Below are positions 1-64,000 of a stretch of DNA of 64,000 nucleotides, one piece after another. Numbering within the stretch: position 1 is the first letter of the stretch; the number at the start of each line of letters is the position of its first letter. This stretch comes from Spizellomyces punctatus DAOM BR117 (Eukaryota > Chytridiomycota > Chytridiomycetes > Spizellomycetales > Spizellomycetaceae): contig NW_015971548.1 of assembly GCF_000182565.1 (NCBI RefSeq), positions 364,047 through 428,046 on the forward strand. The letters are read 5' to 3'. Both the position numbers and the translations under genes were made by a program. The notes beneath the pieces were generated by a model. It searched no databases. It was not told where the DNA came from and saw only the letters and a list, made by a program, of their open reading frames with translations.

Positions 1-2
1 AC

Positions 3-2971
3 ATGACAGATTCGGATAAGCACCAATGTTCTATCCTGGAACGAGCGCGGAAACGAATGAGGGATGAAGAAGACAAACCATTTGATGTGCAGAAGAAACC
101 CTTGGCGCTGTCGCTAGACGAAGAACCCTGCCCGGATAATAAATCACATTACAAGAGACTCAAGACAGATAGTGGAGCTTCACTTGATCCCAACGGAGAA
201 GAACGTAAATTCTGCCTTGAATCTAGAGCAATCCTAGAACGCTCGTCGACTGAATTCATAGATTTGACGCAAGAGGACGGCAGCCACGCAGGGATCACTG
301 ACAGTCCGCCAAAGAGCTTCGCTCGAAGTCGATCACATATCATCGGTGGATACCAAGAGTTCCCAAGAAGAGGATCCACCCGAAAATCTCCATTCTCCAA
401 TGCAAGTACGACCTCTCCGATCAAGCAGAGGGAATCTCAATCGTCATATAGATTACACAAGAAAAGAACCTCAGGGAATTCCTCTGAAGACAAGACAGCG
501 ACGAATGATTTGTTTACTGGTCGCACCGCCGTTTTTCTCGAATGCAACATCTGCCCACTGCGATTGAAGGCACTCAAGGCGCGATGGGAAGAGAAGGGTA
601 AATGCTGATTGTTGTGCTCCATGCTGGAAGCCAGCGGTACTTAACGGTTACTCTGAGTTTCAGGAGGATTCTGTTCGGATGTGTTGACAGACAAGGTCAC
701 CGTATTAATTGCAGAAATTCCATTGCAACATGTGGTCAGTGCTTTGGGTATCTCCGTATTGCCGCAATCAGCGGTAGTCGTTCGACCCGATTGGATATCC
801 CAGTCTATTATCGTACGTTATGTACATTATATCGAGCGTCCCGCAAGAAGTGCTAAGACCTACCATTGAACAGGCCAATAGGCTCCTAGATACGTCTCCA
901 TTCATTGTCCCTGAGGCGGAAGTTGAGAAGTCACACGACAGCGACCATACGAGTGATGCGACTGAAATTGTTGAGACCGATGAAGAAGAACAGCCAAATT
1001 CTTTGCAGAGCAACACCTCACCGGCGTTACTGCTGGACAGAATAATGCAGAATATGAAGGACGGTCTCGATGACCAAGAGGAGGATGAGACCGAGACATG
1101 GGAGGTGGAATCGTGCCCAAAAGATGAAGAAGTCTGGGTAAGAGTGCTATCGTCGGACTCTTTACTGCCACAGACTCTCATGGACGATAATCAGGAAATT
1201 GCCTCCGCGGGCAGCTCCGATGATGAATCTAAAATAGATGTTAAAGCAAAATCACCTGTGGATTTTCCTAGAAAGAAGGTATTGCTTAACTATGTTGCAA
1301 GCGTCAAGTCATCTACGGAAAATGACATAGTGATCCGGTAATTAGATCCGAAACCAGGATCGCTTTCTTTGCATGCAAAAAAATGGGCGTGCGCTGCTCG
1401 ATGCGAACAACCAGAATTCACATCTAACGGATCTGCTTGAGGTTGTCATGCGTCGGCATGAAGCAGAAGGCGAGCATTTCCGTGTTCTTTCTTATCGGAA
1501 GGTACGGGATTCTCCTTGATCTCTGTCATATCTACACATAACACGACATTGTTGATCATGTCTGTGATGATAGGCTATCCAGACTTTGAAACGCCATCCC
1601 AGTCGAATTGAAAGCGGCGCAGAAGCTAAAAGAATATTTGGCATAGGCGGAAAGATTGCCGACAAGATTGATGAGATCCTCAAGACTGGCCGACTGCGGA
1701 AGGCAGAAGTTGTCCCAGAGATGCTGCCTGTGCTAGCGTTGTTCCAAGGGGTTCATGGTTTGTATCTACCGGGTGATAGTACATGAATCTGATTGAACCT
1801 AAATGTTATGCAGGTTGTGGGATCCAAGTCGCGCGACGATGGTACGCCCAAGGATGCCGGACGCTCGACGATGTGCGTAAAAAGGTCCAATTGACGCATG
1901 ATCAGAAGTTAGGATTAGAGTATTACCACGTAAGTCATATTCGACGTTGAGTGAACCGACTTTCCAGCTCATACACCTCTTGATCGTTAGGATCTGCAAG
2001 AGAAAATGCCCCGGTCTGAAACGGAAGCCATCGGTAGCATCGTACAAGCAGAATGCAAAATGATCGACCCAAACTTCCAGTGCACTATTCTGGGTTCCTA
2101 TCGGCGCGGGCGACCCATGTGCGGAGACGTGGATATTCTCGGTTCGTAACTGAGAAGGGTCTACAAAATTCTACAATCACTAATGATAGCCAATGTCATC
2201 AGTAACCCATCCTGATAACATGAGCCACCGTACAATTCTCGGACCCCTCGTCCACCGTCTCCGATCCACACAACTCATCATTGGCGAGTTCCACTCTCGC
2301 AGTGCGATGAATAAATATGACAACGCGACGTCTTGGATGGGAATCTGTCGGCTTCCTGGGGCGCCAAAATGTCGCCGGTTAGACATTTGGGTTACACCTT
2401 TCCAAGAGGTGGGCGCCGCACTGTTGCATTACACTGGAAATGATATTTTGTAAGGCTGCGGTATGTGTGAGTTTAGCATGTGGGAGGCTTCCTAATGACG
2501 TTCGAATGATTATCACAGCAACCGTTCCATGAGGAAACTGGCAGGTTTACAGGTTGGTTTCCTGACGTGTTCTTTATCACATGGTCGTTGTTACTTAATA
2601 TATGTGACTGCTCGGTAGGGAATGCGACTGAGTCAGGTTTGCAATCTTTCTTTTATGACACATGTCCATACATAAACTCATCGGGTGGTACAACAGCATG
2701 GTCTATTTGCCAATGTCATGCGGGGCAAAGGCGGAGCAAAAGTCACCGAAGGGAGAAGGATAGCGGGAAGCACAGAGGAGGTAGGGTTTGTAACCGGTGG
2801 TAGAGTTAATATACACTGCTAATGTCCCTATGAGTTTAGGAGATCTTTAAGGCGTTGGGTATGGCGTGAACGTAAACAACCACAGTTGAAGGTCGATCTT
2901 GTCTGACATCTTCCCTTTTTATTTAAATTACAGGTGTTCCCTATCGCCCTCCAGAAGAGAGAGATTGTTGA
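3..2971 (+). CDS. POLL: Family X DNA polymerase with BRCT domain (Pol lambda/POL4-like)
   Basis: Gap-filling DNA polymerase of base-excision repair and end joining, acting in the nucleus. Thirteen exons join in phase: 3-597, 664-812, 874-1278, 1358-1501, 1574-1757, 1814-1929, 1991-2141, 2203-2449, 2519-2552, 2619-2636, 2697-2780, 2840-2858, 2934-2971, giving about 727 residues. A BRCT domain spans about residues 175-250 (starts FTGRTAVFLE, ends RPDWISQSI). After an acidic Ser-rich linker come the 8-kDa domain (FRVLSYRK), helix-hairpin-helix motifs (IFGIGGKIADKI, FQGVHGCG) and the palm motif GSYRRGRPMCGDVDIL with two catalytic Asp. The third Asp is in RRLDIW. The stop follows PYRPPEERDC, a typical family ending. 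Exon 10 is an 18-nt microexon encoding GMRLSQ. The ATG lies 3 bases into the window, so an upstream start cannot be excluded. BRCT argues for lambda/mu type rather than beta. Confidence 0.93.
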
Positions 2972-3083
2972 GATTGCGATGTTAATTTTTTGGAACCTAA
3001 TAAGCAAAGTAATAGTTATAGCAGTATTATTAATGTACCTTATGTGCAAATTATGCAACGCTATACTGGGTTGTCGCGCAATA

Positions 3084-4552
3084 CTACGCCGATACCAATG
3101 TGTGCATCAAAATCCCCGCCGCTACACTCACGTTTAACGAGTCTACTGTGTACTTTCCACCTCCTTTTGCGTCCTCATCATCCTCAACCTGATCCCCAAT
3201 AACCAAATGATCATGACATGCTTTTGATACTACCGGACGCATACCCTTCCCTTCGCTTCCAAGTACTAGAATCGTCGGACTATGTATCAATGGAGGAACC
3301 TCGAGACCAGAGTGCTTGGCACGGCTGTATTCGCTTAAAGAGATTGTATTGTCAGAGTGGATATCTGTACCATAAATATGCCATCCGTTTTCAGCGGAAG
3401 ACTGCAAAGTGTTAGCAAATTGTAATCCAAAGAGGAGGTGAAGAAAACTGATGGATTACTTCAAGGAATTTAGGAAGACTGGGTGTGATATATAGATCCA
3501 TCACTTCGAGAGCTCCCGCGCTTGCTTTGGAGACAAACGGACTGAACGGGGCACTGTTATGCAAAGATGGCAGATAGGAGGGTTTGTCTTCGGTGTCACA
3601 CTACAGTAAGGTACAAGAACGTACGTTTCGCGGTCCGTTAGAATGACACCGTCAATGTCAAAGAAATGTGCGGACCGAAGGATGCCACCCAAATTCTACT
3701 CATGTCGAGTTAAAATGTGTTAATTGTGAAAGAAAAGAAAAAAAAAAAGGTGGGAAGACTTGGCACACACCTGTGGATCTACAATCTGGTCAAGAGCTGC
3801 TCGTAAAATGAGTAAGGTTGGATAATTGAATAGATACCGACGTTAAACCGGCGTACCTAACCATATCGGATGCCGTCTCCGCCCCTCTCGCGACGAGAAA
3901 GGAATGGTAAGTGATTCACGTTTGGTGATCACAGCCGAATATCTGACGTGGGCAACCATGTTCACAAACAGCACCGAATTCAATCATTGCCTGACAAAAC
4001 TGTACCTGGAGTCGCTATCCCCTTCATTCTGCCAACATCCCAGGTGCCGTAGCTGCACACATTCAAGCGGAGCGGCCGCCAATACAAGACCCTACTTGCA
4101 TGATATCAATACAAGTATCAGATGCATCCAAAACAATAGGATAGTCGGAATGAACTCAATGCGTCACCACTCACCTGATGCGGTCTTCCGTCGGATAAAG
4201 CGTCCAGTCGGGACGCGGGAACTCGGGAGACAGTCACTTCTCGCCGTTGTGCTAGTTGCAGAGCCAGTTCCACCCACTTGCTTTACCGGAAGATGTCATT
4301 AATACCGGCAGCTGCCCAGCATTCGGCGCTCCCCATATATACATACTTTGACCTGTCTCCCCGCTTAGAACTTCGGATTCCGTCCAATTCTCCACCTTCT
4401 TTGACATACAATTTTCGTAGTTTGCGACGGCCAATCTCAAGGGCAGGTATCACGCATGATGCACCGTATAAATGCTCGAGTGTGCGTTGCGCGGTTGTGC
4501 GGTAGGACGCAGCAGGCAAGAGACGAGCAAATGAGCAAACCAACGGGTGCAT
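3084..4552 (-). CDS. MRM1: Mitochondrial rRNA 2'-O-ribose methyltransferase (MRM1, SpoU family)
   Basis: SpoU/TrmH-type enzyme that uses S-adenosylmethionine to methylate a ribose of the mitochondrial large rRNA. Eight exons on the minus strand, in plus coordinates 3084-3401, 3460-3553, 3625-3695, 3771-3796, 3857-3942, 4006-4091, 4175-4280, 4347-4552, keep phase and give 330 residues. Family motifs appear in order: LYGASCVIPAL near the N terminus (substrate-binding domain), ALDQIVDPQNLGGILRSA (motif 1), APFSPFVSKASAGALEV, VLGSEGKGM and SLNVSVAAGILM (motifs 2 and 3 of the knotted SPOUT fold). The start at 4552 (MHPLVCSFARLLPAASYR) gives a basic, acid-free leader typical of mitochondrial import. 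It ends 112 bp from the convergent polymerase gene and shares a divergent 253-bp promoter region with the next gene. Confidence 0.92.
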
Positions 4553-4603
4553 TATGAGTGATCTCCAACACCGAATACCAAGCACAAAACAAAAACCCAA
4601 CCC

Positions 4604-4678
4604 CTCTCTGCGTGCAGCCGGAATCGAACTCTGATCTGATCGGTTGATTAGATAAACCTTGTATGGCTGTGCAGAGAG
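4604..4678 (-). repeat. Imperfect hairpin with tRNA-like box B in a divergent promoter
   Basis: CTCTCTGC at 4604-4611 is perfectly complementary to GCAGAGAG at 4671-4678, and an inner 5-bp arm (CAGCC/GGCTG) extends the stem after a small bulge. On the minus strand the loop carries AGTTCGATTCC, close to the RNA polymerase III box B consensus, and the length (75 nt) is that of a tRNA. No convincing anticodon or T stem can be drawn. It lies between the starts of MRM1 and the acyl-CoA dehydrogenase gene and may be a decayed tRNA or an element in the MRM1 leader. Confidence 0.35.
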
Positions 4679-4805
4679 ATGCTTCGACATGTGACCATCA
4701 AAGCCGTTGGGAGTTTATCCATCCCCCTCCCCGTTGGCGAGTAATCTTCCATCGCGCACGAACATCACCATCTGTTCAGCAACTCGTTGAGAACATTTCA
4801 TAACC

Positions 4806-6768
4806 ATGGCACCAACAAAGACCCTGCGTCAAGTGACTCGTGAGGAAGTCGCGAAGAACAACACCGAATCCTCCTGCTGGATTATCGTCGACTCGTATGT
4901 TTATGATCTGACAAAATTCCTTGGCCTTCACCCTGGAGGTGAAGGTGTTATCCTGAAGGTTGCTGGAAAGGATGCTACTGGTACGTTGCGTGGCCCGTTT
5001 TTGACACGTCTGTATATGGAAAGGTATGCTAACGTAGACATGGGGCATTGTAGAGGAATTCTACGGACTCCACCGTCAGGAGGTTATGGATAAATTTGGT
5101 CCAAGATATATCATTGGTCAGGTGGGTGGTGCCTCGTATACGCATATGCTTTTATAGTAGTCATGTTAAGATTACTTGTCGAACAGATTGCGGGTGAAAA
5201 GCCCAAACTTGATCTGACAAAACCTGGCGAGTACAGCAAAGTTCCCTATGCAGAGGCGGGTTACTTGCAGGGCCGTCCGTCGCCATTCTACAAGTAAGTT
5301 CTGCTCAAACTACAAGCTCAAACCTCAAGTCAGCTCAGAATGCCAACGATCGTTTTATGATCAACAGAGAATCTCACATCCGTTTCCGGGATGCTATCCG
5401 CAAGTTCTACGATGACGAGCTTACGGCAGATGCACCTACAATGGATGCCATGGGTGAGGCTCCGGATCGCGAGACCTACCAAAAGATGGGCAAGATCGGG
5501 CTTCTTGCCTGCCGTTTAGGCCCTGGTCCTCACTTGAAGGTCGTTCCTGAGTTGCCCGGAGGGGTCAAGCCGGAGGAATTTGACTACTTCCACGAGTTAA
5601 TCTCGCACGAAGAAACCACACGGTTGGGTATTTACGGTTTTGCCGAGGGTCTCGCGTCCGGTATGGTCATCGGTCTACCACCAGTCCTGGCCTTCGGTCC
5701 TAAGTGGATGAAGGAAAAGGTTGTTCCAGAAGTGCTCTCGGGCAACAAGATCATCTGCTTGGCCATCACTGAGCCAACTGTTGGAAGTGATGTCGCTGGC
5801 CTTTCCACCACCGCCGTCAAGACTCCCGATGGCAAGCACTACATTGTTAACGGTGTGAAAAAATGGATAACCAACGGTAGTTTCTCGGACTACTTCACCA
5901 CTGCTGTCCGTACAGGGGGACCGGGTATGGGAGGAATCTCTATGCTTTTGATCCCGCGGTCGGAAGGTGTGGAGACCAAGATCATCAAGACTTCTGGAAC
6001 CACATCTGCCGGAACGGCATATGTCACATTTGACAACGTTAAGGTTCCGGTTGAGAACCTTATTGGTGGGGAGAACAAAGGATTCCAGGTCATCATGGCC
6101 AATTTCAACCACGAACGTTGGTCGATGGTTGTTGGAGGAACTCGCGCCGCTCGTTTGGTTACTGAGGAATGTTTCAAGTGGGCAAACCAGAGAATGGTGT
6201 TTGGCAAGAAGTTGATTGAGCAGCCAGTCATCCGTCTCAAGCTTGCGGAAATGGTACGTTGTCTAGAGTTTCCTTGATCAGTTATAGCACGTCTCTCATG
6301 CCACACCGCAGCTGGCAGCCGTCGAGACGCTCCAAGGTGCCCTCGAAGTGGTCACTTATCAGATGACCAAACTAAGCTACAAGGAGCAAGCTCTACACCT
6401 TGCTGGTCCTCTTGCCCTTCTCAAATATCAAACCACACGGTTCACGCAGCGGGTCTCGGATAACGCCGTGCAGATCTTTGGTGGACGAGCAATTACCAGG
6501 ACGGGCATGGGCCGTGTGATTGAGGCCTTCCAGGTACGTTATAGAAAGACCTGGTGACATTGAATGTGTCTGTAACTAACACAAAACTTACCGATTAGCG
6601 AACGAACAAATTCGGTGCGATCTTGGGAGGCAGCGAGGAGATTATGGCGGATTTGGGAGTCAGGCAGGCCATGGTATGCTAACAGAATATCCTTCCATTC
6701 TGATAATTCCATGACCCAAGTAACAATTATGCTCGTTTTAGAAAAATTTCCCCCAAGCAAGGCTATGA
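4806..6768 (+). CDS. Cytochrome b5-acyl-CoA dehydrogenase fusion
   Basis: Flavin-dependent acyl-CoA dehydrogenase with an N-terminal haem domain, a fusion known in fungi and thought to act in fatty-acid or branched-chain acyl oxidation. Seven exons (4806-4980, 5054-5121, 5187-5293, 5368-6253, 6312-6533, 6599-6673, 6742-6768) give 519 residues. The b5 domain (about residues 5-80) has the haem motif HPGGEG and a second His in GLHRQEV. The dehydrogenase part shows [15 protein letters not shown] (FAD/acyl-CoA binding), [11 protein letters not shown], and IFGGRAITR followed by LGGSEEIM near the C terminus. The 27-nt last exon encodes KNFPQARL, so the protein ends in ARL, which fits the loose PTS1 peroxisomal signal. 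No mitochondrial leader is evident. Substrate chain length cannot be read from the sequence. Confidence 0.93.
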
Positions 6769-7091
6769 GCACGTCGCTCTCGAAAAAAGTCCGATCAATC
6801 TCACGCATGCTTGGGCTTCATCGTAGAGGTGTTGATTTAGACATAGCGTCTAGGACCCCATTTATGTGATATGTGCGTCATTTATCAGATGTTGAATATA
6901 TGAGCAATAGCTCCCCTGTTTCTTGCAAGGTTTTCGATCATATCCGATGAATGTTATGTAATCATCTGTGCAAACCACCAGTGGGATGATAACCTTTTCA
7001 GCAAGAGTGGTTCAGCACGAATGGTGATTTTTATGTGGGAAAATAATGTATATTTGTACCAAAACGAGATACAGATCCCAATTATATTCCA
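6769..7091. other. Convergent intergenic region
   Basis: This stretch lies between the stops of the dehydrogenase (+) and the CCR4-like nuclease (-). It is expected to hold the two 3' untranslated regions. I see no gene, repeat or tRNA in it. Confidence 0.6.
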
Positions 7092-9184
7092 TCACAGACA
7101 GGCCACTGCACCCGGTCTTTTTTGCATCCGGTCTCGTTTGCCTCGGCCTTTGCCGGCTCGATGGCCAAGGTCGGGTGGGTGTTTACGGAGAGCTCCATTT
7201 GGTGGTGTATCAGGGCGCACGCCGGATTGCTTAGGATGGGCATGTGTGGGACATGCTTCGGGTTTAGGAAAACTTGGACGGCGGTGATTTGCAGAGGACT
7301 GAGCAATAGGTGTTCGCTCGTTCTCTACCACGACTTTGTCCACCTTTCCACGGCTCTTGTCTCCACCGGTAACAATCATATCAACGTCCTTCCCAGCCTT
7401 TCCCTTTCTCTTTCTGCCCTTTTTACCTCCCGCCCCCTTGAACCCCAATACGGCACAGAGCAGAACATGATCGCTCGAGAATCCTTTGCAGGGCAAGGCT
7501 TGCAAAGAGTCCATGTATTTACCTGGGACTGGACCAAGAGTATCGTGGACATAGAGACTATCCGGTGAGAACAGTATGTGATCTATTGTGCCCGTAAATG
7601 TTGGTGTTTTGTTCGTGTATGGGAGAAGGGCTCGTGGGTACGCTGGTTGAAGAGTGAATGTGTTGGCGAGTACGGGTGAAGCCGCTGGACGCGAAAAAGT
7701 CCCATAGTCTTTGTCCACCCATCCAAAATCTTTTGAGCCCACATTAACGGAACCATTGACGAGGAACTGCATAACGTGTTCACCAAACATTGAATTCAAA
7801 TCCCCAGCTAGGACGATGGGTACGGCCGTCCCACGATTTTTATCGTCCAGGGGTGTTTTGAAGGATGGCTGTCGGGTATCGTCAGCAGCCTGGCATCGAT
7901 TCAAGACGTCCATCAGTAATCCGGCTTGTAGGAGTTTGGTTCGCTCGTCGCGGGGGTTCCAGTGTAAATGTGTGGTGACGACCCTCAGCTTTCGGTTTGT
8001 ATGGACGCATTTGAGGGTAGTGATGATGGCTGTGTTTGGGAAGCGGAGAAGGTCAAGTTTGAGGTCGTGTGAGGGTGTGGGGGGTCGGTCAATGGGTTCG
8101 GGGTGGGTATCCAGACCATTGAGGTTGGAGACGAGTTCTGGAAAAGCAAATGTTGAACACTCGACCAATCGAAATCGGTCGACTTTCCAAAATGTGGCAC
8201 ATCCATCATCTTGGTCGTCGGAACGGTTCTTGCCGCGGAAGACGCCGCGGTATCCTTGGGCATGCAAAGCGGGGGCAAAGAACCCGGTGAAATCGTTTTG
8301 TGGCAATTCTTGGAGGCAGACAATGTCTGGGTGATGATGGGCGAGTTCAGAGAGGATGGCTTGTTTCCGGCGAAGCCAAGGAATGTTTTGCGCATAGGGG
8401 AATTTGTCGGGGGTACAGTAGGTTGGCGCTAAGATATTCCATGTGAGGATGGAAAAGGTTGCGGGAGTAGATGGGGTTGGAGTGGATTTGCCAGTTGTTG
8501 CCCAGCGGCGATCTGGGATGATGAGGGGTGGATCGGATGGGCCTTGTGGGATGGTAAGGAGCGGATTTATCGGTGCGGACGTAGATGGCAGGCCGCCGGG
8601 ACTAGCTTTGGGGGGAACATTGGTGCAAGTTGACGTTTGCAATGTCATGACATTTGGTTTCGGCGGCGTTGACTCTCGGGTCCGGCGTTCATCCCGGTTT
8701 GCGATAGCCGTTTTGCTCGCTGACAGTTTCGTCGTCACACCCTCCACCACCGGCAAAAACGGCTTCATGTCCGTAGCGCGGGGTCGCAGCGACAGTAGAA
8801 AATCCCTCTCATATCGCCTCGGCACTTCCACTACCACCTCCACCTCCAATTCCACTTTGACATCTTTTGGTGGATCGACGACTATTTCATCGAGTTGTTC
8901 AAGCCTCGAGAAAATGACAGGTACAGACTGTGCTCGCGTTCGGGCGTTGAATGCCTTCTCAAGAGCTCCTGTAAATAGGGGCTGGATGATGGGCGCGCAC
9001 AAGCCCTGCACGCCATAAATACAAATGACAGGAATCGATCAGATATCAGTCTTTGAATCACTCGAAACAACTACTTTCAACCTTTTCCATTCTGTTGACC
9101 TCTTCTTCAGTGGGCGTCCACGTCACATTGGGGTCCAGATTTCGACGTTTGTCGGATTTCACTTGGTCCCATACTAATGCCAAG
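7092..9184 (-). CDS. ANGEL/CCR4-like endonuclease-exonuclease-phosphatase protein with eIF4E-binding motif
   Basis: Member of the CCR4/nocturnin/ANGEL family of Mg-dependent nucleases (deadenylases or cyclic-phosphatases). One large exon (7092-9005, 638 codons to the stop) carries the whole catalytic fold from about residue 230: LTWNILAPTY, LQELPQNDF (metal-binding Glu), THLHWNP, LAGDLNS (Asp/Asn) and GFSSDHV (catalytic His). Upstream of it PRRYERDFLLSLRP matches the eIF4E-binding consensus YxxxxL plus a hydrophobic residue, as in ANGEL1 and eIF4G. The C terminus is Lys/Gly-rich and disordered. A preceding exon at 9082-9184 (reading VWDQVKSDKRR, ending NRMEK) joins in phase through a GT-AG intron and supplies the first clear in-frame Met. 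A hydrophobic exon-like stretch further upstream (9241-9403) could belong too, but its splice phase does not match, so the true N terminus is unresolved. Confidence 0.85.
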
Positions 9185-10261
9185 CTACACTGCTCAGTTT
9201 TGCAGGCACCCATTAATTAAAGATGTCCGCGTAGACTTACCCAACAAGATTCCTCGAAATACCGCACTAAAGACTCCACATAAAGCCCACCCCCATCCGG
9301 CATTGCAAACTGCAGCGACGAGGATCCCGCACGAAAGAAGTGTATCAAAAAATGTATACGACACACGCCTGTGACAAATAACTACACATGAGGGTTGTGT
9401 CAAAAATGTTTTCGAGCAGTCTCCTGAAGGGCCTTACATCAAACGGTCCATTCCCTTGCCAATTGGCAACTGTCGAGGCATGTTTGTATTGCGCTTGCCA
9501 AAACAGCAGATCGGCCCGTTCACCGATAGATGACCAATTTTGACAATCCGGCGAGAGTTTCGTTGTTCGATCGTCAACTTTTTCACCACATACACACAAT
9601 ATGAAATATCCCCGTAGCAATCAAATCCTTGAACAAAAAGCCTTCTTTACCAGGCTGCGATTTGAGCTTTATAGCCCCGCGCAACCCCCCAAACCAACAG
9701 TCCAAAGTAAAGCCTAAAGTTCCCTGCCCTGTAGCAAGTGAGCGCAGTAAAATGCAAGGGCGTCAAAAGTTCCGAAAGGGCGCGCGTTGGATTTGATAAT
9801 AACCACCAGGATCAACACGTGTAGGAGTTCTTTGTTAAAGCAATCAGTTGCAAGCAGCAAGCAGAAGAGGTTTCAAAAGTGTTGAGCAGGTTTTAAATAT
9901 CCCTTCCCTGCGGGCCGCCATGGGCAAACAACAAACGGACATTGTAATGGCTTCCCCTGGTGATCCCCCCCTTTAGTATGGAATATATCCAACCCGTATT
10001 GGAAGGACAAAAACGTGCCCCCTTTCGATGGGATATTGCAACCCCGATCATCGATATTTGGATTACGCGAGGATCAAGTCATCAAAAGGATTCATGCAAA
10101 ACGTCACAACCATGGCTCATGGCTTGCAGTTTGTTTGTTTTGTCACCCATACTAAACAACACACAAGGCATTACGTTACAATATATCAGTATCTGAGGTT
10201 TGCACAGTCTATGTTGTATTGATTCCAACATGGATAATGTTTGATTGCACTATGCAAAGGT
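9185..10261. other. Region with possible hydrophobic 5' exons of the ANGEL-like gene
   Basis: On the minus strand about 9241-9403 encodes a strongly hydrophobic stretch (LLSCGILVAAVCNAGWGWAL) ending in a good donor GTAAGT. A second open stretch near 9610-9720 reads LFKDLIATGIFHIV. Both look like membrane-protein exons, and their order would place them upstream of the nuclease gene. I cannot join them in frame or find a convincing ATG. A TATA-like run (GATATTTAAAACC, minus strand) sits near 9890-9910. The remainder shows nothing I can assign. Confidence 0.35.
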
Positions 10262-13200
10262 TCAGACTACAACAGGCGCCCCTCCGGCGGCCCCTTCTTC
10301 AACCTCCACCAGCCCAATACTTTTCAAAAAGGCCTCATCACGAGGCTCTCGTCCCAAAAAGTTTCTCAACATGTCCATTCCATCGCTAATAATTAATGGG
10401 TCACATTTAATATTCACTTGGACGCAAAAATCGCACTTGTAGGTTACGGCCAGTTACTCACCGACTGCCTCCAGGGCCCAAAATATCCTTTCGGTAACTC
10501 AGTCCTGTTGCCGGATTTTGCACTCCCTCGACCTTGAACCGTGAAAAGAACATGTCGGCAGAGAATACTTGTGACCACAAGTAGCCATAGTATCCGGCAT
10601 CTAAAAGGGCAATAGGGAGTCAAACCCATGCACGTTCCGATCGTACACGCATTGGCTCTCGCAGCTTACCGTAGCCACCCATAATGTGACCAAAGGCAGC
10701 AGCAGGCCATGTATTAGGTGTTCCAGGAATCAACGTGACTTCCTCCCGAAGCTTGTTCCAGAGGTCTGTGGTTGAAATACCCCCGCTACGAGTCGTGTGC
10801 AGAGTAAAGTCGAACCAACCGAAAAAGATCTAAGCCCATGACCAACATGTGAGATAGAAGAAGACGCATTAACAAAGTTCTTGGATCGCAAGCGGCGCAC
10901 CTGTCGAAGGTTCAGAAGAGCTGCATTCACGTTCTTTGCCTTGACCAAAGACTCAATCAGATTGTTTGGTAAGGGGTGTGATGGACCCTTTTCATAATGG
11001 GCGGACAACTTTTGAAGAATTCCAGCCTCCCAACACCACTACCAAATGCCTCAAGAATAAGTCCTCACACCCAATGCAAATGCAACTACCCATAACAAAA
11101 GACTCACATTCTCCAACATTTGACTGGGCGCCTCAACAAAGTCCCGCTCAACTCTCGTTCCATGGAACCTGGAGAACCGCGTTACAGAGCAAATCTGATG
11201 CATCACGTGTCCAAGCTCATGGAAGTAGGTTGTGACTTCAGAGTGCTTGAGCAATGATGGCTTGGCCGCGGTGGGTTTGCTAAAGTTTGCAACCTAGAAG
11301 CCGGAACGAAATGGGCGATAAGCGTGGATGTTCGTACACATGGATAATGAGACAACTCACCATCGCGGCCACAGGGTACTGCCTCTTCCCGTCCGGCAAT
11401 TCACACCCGGGCTGTAACCCAAACACAGCGGCATGTGTGTATTTGCCTTCACTGGAAATGGAGAACGATCAAAGTACATTCATTGAAGTGGAATGTTGTC
11501 CTCGTCTTACCGTGGATGAAGGTCGAGATAAAAATGTCCCATAAACTCTCCAGAATGGTCAAACACTTCAAATAACCGCACATCCGCATGCCAAACTGGA
11601 GGTTTCTCGACCTCCTTGAATCGAATAGACAGCACCGTCTGATACAAATCTAACATGCCTTGAGTCACAGTTTCAAGGCTAAAGTACTGCTTAATCTCCT
11701 CATCGTTGACTGAATACTCGGATTCAAGCAAGAGTCGATTGTAGTACTGGAAATCCCAAGAGTTTATCTTGTTATCAAACGGCTCATTGCGGGAAGCTTT
11801 TTCTTTCTGTGCAGCGCCACAACCACCAACATCGTAAGGTTGCGATCACGTCAGTACAAGAAACTTCGACTTTACTAACCTTTTTGAGCTCAAGCAATCT
11901 TTGCAACTCTTTCTGGCCAAATGGCGTGAGCCTCTCTCGCAACTTTTTAAGAAATTCATCAACGCTCTTTGTGTCTTTCGCCATCTTGACCTCCAATATG
12001 TAGGACGCATGATCCTTGTACCCCAGAAGCTTTGCAATTTGTTCACGAACAGCAACAGCGGATTCAAGGATGGCAACGTTGGCCTGGCATTTTTGTCCAT
12101 TGGCAATATCTAGGCGCTTCCGTGTCTCTTCGCGCTTTGCCATGCGCATTGTAGGAATGCTGTCGTGCAATTCCCATTAGCATGCTGTTGCTACAGCATA
12201 AAGAGATTTGCTGTCCTCACATGTCAGGGTATTTCATGGTCACAGCATACTTCTCCACGCCGTCCTTTTCATCGACCTTTTTAGTCAATCCCTCCAAAAA
12301 GTCATCTGGCATGCCCTCCAATTCATCCTTGGTGAACCTATAACTGGCGATTAACGACCATAGCTGCAAATGACAGTCGTTATGAATACTTACAGAACCT
12401 CCGTCTTGTCTTCGTTCATGTTCTTACTAAACTCTGTTGATGCGTCAGCAAGCTTCTTCTTTAATTTTTCCAGTTCATCCCGCTTTTCTTTTGGCAGAGC
12501 AAGACCGTTTCTGAGAAACATTATTAGGCACGAATCCGAGCATCCCAGCTTTATAATATTATAACCTTTTGAAATCGCGTTCGGTGAATTCCAGCAATCG
12601 TGCCGATTCGGGGTCAAGCTGCTCCTTCTTGGCTGAAGTAGCTTGGACAGCTTTAAAGAGGTCCTCACGCATGCTTTGTTGAATTTCAAATTCCTATACA
12701 CAAAAGTTATCACTCAGTCACCCTTCCGGCATAACGGCGAGCTATAAGTGACGGAAGCCTACATCGAGAAGCTTGTTCGCCTCAACGGCGGCGTCCCTGA
12801 CTGCCTTGTCGGGGGAGACATATTGGGGAAAGGTCACCTGAAAGAGGAAACATGGAGGTTAACCACAGAGAATATGCCACCGCTCATGAGTGGTAGATAG
12901 CAACGTACGTTGTTTGTCTCAATACCAAGCCAAGTATCGACGGTCGCCATCTTCTTTATGACTGACTCGAAATTGCATTGGTCGGGCGTCAAAGCAGCGA
13001 TCTCATCGTACTGTTTGCGCGCTTTAGCAATTATATCTTCGGTGTGGGCCTTAATTTCAGACGGGGACATGTCCAGACGAAGACGGTTGTGCTCGAGGGT
13101 TGGGGTAGCCATGGTTGAGTTCAGGCGGTGGGGAGTGCAGAATGGAATAGTTGAGTATTGGAGAACCAGGCGATTAGAAGCCGTAAGGATGCGAGGGCTT

Positions 13201-13313
13201 TGGCAGTGGAGCGAATGGGAATGAGTTGCAAAATGGTTGGTGAGGGTGATGAGCGGTTTTATGCGGTGCCTGGAAACACAAAGCAATCTGGAAGCTCTGC
13301 AACGGGCAAGCAT
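10262..13313 (-). CDS. M3 family oligopeptidase (thimet oligopeptidase/saccharolysin-like)
   Basis: Zinc metallopeptidase degrading short peptides, including spent mitochondrial presequences. Thirteen exons on the minus strand (plus coordinates 10262-10385, 10462-10600, 10670-10829, 10901-11038, 11108-11293, 11361-11451, 11511-11806, 11880-12159, 12221-12337, 12394-12510, 12566-12693, 12763-12837, 12909-13313) give 751 residues, the usual length. The zinc motif is [10 protein letters not shown] with the downstream Glu in the conserved [13 protein letters not shown]. Other family blocks are [30 protein letters not shown] and [11 protein letters not shown]-type [13 protein letters not shown]. 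The Arg/Ser-rich, acid-free first 67 residues look like a mitochondrial presequence. A second in-frame ATG at 13112 ([14 protein letters not shown]) would give a cytosolic form, as known for relatives with dual location. Exact substrate is not readable. Confidence 0.93.
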
Positions 13314-13700
13314 CGTGGTGTGGGGGGAAACAGGAGGTGACCCACGATCTGAGTTGAGTCATTGGCGTAACGCGCGCCTTGTCATTTAATAGACTTGTGA
13401 AAAGCTGGAAATTGCAATAAGATGACCAACAAATGGCAGCAAGAGTAAAACACCATGGTCATGGAGAGATAAGTGGGTTTCCCCTATTAGAACATGAGGA
13501 TGGACAAGAAAGAATCATCGGCCAGCACAACTTTCTAAAGCCGGCATCCTAACCGAATGTCATCTATAACTCGTTCATACGGCCCATCCTGCCATGTTCA
13601 TCTACTAGGAATTACCATTCAAAGTTTATTAGGTTCACTGCATGCCGGAGGTGCTGATCAATATCGGCATGCAGTCGTGGAGCGCGGTCGATATTTTCCA
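13314..13700. other. Intergenic region between two minus-strand genes
   Basis: Promoter and leader side of the M3 peptidase gene and 3' region of the SelW-like gene. No coding signal or structured element found. Confidence 0.5.
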
Positions 13701-14368
13701 TTATTTTGATGATTTGGCATCTGAATGGCCCAGCGACATGTCTGGGGCTGCAGGAAGAGAGATATTAGCCCAGAACATTCTAATCTCCTGCAGTGCGGGT
13801 AAAACAAGAGCATACCAATCAGATCCCTCACTTTCTGCTTTAGATCCTTTATTTCTGGAAATCCTCCATTCGTCTGTAGGATCAGAGAGCAGTCAGATCA
13901 CAGTGCATCGACATTTTACAAAGTGCCAGCGCGCCATACCTTGCGGTCCCAGACCAAGTGCACTTGATCATTAACCACAATGCGGATTTGATATATAGCG
14001 TTATTGCCAGGTATAAGAGCCACTTCGCCCACGGCCTCTGTAAAGGTTGTTAAACTGCGAGATGAATGTCGTGAGGGCTAGGTTGAAACGGCCGCTGTAA
14101 CGAGGAGCCAACGGACAGTTCTTGGGCCATCCACGCAGCTAAGGAAAGACTGTTAGCAAGAGATGAAATTATTGTTCGAAAGGGTATTCTCACCTCTCAA
14201 CATCCACCGGCATCCAGGGCAGTACTCGATTTCTGGCAAAAGAGACTTAGTTTCGGTACAAACAGGTCTCACCGAGTTGTTAGCGCGTCCAGTACCTATA
14301 CGTGGTGTTCGAATGATTTGTGACGGGCTAGAGTCGCCGGGAGCGAGAGTAGAGACTGCTTCTGCCAT
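13701..14368 (-). CDS. SelW-like Rdx family protein (Cys form)
   Basis: Small thioredoxin-fold redox protein of the Rdx/selenoprotein W family. Five exons (plus coordinates 13701-13747, 13816-13873, 13940-14054, 14117-14138, 14194-14368) keep phase and give 138 residues. The redox centre reads EIEYCPGCRWMLRAAWMAQELL, so the position that is selenocysteine in animal SelW is Cys here. It is followed by GEVALIPG, YQIRIVVNDQVHLVWDRK and GGFPEIKDLKQKVRDLI, all family blocks. The protein ends APDMSLGHSDAKSSK. An in-frame ATG at 14416 could lengthen the N terminus by 16 residues. Exon 4 (plus-strand numbering 14117-14138) is only 22 nt. Role beyond thiol redox is unknown. Confidence 0.88.
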
Positions 14369-14744
14369 AATGTTGATGTGAGCGACAAATGCAAGAGCTT
14401 TCAAACGAGGCTTCAACCCATGTGCATGTTGGATGAGTCAATTCCCATGGCTGTGCCACATATGCCTATCTCAACTTTGCTGATATCACAACGCAGGCTG
14501 CATTATCCACGCTATCCCGGCATCACGAATAAAATAAGTTGGTAAACCCAGTTGCTTAATCTGCGACTGATGGCAAAACGCTTTCGATTCCTCTTTCAAA
14601 ACCCAGGCAGAAGCAAACCGCGATGATGTCCATGTTCAGATACGAGTTGATCCGACATTTCTTATTGCCAATACACTATGCTCACAATAAATAGCATTGC
14701 TGACAACTACCGACTACCTAATTTTAATTGTCCTGCAAAGTTGT

Positions 14745-16086
14745 TTACACCATGTCTTGATCTGCACCTCTCCCGACTTGTTCACGTACAGTCTCTCTGG
14801 ACGCATCTTTATCATTTCCACCTTGTGGTTCAATAAATGCATTCACGTACGCATCGTCTTCATCTTGCTCGTACTCGGCACTAGGTAGACTCTCCACATC
14901 CTGCATGCTGGTCACCATATTAGTGGCTTTGACCATATTCGGTCGTCCGTCGGCCCCCGCGCCTGTTTTCGAGACGGTTTTTGTACTCTTGATTGTTTTG
15001 GCTGCTCCGCTGGTATTTCCGCGCGATTTGGTCCGGCTGCGAACTCTACGATGTTCTCTGATCACTGCCCAGGCAATTATCGCCGAGCGGGCAGAATCGA
15101 TGGCATGAGTGACGGCCGTAACGCTGTTGAAGTTCCCATACGCAAAGATAATTTTGAGAGTAACAAAGATCTTTTAAAACGGTTGTCAGCTGTGTCAGAT
15201 CGTGATTGGGCATCACAAATACAACTTACGATAGAGAAGAACACTCGTACATGTTCATTTTGAGCCAACTGCCGGAACACCTCTTGGGTACCTTCGAATA
15301 CTCCGTGTTGACGACTGGCGATGCCTTGGAGTAGCATCCCTGTTGTGAAAACCTCTAGAAATAGCTGCATGATGCAAAACAAAAATTAGATAAACATTCC
15401 AAGGTGTCCGACCAAAAGTCAACTTGGAAACCTACTTCTATGTCATATTGATGTTTAAACACAACCGGATACTTGTCCGCACAAAGTCCAAGTGCCGTTA
15501 CGCTGGATTTTCTCATAATGATTCCCGCCAGAACAACCGCAAAATGTGCCGCTGACCCGAGAATCACCACCACCTGACATGTCCTTTTCCACTGCGTAAA
15601 TAGCAAGAGCTTTATCAACATAATTCCATAAATCAAGTCCCACGCCAAGACCATTGGAATGTTGACCAATGGCGATCGGGCACTGCAGCTCAACGGTCCC
15701 GAAACCATCACGGCATACAGTGTCGCGCTGATCGTTTTGATAAAGATCAACGAGGCTTGTAGGGCATTGAGGAGGTAGATGGGCTTACGACGCCTGTAAT
15801 ATGTATAATAGCTGGAATATAAGACGACAATGCCCAACGCAGTTAATGCTCCGAACAGGGCAGAATTGGTGTTCGAAAGCTGGATATCGTAAAAAGTTTG
15901 AAGGGCCAGCGCATTGGGGTTGAAGGGAGCTCCAGGCGATACTGGAGATGGTGGGAGGTTGTCGGTGTCGGGAACGCTGGTTACAGGAGCAGTTGCATCA
16001 AGAGACGAGTCGTGAGATTGGGAGTAGTTGCTTGTCCCGAAAGTGATGTTCACTGTGATATTTGATAAGATGGTGTTGTTGTCCAT
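14745..16086 (-). CDS. Seven-helix membrane protein, receptor-like, unassigned
   Basis: I do not recognise the family. Three exons (plus coordinates 14745-15170, 15230-15364, 15436-16086) give 403 residues. The first 70 or so residues hold several N-glycosylation sequons (NNTI, NITV, NITF, NYSQ) and a Pro-rich stretch, so they should lie outside the cell. Seven hydrophobic segments then follow, starting near LFGALTALGIVVLY, ASLIFIKTISATLYAV, WDLIYGIMLIKLLLF, VVILGSAAHFAVVLAGII, FLEVFTTGMLL, FFSIIFVTLKIIFAYG and SARSAIIAWAV. A basic then acidic tail of about 110 residues ends the protein. Glycosylated exterior, seven helices and a long cytoplasmic tail suggest a G-protein-coupled-receptor-like sensor. 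No DRY or other diagnostic motif is visible, so this is topology only. Confidence 0.82.
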
Positions 16087-16566
16087 GCTGTGAATCTACA
16101 GTGAGACCAAAATCAAAATACATAGAAAGGCAAAGGGATGTCTGGCCGCTCGCTACCAAGGCCCTGATAATATCCCGAGATCGAAAGGTTTCCAGGAACA
16201 ATGGCGGCGGTAGGCTTACGTTAAGCGCGATCCTCATTTGGCGGGAGAGGTTTTTAATTAAGACCATCTAGACGGGAGCCCGTCTGAGTACAGGCGCATT
16301 GTTGGACAGCATGAAATCCATGGCACGGAACGAGTGCCCATAGCAAGGGGCCCTTATAAGACAAGCGCTCTTGTAATTTCGGGGATGAGTACGAGATTCA
16401 AGAAATGCTGCTTACATTTTAAGTGGTGAAGTAAGCGCAAGATCATAAAAAAGGTGACACTGTCACCGTGAAATTCTGGTTTGCCAACTCGTGTATACAA
16501 ATCTGTCCAGTCTACAAAACCCTCGAAGGAGAATCCGACGTGTCATCTAGCTGATTAAATCAAATT
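16087..16566. other. Promoter region of the seven-helix gene, with a short palindrome
   Basis: No gene here. A 15-bp inverted repeat, GGTGACA-C-TGTCACC, lies at 16453-16467, about 370 bp upstream of the seven-helix protein start and 110 bp downstream of the transporter stop. It has the form of a dimeric transcription-factor site. Confidence 0.4.
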
Positions 16567-17793
16567 TTATACTGGGACCCCCGACGCACCAAACGCCTTG
16601 CCCACGGCATATGTTCCACCCATCGCAATCCAACCCCCAATCAAAACACGCAAAGCGCCCTTCCAAACTGGTGCTCCGCCGAGCCAGGCACCCAAAATAC
16701 CGTTAAGAATCAGACCCAAAGTACTGGCAATCACCACTGCGAGGATACGCGTCTCGTATGAACTGATAAACACCGCAGCTGAACACAGACAGAGAGTTAG
16801 ATGCGTCGCCCATAGCGCTCGAATATGCAATGACTTACCTAGCAGAGGTAAGGCCGCGCCCACCGCAAATGTCAGCGCTGATGTGATGGCGGCTTGAGCA
16901 GGATTGGATAATTCATCAACGTCAACGTTGAGTTCCTCCCGCAAATGAACCTTTACAATCTCGTCAATGTCCCCATTAGCTTGAGCGTGCAGCTCTTCAG
17001 CTACACGAAGCGCTAATTCTGGTGATATGCCTCGCGCCTCGTATATTCCTGCAGAAAATCAACAGGGCAAGAGTTGTCAGACAAATGATGACATGATTGC
17101 ATGAATCCTCATCCCACTTCAAATGCTAGCAAGACCTACCTGCCAGCTCGCGAAGTTCCCGCTCTACATGGAGAGGACCCTTCAAGAATTCGGCTTTCTC
17201 TCTGATCATATCTGGCAACAAAGGTTCAGTAGGCACAAATCACTGGAAATATGCAGAAAAACGTACCAGCACTCTCGGTGTCCTTCTGCGTAGCTACAGA
17301 GACATACTCGCCTGAATTGCACAGGGGTTAGAAGCAAATTCCAAAGAGGATTCGGACCACACCTTGGACTCACCGCATGCCATTGACAATGCACCCGCAA
17401 CCAAGGCGGCCAATCCACTGAGAATCATCAAATGGTAATCCTCACTACTACCTCCAATACCTAACAAAATAGCCAGAACTCTTTATTTCAATGTTGATCG
17501 ACTCGGTATACGAATTGAAACCTACCGACGATCAGCGAAGCCGTGGAGACGAGGCCATCATTAGCACCCAGCACAGCGGCACGCAACCAAGGGGTCCGGT
17601 CCGAGTAGTGCTTGTGGCCAATTTCCGGAAGGTGGTGGTGTGGGTGGTGGTGGCTGGATAATAGGGGAGTGGTTGGGTCGACATCGACAGAGATGGAACC
17701 GGACGTGGAACTGTTACCGCCTGCCACTGAGCCGTAATTTGGAGGTGGCTCGCAGAGAACAGACTGGGGTTCTTGATTCTTGTTAGCAGCCAT
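16567..17793 (-). CDS. CCC1: VIT1/CCC1 family vacuolar iron/manganese transporter
   Basis: Five-helix transporter that moves Fe2+ or Mn2+ into the vacuole in exchange for protons. Six exons (plus coordinates 16567-16778, 16839-17048, 17140-17211, 17267-17311, 17374-17460, 17526-17793) give 297 residues. Helix 1 is LRAAVLGANDGLVSTASLIVG, with the family Asp/Asn. Helix 2 ends SMACGEYVSVATQKD. The cytosolic metal-binding segment has paired Glu residues (ELRELAGIYEARG, AEELHAQ, HLREEL). Helices 3-5 follow PAQAAITSALTFAVGAALPLL. The N-terminal tail has a His-rich run (SSHHHPHHHLPEIGHKH) that could bind metal. All introns but the ends fall in phase 1. The gene sits head-to-tail with the seven-helix gene; no metal-response element was recognised. 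Confidence 0.93.
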
Positions 17794-18196
17794 TCTAAAT
17801 CTTTTTAGTAACTAGTTGCAGAATAGGGTCTCGGGTGAATGGAATGAATTTCCGCCCTGGAGGTCTGATTGCAAATAACGCTGCGCTCGGTGGATTAATT
17901 GAAATTAAGATGACTGTGCCATTGATTACAAGCCTCAGATTGGAGAGTTTAGATTTTTGGACAAACTCTTTAAACGCTCGTAATGATTGCCTTTTCGTGG
18001 CCAGTTCCATACAGCATTGGTTTCCAGTTCATGCCATATGTAAAGTGCATGGACAAATAACCTCCATGTTAGAGTATGCCCCTTTCCATCCATTTCACTG
18101 AGAGCTATAACTTGCTTGATATGTGAGCGATACATATCGCCCTTACAGAGCAATCATGAACAAATATATTCAAACTATCCTGCTCACAGGTAAGTC
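17794..18196. other. Promoter side of the transporter gene; no feature seen
   Basis: Upstream of the transporter start and before the tRNA. No gene or repeat that I can support. Confidence 0.5.
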
Positions 18197-18280
18197 GCCT
18201 CAGTAGCACAATCAGGTAGTGCACTCGCCTCCTAAGCTTAGGTTAGTGAGAGGTTGCGGGTTCGAGTCCCGTCTGAGGTG
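18197..18280 (+). tRNA. tRNA-Arg(CCT) with 10-nt intron
   Basis: A full cloverleaf can be drawn. The acceptor stem is GCCTCAG/CTGAGGT, the D stem GCAC/GTGC, the anticodon stem CTCGC/GTGAG, and the T arm GCGGG-TTCGAGT-CCCGT. The anticodon CCT is at 18231-18233. A 10-nt intron (18235-18244, AGCTTAGGTT) sits one base 3' of the anticodon, the canonical position for nuclear tRNA introns. Mature length is 74 nt. A run of eight or more T about 20 bases downstream serves as RNA polymerase III terminator. Confidence 0.95.
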
Positions 18281-19402
18281 TTTTGAAAGCGTCGTGGTTT
18301 TTTTTCACATTGTTTTCTGTTTTGATGCCTTGCAGAATGCTGCAATTCTCTTTGCCCTCAAGGCTTCCCTACCCGTTCTCAGCCAATACGAATGAATATT
18401 GGCATACATTGTTTTGATGAAATGCTTCGACCAGTATCCATTCGGCAAAACAAGATGCAAACAAGCATCCAATTGTTCGGATGCAAAAATGTACCGATTT
18501 CAGGGTCCTTGTCATCTCTTGGCCGAGTACCATGGATGTGGGATGTTTAATAACCAAACGTTCCAAAGCAAGATATAGCAACAAATGTCTCCAAATGGAA
18601 ATTCTGCCTCGTAAGGAGTGATGGAAGGCGTTTCAGTTGTATTGAAAACTGGTTAGCATGTGGGCTTAGCTACTCCAGGCCCAGATTTCACCATCCATCG
18701 TCGTCGTTCCTTTTTATTTTTGGCATGGGCTTTTGGGAAATCTAGTGTTTTTAATCCATTGCATCTTTTGCTCACCTTATGAACCATGAAGGTGAAGGGT
18801 AAGAGTGACAATGTTGTGTCAGGAGCTCTCCCTCCACTTGCAGAATGCTCACAAACGCTGGTGATTTCTAGGCCAAGTTGCATAGACGAAAGGCGGTGCA
18901 TTGCGGTGATCAAATGCACGGAAACACTCACAAACAGGTAAGCGCACGGACACTTGGACCTCCATGATCAACGCAGTCGAAAGGCGCTACAGACACAGGT
19001 GGCGGCCATACAGTCTGTTCTGCCGTGACACGTGGACTGGCAGAGAGTGAAATTCACTGTCGGTGCTGGCAGTTCAGATCCGTTTTTTGGTCGGTCCAGA
19101 ATTGGATATGCGGTTCAGGCACATTTGTTATGGCTCAGATCTGTTCTCAACTTTTTTGCTTGCTTTACATCAAATAGCGCAACTGCCCCACCATTTTAAT
19201 TTAATCGTTACGACTGCGAAATTCATAAGCGATCGAATAGGACTGTACCTGCACAATATCACAAAAGCAAATTTCCAACGATCGCACAAACCTGCACACC
19301 ACGAGCCCAGCAAGGATCTGATATCCAGCTCCCTGTAGATAACCGTTCAAACCTCAAACTTGTAGACTTTGCATACAACCATCCTTTGTGCCAGAATTTT
19401 CG
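18281..19402. other. Intergenic region upstream of the PHD-finger gene
   Basis: About 1.1 kb with no coding pattern on either strand that I can support. The 3' part is presumably the promoter and leader of the PHD-finger gene. Confidence 0.5.
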
Positions 19403-22400
19403 ATGCCAGCAACAGAATTTGACTCTCTCATCTCCTCCGACTCTGATTCAGACGACCAACGAAAGCGCGTACTTGCGCGGGCGTTGAGAAAGAAGGAAGC
19501 CGAGAATGGTCGGTCGGACTCTGAATTGTTCGACTCTGATCCATCATCTCTTTCCGAATCAATGCTTTCTGATCTATCCTCGTCCAGTAGTGAAGATGAT
19601 GAACCGCACACGATAATATCTGGAAAAAAACGACGAAGAGACTCTATCGTATCTACGACATCCGTCGGGTCAGTCTCTAAAAAGCCCCGCGGAAATCGAA
19701 GTGTAACAAATAAGAAGCCACCAGCAAAAGGTACTGTCAAAATAAAAGGAGCAGCAGGAAAGGGAAAGGGACGAGGGACGGGTACCATATCTTCAAAAGG
19801 AACTGGTACGCCAGCATCCAACTCAAAGTCGCGGGCGTCAGGAAAGAAAAACGGCTCGCTCAAGAAGCAGCTATATTGTATATGTCGGTCCGAATACGAT
19901 GGGGAAGAGTTTATGATTGCTTGTGATGGATGCCAAGGTTGGTGCAAAAAAGTTCATAAACAATTTATCAATCGCGCACTCACGTTATTGGAATTCCAGA
20001 ATGGTTCCATGGAAAGTGTGTCGGTGTCAAACCGTCGAAAGCTAGTGAAAAGGAGTATTATTGCGACGAATGTTGCCCAAAACCGCCGCCAATAGACTCA
20101 CTTGGAGGCCGTCAAGGTAGGCACAATTTGTAAGGTGCGACTGAAAGGTCCAATACTGACTAATAACCCAGGTCAAAAAGGATCTCGGACGTCCGTAGAA
20201 CCCATAATACAGGCTGATGACGACCTGGGCGATGATGACATTTGCGTCTTGTGCGATGGCGATTGTACATGCAATGTCCCTAAAGCGGAGGACGTCGTTG
20301 AACCAGTTCCCTCACCTATTGCAGTGTATCCACCCGAAATATCTCCCATAACAAAAAGAAAGGCTGGGAAAGGTGCAACGGTGTCTAAAGTGGCCGGAAA
20401 AGGAAAAAGCAGCGTGGCTTTGAAAAACATTCTTAGAGAAGCTCCTCCGGAGATCGTACCTAAACCAAAAAAGAAATCAAAGAGGGATGCGTCTCGTACA
20501 GCGAATACAAAGAAATCAAAGACGATTGCTTCCAAAGCAACGGATAATTGGATCGTGCAGGACGCTAGTCAGACAGTTTCGATTCAAAGTGATGATGAAG
20601 CAGAGGTCCAGACGCGTGCCGACGAGGAACTAGAGGATACCATTCAGAATAGCGATGACGACATCTTTGCGTCTGACGTAGATGATGCATCTGACATTTA
20701 TGCCATTGTGGATGGGCAAAATGGGAACGAACATGATGACGACGAGGGAGAGGACCACAGCGATGAGAACGATGCTGATGCTGATGAGGACGATAATGAG
20801 GATGAAGACGTATTGTCCACTTACCAAAACTACGATGCAGAGCAGCGGATTTTAGGATGGAGCGAGTCTGATGAGGAAGAGGACGATGATGACGATGATG
20901 ACTTTTTCAAGTCCCCGGCATTGGTGCCAGGCAGATCCATGACCACCGCCGAGTCGACGTCTATTCTCGGTGATATCGATATTGACGACTTGCTCGATCT
21001 GGGGATGCCAACAGAGGGTCTCGAAGAGATTGATTTTACTAATGGGGACGATCCAATACCAGATCTGGATTTTTTCAACGCCGATTCTCTTGATATAGAC
21101 TCCCACTCACCCGACTCTCAATCCAATGGGGTTTGCGACACGCAGACGACAAGCGCGCCAGTAGGCGCAGTTTCAGCCGCAACGTCACCAGGCGACAGTC
21201 CTGCCCAACCCGTAACAGTGGGCCCAACGTCAATATCCTTTGACATTAAGAAAACTGATGTGGGGCCAAACGGGGAAATCACCACGACGACAAAAACAAT
21301 GACGTTCCAGTTGAACGGGACTCAGTCTGCATTGTTGGCTGCCGGAAAGACAATTGGAACAAAGCGCCGAGATGGGGGTGCCAAGCGTGGCGCAAAGACT
21401 ACCCCAAGGCTTGGACGTGCGGTTACGAGCGGTCCGCTTGGAAGTCCTGGGGTTGGTACACATATCAATGGTTTGACCGGAGGGGCTGCAAGCGCATCAG
21501 CACCTTCAACAATATCTCCGTTTCCTTCCTTCTTGTCATCTTCCGGGACCCCAGGAGGATATGCGTCAATGTCTCCTCTTTTATCGACTCGCTCGTCCCT
21601 CCCAACCTTCCCCCTCTCCAGTACCACATCTGCTGTTACCGCAGCCACTTTGCTCAAGACGCCATTGGATCCTTCCATTCTTGCTGCCGCAGCAGCTGCC
21701 ATGGTCGGTTCTGGGGGATTATTGGGAACTCCCTCTACACCTGCAACAGGCACCGGCTTGGCGGGAAGACCTGATTTGCAGAAACTGATTGATAGCATTA
21801 CCCTCAATGCCAAAGTGAAAGCGGCGCTTGCTGCTACCGTTGGTGGGGCCATCGCCTCTGGGAACACGAATATCCCAACCGCGACACATCCGAAGCCGCA
21901 GGACGGAGGGCTTAAAGCAAAGGATGCCGCACCGAGTGTGCCTGGAACTAGACCAAATTTTCCTCAACCTCCACCGAATCCGTTTCTCGGGTTTGACTTT
22001 CCAAAGACAATGGAAGAGTTTAATCGGTTATTTAGTCCTCAAAATGTTGCTGCAGCTGCCGCCGCGGCCGCAGCTGCCGCTGCAGCGTATGCTTCTACAA
22101 CTGGTTCTGCAACGGGTTTTACTGGTAATGCTTCGACGACTACTGCTTTTGCTGGTGTACCGCCTCCTAGTGTGTTGACACAGGCTGTCATGGGTGCAGG
22201 GGTAGGTGCCGTTGGCGGTGGCATTAGCTCGTTGGGTGCATCTACCATACCGGCGCCAGTTGTTTCGGCTCCCATACCACCTCCCGCACCGTTGTCAGGA
22301 CCGACATCTTCCCCATCCACCAATCCGCCTATCAAAGAAGAACCAGCTCCGCCGGCAGATATGACCATGGAGGATCTCTTTGACACCGCCGCTCTCGATT

Positions 22401-22870
22401 CGTCTCTTCTCGATGCCACCTCCGTTCCTAGTACCTCCGCACAAGATGATCGATGGAGAAAGATTCCAATCGGGGCTTTCCGACGATCGAGACGGATGAG
22501 TGGAGATGGAGGTGGATGGCGGGGATTAAAAGCGGCCATTAAAGGCGGCCGGAGGGTGTTTAACGAAACGCTTTTGGTAGAGGGTGGCATGTGGAGCCAC
22601 CAAACTCCGCAACACATACCCCTCGACAGTGACACTGTCAATGAGAGTTTATCTGTGAATGCACCCAACGCGACCCAGCATCGTATGGAAAACTCTTATG
22701 AAGACGATTTTGTTCGGGAACTGGGTGGAGAGTGGGGTGCTTTAGATAAAGCCTGTGAGGAACATGCTCTTAATTCACCTGGTGAATCGGTATTTGGAGA
22801 TGTGCACGGCCGGCGAAAGGGGAAGGGCAAGAAGAAGGGGAAAAAGGTCAAGATAGGTAGACGGATTTAA
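19403..22870 (+). CDS. PHD-finger chromatin protein, large and low-complexity
   Basis: Three exons (19403-19937, 20000-20116, 20172-22870) give about 1,116 residues. The PHD finger is split by both introns: LYCICRSEYDGEEFMIACDG, then CQEWFHGKCVGV, then YYCDECCPKPP. This Cys4-His-Cys3 pattern with WFHGKC is that of histone-tail readers. A second Cys cluster follows soon after (CVLCDGDCTC). The first 150 residues are Ser/Asp- and then Lys/Gly-rich. The middle has long acidic runs (DEEEDDDDDDD), a 13-residue Ala tract near 22050-22090 and Pro/Ser-rich linkers. The C terminus is basic (KGKGKKKGKKVKIGRR). The start is the first ATG in frame (MPATEFDS). Nuclear chromatin binding is the reasonable role; which histone mark or complex is not readable. 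Confidence 0.87.
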
Positions 22871-23251
22871 TAGTGTACATATCCTTTTGTAATTTTGGCA
22901 TCTTTATTGAAAACTATATAGTAGGTAGATTTCTAGGGCGTGAGATTGTGATTGAGAGTTGATGTTGTAGATTGGGTCACTCAAACAGACATGCATTATC
23001 AAAAGGAATATAAATTCCAATTCACAACCATTATTCGCATCCAAATTTTATATTTTACAGAATGCTAGTTTTAAAACAATCATAGAATCGAATCATATAA
23101 TAATAACTTGGTTTTTGTCTCCCTCTCCAATGAAGAATTACTTACAATGTGTAAAAGTATACAACTATAAACAGTGTGCGTAGCCGTTAGCTTTCTTCCT
23201 CCCCTTTTTGTCATATACCTTGGAGGTGGATAGTTCGAAACTAGGCTTCTT
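22871..23251. other. Convergent 3' regions
   Basis: AT-rich sequence between the stops of the PHD-finger (+) and C2H2 (-) genes. Nothing beyond expected 3' ends. Confidence 0.5.
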
Positions 23252-24279
23252 TTATCTCCACATTCCATGCCATCGATTCGGGACCTGACTACGCGGCGAA
23301 ACTGGGGCCGATGAGGATGAAGAGAGATGGTAGCGGGAAAGGTCTCTGCTGCCTTGGTGTTTAGGTACCGTCGCGGGCGGTGGAGGGAGACGAATTTGGT
23401 TAGGGATTGATGGTTGTACGGCGCTTAGGAATGACGGCAGTTGGGGGAATTTTGGGTTTGGTGTTTGATGTGGAGATGGGGATGGGGATGGAGGCGATAA
23501 ATGTCGTCGAGAAGGGAGATGTGGTAGGATTTGGAGAGATGATGATAAAGATGGTAATTGTGGTGGAGGTGGTGGTGGTGGGGGTCGTGGTCGTGGCGGG
23601 GCTACTGGATAATGATGTGTCGGTGGAGGTAGGGATAGGGACGGAAGATAAGACGGACCAACCCAAGGCATGTGCCCTGTATTGTGATATGAAGGATCTG
23701 GTCCGTAGGGATAATAGCTTTGATGATGACGGTGCAAATTGCCCATATCCTCGTATTTGATCTCGTTCTCGTCATCTTCGTTATTCGATCCACTTTCCAA
23801 TGTCTCGCCATCTGTCCCAACACTGTGCTCGCGGCTGCTTTCCCTCTTTTCGTATCGCTTTCGCATGGCTTCCAAGCTGCGATGTCGTCTCAACGTATCC
23901 GACCTTGTGAAGCCCAGGCCACACAAGTCACAAGTGTATGGCTTGGATCCTGTCTCCATATGGACACTTTGCATGTGCCGACGCTGATCAAATTTACGAC
24001 GGAACGTTCGATTACAGAGCTCGCATTTGAAAGGCCGGAGGTTGGAATGGACTAGCTCATGAGATTGCAGGTTGAATCGGCGGGTGAAGGCCTTGCCACA
24101 GTCTAACTCATTTTGGCGAATGTCAGATCAACACTCGTTTTACATTCTGATGCAGCCCGCTTGGATATTCTATTGAAAATCTCACCTGGTTCCGGGCACT
24201 TGAAGAGTTTTGGTGAAGTATGTCCCAATTTTTGACCATCGCCAGCCACCGCTTCTGGCGAAGACCGCATTGGCTTCAT
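23252..24279 (-). CDS. C2H2 zinc-finger transcription factor
   Basis: Two exons (plus coordinates 23252-24102 and 24186-24279) give 314 residues. The finger array begins at about residue 27: FKCPEPDCGKAFTRRFNLQSH, FKCELCNRTFRRKFDQRRH and YTCDLCGLGFTRSDTLRRH. The first two fingers are complete, with typical linkers. In the third the second His is not in place (HRSLE follows), so it may bind zinc poorly. The rest is an acidic segment (SGSNNEDDENEIKYED) and a long Pro/Ser/His-rich tail with a run of eight Pro, typical of activation regions. DNA target is unknown. The promoter side is a 2.6-kb gene-free stretch, which could hold its regulatory sites. Confidence 0.87.
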
Positions 24280-26837
24280 TATCTATCCACTGTGGAGGCC
24301 TAAGAAAGAAATGGCACCAAGCAATGACAGAATAGACATTAACATGGACGGGCTATCAAAGCAACCGCAAAAACAGCAAGTAACAGCTGGGCTTACGCGG
24401 GAGCGGAGAGATCCTCCCCGTTACATGCGGCTTTTTATTCGGGAAATATAAGCGGTGGCGAAAAGAAGACTTGTGTATAACAAAGAATGACGACGCATTC
24501 GGCAAGTCCGTTTCCTCTTTGTTAGTCACAAGGGGGAATTGGAAGAAAAACTCTCCCAGCGGGAGGTGAGATGTTGGTAGTTTTTGGCAAAAAGGCTGAC
24601 GAGAAAAAGTCGATAAAATCTGCCTTATAAATTGTCTTTGGTTTTTGTTTGCCCAAAAAGCAGTTTCTTTTTTGGAGGGACGAGTTGTTTGGTTTGCTTT
24701 AAAAGATATTTATTACGCTTTCCAATGCGCAGAACTCTTCCACCAGCCAACCAAAAGAAAACCCCCATTTCCCTCCGCCCAACAAAGAGTTCCTGCCCGC
24801 ATAACAAAAAAGAAGAAGAAAACAAAAGCCCCATGAGTAGGGTGGCGGTTTTCACACTTTTTAGATTTTTGAACACCCAGCCCATTTTGTATCGCCTTGG
24901 AGTTTTGAGACGGTACACGACTCTTGAAATTTCAACTAGTTGCTGCTTCAGTCTTGCTGAACTCTTTATAGGTAGTGGCTTTCATCTCGACTTTTGTTTG
25001 AGCATGAATCAAGGGAGTTACATTAAAGCTTTTTTACGAATGCGGGATGGAAATCGCTAACATGGCAATAACCATGTGTGTGTGCTTAAAGAAATTATCA
25101 AGGTTTTAGGACGCGCTACGAAAGTAACACTAATTTCTTTCTTGTGTGTGTGTGCTTTCAGTTTGAAAAAGAACTTGCAATCACCCCCGCCAAAAGGTTT
25201 TGTAAAGTGTGTCCAACAACAAAAGAAAAAAACTTGCCAAACTACAAACCAATTGACTTTGTCGTTTCCAACAGTTTTTTTTTTATATTGGCCTTTCCAC
25301 AGTTGGAGCTTTTTGTCGAAATCCACGTTGCTTTAGCATTCAGTCAAACACTACTCAGCCAAAGAGTTTTTAAAGAAACAGTACATTCCATCGTCCTTAA
25401 GCACATTGACGTCTCATTTTTGTCTAGTAACTTGGCATTGAGGGTTTACGGGATGCACACAGTTTTGCAAGCTTCACTGGAATTCATCATGATTTGATGA
25501 GGTGTGCTGACCGAGGATCAAGAAAGGAAAAGGAACTGCTGCATTTGTTACGTTATTGGCCCGCCAAAATCGATAGCATTTTGTAAAAGCAGAAAGTGCG
25601 ATGTGTAGGAGATATCCCTCCATTTCCCGCATTTCCTCAAACGTGCAGCTCTTCTGTCATTAGCACGAATGTCCGCACGCGTTACGCAATGTAACCACCC
25701 TAAAGTCCAAAGATTTTTAGCGCGCAAGTTATACTTTTAACCATATGGGACAAACTCCAGAGTCAAGACAGGTTGAACGACTTTGATTAACCATAATATG
25801 GTGTTTTTGAGACGACGGTATTCTTTAATCCTCCCAGCTGATCTTGTGGGCATGCCACGGCTCGTCACCGCTCATCCGTCATTCTGGAACAAGTCATTTG
25901 ACATTTGCGCCGATTAGCAGTTATCCTTCCCCAATCGCCCGAAATTATCCTCCAGTGAATACCGAATGTTAACAGCAAATCTCGCCCGTTTTTGCACCAA
26001 AGAGCATATAATCGCATCGTTACATGACATCCGATTCTCATCTTGTTGGCAAGTGCCAAAACGAGCCGTGCCAGCACAATTACAGCGACATCCGTAAACA
26101 TGACATTGGATACAGGAGATGACTTTCAAGTTTCCTGCATCTCGTCTCATTGTACAGTCGTTCATAGTGATCGTAGGCCTTTGGAGGACAGCTTCGGCTT
26201 CCCTCCGCTCCGAATATGCAATGGTGAGGTCAGCAAAGTTCACTGAACTGCGTACTGCCGATCAAAATTAAATAAGCAAGCGCTGATAACTACAGTTTTC
26301 ATACGAACAATCTTTGGGACTGCTAACGGCACTTGTATAGCTAAGGGTAGCCGACGTTAAGGTTATGCGTAGAGGACGGCCTGACGGTCAAGCGCCATCT
26401 TATATCCAGCCGTGTGGAAGACCAGTGGCATGCTGTACATATAGTGGGACCTGGATCTCACAGAAACGTATTTAATGGTGCCGTGCTCTAATTCTGCGAA
26501 TGTCAAGCCACTTTGACCGGCTATTCTTTTTGTTAAGGATATACACTGGAGGACAGCTGTTTATCATATATCTGACGGGCACATGATACCAATTGCTAAT
26601 GTGCTGTACGACTCGCCCTTGCGACAACAAAGAATTTATGACCTGGCCACCGGCATCAGGACACAATCCAATGATGATAGTTTTGTAGTGACTATCATCC
26701 AGCGTTTGCTATCTCTCTTGTAGACCTTGTGTCAAACAGTAGTTTGGCAGATATGCGAACTCGACAAGGCTCGTGTGTGGCACAGCAGAACGGGCATCCG
26801 GGCATACCGAGCAAGACTTTAGGATGAGCAGAGATCA
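24280..26837. other. Long gene-free region
   Basis: About 2.6 kb without a gene I can support, the longest such stretch here. 24580-25400 is rich in T- and A-runs such as GTTTTTTTTT and AAAAAAGAAGAAG and has no coding periodicity by eye. Short open frames (for example minus 25914-26243) lack splice context or recognisable protein features. It may hold distal regulatory DNA of the flanking genes, or an unrecognised non-coding RNA. Confidence 0.45.
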
Positions 26838-26949
26838 TGGTGCAAATGGCCAACCATAGTGATGTCAAACCGGGTATGCACCTTTAACATTTTACTCATA
26901 TCCTTTGGGAACGGTGATTTGGGGTGATTACCTTGTTCAGTTCAACAAT

Positions 26950-29058
26950 ATGCATGCGTTCAATGGTGACCGAAAGGGAGAACAAGCCGCCTTTGCTGGG
27001 CAAGATAGTGAGCATGCGGGAACCGCATATCAAGCAGATACTCAACAAAATGATTCACAAATGCTCAGCGCTCCGCAAGTCAAGCAAGAAATTGGAGATG
27101 ACGTGGTGATTGATTGGAAACAATCGCGAACTGAAGCTTGGGCACAAGCACCTCCTAGCATACATCAAAGCCCTCTCCCGGCTAGCACAACAACAGAAGA
27201 GAAAGAAAAGCGGAGCCTTTCCCCCGACTCTGTACAATCTGCAGTCGAGAAAAAGCTACGTCTGGAGTTTGAAGATCTTTCCGATGATGAAGGCGAAACC
27301 CCCACACCTGCGTCCTCTGTAGCGGGAACTCCGGTTGCTACATCTCTGTCATCTGACGAAACCGAACTCGTTCATGGTCTTGAACGTCTCCTCCAAGTAT
27401 ATGATCCAGACCGAGACGCATCTCAGGACGAACAAGCACTTTACGACAAGCTTTACAACTGGATGGAAAGGAGGATGACGATGGACGCAAGGTTCATACC
27501 ATGGAAACCCGACACAACAGAAGAGCAGGCACTATATTCCCCAAGCATATTACACAGCTCGCGCGCAGGTCGATTTCATTACTTCAAATCCCGTCGACAG
27601 TCTGTCAAGAAATATGCGGAACCCGCCACCGCGCTACTGATTGGTAATCTTGCCTGGAAATGGCGAAAGCCTGATGCTGCAGGTCTCCAAGAACAAACAG
27701 AACCCAATATCATTATATCAGGAACTGAAGGCAACGTCACGATGATCAGAGAAGGCACCTCGGCCGAGGATTTCGTCTATGAGACAAAGGGGGACACCAT
27801 CACGACAATGGCTGTCCACAAGATTTTCGCGCACAGTCCTCTTGACCTAATTACTGGGGATGCCGATGGAAACATCAAGTTGATTTCTCAGCAAAGGGTG
27901 TTGGTGAAGCATACGCTGGGGGCTGCAGTAACGTGCATCGAGGTCGTCAATAGTATGGGTGCGTGTAGGCCGCCAAATGAGTTGATGGTGTGAGATCGAC
28001 CACCGTTGCTGAACTTGTCACCAGCAAACAGTACCTATATCGTTGCAGGAGATTCCAGTGGAGTTGTCACCGCATTTGATTTCATTGAGCGACTCTGGCA
28101 GGTGCGAGTAGGCGGGTTGCAAACAGCTCCCGATCACAACGTACGTGTTTCATTGCCCAACATTGAATCCAACCTATTGTTCCACTGATTCGCATTCATA
28201 TTTAGTCAATGGATTACAACCCTGGCATCACTGCCATTCTCTCCCTCAAACTCTATGACCCATACGGCATGCGCAACAGCATTCTCCTTGTCTGTGACGG
28301 CGCACCGCATATTCACGTCTTTCAAGGGGACCAACGGATCTTGACAATGGGTCTTCCATCGAGTGTTACTTCGGTAGGAAAGAACTCTTCTTTCTGTCGT
28401 TAGAATACATATCTCACCTCCGCTTTTCTTTTCGGGGCACAAGATGTTTAAAGGGTACTTCTCCTATCGTAGTTCACCAATAGATACACTCATCCCAAAA
28501 GCAGCTCTTACATCACCACGTTCACACCCCCAAGTCCTTATGGCTACCGACCAAGGAGAAATATTGATCATGGACGGCTGGCTCAATGTAGGCTGTTAAA
28601 GAAATACGATCACATGGTATCGGATGCTGACTCTTTTGACACAGATCCGTCGATACATTGCTCTCGACACCTGCGTAAGGAAACTTAAAGGCTTCAGGTT
28701 GGAATCGCAAACAAAAGACGATACCGATTATATCGCCGTCGTTGGACACTTTTGCGATATGAACGTGTTCAAAGATGGAAAGGTAAGAATGCGACTTTCC
28801 TTAAATTTTTGGCGATTTGACATGGTTCACAACTGAATTTGTAAAAAGCATATATATTCCCTTCCGACGCATGATTGGATTCACGATTTCGACATTATTT
28901 CTCTTCCCGATGATCCAGATGGCGTGCGAGTAGGAGTCACACTACTAGATGGGCATGTCCAGACCTATAGGATGCTTAAATCGGAGGGCAAAGCGGCAGG
29001 AGATAACTCAGACATGGATGTGGACGACGAGGAGGAGGAAGGGGAGATTTTGGAATAG
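26950..29058 (+). CDS. Beta-propeller (FG-GAP/WD-like) protein, unassigned
   Basis: Six exons (26950-27958, 28025-28140, 28206-28373, 28444-28587, 28645-28782, 28849-29058) keep phase and give 594 residues. After a Gln/Ser/acid-rich N-terminal 200 residues come repeated blade-like units: DLITGDADGNIKLI, YIVAGDSSGVVTAFDF, SILLVCDGAPHIHVF, VLMATDQGEILIMDG, YIAVVGHFCDMNVFK and VGVTLLDGHVQTY. These (V/I)xxGDxxGxVxV patterns are typical of beta-propellers of the FG-GAP or WD type. The end is acidic (DMDVDDEEEEGEILE). I do not recognise a specific family; ITFG2-like proteins are one possibility to test. The start is uncertain: a 12-nt exon (MSNR, near 26862-26873, donor GTATGC) could join in phase upstream. 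Confidence 0.75.
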
Positions 29059-29143
29059 CCAAATGCCACGGTGATATGATTCAATGCCTATGTACAAAAT
29101 GGGTGTGTACAAAACCCCTACGAGAACTCAAGTCACAAAGTCA

Positions 29144-32100
29144 CTATAACAATGCAACCAGGACTCTCCGTGCGAGAACTCCAATTTCGTCATCTGCATG
29201 CCCCGTCACAGCCCCCTCAACGGCTTTCCTGATTCGTGGATCTTTGAACCTGCCGTCATCACTTACAGCCACGCATGCAGCAAGCAGTTTGAGAGCCGAC
29301 ATTTGGACCTGTATGTTGAATAGAGAGAGAAAAGGCGCGGTCAATGGCGATCCGTTCGCTCGCTAAGCGTTGGCTTCGACTGAGATGGGCACTTACGATA
29401 TCAAATGGGCTTTCCAAACCATGCAAACAAGCCTCCGCTAGATCCTCCAAGATACCAGCAATATCAGTCGGTTTCTGATGTGACCCATGCGTGTAGACGT
29501 ACACGATATGAAAGAGCGTCTGCGAGCACAACCAGACGGATGTGAGAGGAAACACTACGAATCCGCACTGTAACTAAAATTCTTACCTGAAAACTAGCGG
29601 CAACCCCTACACTGCCGTTCGTTCCACTCGTGACCCTCAAAACCGTCTTCCAAACCATCGCACCAAGCCAAAGGGCAGCATCACGACGGTCTTCGCTTAA
29701 AAGGTTTTTGAAGGACTTTGAGAGGACATTTGCCATGGCCGTTTGGCAGCTTTCGTTAGGTGGGGAAGCGAGGGTATCGAGGACAAGATTGAGAACGGAT
29801 TCAAATGTGTTTGGTTTCTCTTGACGGGCTAGGGGCGGTTGTTCGGTAGCGAGTAAGGCGATGATGATAGCAAAGAAGTCTATAGCGCTCAAGTGGAGCT
29901 TTTGACCTTCCTCCGTATCTGCGAACCGGTCAATAAAAGTCAGTTTTTTTGCATCCTTAGCATCTCGCGCCCGAAGATTCATCTTTTAGAAACACTCACT
30001 GTCGGCTGAAAACCCTGTCAAAACGCCTCTGGCAACAATTATACCACTCTCCAATATGATTCCTTCAATTTTCCGCCCCCATAGTCCTGCGACGTGGCAC
30101 AACCAGTACACCCAGCCTTTAGTCAACCATATGTCCCCCTCCTCCCATGCCTGCATGAACAGGGGTGGAATGATGACACAAGTCTTTTGTATAGGAAATC
30201 TTGCAAGAATTTCCAGCGACAATTGACGAAGTTGGGCATACTGAGATGGCATGGTCGCGCTGCATTTGTAGACATTTACAAATTGCTAACCGTCAATGCT
30301 GTGTCCAAACCAGAAATTTACGAACGCGATCCTCCTACCAGCGTAAAAGGTGGTTTAGAATGATCGATCCAGTATGCTCTAGCGAAGGACGTTGTGGCTC
30401 GGCCGTAGGCAGTGCATCATCAGTTAAAGACTGGCGATAAATGTAATCTGATGGAACTATAATTGAAGAGAAGGCGTCTATCGGTAGAATCTCACAAAAT
30501 AAAACTCGTCAGCATTATCCTGTAGCGGCATTGGTACGAAGGGAAGACACGCACACCTTTAAAACTAGGAAAGGACACAGTCTCAGAAAAACCAACTCTT
30601 CCCCTTCACCATAATCTCGTTTGCTAGCATCCGTGCAAGTGTCCAGCCGAATCCAGCCGGCCACAATTTCCAAAGCGCACAGACTAGATTCTGGATCGGT
30701 CCAAAAAGCAGCAAGTGTGCTTAAAACTCGCACCATGATAGAATCTTGGGGCGCTGCGTAGAGTTTGCGGAGAAGTATAGGTAGGATCTGTGGCCAGTAT
30801 GCTGGTGGGCATATCTCACCCCACATTTTGAGTGTTGAAAAGAGTGCATCAAGATGGTCTGTGTTGTGAAATGGCAGGGTTACTTTTGATGTTCAGAGGT
30901 GAACGAAGGGAGGAGAGCGCATACCGGTGGAGTTATTTTGAGCATCTGGTTTGTCCAAGGTTGGGGCACCGACCTCTCCTGGAGTTTTCGGTATCCTGTG
31001 CGTTGCCGAAGGTTTGGTTCGTGCTGTAGTTCTTTTGAACATACGAATAATAAGCGCTTTCAGTATGAGATTGTGCGCAACCGTTGAACAAAAAATGGTC
31101 ATTATCAAAACCAACCGGGTATATTCTACGAATGCACTCACAGCTTCCGCCCGTGGCTTGTGCTGTCCTAAGACAGTTACAATCCGTCTTACGGCAGTAG
31201 ACCGGATTTCATCGTCAGGAGAGTTTAATACATCGCAAAGCTTGGGTATCAGATATGTCAGATCTAGCGTTGTATAGGGGAGGAAATTAATCAGAATGAA
31301 TAGAATTTGAAGTTGATCGCAAAATATTACCAAGATGGCTAATCAGGTATTCACACGTATCTCCCGTCCAAACCCCATCATCTCGGATTCTTTGGACAAG
31401 TTGCTCAACCAGCCCTCTTCTGACGGCAAACATCGCAGTAATCTCATCCACAACGGGTAGTAAGTTCTTGCCTGACGCAATCATGTCTAGAAAGCCCTCA
31501 ATGACATCTTCTTTGTTCACAGTGGCCAGAGTGGCGAGAATCCGTGGAGCACCGCTTGCCATGACCTCTGCATCCATCATGGACAAAATTGGACGCGAAA
31601 GTGCAGAGATATGTTTTGGGAGGAAGTGTCGTAAAAGGGCAAGCAGCAGTGGTTGGGCTAAAGGATCACATAACTTCGGACAGAGAGCACCGTAACAAGT
31701 CAAACTTGTGCAGGGAGAAAAGAGCTAATATCGGTCACTTACGTTTTCCGCCACCATATCGCGCAGTCGCTCGTCCAGTCCTGTCTCATTCAAAATATTC
31801 AGAGTCTCCGATTCGGTCCACTGAATGAGGGAGCAGCAAATCACACCAATCGGCTCAAACACAGACTCGCTTCGAGGTACCTGATGATGCATGTCTTAAA
31901 CATGTAATATCTTTGGCCCAAGCATAGCAACCGCGTTCTACCTCATCAAGCTTTGCGCCCAAAAAAGCTTCATATCGAGTGCGCGACATGCTCCAGAGTT
32001 TTGGATGTAGGCCAGAAGCGAGCGATATACAAAGTCCTGATATCGCTTTCGTCACTTCTCCGTTTCTTGATCGGCTACGCAAAGCACAAATAATTTCCAC

Positions 32101-33101
32101 GATCGCACTTAATACTTCCGTCCCAAAGCCATGTGCCCAATAAAACTATTATCATCGAAACTATGAGCCAGAAACACTCTCAGATAGCGCTACAAAGGGA
32201 TACTCACTGGTAAGAGACTATTAACCAGCTCTTCTATGATATCTAGAACTTCACCCATCCTATCATTTACAAGGAGCCCCTGTGCGGCTCCCTTGACTAA
32301 ATCGAAGGCACAGCCTAAGCATCCCGTGGTCAACTTGGTGTGGTGTACAGTATTGTCTTCTGCAACCAGCCTACGCGCACCAATTCTTTGTAAATTTTCC
32401 AAACGTCGCTATCATAGTACGAGTGACATACCTGTCATTGTTGATTCGGTAAAGAAACCCCCGCACCAGCGTCCATGCTTGGACATCACGGAGGAGCAAA
32501 TCAGATCCCTCAGTAGCCAAAACAACACTCAATGCATCCCTCTTGCTTCCCGTTTCGAGAACCTCCATTAGAACAGCCACAAGCTCCACCTTGAATGGGC
32601 CATTGAACAGAAAGGAGATTATTCGGATGGACTTGTTACGATCAGGACCCTTTTTGATGATCTAAGAATATGGTAAGATGAAAGAAGGCATTCGCGCTTT
32701 GTGGACAACCCGGTGGAAGACATACCTTGTCTCGTAAAGGACTCCATATTTCCCTCATGGAAGTTCGCCTGTCGTCATTGCGTTCCAAGTAAGCTTCTAG
32801 ACCTCGCAACGCCGACGCTGTTGGAGCTTGAGTTGATACAAACGCATGTAAGCAAATTTCCATAGGCGTCCCGTCATACATTAAAACACTTGTTGCCTCT
32901 CACCCACGTACTATTGGCGTCGTCTTTACGGTATGCCTCACAGACACGTCTTAGAACGGGCTCGGGTGTATTGAATAGAATGAGGAAGGACTTGCCCAAC
33001 GATGGGGGTACATGGTATGAAGGCTGTGGTGGCTCGAGCACTTGTGAGGGAACAATTCCATTTTGGATATCTTGTATGCTTTTGTTAATGTAGTCTACCA
33101 T
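29144..33101 (-). CDS. Large HEAT/armadillo-like repeat protein, unassigned, exons partly resolved
   Basis: Many short exons on the minus strand encode helix-rich sequence of about 1,100 residues. The start ATG is at 33101 (MVDYINKSIQDIQNG). At the 3' end four exons join in phase: 30000-30240, 29587-29918, 29397-29519 and 29144-29308, the last ending VLARRVLVALL. Other clear coding blocks lie at about 32700-32880, 32370-32590, 32220-32400, 31860-32050, 31330-31690 and 30515-30830. Repeated amphipathic helix pairs (LIPKLCDVLNSPDDEIRSTA, ILPILLRKLYAAPQDSIMVR, LLLALLRHFLPKHISALSR) are HEAT-like. Splice joins between about 30260 and 32900 are not settled. No catalytic motif is seen, so a scaffold role is likely. 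Large HEAT proteins such as focadhesin/RST1 are candidates I cannot confirm. Confidence 0.7.
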
Positions 33102-33858
33102 TGTCAAGAAGCACCCCAGGAATATGAGTTAGGATCTGAGGTGTTCGACAACGGTTGGGGTGAGTCACGTTGTTACCATAGCATTGCGCAGCATTTGGAT
33201 GTTGTTTGGTTACGTAAAAACTTTTTGAGAAATTATGCTATTTTCCAAATGCAAACACCCTTGCTTTGCCGTCTTGGGCATCTTGAAGCTCTAGCTGAGG
33301 GTCAACCAAGCTAACACCATGGATGGCACTTCGTTGCGTTTGAACCACATAATGGGCAAACGAGACATATGTCAGGCCACTCAGATGTATTGTGCCCTAC
33401 GGTCGTTACTCCAGATATGCAGAAGAAACATGCATTTTGAAAAGAGTGGCGGCCGTGATGGAATTTTCGTGGAGTATATAACACCCGCATGAGGAAAACC
33501 AACAAAGCACAAATCCGTGTATACTGTTTACATTCACTTTTGCCATATGGCATGAGAAGCGTCTTTTTGAATGAATATGGACAAGTAGCTTTGTGTAATG
33601 GTGAGTGCTTCCCCTATTGAAGATATTTTTATCGCATTTCTGAAAGGAGGATCGGATTTCTAAGAATAGGGACTTTCGTTCCTTTGGGTTTGGGTGGGCT
33701 TCCATTTATTCTAAACTCCAATATTGTCTTTATATTTTTGTTCGAGCTGCCAAGTCGGAGGCTTAGCTCCGATTAAAGCTCGACTTAAAAGCCAGGCTCC
33801 CCTCGTCTGAGTACTCGTACATACGTTCAGACTTTGTACTTTCCATACAGTTGACACC
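33102..33858. other. Divergent promoter region
   Basis: Lies between the starts of the HEAT-like gene (-) and the arrestin-fold gene (+). No coding or structural feature found. Confidence 0.5.
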
Positions 33859-34987
33859 ATGTTCGGCGGAAAAACCCCTGTGCATCTCCACGTTCCCGAT
33901 ACTCACGCAATAGGAGACCGTCCTCTCGTTGGTGCCGTTACCATCGACGTATCGAGTCCATTGGAAATCAAAGGCGTTCAAGTCAGCTTCTACGGGGAAG
34001 CGGAAATAGAGTATGAGTACACCAAGATGGAGGAAAACTCGGAGGGACAGAAAGTCAGCAAGAAACACGAGTTCAAGAAGGAGAAAAAGTTTGATAAAAC
34101 GAAGGTTCAGGTTACTGGCCCTCAGGTATGCACAGCGTGGTCAACTTTAATGTGCTGCCGAAAGGCTTACCGAATTTGTTATTTTTCTTTTACAGAAATT
34201 GAACCCTGGCAACTATACCTTCCCCTTTGAGCTCAACCTTCCTACCCACCTGCAGCCCTCGTTCAAATATAAGAAAGATAAAATGGAGGTGGAAATCAAA
34301 TATCGCCTCCATGCAAAAGTGCTAAAAGGAGCATTGAAGTCAGACAGCAAGTCAGAAAAAGCTCCTCTGAAGATTCTCCCAGCTGTCCCTGCCCCGTCTC
34401 CCAAAGAAAAGAGCGACACGAACAAGTTCATGTTTGGAAAGGGAACCAGCACAGTGAGCGTGAAGCTGCCGGACACAACCTTCACTCTTGGTCAATCTAT
34501 CGTGTTCAATGTCGAATGTAATAACGACTCTAAGAAGAACAACAAGGGGATCAAGGGCAAGCTTGAGCAGAAAATTAAGCTTAAGAGTGGCGAAGCCGAG
34601 GTTCCAGACTACCACCATGAGAAGACCGTTGCCGAGTCCAAAGCAGAAGGTGCTGGCGAGAACCGCACGACGGTTGTTCGCGAATTGAAGCTTGAAACCA
34701 GCAACCTCCCACCCACAGTTCACCATCCTTTCATCGAGATCGAATACAAGCTTCACGCATCAGCTGACTACAGCTTTGCAAAAGATCCTGCTGTGAAGGT
34801 TGACGTGGTTATTATCCCTCGTCAAGCGCAGCAATCTCATCCAGGTGCCAGCACCGGCCAGAACTACACATGGAACACTGCTCAATCTCCCGCCCAACCC
34901 ATGCCCATGCCAATGGCAATACCAGTGGAGATGCCAACGCCGATGCCGATGCCCATGGCGGAACAACCGGTTCACGTTAGTGCGTAA
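33859..34987 (+). CDS. Arrestin-fold protein
   Basis: Two exons (33859-34125, 34196-34987) give 352 residues. The first half is an arrestin N-domain: DRPLVGAVTIDVSSPLEIKG, VQVSFYGEAEIEYEYT, then after a charged loop NPGNYTFPFELNLPTHLQPS, the Y-x-FPF-x-L-x-LP-x-x-L-P-x-S pattern of alpha-arrestins. The second half is the C-domain (TFTLGQSIVFNVECNND, PFIEIEYKLHASADY). The tail is a Met/Pro repeat (PMPMPMAIPVEMPTPMPMPM) ending VHVSA. No PPxY motif for a Nedd4-type ligase is visible, unlike many fungal alpha-arrestins. It may therefore work as a trafficking scaffold without direct ligase recruitment. Partner unknown. Confidence 0.87.
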
Positions 34988-35193
34988 GTAGATACCTTAT
35001 TATATACTCCGCTTAAAAATGTGCTAGTTAGAATCAAGCAGAATCGAAATATTAGACATCTTATTCGTCAGACTTGCAGTAGAGTATACATTGATATAAG
35101 AACAAATTATACAATGGAACCATACGTATGTGTAGATACAACTTGCAGGTGTTTCCTTGGGCAACAATGTCCTTCTGTACAAACCCGCGACAT

Positions 35194-38100
35194 TCATCTA
35201 AATGAAATGCCACTGAAGCCTTCCCAGTTCATCCCCACGTCGCGATCACTAAAGCCGGGGTCGTCAGCGTAGTAGTTGCGGCGGATTCGAGGGGGTACTG
35301 ATGCTGGCTTGGCCACCGACTGCCTGGTTGATGGACTGCCGATCAATATAGTAAATCTCTGTCAATCATTGCCGAAATGCGATTCCGAAGAAAAGGCGGC
35401 ATATTCGGAGTTCGGACACGCCACACACCCACGAAGGGAGTCGGTAACTACTATATCTAACTCACCCTCGCATGTTCATATTTCGTCCAGCGGAACTGCT
35501 TCCGGTCTTTCCTCTTCCCCTCCACTGACCGCGTCCTCTCCATCCAGAATTCTTGCCCCGCCATTTCTTTCCACTTCCAGTTCTGCCGGCAGGAGTTTGT
35601 TTGGGTGGGGTTTCGCGTGGAACTCGCTTTCCTTTGCTATCAAACTGTTTATGGAACATCTCCAGACTTCCACTTACATCCTCTCCATCAGCAAGATGTT
35701 CGAAGCCCTCAAGCGGCGATAGATTTTCATCATCCTCGTCATTTCCGAAGCCACTGCGGTCATCTTCCGCCAGGGTTGCTTGCTGTGCCCATATAAAATT
35801 GTCTCCCGCATGCTGTAATGAACTGACTGGTGGGCGGACGTCGTTGTAATCACCATCCCATTCGTAAGGGATGTTCTGCTCTACTTGGCCGTCCCACGCA
35901 GGATTATCGGTACCCACGTCTTCAGAGAGACCGGTAGCCATACTTTGCATCTTCCTTATATCGTTCTCTTTTGGCATCGTGTTTTCGGAAAGGTCAACAG
36001 GTCCTTGCACGTTATCTGCGCCCTTCTGACGGTCCAAGTCGTCCTCCACATGCTGTTGTAGATTTTCTTTTAAAACCATCTTATCACAGATGAAGCATTG
36101 TTCCCAACTTTCTTGACGATTCCTTCGAACATCTGGTTTTCGTCGTTTTCCAGGACTGCTTATTCGTGGGTCCGGAACTGAAAAATACTAGTCAGAAAAG
36201 AGAGGGAGTAGGTATTTTGCAAAGAATGTCATACCAGTCCCGCTTCCGTTTCCATTTTGGAGTTGGCTTTCACGCTTTTCTTCTCGGTTAACATACCACA
36301 AGATGTTCGGTCCAGGCATATCATCTGGGTCCAGGTCGCTGTCCTCGCTGCTATCTTCTAACATATTCGTCTTTCCACCTGGAGTGCGTTTTTGAAGGCG
36401 ACGTTTGCGACTGAGTTCAGACAGTCTGCGCTTCTTTTCCTCCTTCGAGGCACATGGTGGTTGGGGGGTGTCGCTTTCGGATTCGATTGTGATTGCTAGA
36501 GTGCGATTAGGTGATGAGACAGGGGTATTGCCGTTGCAAGCAGAAGCATGCTCCTCGACGGCATCGGCAAAGAAATATTTGCTGCAGATGGGGCATGCAA
36601 CCTTAGTGCCATCACCGAGGTAAATGTCAATTCACGACTTTCAATAATCCGAATGGAGGCCCACTTACCTTATCGAACCCCGAGTCCTGTTCACCCAGAC
36701 CAGGGGTGTTATCTATTTTTCCTGGCACGGTTCGATCGTTCGAATCCTTCCCGATAATGTCCAACGTCAAATCTAACGCATCATCTTTACTGCTATCACT
36801 CTCGGACACGTCTTCTTGCAGGTTCTCGCCAAGTTCCATTGGAATTCGCTCGTGGGGTTCAACATTGTTCATTCCGAACAAGTCCCTAAAAGATCTGGGT
36901 TTCAGATCCGACTGCGGTATGTCCTGCGCTAGGTCCTTTCCCCTTTGCCGCTCGCTTCGCGGCACCCCAGTCGTGCTAGGCGAGATTCCAGGGGTGAAGC
37001 TGAACCGGGTGGCTGCTTTTACCCCACTTGTACTTCCAAGGTCAAAAAACTCGTCAGCAGGTTGAACGGGAGTAAAGACAGATGTGGCCGAAACAACTTT
37101 GGGTATTGGCTTCCCAATTTTAGTGGCAGTATCAATCCTATTGACCTCCTTCGACGCCTCAGAAGACGAGAGTACTCGACCCGAAGATGACGCCGATGCC
37201 AGCACGGGCGATGATCGAGCATGTTGCATGGCGGGGGATTGTCGTTCGCTCGCTAGCCAAGGCCTTTGTCTGCCAGCTGACGCGCTAGCACCAAATTGCC
37301 AATCTGGACCCCCTTTTTGGCTTGATGTCGGACCTGGTGTAGTCAAAATAAGAATATCAACATCATCTTCCAGTTCGTCAACACGACTGTTTTGATTAGA
37401 TGTGCCATTTCGGGTGCGAGCTCCTTTTTCGGGCGTTTGCTCCACGGAGGACTGCAAGGAAAACTCTGGTGTAGCCTTGGCATGTTCAGGCTCACAGCCC
37501 TGGGGAAAAGCTGCATTGGCCACATCCTTCTCCGAAAGTGTCCCACTTCCAGCAACGCGGCGCTTTTTTGCCGGTGACTCAAAGAGAGGGCTTGCGTAAA
37601 TCGCGTGAGGGTTACTGGCAATGGTATTTTCTTCTGCCGACACCACGGCTTCAGGATTTTCCCATAATGGCGAATCGCTTTTGACTGAGCCTTCATCTCC
37701 GGCTTCCTTGCCCCCAATGACGGTCTCCGACGTTGTTTTAACTGGTATCATGATCTCCACCTCCAGGTGCTTACGTTTAAGCTTTTGGGTTTCAGGCGTT
37801 TCACTCTGCTTTAGAACATCTTCATGAGATATGATCCGGGGACTGGTTCGACGTGACTTGGACAGCGAGACCGAGTCCTTTTTGGTGGGGTCCGGAGGAG
37901 ACGCGCTGCGTCGTATTTTGACCAGATTCCGAATCGAGATAGGTGTGGATCCTGGTAGAGACATAAGCCCTTCGGTTTTGTTGATAGGAACGTCGCTCAG
38001 CGATGGATCAGAAGCAGATTCAGTTTTGTGAGACTCTGAGCAGGACTGTGCCTCGTCAGCTAACTTCGGCAGAACGCAGCGGGACCCGCGTTCTCCTGTC

Positions 38101-39196
38101 GTTTCACGGGACCACGGTTTAGAAGCAGTCGGAGCCCTGGCTGCCCGTGTGCGATTCACATGTCGCGGGTCAATCTGGTATAGTGCGTACAGAGTGGACA
38201 AAAACCGTTTGTGACGACGCTTTCGTTCGGTTTGGCTCATTCTTGCGCCATGCTCCACTTCAGTGGCTTCAGAAAGGCTGCTTGTTTTCTCACAACCTTC
38301 ACTTTGGGAGATACCGGATACACTCTCCACCAGGAGACCGTGATTACCTCGTAATTCGGACATGGCGGATCGTGTCCTCGTCACTTTGCCAAATTGATGT
38401 GACTGGCTTTCCGGGGTCAAGGAAGTATTTGAATGCATGCTTTTGGACGGCTGGCCAATTTGCGATTCCTTATCAGTCCCTCTATGCGTTCCCCGGCGTG
38501 TGGGAATTGGGATAGTCACTGATTCGTCTCCACTGGACGGCGTCTCTGATTTGGCACGAGTATTGCTCTTGAAACTTCCGCTGCTTTTTTCTTGATTCAA
38601 TCTAACGGCGTTTGGAGGTGACGATTCCCGTCCTGCTTTCGCTTGAATATCAATATTGCAAAGTTTCTTGACACGCCCACTAGACAACGTTGGTGTAGCT
38701 GGAGAATTGCGAGGAGTGAATCTTTTTCTCTTCTTCCGCTTGGATGAAGGTTTCTCTTGCTCATAGTCGATATCTAAACTGACTGTGGGTTCAGCGCAAT
38801 CAGAATAGTTTTTTTCAGAGGGTCGACGGGAGGATCCAAGCGAATGGTTATTTCCGGGTGACTGCTCTATTGGAAAGTCTCTGGAATCATGGCGGGCATC
38901 GGCCTGATTTTTTGACAGATCATTATTTGCGGATCCTGTATCGCTGCACTGGTTATCGGCTTCATGGCGAGTGGACTGAATTTCACTGAGGATGACATGC
39001 TGCTGGTGACGGTGCTCCTGAAGGCTAAGCGCGACGGCTCGTGAGAGTTCGTCATTGTAGTCGTCATTCCCTGTACTGCCCTCAGCAGAGCTTGCGGTAC
39101 CTGCCGACCAAACCATAGAATATCAGCAGTGTTTGCCAAGGGAAGAGATCTACAGAAAAGACACCGCCTACCGTCTCTTTTGCGGCACGATACCAT
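35194..39196 (-). CDS. UIM/UBZ4 ubiquitin-binding protein, 1,221 residues
   Basis: Five exons (plus coordinates 35194-35323, 35466-36177, 36235-36601, 36669-39100, 39172-39196) join in phase. Residues about 20-40 (NDELSRAVALSLQEH) match a ubiquitin-interacting motif. Near residue 820, VACPICSKYFFADAVEEH followed by ASAC is a UBZ4 finger (CxxC...HxxxC) as in RAD18, SLX4 and relatives. A second, degenerate copy (CFICDKMVLKENLQQHVEDD) lacks the last Cys. Between them lie about 800 disordered, Ser/Lys/Glu-rich residues with SPxR-type sites. The C terminus has an RG-rich stretch (WRGKNSGWRGRGQWRGRG) and, after the last intron, RRNYYADDPGFSD. A UIM plus UBZ4 points to reading ubiquitin chains, probably in DNA-damage signalling. 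That role and the family name are inference. Confidence 0.85.
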
Positions 39197-39575
39197 TGTT
39201 TGTAAACAAGGTGCTGTCAGCGTCTATATCTCAAAACGCACAAGCTGTGGCGAGGTTTCTGTAAAACGGTCTGGCCTACCTGGAATGGGAGAAGGTGAGG
39301 GTCGTTTGAGAGGTCCGTGACCTCTTCTTGGACCTCATTCCTCTAACCATTGTCCATCACAACCCGCCCCTTTCGTCCAGGCGACAACTAGGACGCCTCA
39401 AGACTTAGACCGGACTAATCCAATGGCGCCCAATTATAAAGCCACGCTCTCTGTATAGGTGGGGATGCGCGATCGCCTGTCTGTCCTGTGCAAAAAGTTG
39501 CTGTGAAGTTCATTTTACCTTTTCAGGAGTGCAGTTCTACATTAGCTATGTACTTACAATCCAACGTTTTCACTA
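39197..39575. other. Promoter side of the UIM/UBZ4 gene
   Basis: No gene. A small inverted repeat AGAGGTC-CGT-GACCTCT is at 39309-39325. Confidence 0.45.
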
Positions 39576-39647
39576 TCCGCATTGGTCCAGTGGTTAGGAT
39601 TCCGCGCTCTCACCGCGGCGGCCGGGGTTCGATTCCCCGATGCGGAA
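39576..39647 (+). tRNA. tRNA-Glu(CTC)
   Basis: Standard cloverleaf of 72 nt. The acceptor stem is TCCGCAT/ATGCGGA, the anticodon stem CCGCG/CGCGG has loop CTCTCAC with anticodon CTC at 39609-39611, and the T arm is CGGGG-TTCGATT-CCCCG. The box A-like start (TGGTCCAGTGGTTAGGAT) is typical of eukaryotic tRNA-Glu. No intron. T-rich sequence follows within 25 bases. Confidence 0.96.
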
Positions 39648-40096
39648 ATTTTAAAATGCGCTGTGTTCTTTTAATAATTTTAGATTTTTGCCAATTACCG
39701 TCATTCTGATAGGTCTTTGTCCGTTGACAACGTACGTCTGTAGTATCTGTCTCTTTGGCTTATGCTCACCTGTATTTGGAAGGAATTCTTCTTTCCTTCT
39801 ACGGACTACAATTTGCCACCACTTCAAACGCCCGTGGATGTGTAATGTGCTATGAGCATTGATGAATTCTTTGTGCACTTTTTGGAAAAATCGGGCAACG
39901 ACCCATACAATTTCCATTTGTCCCGTGCAATTGACGTTGAGTCTGGAGAAACCATAGCCAGGCGGATCTAGGTCTCTACTGCCGATGAGCGCAGGATTTC
40001 ATCAGAACCATTTGATCGTTGATCTTGATTTGTTAAGCATACCACGTGTTCTGAGCTTCAAAGTCTCACATCGCGAAAACAAGTCCTCGCAGACCA
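39648..40096. other. Intergenic region after tRNA-Glu
   Basis: Contains the tRNA terminator and the presumed promoter of the following small gene. Nothing else seen. Confidence 0.45.
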
Positions 40097-40621
40097 ATGA
40101 CCATAGAGCCCATCGTAGAGGCCAAGCCGGATTCTCTGTCTATTCATGTTCCGACAAATGTTTGCCTCACTGCCCAAAATGATGTTCTGCCGGCAGACAA
40201 CAATGAGCCCACTATTCGGCTTCTACACAACATCAACAACCGGCTAGCACGGCTGGAACAGCTTCTCATTTCTGAGGAATCCACTCCAGCGACGCTACAA
40301 AGCACCATACCGGGTACCATCATATCCTCTGCTGATGCCTTGTGTCCGCAGTCTCTAGCCACACGGTTCATTCGTTCCATTCCTTCCCGAGCCATTGCAG
40401 CGGCGCGAAACGCCGTGCTAAGACAGCTACAGAGTTTTGCGATCACGACCGTTTCCAGCTTGCTCATGTTTCTTTGGATACGAAAGCTGCGCAAGGTTTT
40501 TCTGAAATGGGCAATTTTGCTACTCTTCAAGACGGCGGAATGGACCCGGCACGAGAATATGAGAGCGTTTAGAAAGGCTGGCCAAAAGGCACTAATGGTG
40601 GCGACTCGTATCCTTCAATAG
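40097..40621 (+). CDS. Hypothetical small membrane protein
   Basis: A single uninterrupted frame of 174 codons from ATG to TAG, in a stretch without another gene. The first half is polar (MTIEPIVEAKPDSL; then RLLHNINNRLARLEQLLIS, a possible short coiled coil). One hydrophobic segment (FAITTVSSLLMFLW), a basic loop (RKLRKVFLK) and a second hydrophobic stretch (WAILLLF) lie near residues 115-150, followed by a basic tail. I do not recognise the family. The length, helical pattern and membrane hairpin favour a real tail-anchored or membrane protein. Confidence 0.55.
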   Translation: MTIEPIVEAKPDSLSIHVPTNVCLTAQNDVLPADNNEPTIRLLHNINNRLARLEQLLISEESTPATLQSTIPGTIISSADALCPQSLATRFIRSIPSRAIAAARNAVLRQLQSFAITTVSSLLMFLWIRKLRKVFLKWAILLLFKTAEWTRHENMRAFRKAGQKALMVATRILQ

Positions 40622-41135
40622 TGTTACATAGTGTTACATATCTCCTTTAGCTACATAGAATATAAAGCATCTATAGAGGCGGAAACGGTTGGATGTTGGT
40701 CTGTGGACAATACAGCCGGCAACCATAGGTGAATCCTTTCTCCAAAGATCATCGCTGAGTGTATCGGCAGCCGAACCTGTCGGACGCAACACGTGATACG
40801 TCCGTCAATTTGTTTGTGATGGGTGCCCTGGCTGGCTTCGTTCGACTGCTCCATCTTTGACGACTAATACCTCTCCTTCATCGTAATTGTCTTTCCAGAC
40901 TTTCCGTCAGACTTGTCGTTTTTGAATTTTGGGGTAGCCTTAATCGAAGGGAGCTCCCAAACCGCTAACTAGTTGGATTCTGCAGCAGCATTCTAGAGAA
41001 GGAATCGTGCCACGAGCCCGTGCGGCAGGAGATCCTTAGCCTCTTGTAGTGTTTTACGTTTACTTACCGCTGTTATTGTCGAGTGACGGACGCTATAGCT
41101 GCCTGCTTTGCAGCTAGTACCTTGGGGTGCAATCA
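40622..41135. other. Intergenic region upstream of the coiled-coil gene
   Basis: No coding or structural feature that I can support. Confidence 0.45.
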
Positions 41136-44100
41136 TGACAGCTCCGGCCATACCAGGTGCGCAGACACAACCTTCACATCCAAACTGGAAACTGGGCTAT
41201 TCATGCCTGTAACCAGCACGTCCCGTCGCTTACGCCCAAGTGTCGTGCGTTCTGTCGCTACAGCATGGATATGTTCAATGACGTTGGAACACACCCTTGG
41301 CTATTGGCGTGGATAACTCTCGGGCGTTTTGTCGTTGAACTTTTTTTTTCGTTCACATCCTCTAGGTGGCCCGGGAAATGAAGTGATATCCAGCGATACC
41401 ACTTACGGAAAACTGCTCGAGCAGCTCATTGCTCAGGAAGTGGTGGATCAGCATAAAAAGGATGCAGCCGTGATTATCGATATATTGCGCACTCAAGGGC
41501 AACCCGATGCACAGATATGGGCAACTCTAATACAAGCCCGGTATGTTTCAATATAGGGTCGATTGGAACTGATCCTGTACTGACCACTTCACTATCATAC
41601 AGACGAGCGAAATTAAAGAGGCCCTTTGCATCACAGGAGCATGAAGGGCAGCAATTGCAGAATGGCATGTCTACGAAAGTTGCAGCGGTTGCACAGCGGT
41701 TTGCCGCCAGTAATGTTATGTCTGTGTCAGCCAAGCCATCAGTGCCACTACCGATCACTTCAGCGGCGCCTTTAGTGACTGCCCAAGTCATTGTTGGCGC
41801 TGCAGAAGCCGCTCAACCGTCTGCTATTGTCGTGGATCGTCATCCATCACCAGCAGTTACCAATCCTGTCAACGCACCAAATGTTCGAATAACAAAGTCT
41901 CCTCGTGCTCATCCACCTCCGCCGCAACTCCCGAAGCCGCTTCCTGTCCGGCCTATGGCAGTTCAACAGGTAGCCCAACCCCCAAGGCAGGTCACTTGTA
42001 CGACCGTGGACGACAGAGTGAATGGATCAGATCAGGAACAGCGGAAGACAGTACACGCGGCTGAGGTTGACTCCCCGTCGTCTACTATTCCTCAAACAGG
42101 GAAAGTCGGTCAATCAAGTGAAATTCTGATAGGCATGTCAACAGCTACGGAAGTTTCACTGGGATCTCAAACTAAGGGTATTCCCAGCTACGATAGCATG
42201 GATGAAGCAGCGTTGATACGGCAGCTCCAAGCTAAACAAGAAGATGTGACGAAGTATGAGAAGTTAGCTACGATTGCCAGAGCGGAGGCAAAGCGCTTGA
42301 AGAAAGCTCTGTTGAGAAAGCGGAAACGGGTAGAGTCTACAGACAGTGTTCTTCCTAATGGAGAACAACCAACACTCCTTCCTGGCGTTGACGATACCGT
42401 GCAGCAAACGCAGGTTGATAAACTACCAAAAAAGAAGCGCAAGTTGCAGGATAGTCTGACGGAGCCAACAAAATCAAATACAGCTGGTCAAGCTAGCAAG
42501 TCACTTGCAGGCGAGAGTGCGATGGAAACGCCAAAGGAATTGCCAAACATTGTTGGAGAACGCCAGGCCGAGGCAAGACAGATTCAGACTCAGATTACTC
42601 CAAAGGCAAAGCCTTTGGCAAGTAAACCATGGACTTTGCGCATGACCGAGGACGATGATGAAGTAGGGTTCACGACGGCTGGTCCTGTCAAGATTAATGT
42701 CACATCAACGCGTCAAGGAAATGATGCCCCGCAAAATACCCAAATGATCGAAGTCCCCAGTTACGATACCAAGGAACTCGTCACAGACAGGACGCAAAGC
42801 GAGAAGACATCTATCGCCGTGAAAATGTCGGTATCTAACATACGCATGCCATCTGAGCATGATGCAGTTGAAGTCGCATCTACCGCGAAGGGAGCGACTC
42901 TATCCCCTCGTGAGCAGCGTGAGGCAGAAGTTAGAAAAGCAATGGAGAGGGATGAATGGGCAAAGCGCCAGCGCGCAAGCGAATCAAGCAAGCAAAGACC
43001 TCTTTCGCTTGATTCCGACTACGGGCAAATCATTCAAGAGTATCAGCAAAAGGCACAGTCCGTGTACAACGAGCGAATGGCGCTAACGAAGAGATCGAGT
43101 ATTGTGGAAGAGGTGACATCTCAAGTGGATGCAATGAAAAAAGCAAAAAAAGGGAAGCAAGCACCTCCGATCGTCGAGACACCATTGGCAGCGAATTCCT
43201 CGGAAAGAAGGGTTTCTCTGACCGAGGAAGAAGCCCGACGACTGCGCGAAGCCGCTCAGAAACGACTCCTCATCAAGCAGCGTGAGGAATTGGAGATGAT
43301 GGCCCGCGAGGCCGCTCAGAAACGACGCGACGAGGCCGAGAAAATGGCTCACGAAGAGGAGCAGCGACGGCGGGAAGCACAGCGCCGCGTGGAAGAGCTG
43401 CTGAAACGTGAGGAAGCGGAGAGGAAACGACGACATGAAGAGGAACGGAAGCATCGTGCAGAACGAGCAAGACTGCAGCGTGAAGAGCAAGAGCGGAAGA
43501 AACGGGAAGAGGAAGAGAGACGTCGTGAAGAGCAAGAGCACAAGAAACGGGAAGAAGAAGAAAAAAGACTCCGTGAGGAGCAAGCTCGGTTACAGCGTGA
43601 AGAGCAAGAGCGCAAGAAACGTGAGGAAGAGGAAAAGAGACGTCGTGAGGAACAAGCTCGATTACAGCGTGAACAAGAGGAGCGAAAGCAAAGGGAGGAA
43701 CTCCTTCGCAAACAGTTGCAAGAGCAAGAGCGCAAGAAACGGGAAGAAGAGGAAAAGAGACTCCGTGAGGAACAAGCGCGCATGCAGCGTGAAGAGCAAG
43801 AGCGGAAGAAACGGGAAGAGGAAGAGAGACGTCGTGAAGAGCAAGAGCATAAGAAACGGGAAGAAGAAGAAAAGAGACTTCGTGAGGAGCAAGCTCGGTT
43901 ACAGCGTGAAGAGCAAGAGCGCAAGAAACGTGAGGAAGAGGAAAAGAGACGTCGTGAGGAGCAAGCTCGATTACAGCGTGAACAAGAGGAGCGAAAGCAA
44001 AGGGAGGAACTCCTTCGCAAACAGTTGCAAGAGCAAGAGCGCAAGAAACGGGAAGAAGAGGAAAAGAGACTCCGTGAGGAACAAGCGCGCATGCAGCGTG

Positions 44101-46201
44101 AAGAGCAAGAGCGGAAGAAACGGGAAGAGGAAGAAAAGAGACTTCGTGAGCAGCAAGCTCGGTTACAGCGTGAAGAGCAAGAGCGCAAGAAACGTGAAGA
44201 AGAGGAAAGGAGACGTCGCGAGGAACAAGCGCGCTTACAGCGTGAACAAGAGGAGCGAAAGCAACGGGAGGAACTTCTTCGCAAGCAATTACAAGAGCAA
44301 GAGCGCAAACGACGCGAAGAGCAGCTGCGGAAGCGTCTCGACGAGGAAGAAAGTAAACGTAAAGAGATAGAACATACTCAACGGCAACAGGATGAGGAAA
44401 TCCGACGCGCGGCAGAGCGGAGCTTGGCCGAAAAACAAAGACTCGCTCGAGACGCCCTTTTAGCAGATACATTTGTTCGTGGGGTAGTCTCAGAACACAC
44501 TGGGAAAGCGGTCGATGCGCAGAGTCAATTACATCAACAAGCTGAGAAACGGGCGGAGGAGCTGCGACAAAAGTTAATGAGAGGAAAGCAGATCAAGGAC
44601 GTACAAGGACGCAAGGTCTCAGAGAGCGCGCCAGAGTCTCTCACATCCAGCCCTGTGCAATTGCCAGCTCAGCCCTCCACTTCATCATTCTCACAAACAA
44701 AAGAGACGACACCGGTCTCCACTAGTAGGGCTCCGATACCCGGGTCAGGATCCTCATCAAAACTGCCCCTGGTATCGCATGTCCCCGTGACAACTGCCGT
44801 AGTGAGCGTTGTTCATGACCTGTCTCCGAACCAACTTACGGCCTCTCCAATTATCTCGAAGGCGAAGCAACTAGAACTGGAAGAAGGAGAAATCGAAGAG
44901 TTCTCTACACCAGTCAGCAGCAAGACCAATAGTCCTGTGCCAGTTCAGCAGGTTGAAGTTTTGAAACGAACTAGCCAGCCGGCAAGCGTTATTGGATCAA
45001 CTGCTGTACTTTCGGTTAGCTCCGGGCAGAATGGTAAGAGATGCGCTCACATGGCTCTGTCGTTGTGCTCATTCCGCGATCTGCTTAATTCTGCTTATTG
45101 ATCCTGACAGCATTATCCTCAACGCCTGCTGTGTGTGGTGCAAGGGTGAAAACTGAAAGTGCTATCGCCAGTCCCGAAATACCATATGAAGTGGAAACGC
45201 CAAGTTCAGCAAGAACAGGTCGTGAGCGTTCTATGACCACGGAAATCAATCCGTTCGCCGTTGTGCGCTTCGCTAACGGACAACCATCGGTGGGCCAACA
45301 ATTTTCGACTCAGAATCCATTCATCCAGAATTCGGCCATGGGCCCAGGATTCACAGGGGCCAATTTGATGGGTGGTTTTGGTGCTCCTGGATTAGGTTTT
45401 CCCCTTGCTGACGGAGGAATGTTTGCTACAGGGGCATCCGCTAGCTTACCTCCGGAAATCAGAGCTCAAATTCTTGCGTCGCATCATCAAGCCCTGCAAA
45501 CATATCAACAAGCCTTGACGCAATTTACCGCTCACTTCTTGAATCAAGCAGCCATCTCTTTCCCTCAACCTCGACCGCAGGTACAAGGTATGGTACCGCC
45601 TGCGGCACCAGTATTCGGCCCCACCATCCCGCCACAGCAAGGAACGCAGACCGGATTTCAAGCAGATACCACCCTTTCTGCACCATTGTCATCCACAGCC
45701 GCTAGGCAAGCTTTGCAACCAAGTGACCTTGGAATGACAACAGGTGGGCGTCCCGGTGTTGTTCCAGCTAACCCTCCCCTAGCATTCCCTGAACGTCTAA
45801 GGGCAATGGGCGGAGCTCCAAACTTCATTGGCTTTGGCGCCCCCCCAATGATGGGTGGATTTACCTATCCTCAAGGCGCAGTTTTGCCTCAGCAGCCTGG
45901 GAATCCGACACCTTTTTCAATGCCTACCAATGGTCCACCGACGATGATGAACATAAATCCTCCTTCGGGTACAGCGCCGGGAGGGTATACTCCAACTGTA
46001 CCCTTTGTGGGCAGTTTATCAGGCGCCGGCTCTAGCACCACGCCAACTCCTATGCAACGAATGGCTGGTGTTCCCGTTGGAGGAGCAACGATGGATGAGA
46101 CTACTTTGAGGGGCATTCAACAAAGGATTGCTGATATGGCTAGACAACAAGGATCACCACAAGGAAGCACGCAGGTGTCCCATCCTGGATTTCAAAGTTA
46201 G
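41136..46201 (+). CDS. Large charged coiled-coil protein with 103-residue tandem repeats
   Basis: Four exons (41136-41157, 41366-41540, 41603-45033, 45111-46201) join in phase and give 1,572 residues. The tiny first exon (MTAPAIP) is inferred from ATG, donor GTGCGC and phase; the 208-nt first intron is long for this genome. The N-terminal 70 residues form a helical segment (GKLLEQLIAQEVVDQHKKDA). Pro/Ser-rich sequence follows, then a Lys/Glu/Arg/Gln-only stretch of about 370 residues (REEQERKKREEEEKRR pattern) that should be a continuous single helix or coiled coil. Its centre is a tandem duplication listed separately. The last 400 residues are Pro/Gly/Gln/Met-rich and uncharged (QNPFIQNSAMGPGF). 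Charge pattern recalls trichohyalin- or caldesmon-like helices. No family recognised. Confidence 0.85.
43475..44340 (+). repeat. In-frame tandem repeat, 309-bp period, almost three copies
   Basis: The landmark GCAGCGTGAAGAGCAAGAGC occurs at 43475, 43784 and 44093, exactly 309 bp apart each time, which is 103 codons. Copies one and two are almost identical at DNA level. The third has an internal deletion early in the unit and drifts towards its end. Each unit is itself built of shorter REEQ/KKREEE heptad-like modules. High DNA identity points to recent unequal crossing-over or gene conversion. Confidence 0.92.
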
Positions 46202-47029
46202 GCGGGCTCCAAATTTCATTTGAGTGAGGTGCGAGCAAAATGCTTGAAGGTCAATTCTTTTGAGATTGAGTGGACTCTTATGGGACAGTTGGGTTTCTGT
46301 ATATTATACTTTTATTTTTTGCGTTCATTGTCATCTTTTGTGGTAGAAAATAAATGCGTTTTGCTTGTTAGCTGGTGGCCTGAGTGCTTGAGAGACGCTG
46401 TTGGAAATGCAAGCGAAAATCGCTGCGCGCGTCTCATGCATGGCACATTGCAACGCACTCCCAGGATTTGAGTCCTGTGTGGTCACCGAACCCGGCATTA
46501 ACCCTGTCGTGTGATGGAGACCCTTCGACATGACGGACTGCACCTTGGACAAACCTGTAGCATCTAAATAGACGATGCTAGAGTGAATATCGCTATCTGG
46601 GCTATCAAAGTACGTTCATTTCCTGATGTCTGAACCACAAGGGCAACTACAACAGTCGACCACTCTCGAAAGCGCGCATCTATCTTGCTCCAGCGGTCCT
46701 CGTTTTGTAGCCGCTCCCTAGAGCCACGACAATGTAGTTGTAATGTTGGCCCTTCTTCATAGTGTACGATGCCCTCCTTGCCAGGCTAACAGCTTCTGTT
46801 CCTCTGTCTGGTCGAAGCCAACGTTATCCCGACCTTGAACTAGACGATTGCAAGTGGCAGGGCGACGACAGCTCGATCTGATGTGGTAATCAACTCCGAA
46901 AAGGGATAGATTAATTACGGATACAACCGGGTTGCCAGGATGCGGCGCTAAGGAAAACTGAGTTGGGCATCGCGTGGACGCAACAGACTTATTAGCATCA
47001 GCGATTTAAAATACCGACACCTTGCAACG
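46202..47029. other. Intergenic region
   Basis: About 0.8 kb between two plus-strand genes. No gene, tRNA or repeat seen. The last 100 bases are the presumed promoter of the small mitochondrial protein. Confidence 0.45.
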
Positions 47030-47569
47030 ATGCTCTTCAAAGCTGTCCTTCGTCCACTAGCTGCACGGCCTGCTGTTGCCTCCCGTGCGCTTGTCGCTCC
47101 CCAGCGTCGCATGGCAAGCACCTCCGTCTTCGCTGCGGACAACTTTAAGAAATACGTGCCTGATGTTCGCCTTACCGGAGAGACTACCCTTGGCGAAATT
47201 TACGAGAAGGCCTACGTGCGATACCGTTACCGACTTTTGTACCCCATTGCTGCGTGGGTTGGTTTCTTGTACTACTACCTCTGGGTTCCGTAAGTTGACC
47301 AATGACATGTACACTGTGCGGGGAAAGAGCGGGAGGGACATGTGGTGCTGTGTGAAGATCAGAGAATCTCTATCGTGATCGATTTGGCTAGTATTATGGG
47401 AAAATGAGCGTTGGTTGCGATGTTGGCTACTAGAGGGGATATCGAATTACTTTGCAACTGTGGCGTGGCCTGACACTCTTCATTCCGCAGGTATGCTCCT
47501 GAGTCGGAAAAGAAGGCGGTTAGGGAAAGGGAGGAGTACCTCAAGAGCCTTGAATACCACTCGGTGTAA
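47030..47569 (+). CDS. Small mitochondrial inner-membrane protein, unassigned
   Basis: Two exons (47030-47289, 47491-47569) give 112 residues. The N terminus (MLFKAVLRPLAARPAVASRA, then PQRRMAS) is a textbook mitochondrial presequence with a likely cleavage after the basic stretch. One hydrophobic segment (LLYPIAAWVGFLYYYLWVPY) follows near residue 72. The rest is a charged tail (ESEKKAVREREEYLKSLEYH). Size and topology resemble supernumerary subunits of respiratory complexes or ATP synthase, but I cannot name it. The 201-nt intron is about three times longer than is usual here. Confidence 0.8.
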
Positions 47570-48311
47570 TTGAGAAGAGGTATGCATGCCTTCTTTTGTG
47601 TCGCGTAATGTCGACCATTGTGTCATAACCGTAATTTTGTGCGCTTAGAGGTTTTAGTTGCATTAGCCTCAAATGACATACCAAATGACCATCGATGTAG
47701 TTTCATGCAGAATAGAGCAGAAAATATACGGGAGCCGGGGTTTTAAACATGTGCTTGCGGCCTCATAAGTATTCTTGCCCACATGCTTATGTGGTTGGAT
47801 GAATGAACGAGTGGCTAGTGGAACGATGATTTCTTTCGATGAACTTTGCGAATGCTGAGTTGAGGAACCTGAAGGACCTGAAGAATCACGATATATGTCG
47901 TTTGGTGGCCATTAGCTCAATCGTCCTATGAGCTTGACACCGAGCGCAGAGTATTGATGGATGCGATGGAAGCGTGCACCTGTGGCCAATGTTTACATCT
48001 TAGACTCGCAGTGCCAGCTGCAACTCTATTTTCAGGACGATTTGCCAAATCAGTGGGCCATCTGAGGTCTATGCTGGTGTCTCCAACACCCCTTCCGTTC
48101 GTAGTAACCCGAGGAAGTCCGCTTGCCTCTGATGCATCTTTTAGGAAGCAAGTAAGGTATAAGCTTGCACTGTCGCTTAACGCTATAACAGTCAGTGTTC
48201 ACCTCTCGTGACATTGCGTCTGCTCGTCGTGTCTCGCTTTCCAGTGAGCTTCTGTGTATTCATCTGTTATTAACATCTCTGGCAACACTGAAGATCTGCG
48301 GGTCTTTTGAC
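47570..48311. other. Convergent intergenic region
   Basis: About 0.7 kb between the small mitochondrial protein (+) and CEP83 (-). No supported feature. Confidence 0.45.
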
Positions 48312-51020
48312 TCACCGGAGCTTGTGAGCTTCTTCCTTATATGTCTTAACTCTTGTTTTCAAAACTTGTAATTTATTCTTGAAGAGGGTCTGGGACTACA
48401 GGCCGTGATTCAGCTGAGAGAGAGTCGCAGGCTCTGAAAGTCATAGCGTTTTACCTTGTCCAGCAAGTCCTCCAGCTCTCTTGACTTATCCGCTAATTTC
48501 TCCTTTTCCTTGATAAGCGCCTCAAGCTTCTGGGTGAGGTTGGTTTTTTCTTTGCTCCAAGTAGACTTGAAAAAAATGATCTACGCATCAGTGTCGAGGA
48601 TCGTGTGGGCTAGTTTCTCACTCAAAGTGGCTAACATACACGATAGCGTTCTGCATTATGGAAGTAGGCCTCGCGCTCCTTCTCCATCTGTTCAGATATT
48701 TGCGCCAATTGACCTTGAAGTGACTGGAGTGCCGCTTCTGTTGACGCGAGCTTCTCTCTAAGCATGCAACAATAAGTAATCATGAACATGCCAATGTGAT
48801 GCAATGTCATTCACTGGTACCTCAAAACCTCTTCCCCCTTCCTTCGCAGTGCTACATCTTTATTGAGTTCAGCTGTTTGCGCTTCAGCTTCCTGTATGGC
48901 TTTTTTGAAATGGTCGATTTCAGCTTGCAGACGCTCAATCTGGGCTGTGTTCTCCATTCGGGCTTGTGCCAATGAATCATTTTGGGTTTGAAAGGTGCGA
49001 ATGGTTTGCTTGAGGTTTGAAAGTTCCTTAATCGTAAACATGAGTTCCGTGAAGAATAAGCTTGAAGCGGGGTATGAATGCCTACCTGATGCAGATCCTT
49101 TTCAGCGGAATCACTCAAAGCTTCCGCTTCGGTATTTTTTTGTTTAACATCCGCCAACTGTTTTTCCAGCTATAATAATGTTGAAAATTTGACATTAGGT
49201 TTGAGTGGATATTTGACTATCAACTGTTGCAGCCCGCCCTGTGCTTACATCGCATTTTTGAGATTCGAGCTGTGACCGCTTTGCCCATTCCTCCTCCCTC
49301 GCCAACCTCAATTTCTCAAGAAGGTCTTTCTCACCGTTGGATACACGATCACGAAGCGACTGTATAGTTTCGTTTGCTGTTTTGAGGTGACTGGTGGGAG
49401 CGAAGATTAGGCAATGCGAGGCGCTGATGATTGGTTTGGTAGTGCGCACCTTTCAAGCTCGACCACCTTTTCTTTTAGATCGTTGATCGTGTTCTCAAAT
49501 TGATTACGCTCTTTGAGCATCGACAGCTTCAAGTCACTCGTTTCAATCCTGCCATTATCAATTAGGTCTGTACGGAAGATCCATAATAGGGTAATACACG
49601 TACTTGACAGTATGCAGATTCTCTTCAAGCTTACTTCGGACTTTATTCAGGTCCTTTGTGAGAACAGCATTCTGCTCTGTGACTTGATCAAGCGTACGGA
49701 GGGTTTGCGTGGCTTCGTTTTCCATAGACGCTATCTGGTCAAATGCCCGTTGGCGTAAGCTGCAAACATTATCATACCATTTGCCCAATTGCAATTACAA
49801 ACCTGTGTGGCCAATGCATCTTTTTCAGCATGCAATGTTTTCGAATGTGCAACCTCGTCTATGAGCTTTCTCTGGTGGATGCGGGCTTGCTGCTCATAAT
49901 CGACCCGAAGTTTCTCTTTCTCTGCTCTATTGTCGAAGATTTCGATGAGGTACATGTCTGGTAATACCGAATACAAGCTCGACATACCTCAGTTCCTCAT
50001 TCTCGGGGAGAAGGGACTGCACTTTGAGCTGTAGTTCAGCGTTCTCCCTTTGGAGCTCGCGGAGTCGCTTGGTGTCCATTGAAGAATCTTTTTATGCAGT
50101 CCGTTTATATTACTATCCGCGGTTTAGCATTCCTGGCATCCTGTCCCTTACCGAGACATTGTCGCAGTTCCAGCATACGAGCTTCAAGCGCCGCCATCTC
50201 GTCTTGATACGATTGTTCCATGTCTTTTAACTTGGACTCTAGTTGTGCACGCTAAAAGTAGATATTAGCACGTTTCGCTAAGTTCATTCTGATGGAGCAT
50301 CATATACCTCACGTTCGATATCAGTTTTGGCGACTTCATGATCCCGCCGCAAGGCATAGTACATGGAGCGGTACTTCTCTGTTTCCTACCTCATCAGCGT
50401 TAGTTTTCCACCTTTTACGTACTTATCCAGTAGGTCAGGCGTGTGCAATTACCTGTTTTAAGCCCTTTGAGCGCTTCTCATTTTGCTCCTCCATTTCCTG
50501 TACAACTTTAAGGCGGAGGATTTCCAAATCTCTGCATATCACATATGTGGATCAGGACCCCTTTTTGCATGACTGTAGCGGGCACATCAACTAACTTTGG
50601 TTGTGGAGCTTTGGAACGGAATTCTTCTAGCTCCCGGGATTTAGCGTTAAGTTGTGATTTAAAGAGTGATGTTGATTCGCTTATTTGAGCCTCTAAAGCT
50701 GTCTACTCTCCAATTTTGTTAGTTAGTTAACCGCAAATTCTCGTGAATGGGTGCTCAGAATGTGATAGCACAACCTTCTCCTTAACCGAGAGATCATATT
50801 CTCGACTGAGGGTCTCATATCGCTCTTGAAGGCGCTCATGGCCGTTTTTAAGCTGTAATGGCGACGTTGTTCAATTTGGTTCCCGAAACATAGTTGGCTC
50901 TTTCTGTGACCTTACGTGTTCAAAATTGTCTTTATATGCCTCATTTTCTTTCTTGAGAGTCTCCACAAGTGATAAAGCAACTTTGAGCTTTTCAAGTACT
51001 GCTTCTTGCGTTTCCGCCAT
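48312..51020 (-). CDS. CEP83: CEP83-like centriolar distal-appendage coiled-coil protein
   Basis: Sixteen short exons on the minus strand, in plus coordinates 48312-48395, 48455-48565, 48640-48757, 48821-49026, 49086-49169, 49249-49390, 49450-49548, 49604-49734, 49803-49926, 49988-50087, 50152-50251, 50308-50385, 50453-50531, 50596-50702, 50775-50852 and 50916-51020, all keep phase. They encode 581 residues, almost entirely coiled coil. Two blocks line up with animal CEP83 (CCDC41): DLEILRLKVVQEMEE with ETEKYRSMYYALRRDHE, and IETSDLKLSMLKERNQFE with the following LLEKLRLAREEEW. In animals CEP83 builds the distal appendages that dock the basal body to the membrane before cilium growth. Here it would serve the zoospore flagellum. 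Coiled coils can mislead, but the order and spacing of both blocks support orthology. Confidence 0.8.
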
Positions 51021-51285
51021 ATTTCTTGTTGTTAAACCGAACCCTGGCTGGTGCAGCGTGAAGCTGCTGCGCACACATAACGCAGCGACGCGTTCGTTGA
51101 TTACATAATATCGAGGTGAGGGCTCATCCTGCGATCAATACTCATGCAACACCAGGAGCTCTCCCATTAGTGAGCATCAGTACGTCTCCATAAGACTTCG
51201 AACATACTGCTTGAACTACCATCTATAGCAAGAACGTTCGTTTGGTGATGGGGGGAAAGATGCACATTTGGAGTTTGAGATCACT

Positions 51286-52025
51286 ACATAGTGTGGAGGC
51301 GATTGAAAATGGCACTAGGACCCATTATTATCCGGATTAATCCGGTTAATCATATCGCATAATCAGAACCCCCCTCTATCGCTCTTGGTGTGGCATGCAT
51401 GTAATGTTTTTTTTTAAAATTGCGATGTGGTGCATGCCAAAGGTCTATAAAAGGGGGGCCTTTTCCCTCTTTCCTCTTTACCCATCCTCGACTCTCAAAG
51501 CATCTGCACAAATGCTCATTGCGACCCACATTGCAACTCATTGCGACTCGGTCAACCATGAGAATGCCGATGTGGTGGTGTCGAGGACCTCGACCACCCA
51601 ACAGCAACCGTGATCAGAACCAGTGGCAACCAATCGGATCCGATAACAGAACCTACTATTACGCTGCCACATTAGTTGAGCTTGGTTGGTATGTATCGAT
51701 GGCATTTCTTGCATTTCTTGTCATCGGGTCATCTTCTGACATGCAGTTTTTTTCTCTAGTCTCCAAGCCTTGTCACTGAAGATCCTCCAGCTTACGAGTC
51801 TCCCCAATATTGTGAAGACTCTGGCTTCAATGCCATCAAGAGTTCTGGATCAAGGCCTAGTAGGGACTGCGTGTGGTGGTGGGCAGTTATCCGGTTAGAA
51901 CAACCGTTACGTATTGCGTGTATAATTGCCTAGTAGTAGTTAGTTAGCTTTTCCGAACCAGTTGTCGCCGGTTTATTCCCTGGTGTAGTAGCTAGTGCCA
52001 GTTTCTGTCACCTAATACACTATGT
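51286..52025 (+). mobile_element. Non-autonomous transposon-like element related to the Fanzor element
   Basis: A 740-bp unit bounded by inverted termini: ACATAGTGTGG at 51286 and its inverse CACTATGT ending at 52025, with inner matches GGCACTAG/CTAGTGCC. Taking CATAG/CTATG as the true tips, both sides are flanked by TA, a target duplication. The ends match those of the Fanzor element at 54717-56875 in their outer 8 and inner 8 bases. The 3' block (51938-52000) matches the Fanzor element's in about 53 of 65 hand-aligned columns. No nuclease gene is inside. Internal features are a perfect 14-bp palindrome (CCGGATTAATCCGG, 51332-51345), a TATA box (TATAAAA, 51445-51451) and a short possible spliced frame starting MRMPMWWC near 51559 with a GTATGT...CTCTAG intron. 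Confidence 0.75.
51938..52025 (+). ncRNA. Putative guide (omega) RNA scaffold of the non-autonomous element
   Basis: The sequence from 51938 to the right end resembles the region after the Fanzor stop codon at 56789-56875, sharing TTTTCCGA, GTTGTCGC, TCCCTGGTG and GCTAGTGCCA in the same order and spacing. In OMEGA systems this position encodes the guide-RNA scaffold, and the guide reads into the flanking DNA beyond the right end. Transcription and function are inference. Confidence 0.35.
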
Positions 52026-52115
52026 ATTTCACCTGTACAGGGATGCAGAGAATACGCATCATCATATGGGCACGGGACACAAACGAGAATTCTCGGCTAC
52101 TGCTACAGTCTAGCG

Positions 52116-53254
52116 CTATTCCTCTCTGGGCTGCAGAATGGAATCTGCCTCACTTTGCAAAATGGCCGCTTCATCTCCATAACGCTTTGGATCAACCCTA
52201 CCCTTCTGCTTCATCTCTTGGGACATCAACTCAGCTGCTTTGGCTTTCTTTTCAAGCGCAATTTTGACCTGTTCCTTCTTTGGTAGCTCCTCGACTTCTT
52301 CATGCGTTAATTTTGCAAGAGCATCTCTGATCTTTTTCTTTTCGCCTTCTTTCATTTGATTGACATCAGCGATCGCCTCTCTAGCACCCTCCGATGGAAC
52401 TGGAAGATTGTCTTCATGCAAGGCAATCCGCGCAAGGGACTCAATAATGGCTTTCTCGGGTCCGGTGTCAAGATTTTTGCCACCATGGACCTCGGCAATG
52501 TGCCTTAACATTCGGTCAGCTTCGCTCATGAGCTTGGAAGCAGGGGAATCTTTGTCGACGCGGCCCTTTTGTTTCATTTCGCGGGACATTAGCTCACGGG
52601 CCAACTCCTTCTTGGCAATTGCCTCTTTGATCTCTTTCATGACGGGATCGTCTCGCTCTGGGAGTCCCTCAGCCTTTCTCTTCGCCTGTCTCGCACTCAA
52701 TACTTCATGCAACATTTTTTGCGCTTCGCTCATAAGCTTCGAAGCTTCGCTTCCTTCCTCCGCTTTGAAAACTCTGCTGTGAATTGAGTCGCGCATCTCT
52801 TGTGACATTTGATCCTGAGCATGGATCTTCAACTCTATGGCTTGGGCGACAGGGGTCTTCTTCTTATGAGCTGGTGATTCCGTGTGAAGAGCAATAGCCT
52901 GTATTGGGCACGTCAGAATCTGCAATGAAAGGTGCTCCGGTATGGAGTACAGCGAACCTATGATCTCACCTGCATATCGTCAGCAATATGCTTTGCGCGA
53001 TCTGCTGCACTCTGCGCAACCGCCGCAGCCGAATCCTTGGGAATGACCCCACCGGTAACAGCAGCTGTCCTTGCCTCAAGTTCTTTCGCATGTCGCTGCA
53101 TACATTGAGCGGTCAATTCGGCCTGAGCAGCGTTGGCCATTTGTTTGTGTTCTGGAAGTTTGGCGATTCCTTCAGCAACTGCTTCGTCCACGTTGGAAAC
53201 TTGGGATTTGGAGGTCGTCTCGTTTTGTTCCTTCGAACATGCTAGGGTACTCAT
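52116..53254 (-). CDS. SMP/LEA-like (seed maturation protein domain) protein
   Basis: Two exons (plus coordinates 52116-52919 and 52970-53254) give 362 residues; an alternative acceptor 21 bases further in would shorten exon 2 to begin AIALHTES. The first part holds an SMP-type unit (EARTAAVTGGVIPKDSAAAV, then QSAADRAKH), the signature of the plant seed maturation/LEA group, also present in some fungi. The second part has imperfect repeats: ASKLMSEAQKML and ASKLMSEADRML, and ELMSREMKQKGRVD and ELMSQEMKQKGRVD. It is hydrophilic, rich in Ala/Lys/Glu/Met and has no membrane segment. Such proteins are linked to desiccation tolerance, which would suit resting sporangia; the role here is inferred. 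Confidence 0.83.
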
Positions 53255-53994
53255 CCTTCAAAACTATGCGCTATTTGCGCAATACTGCAGGTGCCCTCAC
53301 CTTGGCGTCCTTTTTCACCTTCCATTTCGGATTATAAATGTGCAAATCTTATTTACAGCCTTCACGGCAAGTTTGACAGTTGGTAGGGCAGAAAAGATTC
53401 GCTGCGAGAGAGCTCAACTGTTCTTTTAAGTTCGTATTTTGAGCTTATATTACTCAAGGTTGGACACCTTTGTAGGAGCCTTTCTCCAGCTTCCGTATTT
53501 CAGAAGGCGAAGTTACTGACGGTCGGCTGCCTTTACACTACTGTAATACTGACGCCAATTCCAAGTGACCAAGGCTCACAGAAATTACCATCACGTATAA
53601 GAATCCACTGAATAGTCCATGTCTGCCATTACGTATCAAAGATATCGTGACTATTTCCCAAGGACCCTTGGGCTTGTCTGAGTCCTTTTGACGTGTAGAA
53701 GCAGGAACTCTTACAAAAAAGGACGTCGTGCATGAGAAAGGTTCCAATGCGGTGCTTCTTGCAACGTCGTTCAAAGCAGACGTCCACTTTCAATGTTATG
53801 GAGTTGACATTGATCAGACATATTTAGGCTACTCACAACGCGATGACATTATACACTATCCGTACCATATATACACTTTCAAAATAATCTTTGTGTTCTG
53901 CCTCATTGTCAGGTAACGGTAAGAGACCGACACAACAGTAGCAGTCTTCAATTACAAAAGCAATGAAAAAAAAGCACAAGATGAGGTGGGGAAG
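53255..53994. other. Promoter side of the SMP gene; no feature seen
   Basis: About 0.7 kb with no supported gene or repeat before tRNA-Ser. Confidence 0.45.
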
Positions 53995-54076
53995 CGACAC
54001 GAGCAGGATTTGAACCTGCGCGGGCAGAGCCCAATAGATTTCTAGTCTATCGCCTTAACCACTCGGCCATCGTGTC
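53995..54076 (-). tRNA. tRNA-Ser(AGA)
   Basis: 82 nt on the minus strand with a class II cloverleaf. The acceptor stem is GACACGA/TCGTGTC, the D arm begins TGGCCGAGTGGTTAAGGC, the anticodon stem ATAGA/TCTAT has loop CTAGAAA and anticodon AGA (complement of 54041-54043). A long variable arm (TGGGCTCTGCCCGC) and T arm CAGG-TTCAAAT-CCTG follow. No intron. T-rich sequence lies on its 3' side near 53966-53972. Confidence 0.96.
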
Positions 54077-54716
54077 AGGTGAATGACAGAACAGGTATTT
54101 GCAATATATTCCTTGTGATATTCTATGCTCATCTGCTTCCCAGAGGCTGGCTCTAGGTAAGGCTCGTTGCAAGGAAAATTGTCGTGGCTGTAAGTTGACA
54201 TGAAGGAGTATGAAATCGCACTTTCGGGCGTTGCAGATACATTGTTGATATTGGCACTTCTCACATGTCGCCATTATCAACTATTATCATAGATGTGAAA
54301 GCAATGTTCGCATAGAAGGAGGACAGTAAAAGCAAGAATGAGCCACCTCGGTGCTAGCAGATCTGCCTCTCGTTTGGAGCACGATATATGCTCTATGAAA
54401 TTATGGCTTCATGTTTTTGAGACGAGCCTTAGACGTTGCGAGAAAGCCATGCTGAAAGACAGACTCCAATTTAGTTGACACTTGATCGAAAGCATAAGAC
54501 ATGGTAGATTTCATTGATGATTCGGATGATTTGGAGCCAATTATGTTGAAGTTATTAATTGGCATTAGCTCCGTCCATCCAGGATACATTGATGATGTCC
54601 ATGAACTTTGGAGAATAGGTTCAGCACCTTTTCTGATGGTTTTGTGTTAAAGAAAGTACGCAGTTACTTGCCGATGCTTCATGGGAACAAGATTTGGCCC
54701 AGTTCTCAACCCTTGT
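54077..54716. other. Intergenic DNA left of the Fanzor element
   Basis: No gene I can support. The element's left inverted repeat begins at 54717. Confidence 0.5.
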
Positions 54717-54882
54717 ACATAGTGCGGAGCCGATGGGTATTGGCACTAGTACAAAGATTCCAACCAATTTAATCATAATTTTACTCGATTTAGACTCATG
54801 AACTATGGTTTGATCCAAAAAGTCCTATATAAGTTGTCGGGCCCATTTTCCCAGGCTTTCGTCTTTTTCCACAGATATCATC

Positions 54883-56783
54883 ATGCCACCAAAGAAAAAG
54901 CAAAAACTCGAAAAACTCGACAAACCTACTTGCTTACATACCTGCAACAAGACTTCCTTTGCAAAAGCTTTCCTGCCAAACGAGATCTACCGCCAACGGC
55001 TTCTAGATTACATTGCCATGATCCATCAACTTGCTGACCATGCTTCCCACACTCTCAAATTCTACATCCTATCTGCACCATCCTTCACCGTAAACGAGGA
55101 GACCATCGAAGCAATTCTCTATCTTCTCAACAAAGGAGAGGCTTGGCAACCAAAAACTGATGCGAAAAGGGCATTGCGCGAATGCTTGCTGCCCTATGTC
55201 CGACGGTACTGCCACATCGTCGGCTTCGTTCATCCAAATCTACAAAAAGAGCAGCAATCAGTCAATTACCTGACAATGAGTATGATGACGAACCTGAAAG
55301 TCAACGTCCAAGAGCATTTCATGCAGATGATCCTTCGGTATATCAATCTGCGGCTTGACGTGAAGGGACGGAAAGGGCAATTTCCTCCAAAGAGTGAAGC
55401 GCGAAAAGCTTTCTTTGCTCGGCTACGCTACTTGAAGTCAGTTTTCCTTTTCGAAACAATGCCAGAATCGCTGGATGACTTGAGCATTCTTGAAAACGAG
55501 ATTTTAGAAGAGATCTGGACACTTAACCTGCCATTTCCTGATCAAGACAAGCCGCTTGCCTACCTCATTGCCATCGACGCGATGTCCTTCTTGCCTGCAT
55601 ACTGCAAACTCTCCCGCTCTATGAGCATCATGGATTTCGATGGTTTAGCGCCATACCTCTTCGCCGCTCCCTCATCCAAAGCCATATACGCATTGACACC
55701 GTCATCCTCTATTCTCATGTTCTTTGCATCCCCCGCAGACGCAGAGAGGCAGAAGCCATAGAGAAGGATGATCTGTGGTTGCGTGTCTGTAATCTACGTA
55801 CCAAAGCTTTTCAGTCTCGCCGCAGTATGCAGTTTGAAGGCTCGATCACGACGGACGGAACCTCGGTGTCTGTATACCTAAAGCACCCCGAAGCAGACAA
55901 GTATGGAAAGCGCGGAGCGAGAAAGTCAGCAAAGACTCTAGAAGCTGAGGTGAAGGCAGTATATGTGGAGAACAACTTGCCTGCTTGTCGAGCAGCAGAA
56001 AATGTCGTCATTATTGACCCAAACAAGCGCGACCTTCTCTACTGCCAAGACAGCAATGGTGCGACGATGTTTCACTATACCGCCAATCAACGCTGCAAGG
56101 AGACTGGTAGCCGGCGATTTGCAAAGGAACGGCAGCAGATGAAGAAGGAAGCGGGAATGGACCTTATAGAATCGCGAATACCATCTCACAAGACGATGAA
56201 CCTCATGGATTTCCTCCGCTACCTCCTCGTCCGTTGTGTCGACTGGAACCGCCGCAAGGACTTCTATTCGCATCCTGCTCATACTCGATGGAAATGGCAC
56301 TCCTTCATAAACCGTCAGAAGAGCGAATCAGACCTCATAAGTAACATGCGCAACAAGTACAGTGAAAACCTTACTGTTGTAATGGGTGATTGGAGCGATG
56401 CCGGTCGAACTGCAAGATTTCAGACCTCATCAAAGACAAAAGGCTGGCGCACCCTCTTTAAGCGCAACCGCATTGATTGTTTCCTTCTCGACGAGTACAA
56501 GACCTCATCTGTTTGCCCTCGCTGTTCCTCATCTGAGTTTGTGGAGAAAAAATTCAAAGAACGACCTCATTCAAGACCTTATCGACAACGAGAAGGCAAG
56601 ATTGAAAAAGTCCACGGATTGCTGGGTTGTACCAACCCTAACTGTTTGCAGCAAGCCTGGACGATGCGCTACTGGAATCGAGATACGCTGAGCACCTGCA
56701 ATATGCTAACGATCGTGCAATCAATGTTGGATGGACACGGTAGACCAGAAGTGTTCAGCAGGAGTGTTCCAGCCGTAGCTTAG
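54883..56783 (+). CDS. Fanzor (eukaryotic TnpB/OMEGA) RNA-guided DNA endonuclease, frame change near 55.6 kb
   Basis: The protein starts MPPKKKQK, a likely nuclear signal, and the N-terminal half is helical and basic. The C-terminal half is a RuvC nuclease: VVIIDPN (first Asp, codon 56016), LLDEYKTSSVCPRC (Glu, codon 56493), a zinc ribbon closing at GCTNPNC, and WNRDTLST (last Asp, codon 56682). All three acidic residues are kept. The family block IPLRRSLIQSHIRIDT lies in a different frame from the upstream part. Reading passes from frame 1 to frame 0 near 55636-55641, as after loss of one base, giving about 633 residues. Alternatively a 65-nt intron (55584-55648, GTCCTT...TTTAG) restores phase and gives 611. 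The intron size suits this genome but its donor is weak, and it would remove a coding-like stretch. Activity is therefore uncertain. Confidence 0.88.
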
Positions 56784-56788
56784 ATTGG

Positions 56789-56875
56789 TTAGATTAGGTT
56801 TTCCGAGCCGGTTGTCGCGCGGTTCAATCCCTGGTGCGGGTGCTAGTGCCAATACCCACCGGCTCCGCACTATGT
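56789..56875 (+). ncRNA. Putative Fanzor guide (omega) RNA scaffold at the right end
   Basis: The block runs from just after the Fanzor stop to the right end of the element. It resembles the 3' block of the nuclease-free element nearby, although neither encodes protein there. GGTGCGGGT (from 56833) can pair with ACCCACC (near 56854-56860) around the start of the inverted repeat; the outer GGTG/CACC pairing is kept in the other element. In characterised Fanzor loci the guide RNA scaffold maps to this place. Expression is inferred. Confidence 0.5.
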
Positions 56876-57110
56876 TACCAAGTCTGTATAACAAGAAGTC
56901 ACTGGATGCAACTTTGGGGTCGACTATTGAGCCGTCAATTTACGCGGTGACATGGTAGAAAAGCATTGATAACTTAAACTATCACCATGCAATAAGTCTT
57001 GCGACAATGGTTAACCTTTAACACGCTCTATGTAGAATATCTATTAAATGCCAGCAATCTGCAGCATAGGTTGGAGAACTTAATGATAGGAACTTTCAAC
57101 GCTCAAAGTA

Positions 57111-57935
57111 CTATGATTGACTTCCTTCCATCGCATCACCACCAAAAAACCTCTCCCACACGCGTCTCGCACCCATTCTTGCCCGATCAAACAGAGCAGA
57201 TGGGCTATCCAAAGCAGGCCTTACATCCACATTGAAGGCAGGAACACCCGGCGCTTCATCGGGGGCAGAGTAGTAGTCAATGACGTAGCGCACTTGCTGT
57301 CCGCAGCGATCAACCGTCCAATCGTGGCGATCAAAGGGCTTGTCCACTCTGGAAGAAAACGCTAATTAGGGCTACAAAGACACCAACAGCAGATGACATG
57401 TACAGATAACATACCCAAACCAGCTGTACATCCTTGCCTTAGGTGTCAGGTCCTGCGGTCTACCCTGAAACTTTGCCAACTTGACATCCTTGCAGTCACA
57501 GTGAAACATTTTTTCCCACTTGAGGACCTCCCCCCAGCAAGCCTCGTTTAAAAAGTTATGAATATCAACCATGGTAGGAATCTCATGTTCCGGGGTTTCC
57601 CATCCTTTTCGTTTAAGCGCGTTGTAAAACTGTTGTGGGGAAGGGTAGTCCCATGTCTTGTCTTGGACGTCTTGGCGGGGAATGGAGGAGGATGTGCGTT
57701 CGGTGGAGAGGTTGACCGTTTGGCCTTGAGAAGGGGTTTGGGGGAGGTTGGGCATCATATTGAGAGGGTTGATGTGGGAGGAGGTGTGGTCGACAGGGCA
57801 GCCGCCTCCTGAGGAAGAGGCGGAGGTCGACGAAGAGGGTGCTGATCGCTTCCCAGCAATGGACGCAAAAGAAGAGTGGTCAACGGGACATGTACCTCCC
57901 GAAGAGGAGGTTTGAGAATCTGGTGAAGGCGTCAT
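57111..57935 (-). CDS. CYC3: Holocytochrome c synthase (cytochrome c haem lyase)
   Basis: Enzyme of the mitochondrial intermembrane space that attaches haem to apocytochrome c. Two exons (plus coordinates 57111-57348 and 57415-57935) give 252 residues. Two Cys-Pro haem motifs (GGTCPVDH and GGGCPVDH) stand near the N terminus in a Ser-rich region. The conserved core follows: PSPQQFYNALKRKGWETP, VDIHNFLNEACWGEVLKWE, FQGRPQDLTPKARMYSWFG and PFDRHDWTVDRCG with its conserved His, then YVIDYYSA and DVRPALDS. The start (MTPSPDSQ, 57935) is chosen because it precedes the first motif; an in-frame upstream ATG near 58088 would add a hydrophobic leader. It ends 235 bp from the Fanzor element, which has not interrupted it. 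Confidence 0.94.
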
Positions 57936-58421
57936 GACGGAGAACACTAGTCGCAAGGTCACAACAAAGTGCGAATTGAAGACGGGAAGAAAAACAAAAG
58001 ACACGGCAGCGTTAAGCGTGTGCGCAATTGCAGTCGGAGTATTTTTGGGAGGCACAGCCATCTGAAGTAATGTTTGTTGCCATGACACCAACCAAGTGCG
58101 ATTGCCTTGACGGAATCACTCACATATCAGATGCTGTTTTTGTGTTTATCTTCATTCTACAGTCATTGATTTATTCAATTGGCTGCAATGTTACAGGTAT
58201 TGACATTTGGCTTTCTTTGCCATACCATCCCAGTCAGATGCACGGTTAGGGTTTGCAGTTATATCTTAGAAATGTGGTTGGATTAACAGGTTGGAGTGTC
58301 TGGGCAGAGAGTTAAGATACCCGGGATATCTTGCAAGCGAATGAGGGTATTCTCCTTTGGAAGCAATTAAAAGGCAATCTGATGTAGGGCCACCAAATCG
58401 CAACAGCTTATGCTACATATT
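57936..58421. other. Intergenic region
   Basis: Promoter of the haem lyase gene and 3' end of the small gene beyond it. Nothing else seen. Confidence 0.45.
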
Positions 58422-58732
58422 TTATTCGTTTCGTATGCATAACTTGGCCAGAGTTTCATAGATCACATATTCAGGCACCGGCTTTCCGTCTGGCAACCAT
58501 TCTTGGGTGTTCGTCATAATTTTCAAGCAATTGTCCAATCCCATCTTCTGCTGCCGACGGTCATCTGCAGGTAATAGAAAAGAACCTAGCTGCTACTGCT
58601 TGCCACGTACCCACTTGAGGAGACCTTGCTATCTCGATCCATTGTACCTGAAAATCGATTGGTACCAAAATATTAACTAACTTGTCCCCCTTCCTCTTCA
58701 GTAGGAGGATATATATCTTTAGCTTCTTCCAT
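58422..58732 (-). CDS. Novel 76-residue protein, three exons
   Basis: Exons at 58682-58732, 58611-58647 and 58422-58564 (minus strand) have GT-AG borders and join in phase: MEEAKDIYPPTEEEGGQ, VQWIEIARSPQV, then DRRQQKMGLDNCLKIMTNTQ and a final segment ending YVIYETLAKLCIRNE. The protein is acidic at its N terminus, then helical, with no membrane segment or Cys pairs. I do not recognise it; small subunits of a larger complex often look like this. It starts 131 bp from NCS6/CTU1 on the opposite strand, so the two may share a promoter. Confidence 0.6.
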
Positions 58733-58862
58733 AACTATCTCCAACTATTTACTTATCCTCATAATCCTGGGGTAACAAAATGATAGTATCACGTGATATT
58801 GTTTACGAGATTGGTCGTCCATTTGGGCTAGCCCAGAGGAAAAAGGGATCTAAGAATCGAGA

Positions 58863-60384
58863 ATGAGACTGTGTACACTTTGCCAGAAGGAGCGTGCGGT
58901 ACTCAAACGGCCAAAGACTGGTCAGCAGATTTGCAGAAACTGTTTCTATGCAGTCTTTGAAACAGAGGTGCACAATACAATACAAGAGAATGAACTTTTC
59001 AAACGGGGTGATAAGGTGGCTATTGCAGCGTCAGGAGGCAAAGGTTAGTCTTGAGCTTTGTATCGGGCGGTCGGCGACATGTGTAACTGATGTAACTGAT
59101 GCATGACTGACTAGATTCTACGGTGCTGGCTCATGTCATGACCACGCTTAATGAGCGTTACGGATATGGTTTGGACCTGTTCCTTCTTTCGGTGGACGAG
59201 GGTATTACCGGATACAGAGACGACTCCTTGGAGGTGGGTCTGAGCGGAAAAAGGCAGATAGTCTAATCTACAAGGACCTGACACTCGACCCATCACCAGA
59301 CTGTTAAAAGAAACGAACAGCAGTATAAGATACCTCTCAAGATTGTCTCATATGAAGAACTTTACGGATGGAGCATGGATGCCATCGTGAAGGAAATTGG
59401 AATGAAGAACAACTGCACGTTCTGTGGAGTGTTCCGACGTCAAGCGCTAGATAGGGGGGCTGCATTACTGCAAGTTGATCATATTGTAACGGGACATAAT
59501 GCGGATGATATTGCTGAGACGGTGCTAATGAATAGTACGTTGCGCTACGACCTCTGAGAGACCTGAAGATTTGCTAACGTCCCGATCGCTTACAGTTCTG
59601 CGAGGGGACTTTTCCCGGCTTCAGCGATGTACTGCGATTCGTACTGCGACCAATGAAACCATCCCCCGGTCAAAGCCTTTCAAATACACCTATGAGAAAG
59701 AAATTGTGATGTAAGAGCTCAAGTGATAAAAATCTGCACATGCGCATAAGTTTTTACTTTAGCCTCTTCACAGGTATGCATACTTTAAAAAGCTCGACTA
59801 TTTCTCGACAGAGTGCATATACTCGCCAAATGCATATCGAGGATACGCACGTGCGTTCTTGAAAGATTTAGAGTCAATACGGCCCAGCGCGATTATGGGT
59901 ATGATCAATCGTTTCCCTCTTACTATCAGAGAGCCAGACCAGTATGACCAATATGCTCGTGTTACAGATATCATTCACTCCGGGGAGGCCTGGGAATCGA
60001 AAATTGAAGTTAAAGTCAATACGCCTGTCGATGGACGAGTGATTGTCGGTTCCTGTGAACGATGTGGCTACATGTCTAGTAATAAACTATGCAAGGCATG
60101 TGTATTATTGGAGGGTCTCAACAAAGGGCTGCCAAAGTGAGTCCCCTTTGCCATGATCAATGCGTATGCGGTGAGCATTAACACTTTTTGTAATATCTTT
60201 TAGATTGGCAATTGGAAATTCGACCAAATATGTAAGTTCTGGGGTTGGGATTGCAACTGCTTGAATGGTTTGCTGACACTGTTTCTTGCTCCTTCCGTAG
60301 AAAAGGGAACAAGACAAGCGGGACGCGTCGGCAAGAGCGCGAGTGTGTGATCCAGCAACACCATCAGGACGCTCACCCAGCTAG
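58863..60384 (+). CDS. NCS6: Cytoplasmic tRNA 2-thiolation protein NCS6/CTU1
   Basis: ATP-dependent thiolase that, with NCS2/CTU2, adds sulfur to U34 of tRNA-Lys, -Glu and -Gln. Seven exons (58863-59043, 59115-59233, 59300-59534, 59596-59710, 59774-60136, 60204-60231, 60301-60384) give 374 residues. The N-terminal zinc motif is [20 protein letters not shown] followed by CRNC. The PP-loop SGGKDS is split by the first intron. The conserved Cys pair lies in [11 protein letters not shown], and [20 protein letters not shown] and GDFSRLQR follow. The C-terminal zinc cluster is [18 protein letters not shown]. The last exon gives a basic tail ([14 protein letters not shown]) slightly longer than in relatives. 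Confidence 0.95.
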
Positions 60385-61742
60385 GAAAAGTGTGAAGATT
60401 ATGTATAGTTATTCAGCATATTCCATAGATCGCCGACCCCAACTCGGGTCACTGGCGCACTAGGCATGTAGTTAGCAGAGACGGTTTGAGTGGAAGTAGT
60501 GATACAGCTGTAGGAAGGAACGATTTTGCGCGTGGATATGGTCAGGTTCACGTCGTATCCCTCGGCTGACGCATATACAATAATGGAGCTGTTTCTGTCA
60601 CTACCTCGTTCATCTCATGTATCAAATCTCATAGCCCTCAATCTGAAAAGACTATAGAAGAGTGCAAAGCATGGCAGTTCCATGTATAATTGTTGCTACA
60701 TTTCTTCCTTTTTTTTAAAAGAATAACTCTTTTATTTTACAGGCCCTCCTCCGGCCGGAGCCAAGAGGCACCCCCACCGCGGTGAGTCGTGGCCGCCGCT
60801 CCACCATCGCGACAGTCAGTCCTGTTCAACCAAAGAAGACAAGTGGAGAAGACGAGTAAAGAGAAGGGGGAGGCGAGAAACGTCGCCTTTTTATAACCTT
60901 GGGGGCCTGCGCTTTTTTTTTGTAATCCGGAATTCTACGCGGAAGATACCGTATCCCGCGTACGTCATTCTTTTGAGCACGCCATGAACGCCCAATCATC
61001 GTCGTCGTCGTGTTCACCTCCTGGCATGCGTTCCCCCTTGCGCGAGTCAAGATCATTTGTTTATGTTCATTTTCCCACGGTCTCGAACAAGCGAGATTCG
61101 ACACATTTTGGGATGCTTGTTGGTAGAAACAAGAATATCGGGTCTTGTTTTCAGTTGGTTTATCTAATCCAAGAACAACGAATGCAAACACGTCATGAAA
61201 CCGTAAAAGCACAAGCGAGGTCACTGTTCGGATCTCCAATGCTTGCCCGCCGCTTTTGTCGGATGTAGCGTCAGCGCAGTGAAAAGCGTCAGACTGACGA
61301 ATGTAGAGATTGAAAGAGCGATAATAATAGGATACGATCGGATGGTTGTATCGCCAAATGTCAGAAGACAGTGCGCTGGGATGCACAACATGCTGTTGGT
61401 CTTATATGCCAGTATAGCCAATCGCTGTATCCACTAACAATTTCATGCTGTCGAGAATAAGGTTAACATCAACTCCAATTGCAATCCAGTGTCCTTGGTT
61501 TCCAGTTCACGTAAAAACAATTGCGACATGCTAATTCATCGCGACCCACCTCAAGCTCTCTGCTCTCTCGGTTGGATGGACCAAATGGTGACAACAGATC
61601 AGGTCTGTCTCTAGATTCACGTCTGTTCCGAATGAAAAAGACGTTGAATTTGTACGCATAGCTTGGAGGAATGCGTTTCTTACTCAAGAATTTTGTCATT
61701 AGTGAGGGTACTCAAAAGTCTACAGGCGTGGCAGCTTGCAAG
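60385..61742. other. Intergenic region, no gene supported
   Basis: Contains T-rich runs near 60710-60740 and a GC-rich patch (60750-60800). An open frame on the minus strand (60826-61386, 186 codons) has no recognisable protein features, and I do not call it. Confidence 0.4.
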
Positions 61743-62012
61743 CTATTTGAATAGAGAATGCAAGTCATCTAAACTGAGTTGATACAATGCTGTCAGATCG
61801 GAAAGTCGATGACCGTGCGCATCGAGGAGTGTTTTTGTATTCATCGAAAATATCGTCAAGTGCGGGTTGTTCACTCTCTTGCGGCCGCGGTATTCAAATA
61901 ATGCATTAGGTGAACCAAGACAGGGATACTGCATGACTGATTCTCGGACATCTTTGAGCATGGCTTGATCGGTGTGGTCCAATATATTAGATTTCTCGTT
62001 TAAGACGAGCAA
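61743..62012 (-). CDS. Possible exon or small gene, unassigned
   Basis: An open stretch of about 90 codons ending at a TAG (61743) reads like real protein: INLLVLNEKSNILDHTDQ, FEYRGRKRVNNPHL, ALYQLSLDDLHSLFK. It has helical periodicity and a strongly amphipathic end. No convincing upstream exon or start was found; the frame closes with TGA just before 62030. It may be the last exon of a gene or a fragment. Function unknown. Confidence 0.35.
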   Translation of the reverse strand: MLVLNEKSNILDHTDQAMLKDVRESVMQYPCLGSPNALFEYRGRKRVNNPHLTIFSMNTKTLLDAHGHRLSDLTALYQLSLDDLHSLFK

Positions 62013-62268
62013 GTTTATCCGAATAGAGGGTCAGTGTTTCTCAACCTCGGCAGAAACTGGCGATGAAGAAGGGGATATTGCCAGATCCATTACATGTTCT
62101 TGTGGGAGATGGTTGCTCCCATTTGACTGACTATATACACATATGCTAATTTCCTATTCGTCTTTGCTAATATCCGTTTAAATGGCCATCACCCATGGAT
62201 ATACATGTTCTGCTGCCTATTCTTTGTCTTGTATGTCATCGTATCAAGTCTCAGTAGTGTAAAAGGCT

Positions 62269-62912
62269 TCATTTGTCTGTAAATCGCATCGAGACAGAGT
62301 TCACACAATGGCGTTCATCGGTTGGCGTCGGAAACCCTTCTCCCTTAAAGACATGACCTAAATGACCTCCACACTAAAAATATTTTAGGTAAGAAACTTG
62401 AGATTTGGTCCGAAACTGTGTCCTTGAACATACATTCGAACAAACAATCTCAGTGCGCTCCATTCCATACGTATTGTCGACGTGACGGGTCACGGCACCG
62501 GGTATGGCGTCTGAGACATATGCATGGTTTAGGTTGAAAGGTGAACACACTGTTAACGGAACAACACAAACCAACCAAAGAATGCTGGCCATCCACAACC
62601 GGAATCAAACTTTGTGCTTGATTTATATAAGGGTGCATCGCATCCAGCACAATGATACACACCTATGGTGGTAAAATGTATGAACACTTTGGACGTACAT
62701 TCAACAGCAAAAGTAAACATCAAGAGACATACCGTCCGCCTTATGCTTATTGTACTCTCCCGTTCCAGGTGCTTCGGTCCCCTTCTGCCGTAGCACGCGG
62801 AATTGCTCGGGCGTCAACTTGACTCTCCACTAAAACGTAACGCTCAGGAAAAGAAGATAGATCAGACAAAACGAGCAACACTTACCTCTTGGTCTGTTTT
62901 CGGTAAAGACAT
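62269..62912 (-). CDS. msrB: Peptide methionine-R-sulfoxide reductase (MsrB)
   Basis: Repairs the R form of oxidised methionine in proteins. Five exons (plus coordinates 62269-62373, 62434-62510, 62576-62662, 62733-62829, 62886-62912) give 130 residues, the normal size of a single-domain MsrB. Motifs in order: [27 protein letters not shown] and [13 protein letters not shown] (the two CxxC-type zinc pairs), [20 protein letters not shown] and [11 protein letters not shown] with the catalytic Cys, not selenocysteine. There is no leader peptide (MSLPKTDQE), so it should be cytosolic or nuclear. The 27-nt first exon holds only nine codons. Confidence 0.94.
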
Positions 62913-64000
62913 GGTAACAGTGCGGAAAAAGAAAGAACGGGTGAGAGGGAAGATGCGAGTGCGATGCCAGAGTGGTCGTAAAAACATCACCAAAAGTGCA
63001 AGTGTCCCATTGCTTGTTCAAGTCAGCGACGTGGCTGATCGAGGTGAGTCATGTCATTTACCTTTATTAGGTCATTATTACCCCACTCCCCTCCAGGCTT
63101 CAAATGAACGGCCAAGTCCTTCCTTGGATGTTTGGAATGAAGGTCTGCACTTTGATGGACATATTGATGATGTTGTATGGAAGGGGCATAACCCCTATAG
63201 TAGATTTGAGATCTGTTCTTTTTGCTGATCCAAGGAACCTGTGCCCATGCATCAGCACATTGTAAAAGGGCATCCTTTCTCTGCTTTTTTTTGGTATAGA
63301 CCAGCGACATCAAAGCGAGCGGGGGCATGCAAACAACTCATGAATACCCTAGGGTTCACCCATCGCTATGACGGAATGGTCAAGCATGTTGCAGAATGTC
63401 CGTGCAACTCGTTCTTCCATCCAAGGACATGCCCGAAACACAAAGATGACCAGTGAAGGCGCCGTTGACACAAAGTGCCCTGGAGGAATTTCAAATATCG
63501 GAGCAAGGTTATGCCGTCAGGCCTGACAGTGATGACGTCGGTGAAGCAGCCTTTGTAAGTCTGACGTTGTTCATCTTAGCCTGCCGCGGCCATGGGTTAA
63601 GAATAATTTAAAGACAGGGTGTCGAAAGTCTCCCCTCCTTTGCCCCAAATCTTGCAACCTTTCAAAGGTCCCTTTTCACCAGCATGTGTGTATCTTGTTC
63701 AACGGTAGTGCAACAAGTTAAGCATCCTTATTCCCGCTTCATTGGACAATATCGCTGCATTTCTCCGCTCATCTTTTTTCTGCTCTGTTTGCGGATATTT
63801 CTATTTGGAGGGATACGTCATTTGTCTCTGTCAAAAGTGGCAATCGGAACCTGCAGTGTAGGAGCAAAAAGAGGAAAAAAAAGGTAAGAGATGGCAACAT
63901 CAACAATTGAAATACTCGGCCGCGGCGTTGGGTTCCGTCGCGTTCAGCTTGTCTGCAAATTGCGAATGTTTTTTTACTGTCAAGCTGTGGGCGGTTTGCG
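62913..64000. other. Window end, possible exons on the plus strand
   Basis: Two short plus-strand stretches look coding: about 63300-63456 (HRYDGMVKHVAECP, ending HPRTCPKHKDDQ, with zinc-finger-like Cys/His spacing) and 63470-63556 (PLTQSALEEFQISEQGYAVR, ending at donor GTAAGT). I cannot join them in frame, and any further exons lie near or beyond the window edge. A minus-strand frame at 63023-63328 overlaps the region, and I cannot decide between the strands. The last 300 bases show nothing I can call. Confidence 0.3.

Follow-up and report, generated by a model that had tools for sequence, protein, structure and literature searches.

A frameshifted SpuFz1 paralogue in Spizellomyces punctatus and a candidate transposase for the SPu-1 family

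The SPu-1 elements of Spizellomyces punctatus form a published family (PMC3627910; PMC10432273), for which Bao and Jurka proposed TA target duplications (PMC3627910). Saito et al. assigned the catalytic residues of SpuFz1 to D383, E541 and D606, noted a CA before the left repeat and a CATA target-adjacent motif, and saw omegaRNA from four Fanzor loci, among which the element described below is not known to be (PMC10432273). The same paper counts 42 Fanzor and 134 ghost loci, and describes ghost omegaRNAs that lack a gene and work with the SpuFz1 protein in human cells. Its authors found no transposase between the SPu-1 repeats, and they left the conservation of the SpuFz1 copies as 'recent duplication or strong selection'.

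The element described here lies in a window of 64,000 nucleotides from S. punctatus DAOM BR117 (contig NW_015971548.1, positions 364,047 to 428,046 of the forward strand), by which we mean the whole stretch of DNA that was analysed. Its features are collected in Table 1. The element belongs to the known family and is not a new one. It shares with the published SPu-1 element of SpuFz1 (PMC3627910; PMC10432273; PDB 8GKH) the species, the kind of repeats, the size, the scaffold of the SpuFz1 locus L014 and the CATA at the left, and differs in being frameshifted and mosaic and in having a guide from its own flank. Like the ghost Spu-1 elements (PMC10432273), it combines an omegaRNA and repeats with the lack of a usable gene, and has CA before its left end. 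Unlike them, it does contain a gene, albeit a broken one, and its scaffold is of the Fanzor-locus rather than the ghost type. With the TnpB of IS200/IS605 (OMEGA), it has in common the RuvC nuclease, the guide derived from the right-end flank and the left-end motif, whereas its true inverted repeats and putative TA duplication set it apart. In our overall reading, to which we assign a probability of about 0.85, the window element is a frameshifted SpuFz1 paralogue, the omegaRNA of which would act in trans, in a family that would be moved by a transposase in trans and whose insertions would be favoured by the nuclease.

Table 1. Features of the window and their positions (position 1 is the first letter of the window)
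Feature	Position	Strand	Basis or remark
Ghost SPu-1 element, 734 bp, no Fanzor gene	51289..52022	+	CA before left end at 51287-51288; omegaRNA 51938-52022
CATA, published SpuFz1 target-adjacent motif (PMC10432273)	54718..54721	+	CA belongs to the flank; TA forms bases 1-2 of the left repeat and is the putative target duplication
Left-end inverted repeat, 33 bp	54720..54752	+	repeat matching, family comparison
TATATAAG, TATA-like box	54826..54833	+	sequence; promoter role putative
ORF1, 292 aa, N-terminal half of SpuFz1-like protein	54883..55761	+	frame 1; about 244 first aa homologous, remainder out of frame
Net -1 frameshift site	55610..55620	+	alignment with seven relatives
ORF2, 334 aa, RuvC and zinc-ribbon half	55779..56783	+	frame 3, different from ORF1
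75-nt omegaRNA scaffold, identical to SpuFz1 locus L014	56798..56872	+	sequence comparison; length from PMC10432273
Right-end inverted repeat, 33 bp	56840..56872	+	repeat matching, family comparison
Expected guide, flank-derived	56873..56887	+	position by analogy with PMC10432273

The original prediction was of a complete Fanzor (OMEGA) element. Neither half of its protein matches a Pfam family above cut-off, and the Fanzor identification therefore rests on PDB sequences. A PDB sequence search with ORF2 returned SpuFz1 of PDB 8GKH with an E value of 2.8e-204 and the Parasitella Fanzor 9CF0 with 1.6e-34, so that the predicted identity is upheld with very strong support. The element is not complete, however. 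A Fanzor1 protein of the SPu-1 type is expected to be encoded by a single ORF of about 633-638 aa, and two frames are found instead. Alignment with seven relatives shows that the window copy lacks one position near 55,614, a net -1 change, and that beyond this frameshift it contains a 6-base excess, which is in frame. Frame 1 is open to 55761; homology to SpuFz1 ends at about residue 244 and continues in frame 3. The three RuvC acids and the zinc ribbon that had been predicted are present: the residues matching D383, E541 and D606 of SpuFz1 and four zinc-ribbon cysteines, assigned by motif, are all located in ORF2, which is out of frame with the start. As it stands, the window copy would yield no whole nuclease, and the broken frame predicts no RNA-guided DNA cleavage from this copy alone.

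It could be argued that the window copy is functional and makes a nuclease, either because an error in the assembly has produced the frameshift or because ribosomal frameshifting overcomes it. The copy retains the catalytic residues, its CpG content is undecayed, and both halves, taken singly, are free of stops and have dN/dS values of 0.12-0.23 against four relatives. The shift is, however, absent from all seven aligned relatives, and it is in the 180-base bin starting there (55617-55796) that the best identity to any relative falls to its lowest value, 82%, which is owed in part to the 6-base excess. We consider a functional copy unlikely.

In the same genome, locus L014 (C17:213843-215756) encodes a 638-aa protein that agrees letter for letter with 8GKH over residues 2-638 of the printed alignment. 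The two halves of the window element are 89% (336 columns) and 76% (252 columns) identical to L014, and judging by sequence the element is a paralogue of this characterised SpuFz1 locus. A DNA search of the genome with the window element found at least 102 matching pieces, a lower bound with 40 of 78 candidates scored. Over the aligned part, 39 other main copies are 81-89% identical to the window element, and the family comprises at least 40 copies. At the protein level, at least 71 matches were found (70 of 80 candidates scored), of which 12, the query's own copy among them, span residues 1-632 without stops.

Selection was assessed on 12 open frames of at least 600 codons in the fetched loci, which include L020, a copy without a normal C-terminus. 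Across their 66 pairs, the median dN is 0.083, the median dS 0.500 and the median dN/dS 0.157 (range 0.113-0.312). These figures argue for purifying selection on an old family. The repeat ends, by comparison, are near-identical among copies whose open genes differ at a median dS of 0.50. Ends that are conserved across a diverged family do not date movement, and the recent movement that had been read from the near-identical ends of the window element is therefore unsupported.

In a comparison by 180-base bins, the window copy is 98.9-99.4% identical to L002 in its first 180 and last 719 bases, and between those parts its nearest relative is L004, L036, L020, L003 or L042, depending on the bin. 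The window copy is thus a mosaic to which several paralogues correspond in turn, and this suggests gene conversion among SPu-1 copies.

Many copies carry in-frame stops. In the alignment to the L014 gene, 50 of 53 such stops are TGA, and 46 of these coincide with a CGN codon of L014 (counts without L014, which served as the reference, and without L047, L058 and L060). The observed/expected ratio of CpG is 0.26-0.55 in the four copies with at least four TGA stops, 0.47-0.92 in copies with two, and 0.93-1.07 in the 12 open frames of the dN/dS set; at 0.94, the window copy exhibits no such decay. According to a 2025 paper, 5mC in Spizellomyces is confined to transposons (PMC12695648), and deamination driven by methylation would hence explain both the TGA stops at former CGN codons and the loss of CpG. 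The decayed Fanzor copies L024, L025, L026, L029, L034, L037, L039 and L054 have CpG ratios of 0.26-0.55, and their stops, all of them TGA, stand in most cases where a CGN codon used to be. A pair of Fanzor copies lying 5 kb apart, C9:617499-619385 and C9:622459-624345, is more distant, with 61% and 58% identity to the query and 1 and 5 stops; they are perhaps members of a second Fanzor subfamily. Finally, the Fanzor copies L042, L043, L045, L048 and L056 are broken up or flanked by long open frames of 414 to 2,528 codons, which are probably the Gypsy-type retroelements that are mentioned by Saito et al. (PMC10432273).

The matched terminal inverted repeats of the original prediction are real: the arms at 54717-54752 and 56840-56875 pair in inverted orientation at 34 of 36 positions. 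Family comparison narrows the repeat itself to 33 bp, from TAGTG (54720) to CACTA (56872), of which 31 positions match; the outer ACA/TGT match of the arms is not shared by the family as a whole. Outside the family repeat, CA stands before the left end, and the right flank changes from copy to copy. In the aligned copies, TA is found at both ends of the repeat, where it would be a putative target duplication. The similarity of the ends goes beyond chance, since a genome search with the first 14 bases of the element end gave 63 matches, versus 1 for the reversed control. The TATA box also stood up to comparison, with TATAWA present 20-80 bases before the start in 24 of the 32 copies that have a recognisable start. 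Besides the two main frames, the interior of the window element contains no ORF longer than 120 aa, and so, as had been stated, no transposase is seen inside.

The window copy and L014 are the same over the last 85 bases before the right end, a stretch that includes the 75-nt scaffold, and farther upstream they differ at 6 of 100 and 26 of 120 bases (ungapped). The arrangement of the sequence is that of an OMEGA system, with a scaffold that ends at the right end and a guide that would be derived from the flank. The region 56.6-56.95 kb, in which a small RNA had been anticipated, indeed holds a predicted omegaRNA (56798-56872) plus guide. With a covariance model made from 36 Fanzor right ends, the window copy included, the window omegaRNA scores 109.1 bits. 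The counts of Fanzor right ends given below leave out L058 and L060, which are repeats of other loci. Folded as a single sequence, scaffold and guide stay within the ordinary range (z -1.12; 29 of 200 shuffles do as well), and no base pair in the alignment of the 36 right ends is changed on both sides. In view of this lack of a fold or covariation signal, the RNA structure is taken from published cryo-EM work. Rfam reported only a tRNA at gathering threshold over 54000-58000, and nothing over 56700-56960 but an lncRNA match at chance level (E 2.2) on the opposite strand.

With respect to its target, the window guide is most closely matched at home. With up to 2 mismatches, CATA plus guide has no genome match besides its own locus, which carries ACTA where CATA would precede the guide. 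With up to 3 mismatches, there are 9 genome matches, against 9 for the reversed control, and the best is again the own locus. Since ghost omegaRNAs without a gene work, a copy with a broken gene could in principle donate guides. In view of the scaffold identity with the SpuFz1 locus, the window copy, if active, most likely gives its guide in trans.

A ghost element is also present in the window, 2.7 kb from the Fanzor copy and in the same orientation. Its omegaRNA scores 50.8 bits (E 5.5e-13) with the covariance model from Fanzor right ends. A genome search with the core omegaRNA pattern gave 188 matches, versus 9 for the reversed control, a number of the order of the published Fanzor and ghost loci combined (PMC10432273). 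For comparisons, we used 20 of the 188, namely the first perfect non-Fanzor ones among the first 100 matches listed.

The scaffold contains GGTTCAATCCC at 56821-56831, which we take to be the Pol III B box consensus. Transcription of the omegaRNA by RNA polymerase III from this internal box would agree with the recurrence of the box, which 31 of the 36 Fanzor right ends contain, and with four occurrences of the consensus in the window, three of them in tRNA genes, where 0.45 would be expected. None of the 20 ghosts has the box, however, and an A box 25-70 bases upstream is found in only 16 of the 36 Fanzor right ends and is absent at L014. The Pol III promoter was therefore set aside, and we retain it as a highly improbable alternative.

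The CA at the left end is rarely mirrored on the right. Among unique loci, CA precedes the left repeat in 31 of the 34 Fanzor ends and in all 18 ends from ghosts (49/52), and the mirror-image TG follows the right repeat at 5 of 36 Fanzor and 1 of 20 ghost ends (6/56); the background of CA before TA in the window is 0.079 (450/5,698). Loci L047, L058 and L060 are excluded from these counts, L062 and L068, two ghosts in which no left end can be recognised, from those of left ends, and the ghost of the window lies outside the ghost counts. In the Fanzor copy and in the ghost of the window, the CA before the left end is accompanied by a TG after the right one, which counts against our overall reading.

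As the inverted repeats are near-identical, one would expect CA on either flank if it came from a transposase with a preference for CATA. The guide, in contrast, comes from the right flank, and the motif is needed on the left, so that the bias is in keeping with a constraint from the nuclease. The one-sided CA thus fits the CATA motif of the nuclease better than a symmetric transposase. The alternative that CA is part of the element, or reflects a target preference of the transposase, and is not imposed by the nuclease, has in our estimate only a little less than an even chance. The conservation of CA is close to that of the repeat, and all three exceptions among the 52 left ends are TA, as C-to-T decay would give. 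The search for empty sites gave none: joined flanks from ten Fanzor copies had 20 matches in the genome, each of them to its own locus, and no empty site for eleven other Fanzor flank pairs (including that of L011, a rearranged locus whose two ends are no true pair) and 18 ghost pairs was present among the fetched loci and the window. Against this alternative speaks, apart from the one-sidedness, that the element of the candidate transposase described below has AT before it at both ends, although this is one element. According to a related proposal in the literature, the target duplication becomes part of the scaffold of Fanzor1 guide RNAs (PMC10711439).

The dependence on a transposase in trans that had been suggested for the window element remains plausible, and a candidate was found on C3. 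PF13358 (DDE_3) has two matches in the genome, one in an open frame and one in a fragment with a stop. The open frame (408 codons, C3:533347-534570) encodes a protein with HTH_23 and DDE_3 domains above cut-off, and with the acids D160, D240 and E285 (numbered in a 354-residue frame and assigned by motif). In these respects it is like the Tc1/mariner-IS630 transposases (PF13358 DDE_3), and unlike them in the 44 residues that separate its second D from the E. The databases contain 39 relatives with 37-70% identity, two of which come with organism names, Phlyctochytrium arcticum and Lobulomyces angularis, both chytrids; IMG/VR contains no relative. Among the titles listed in literature searches, with most subscription papers and preprints outside their range, none concerns an SPu-1 transposase.

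The C3 transposase sits in a 3.0-kb element (C3:531540-534565), which is single-copy: its 27-base ends, searched with up to 3 mismatches, gave 2 matches, inverted, and the control 0. In end-anchored, ungapped comparisons over 31 positions, the two C3 ends share 20 and 21 positions with the left end of Fanzor elements and 23 and 22 with that of ghosts; between the left ends of Fanzor elements and ghosts, 23 positions are shared. Two inverted ghosts flank the C3 element at distances of about 660 and 170 bases (L081 with L073 and L074; C3:530112-535504). On this basis, the C3 element is a candidate mover of the SPu-1 family.

We give even odds to the opposite view, that the C3 transposase is unrelated to SPu-1 and that a lost transposase or another route, for example single-strand peel-and-paste, moved the elements. 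The C3 ends are related to the SPu-1 ends, not identical, the element is single-copy, and its putative duplication is unequal, TA at one end and TT at the other. Four further transposase fragments are present in the genome, and neither of the two that were inspected has matching ends: C5:992487, the PF13358 fragment, which is also unmatched by tblastn with the C3 transposase, and C2:1364099, which is 47% identical to it (the others are C1:957512 and C7:161322). That Saito et al. found no transposase between the SPu-1 repeats (PMC10432273) points in the same direction. However, once the four known element ends are set aside, none of 127,114 positions in the window reaches the end similarities of the C3 element (maxima 19 and 20), and beyond TAGTG only 1 to 61 of 100,000 shuffles do; the placement between two inverted ghosts likewise speaks for a connection. 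PF03184 and PF01359 have no match in the genome, but they also have none in 14 control genomes, so their absence is not established.

From left to right, the window element consists of CATA overlapping the left end, the left repeat, a broken Fanzor gene, a scaffold identical to that of L014 and the right repeat. If transcribed, its omegaRNA would load into SpuFz1 proteins from intact copies elsewhere. The loaded SpuFz1 would be aimed at CATA and the 15 nt to the right of the element, which together are the sequence of the empty site if CA preceded the insertion. A transposase acting in trans would move the elements of the family, and RNA-guided cutting of empty sites would favour keeping or regaining insertions after CATA. 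A bolder version is offered only tentatively, as the less probable case: the transposase of C3:531540-534565 would have moved both Fanzor elements and ghosts, and the one-sided CATA would be a footprint left in nature by the cutting activity of Fanzor. Insertions would then have occurred at any TA and in either orientation, and would have multiplied or survived only where the sequence on the left allowed cutting of the empty allele.

The window copy is one among the copies of the founding Fanzor family, and the points worth following are the transposase candidate and the one-sided CA. The evidence for selection on an old family bears on the choice that Saito et al. left between recent duplication and selection, and a testable candidate for the SPu-1 transposase now exists, where they found none (PMC10432273). 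Finally, the one-sided CATA offers a way to ask whether cutting by Fanzor has shaped the persistence of the elements, and thus bears on the role of Fanzor in its host.
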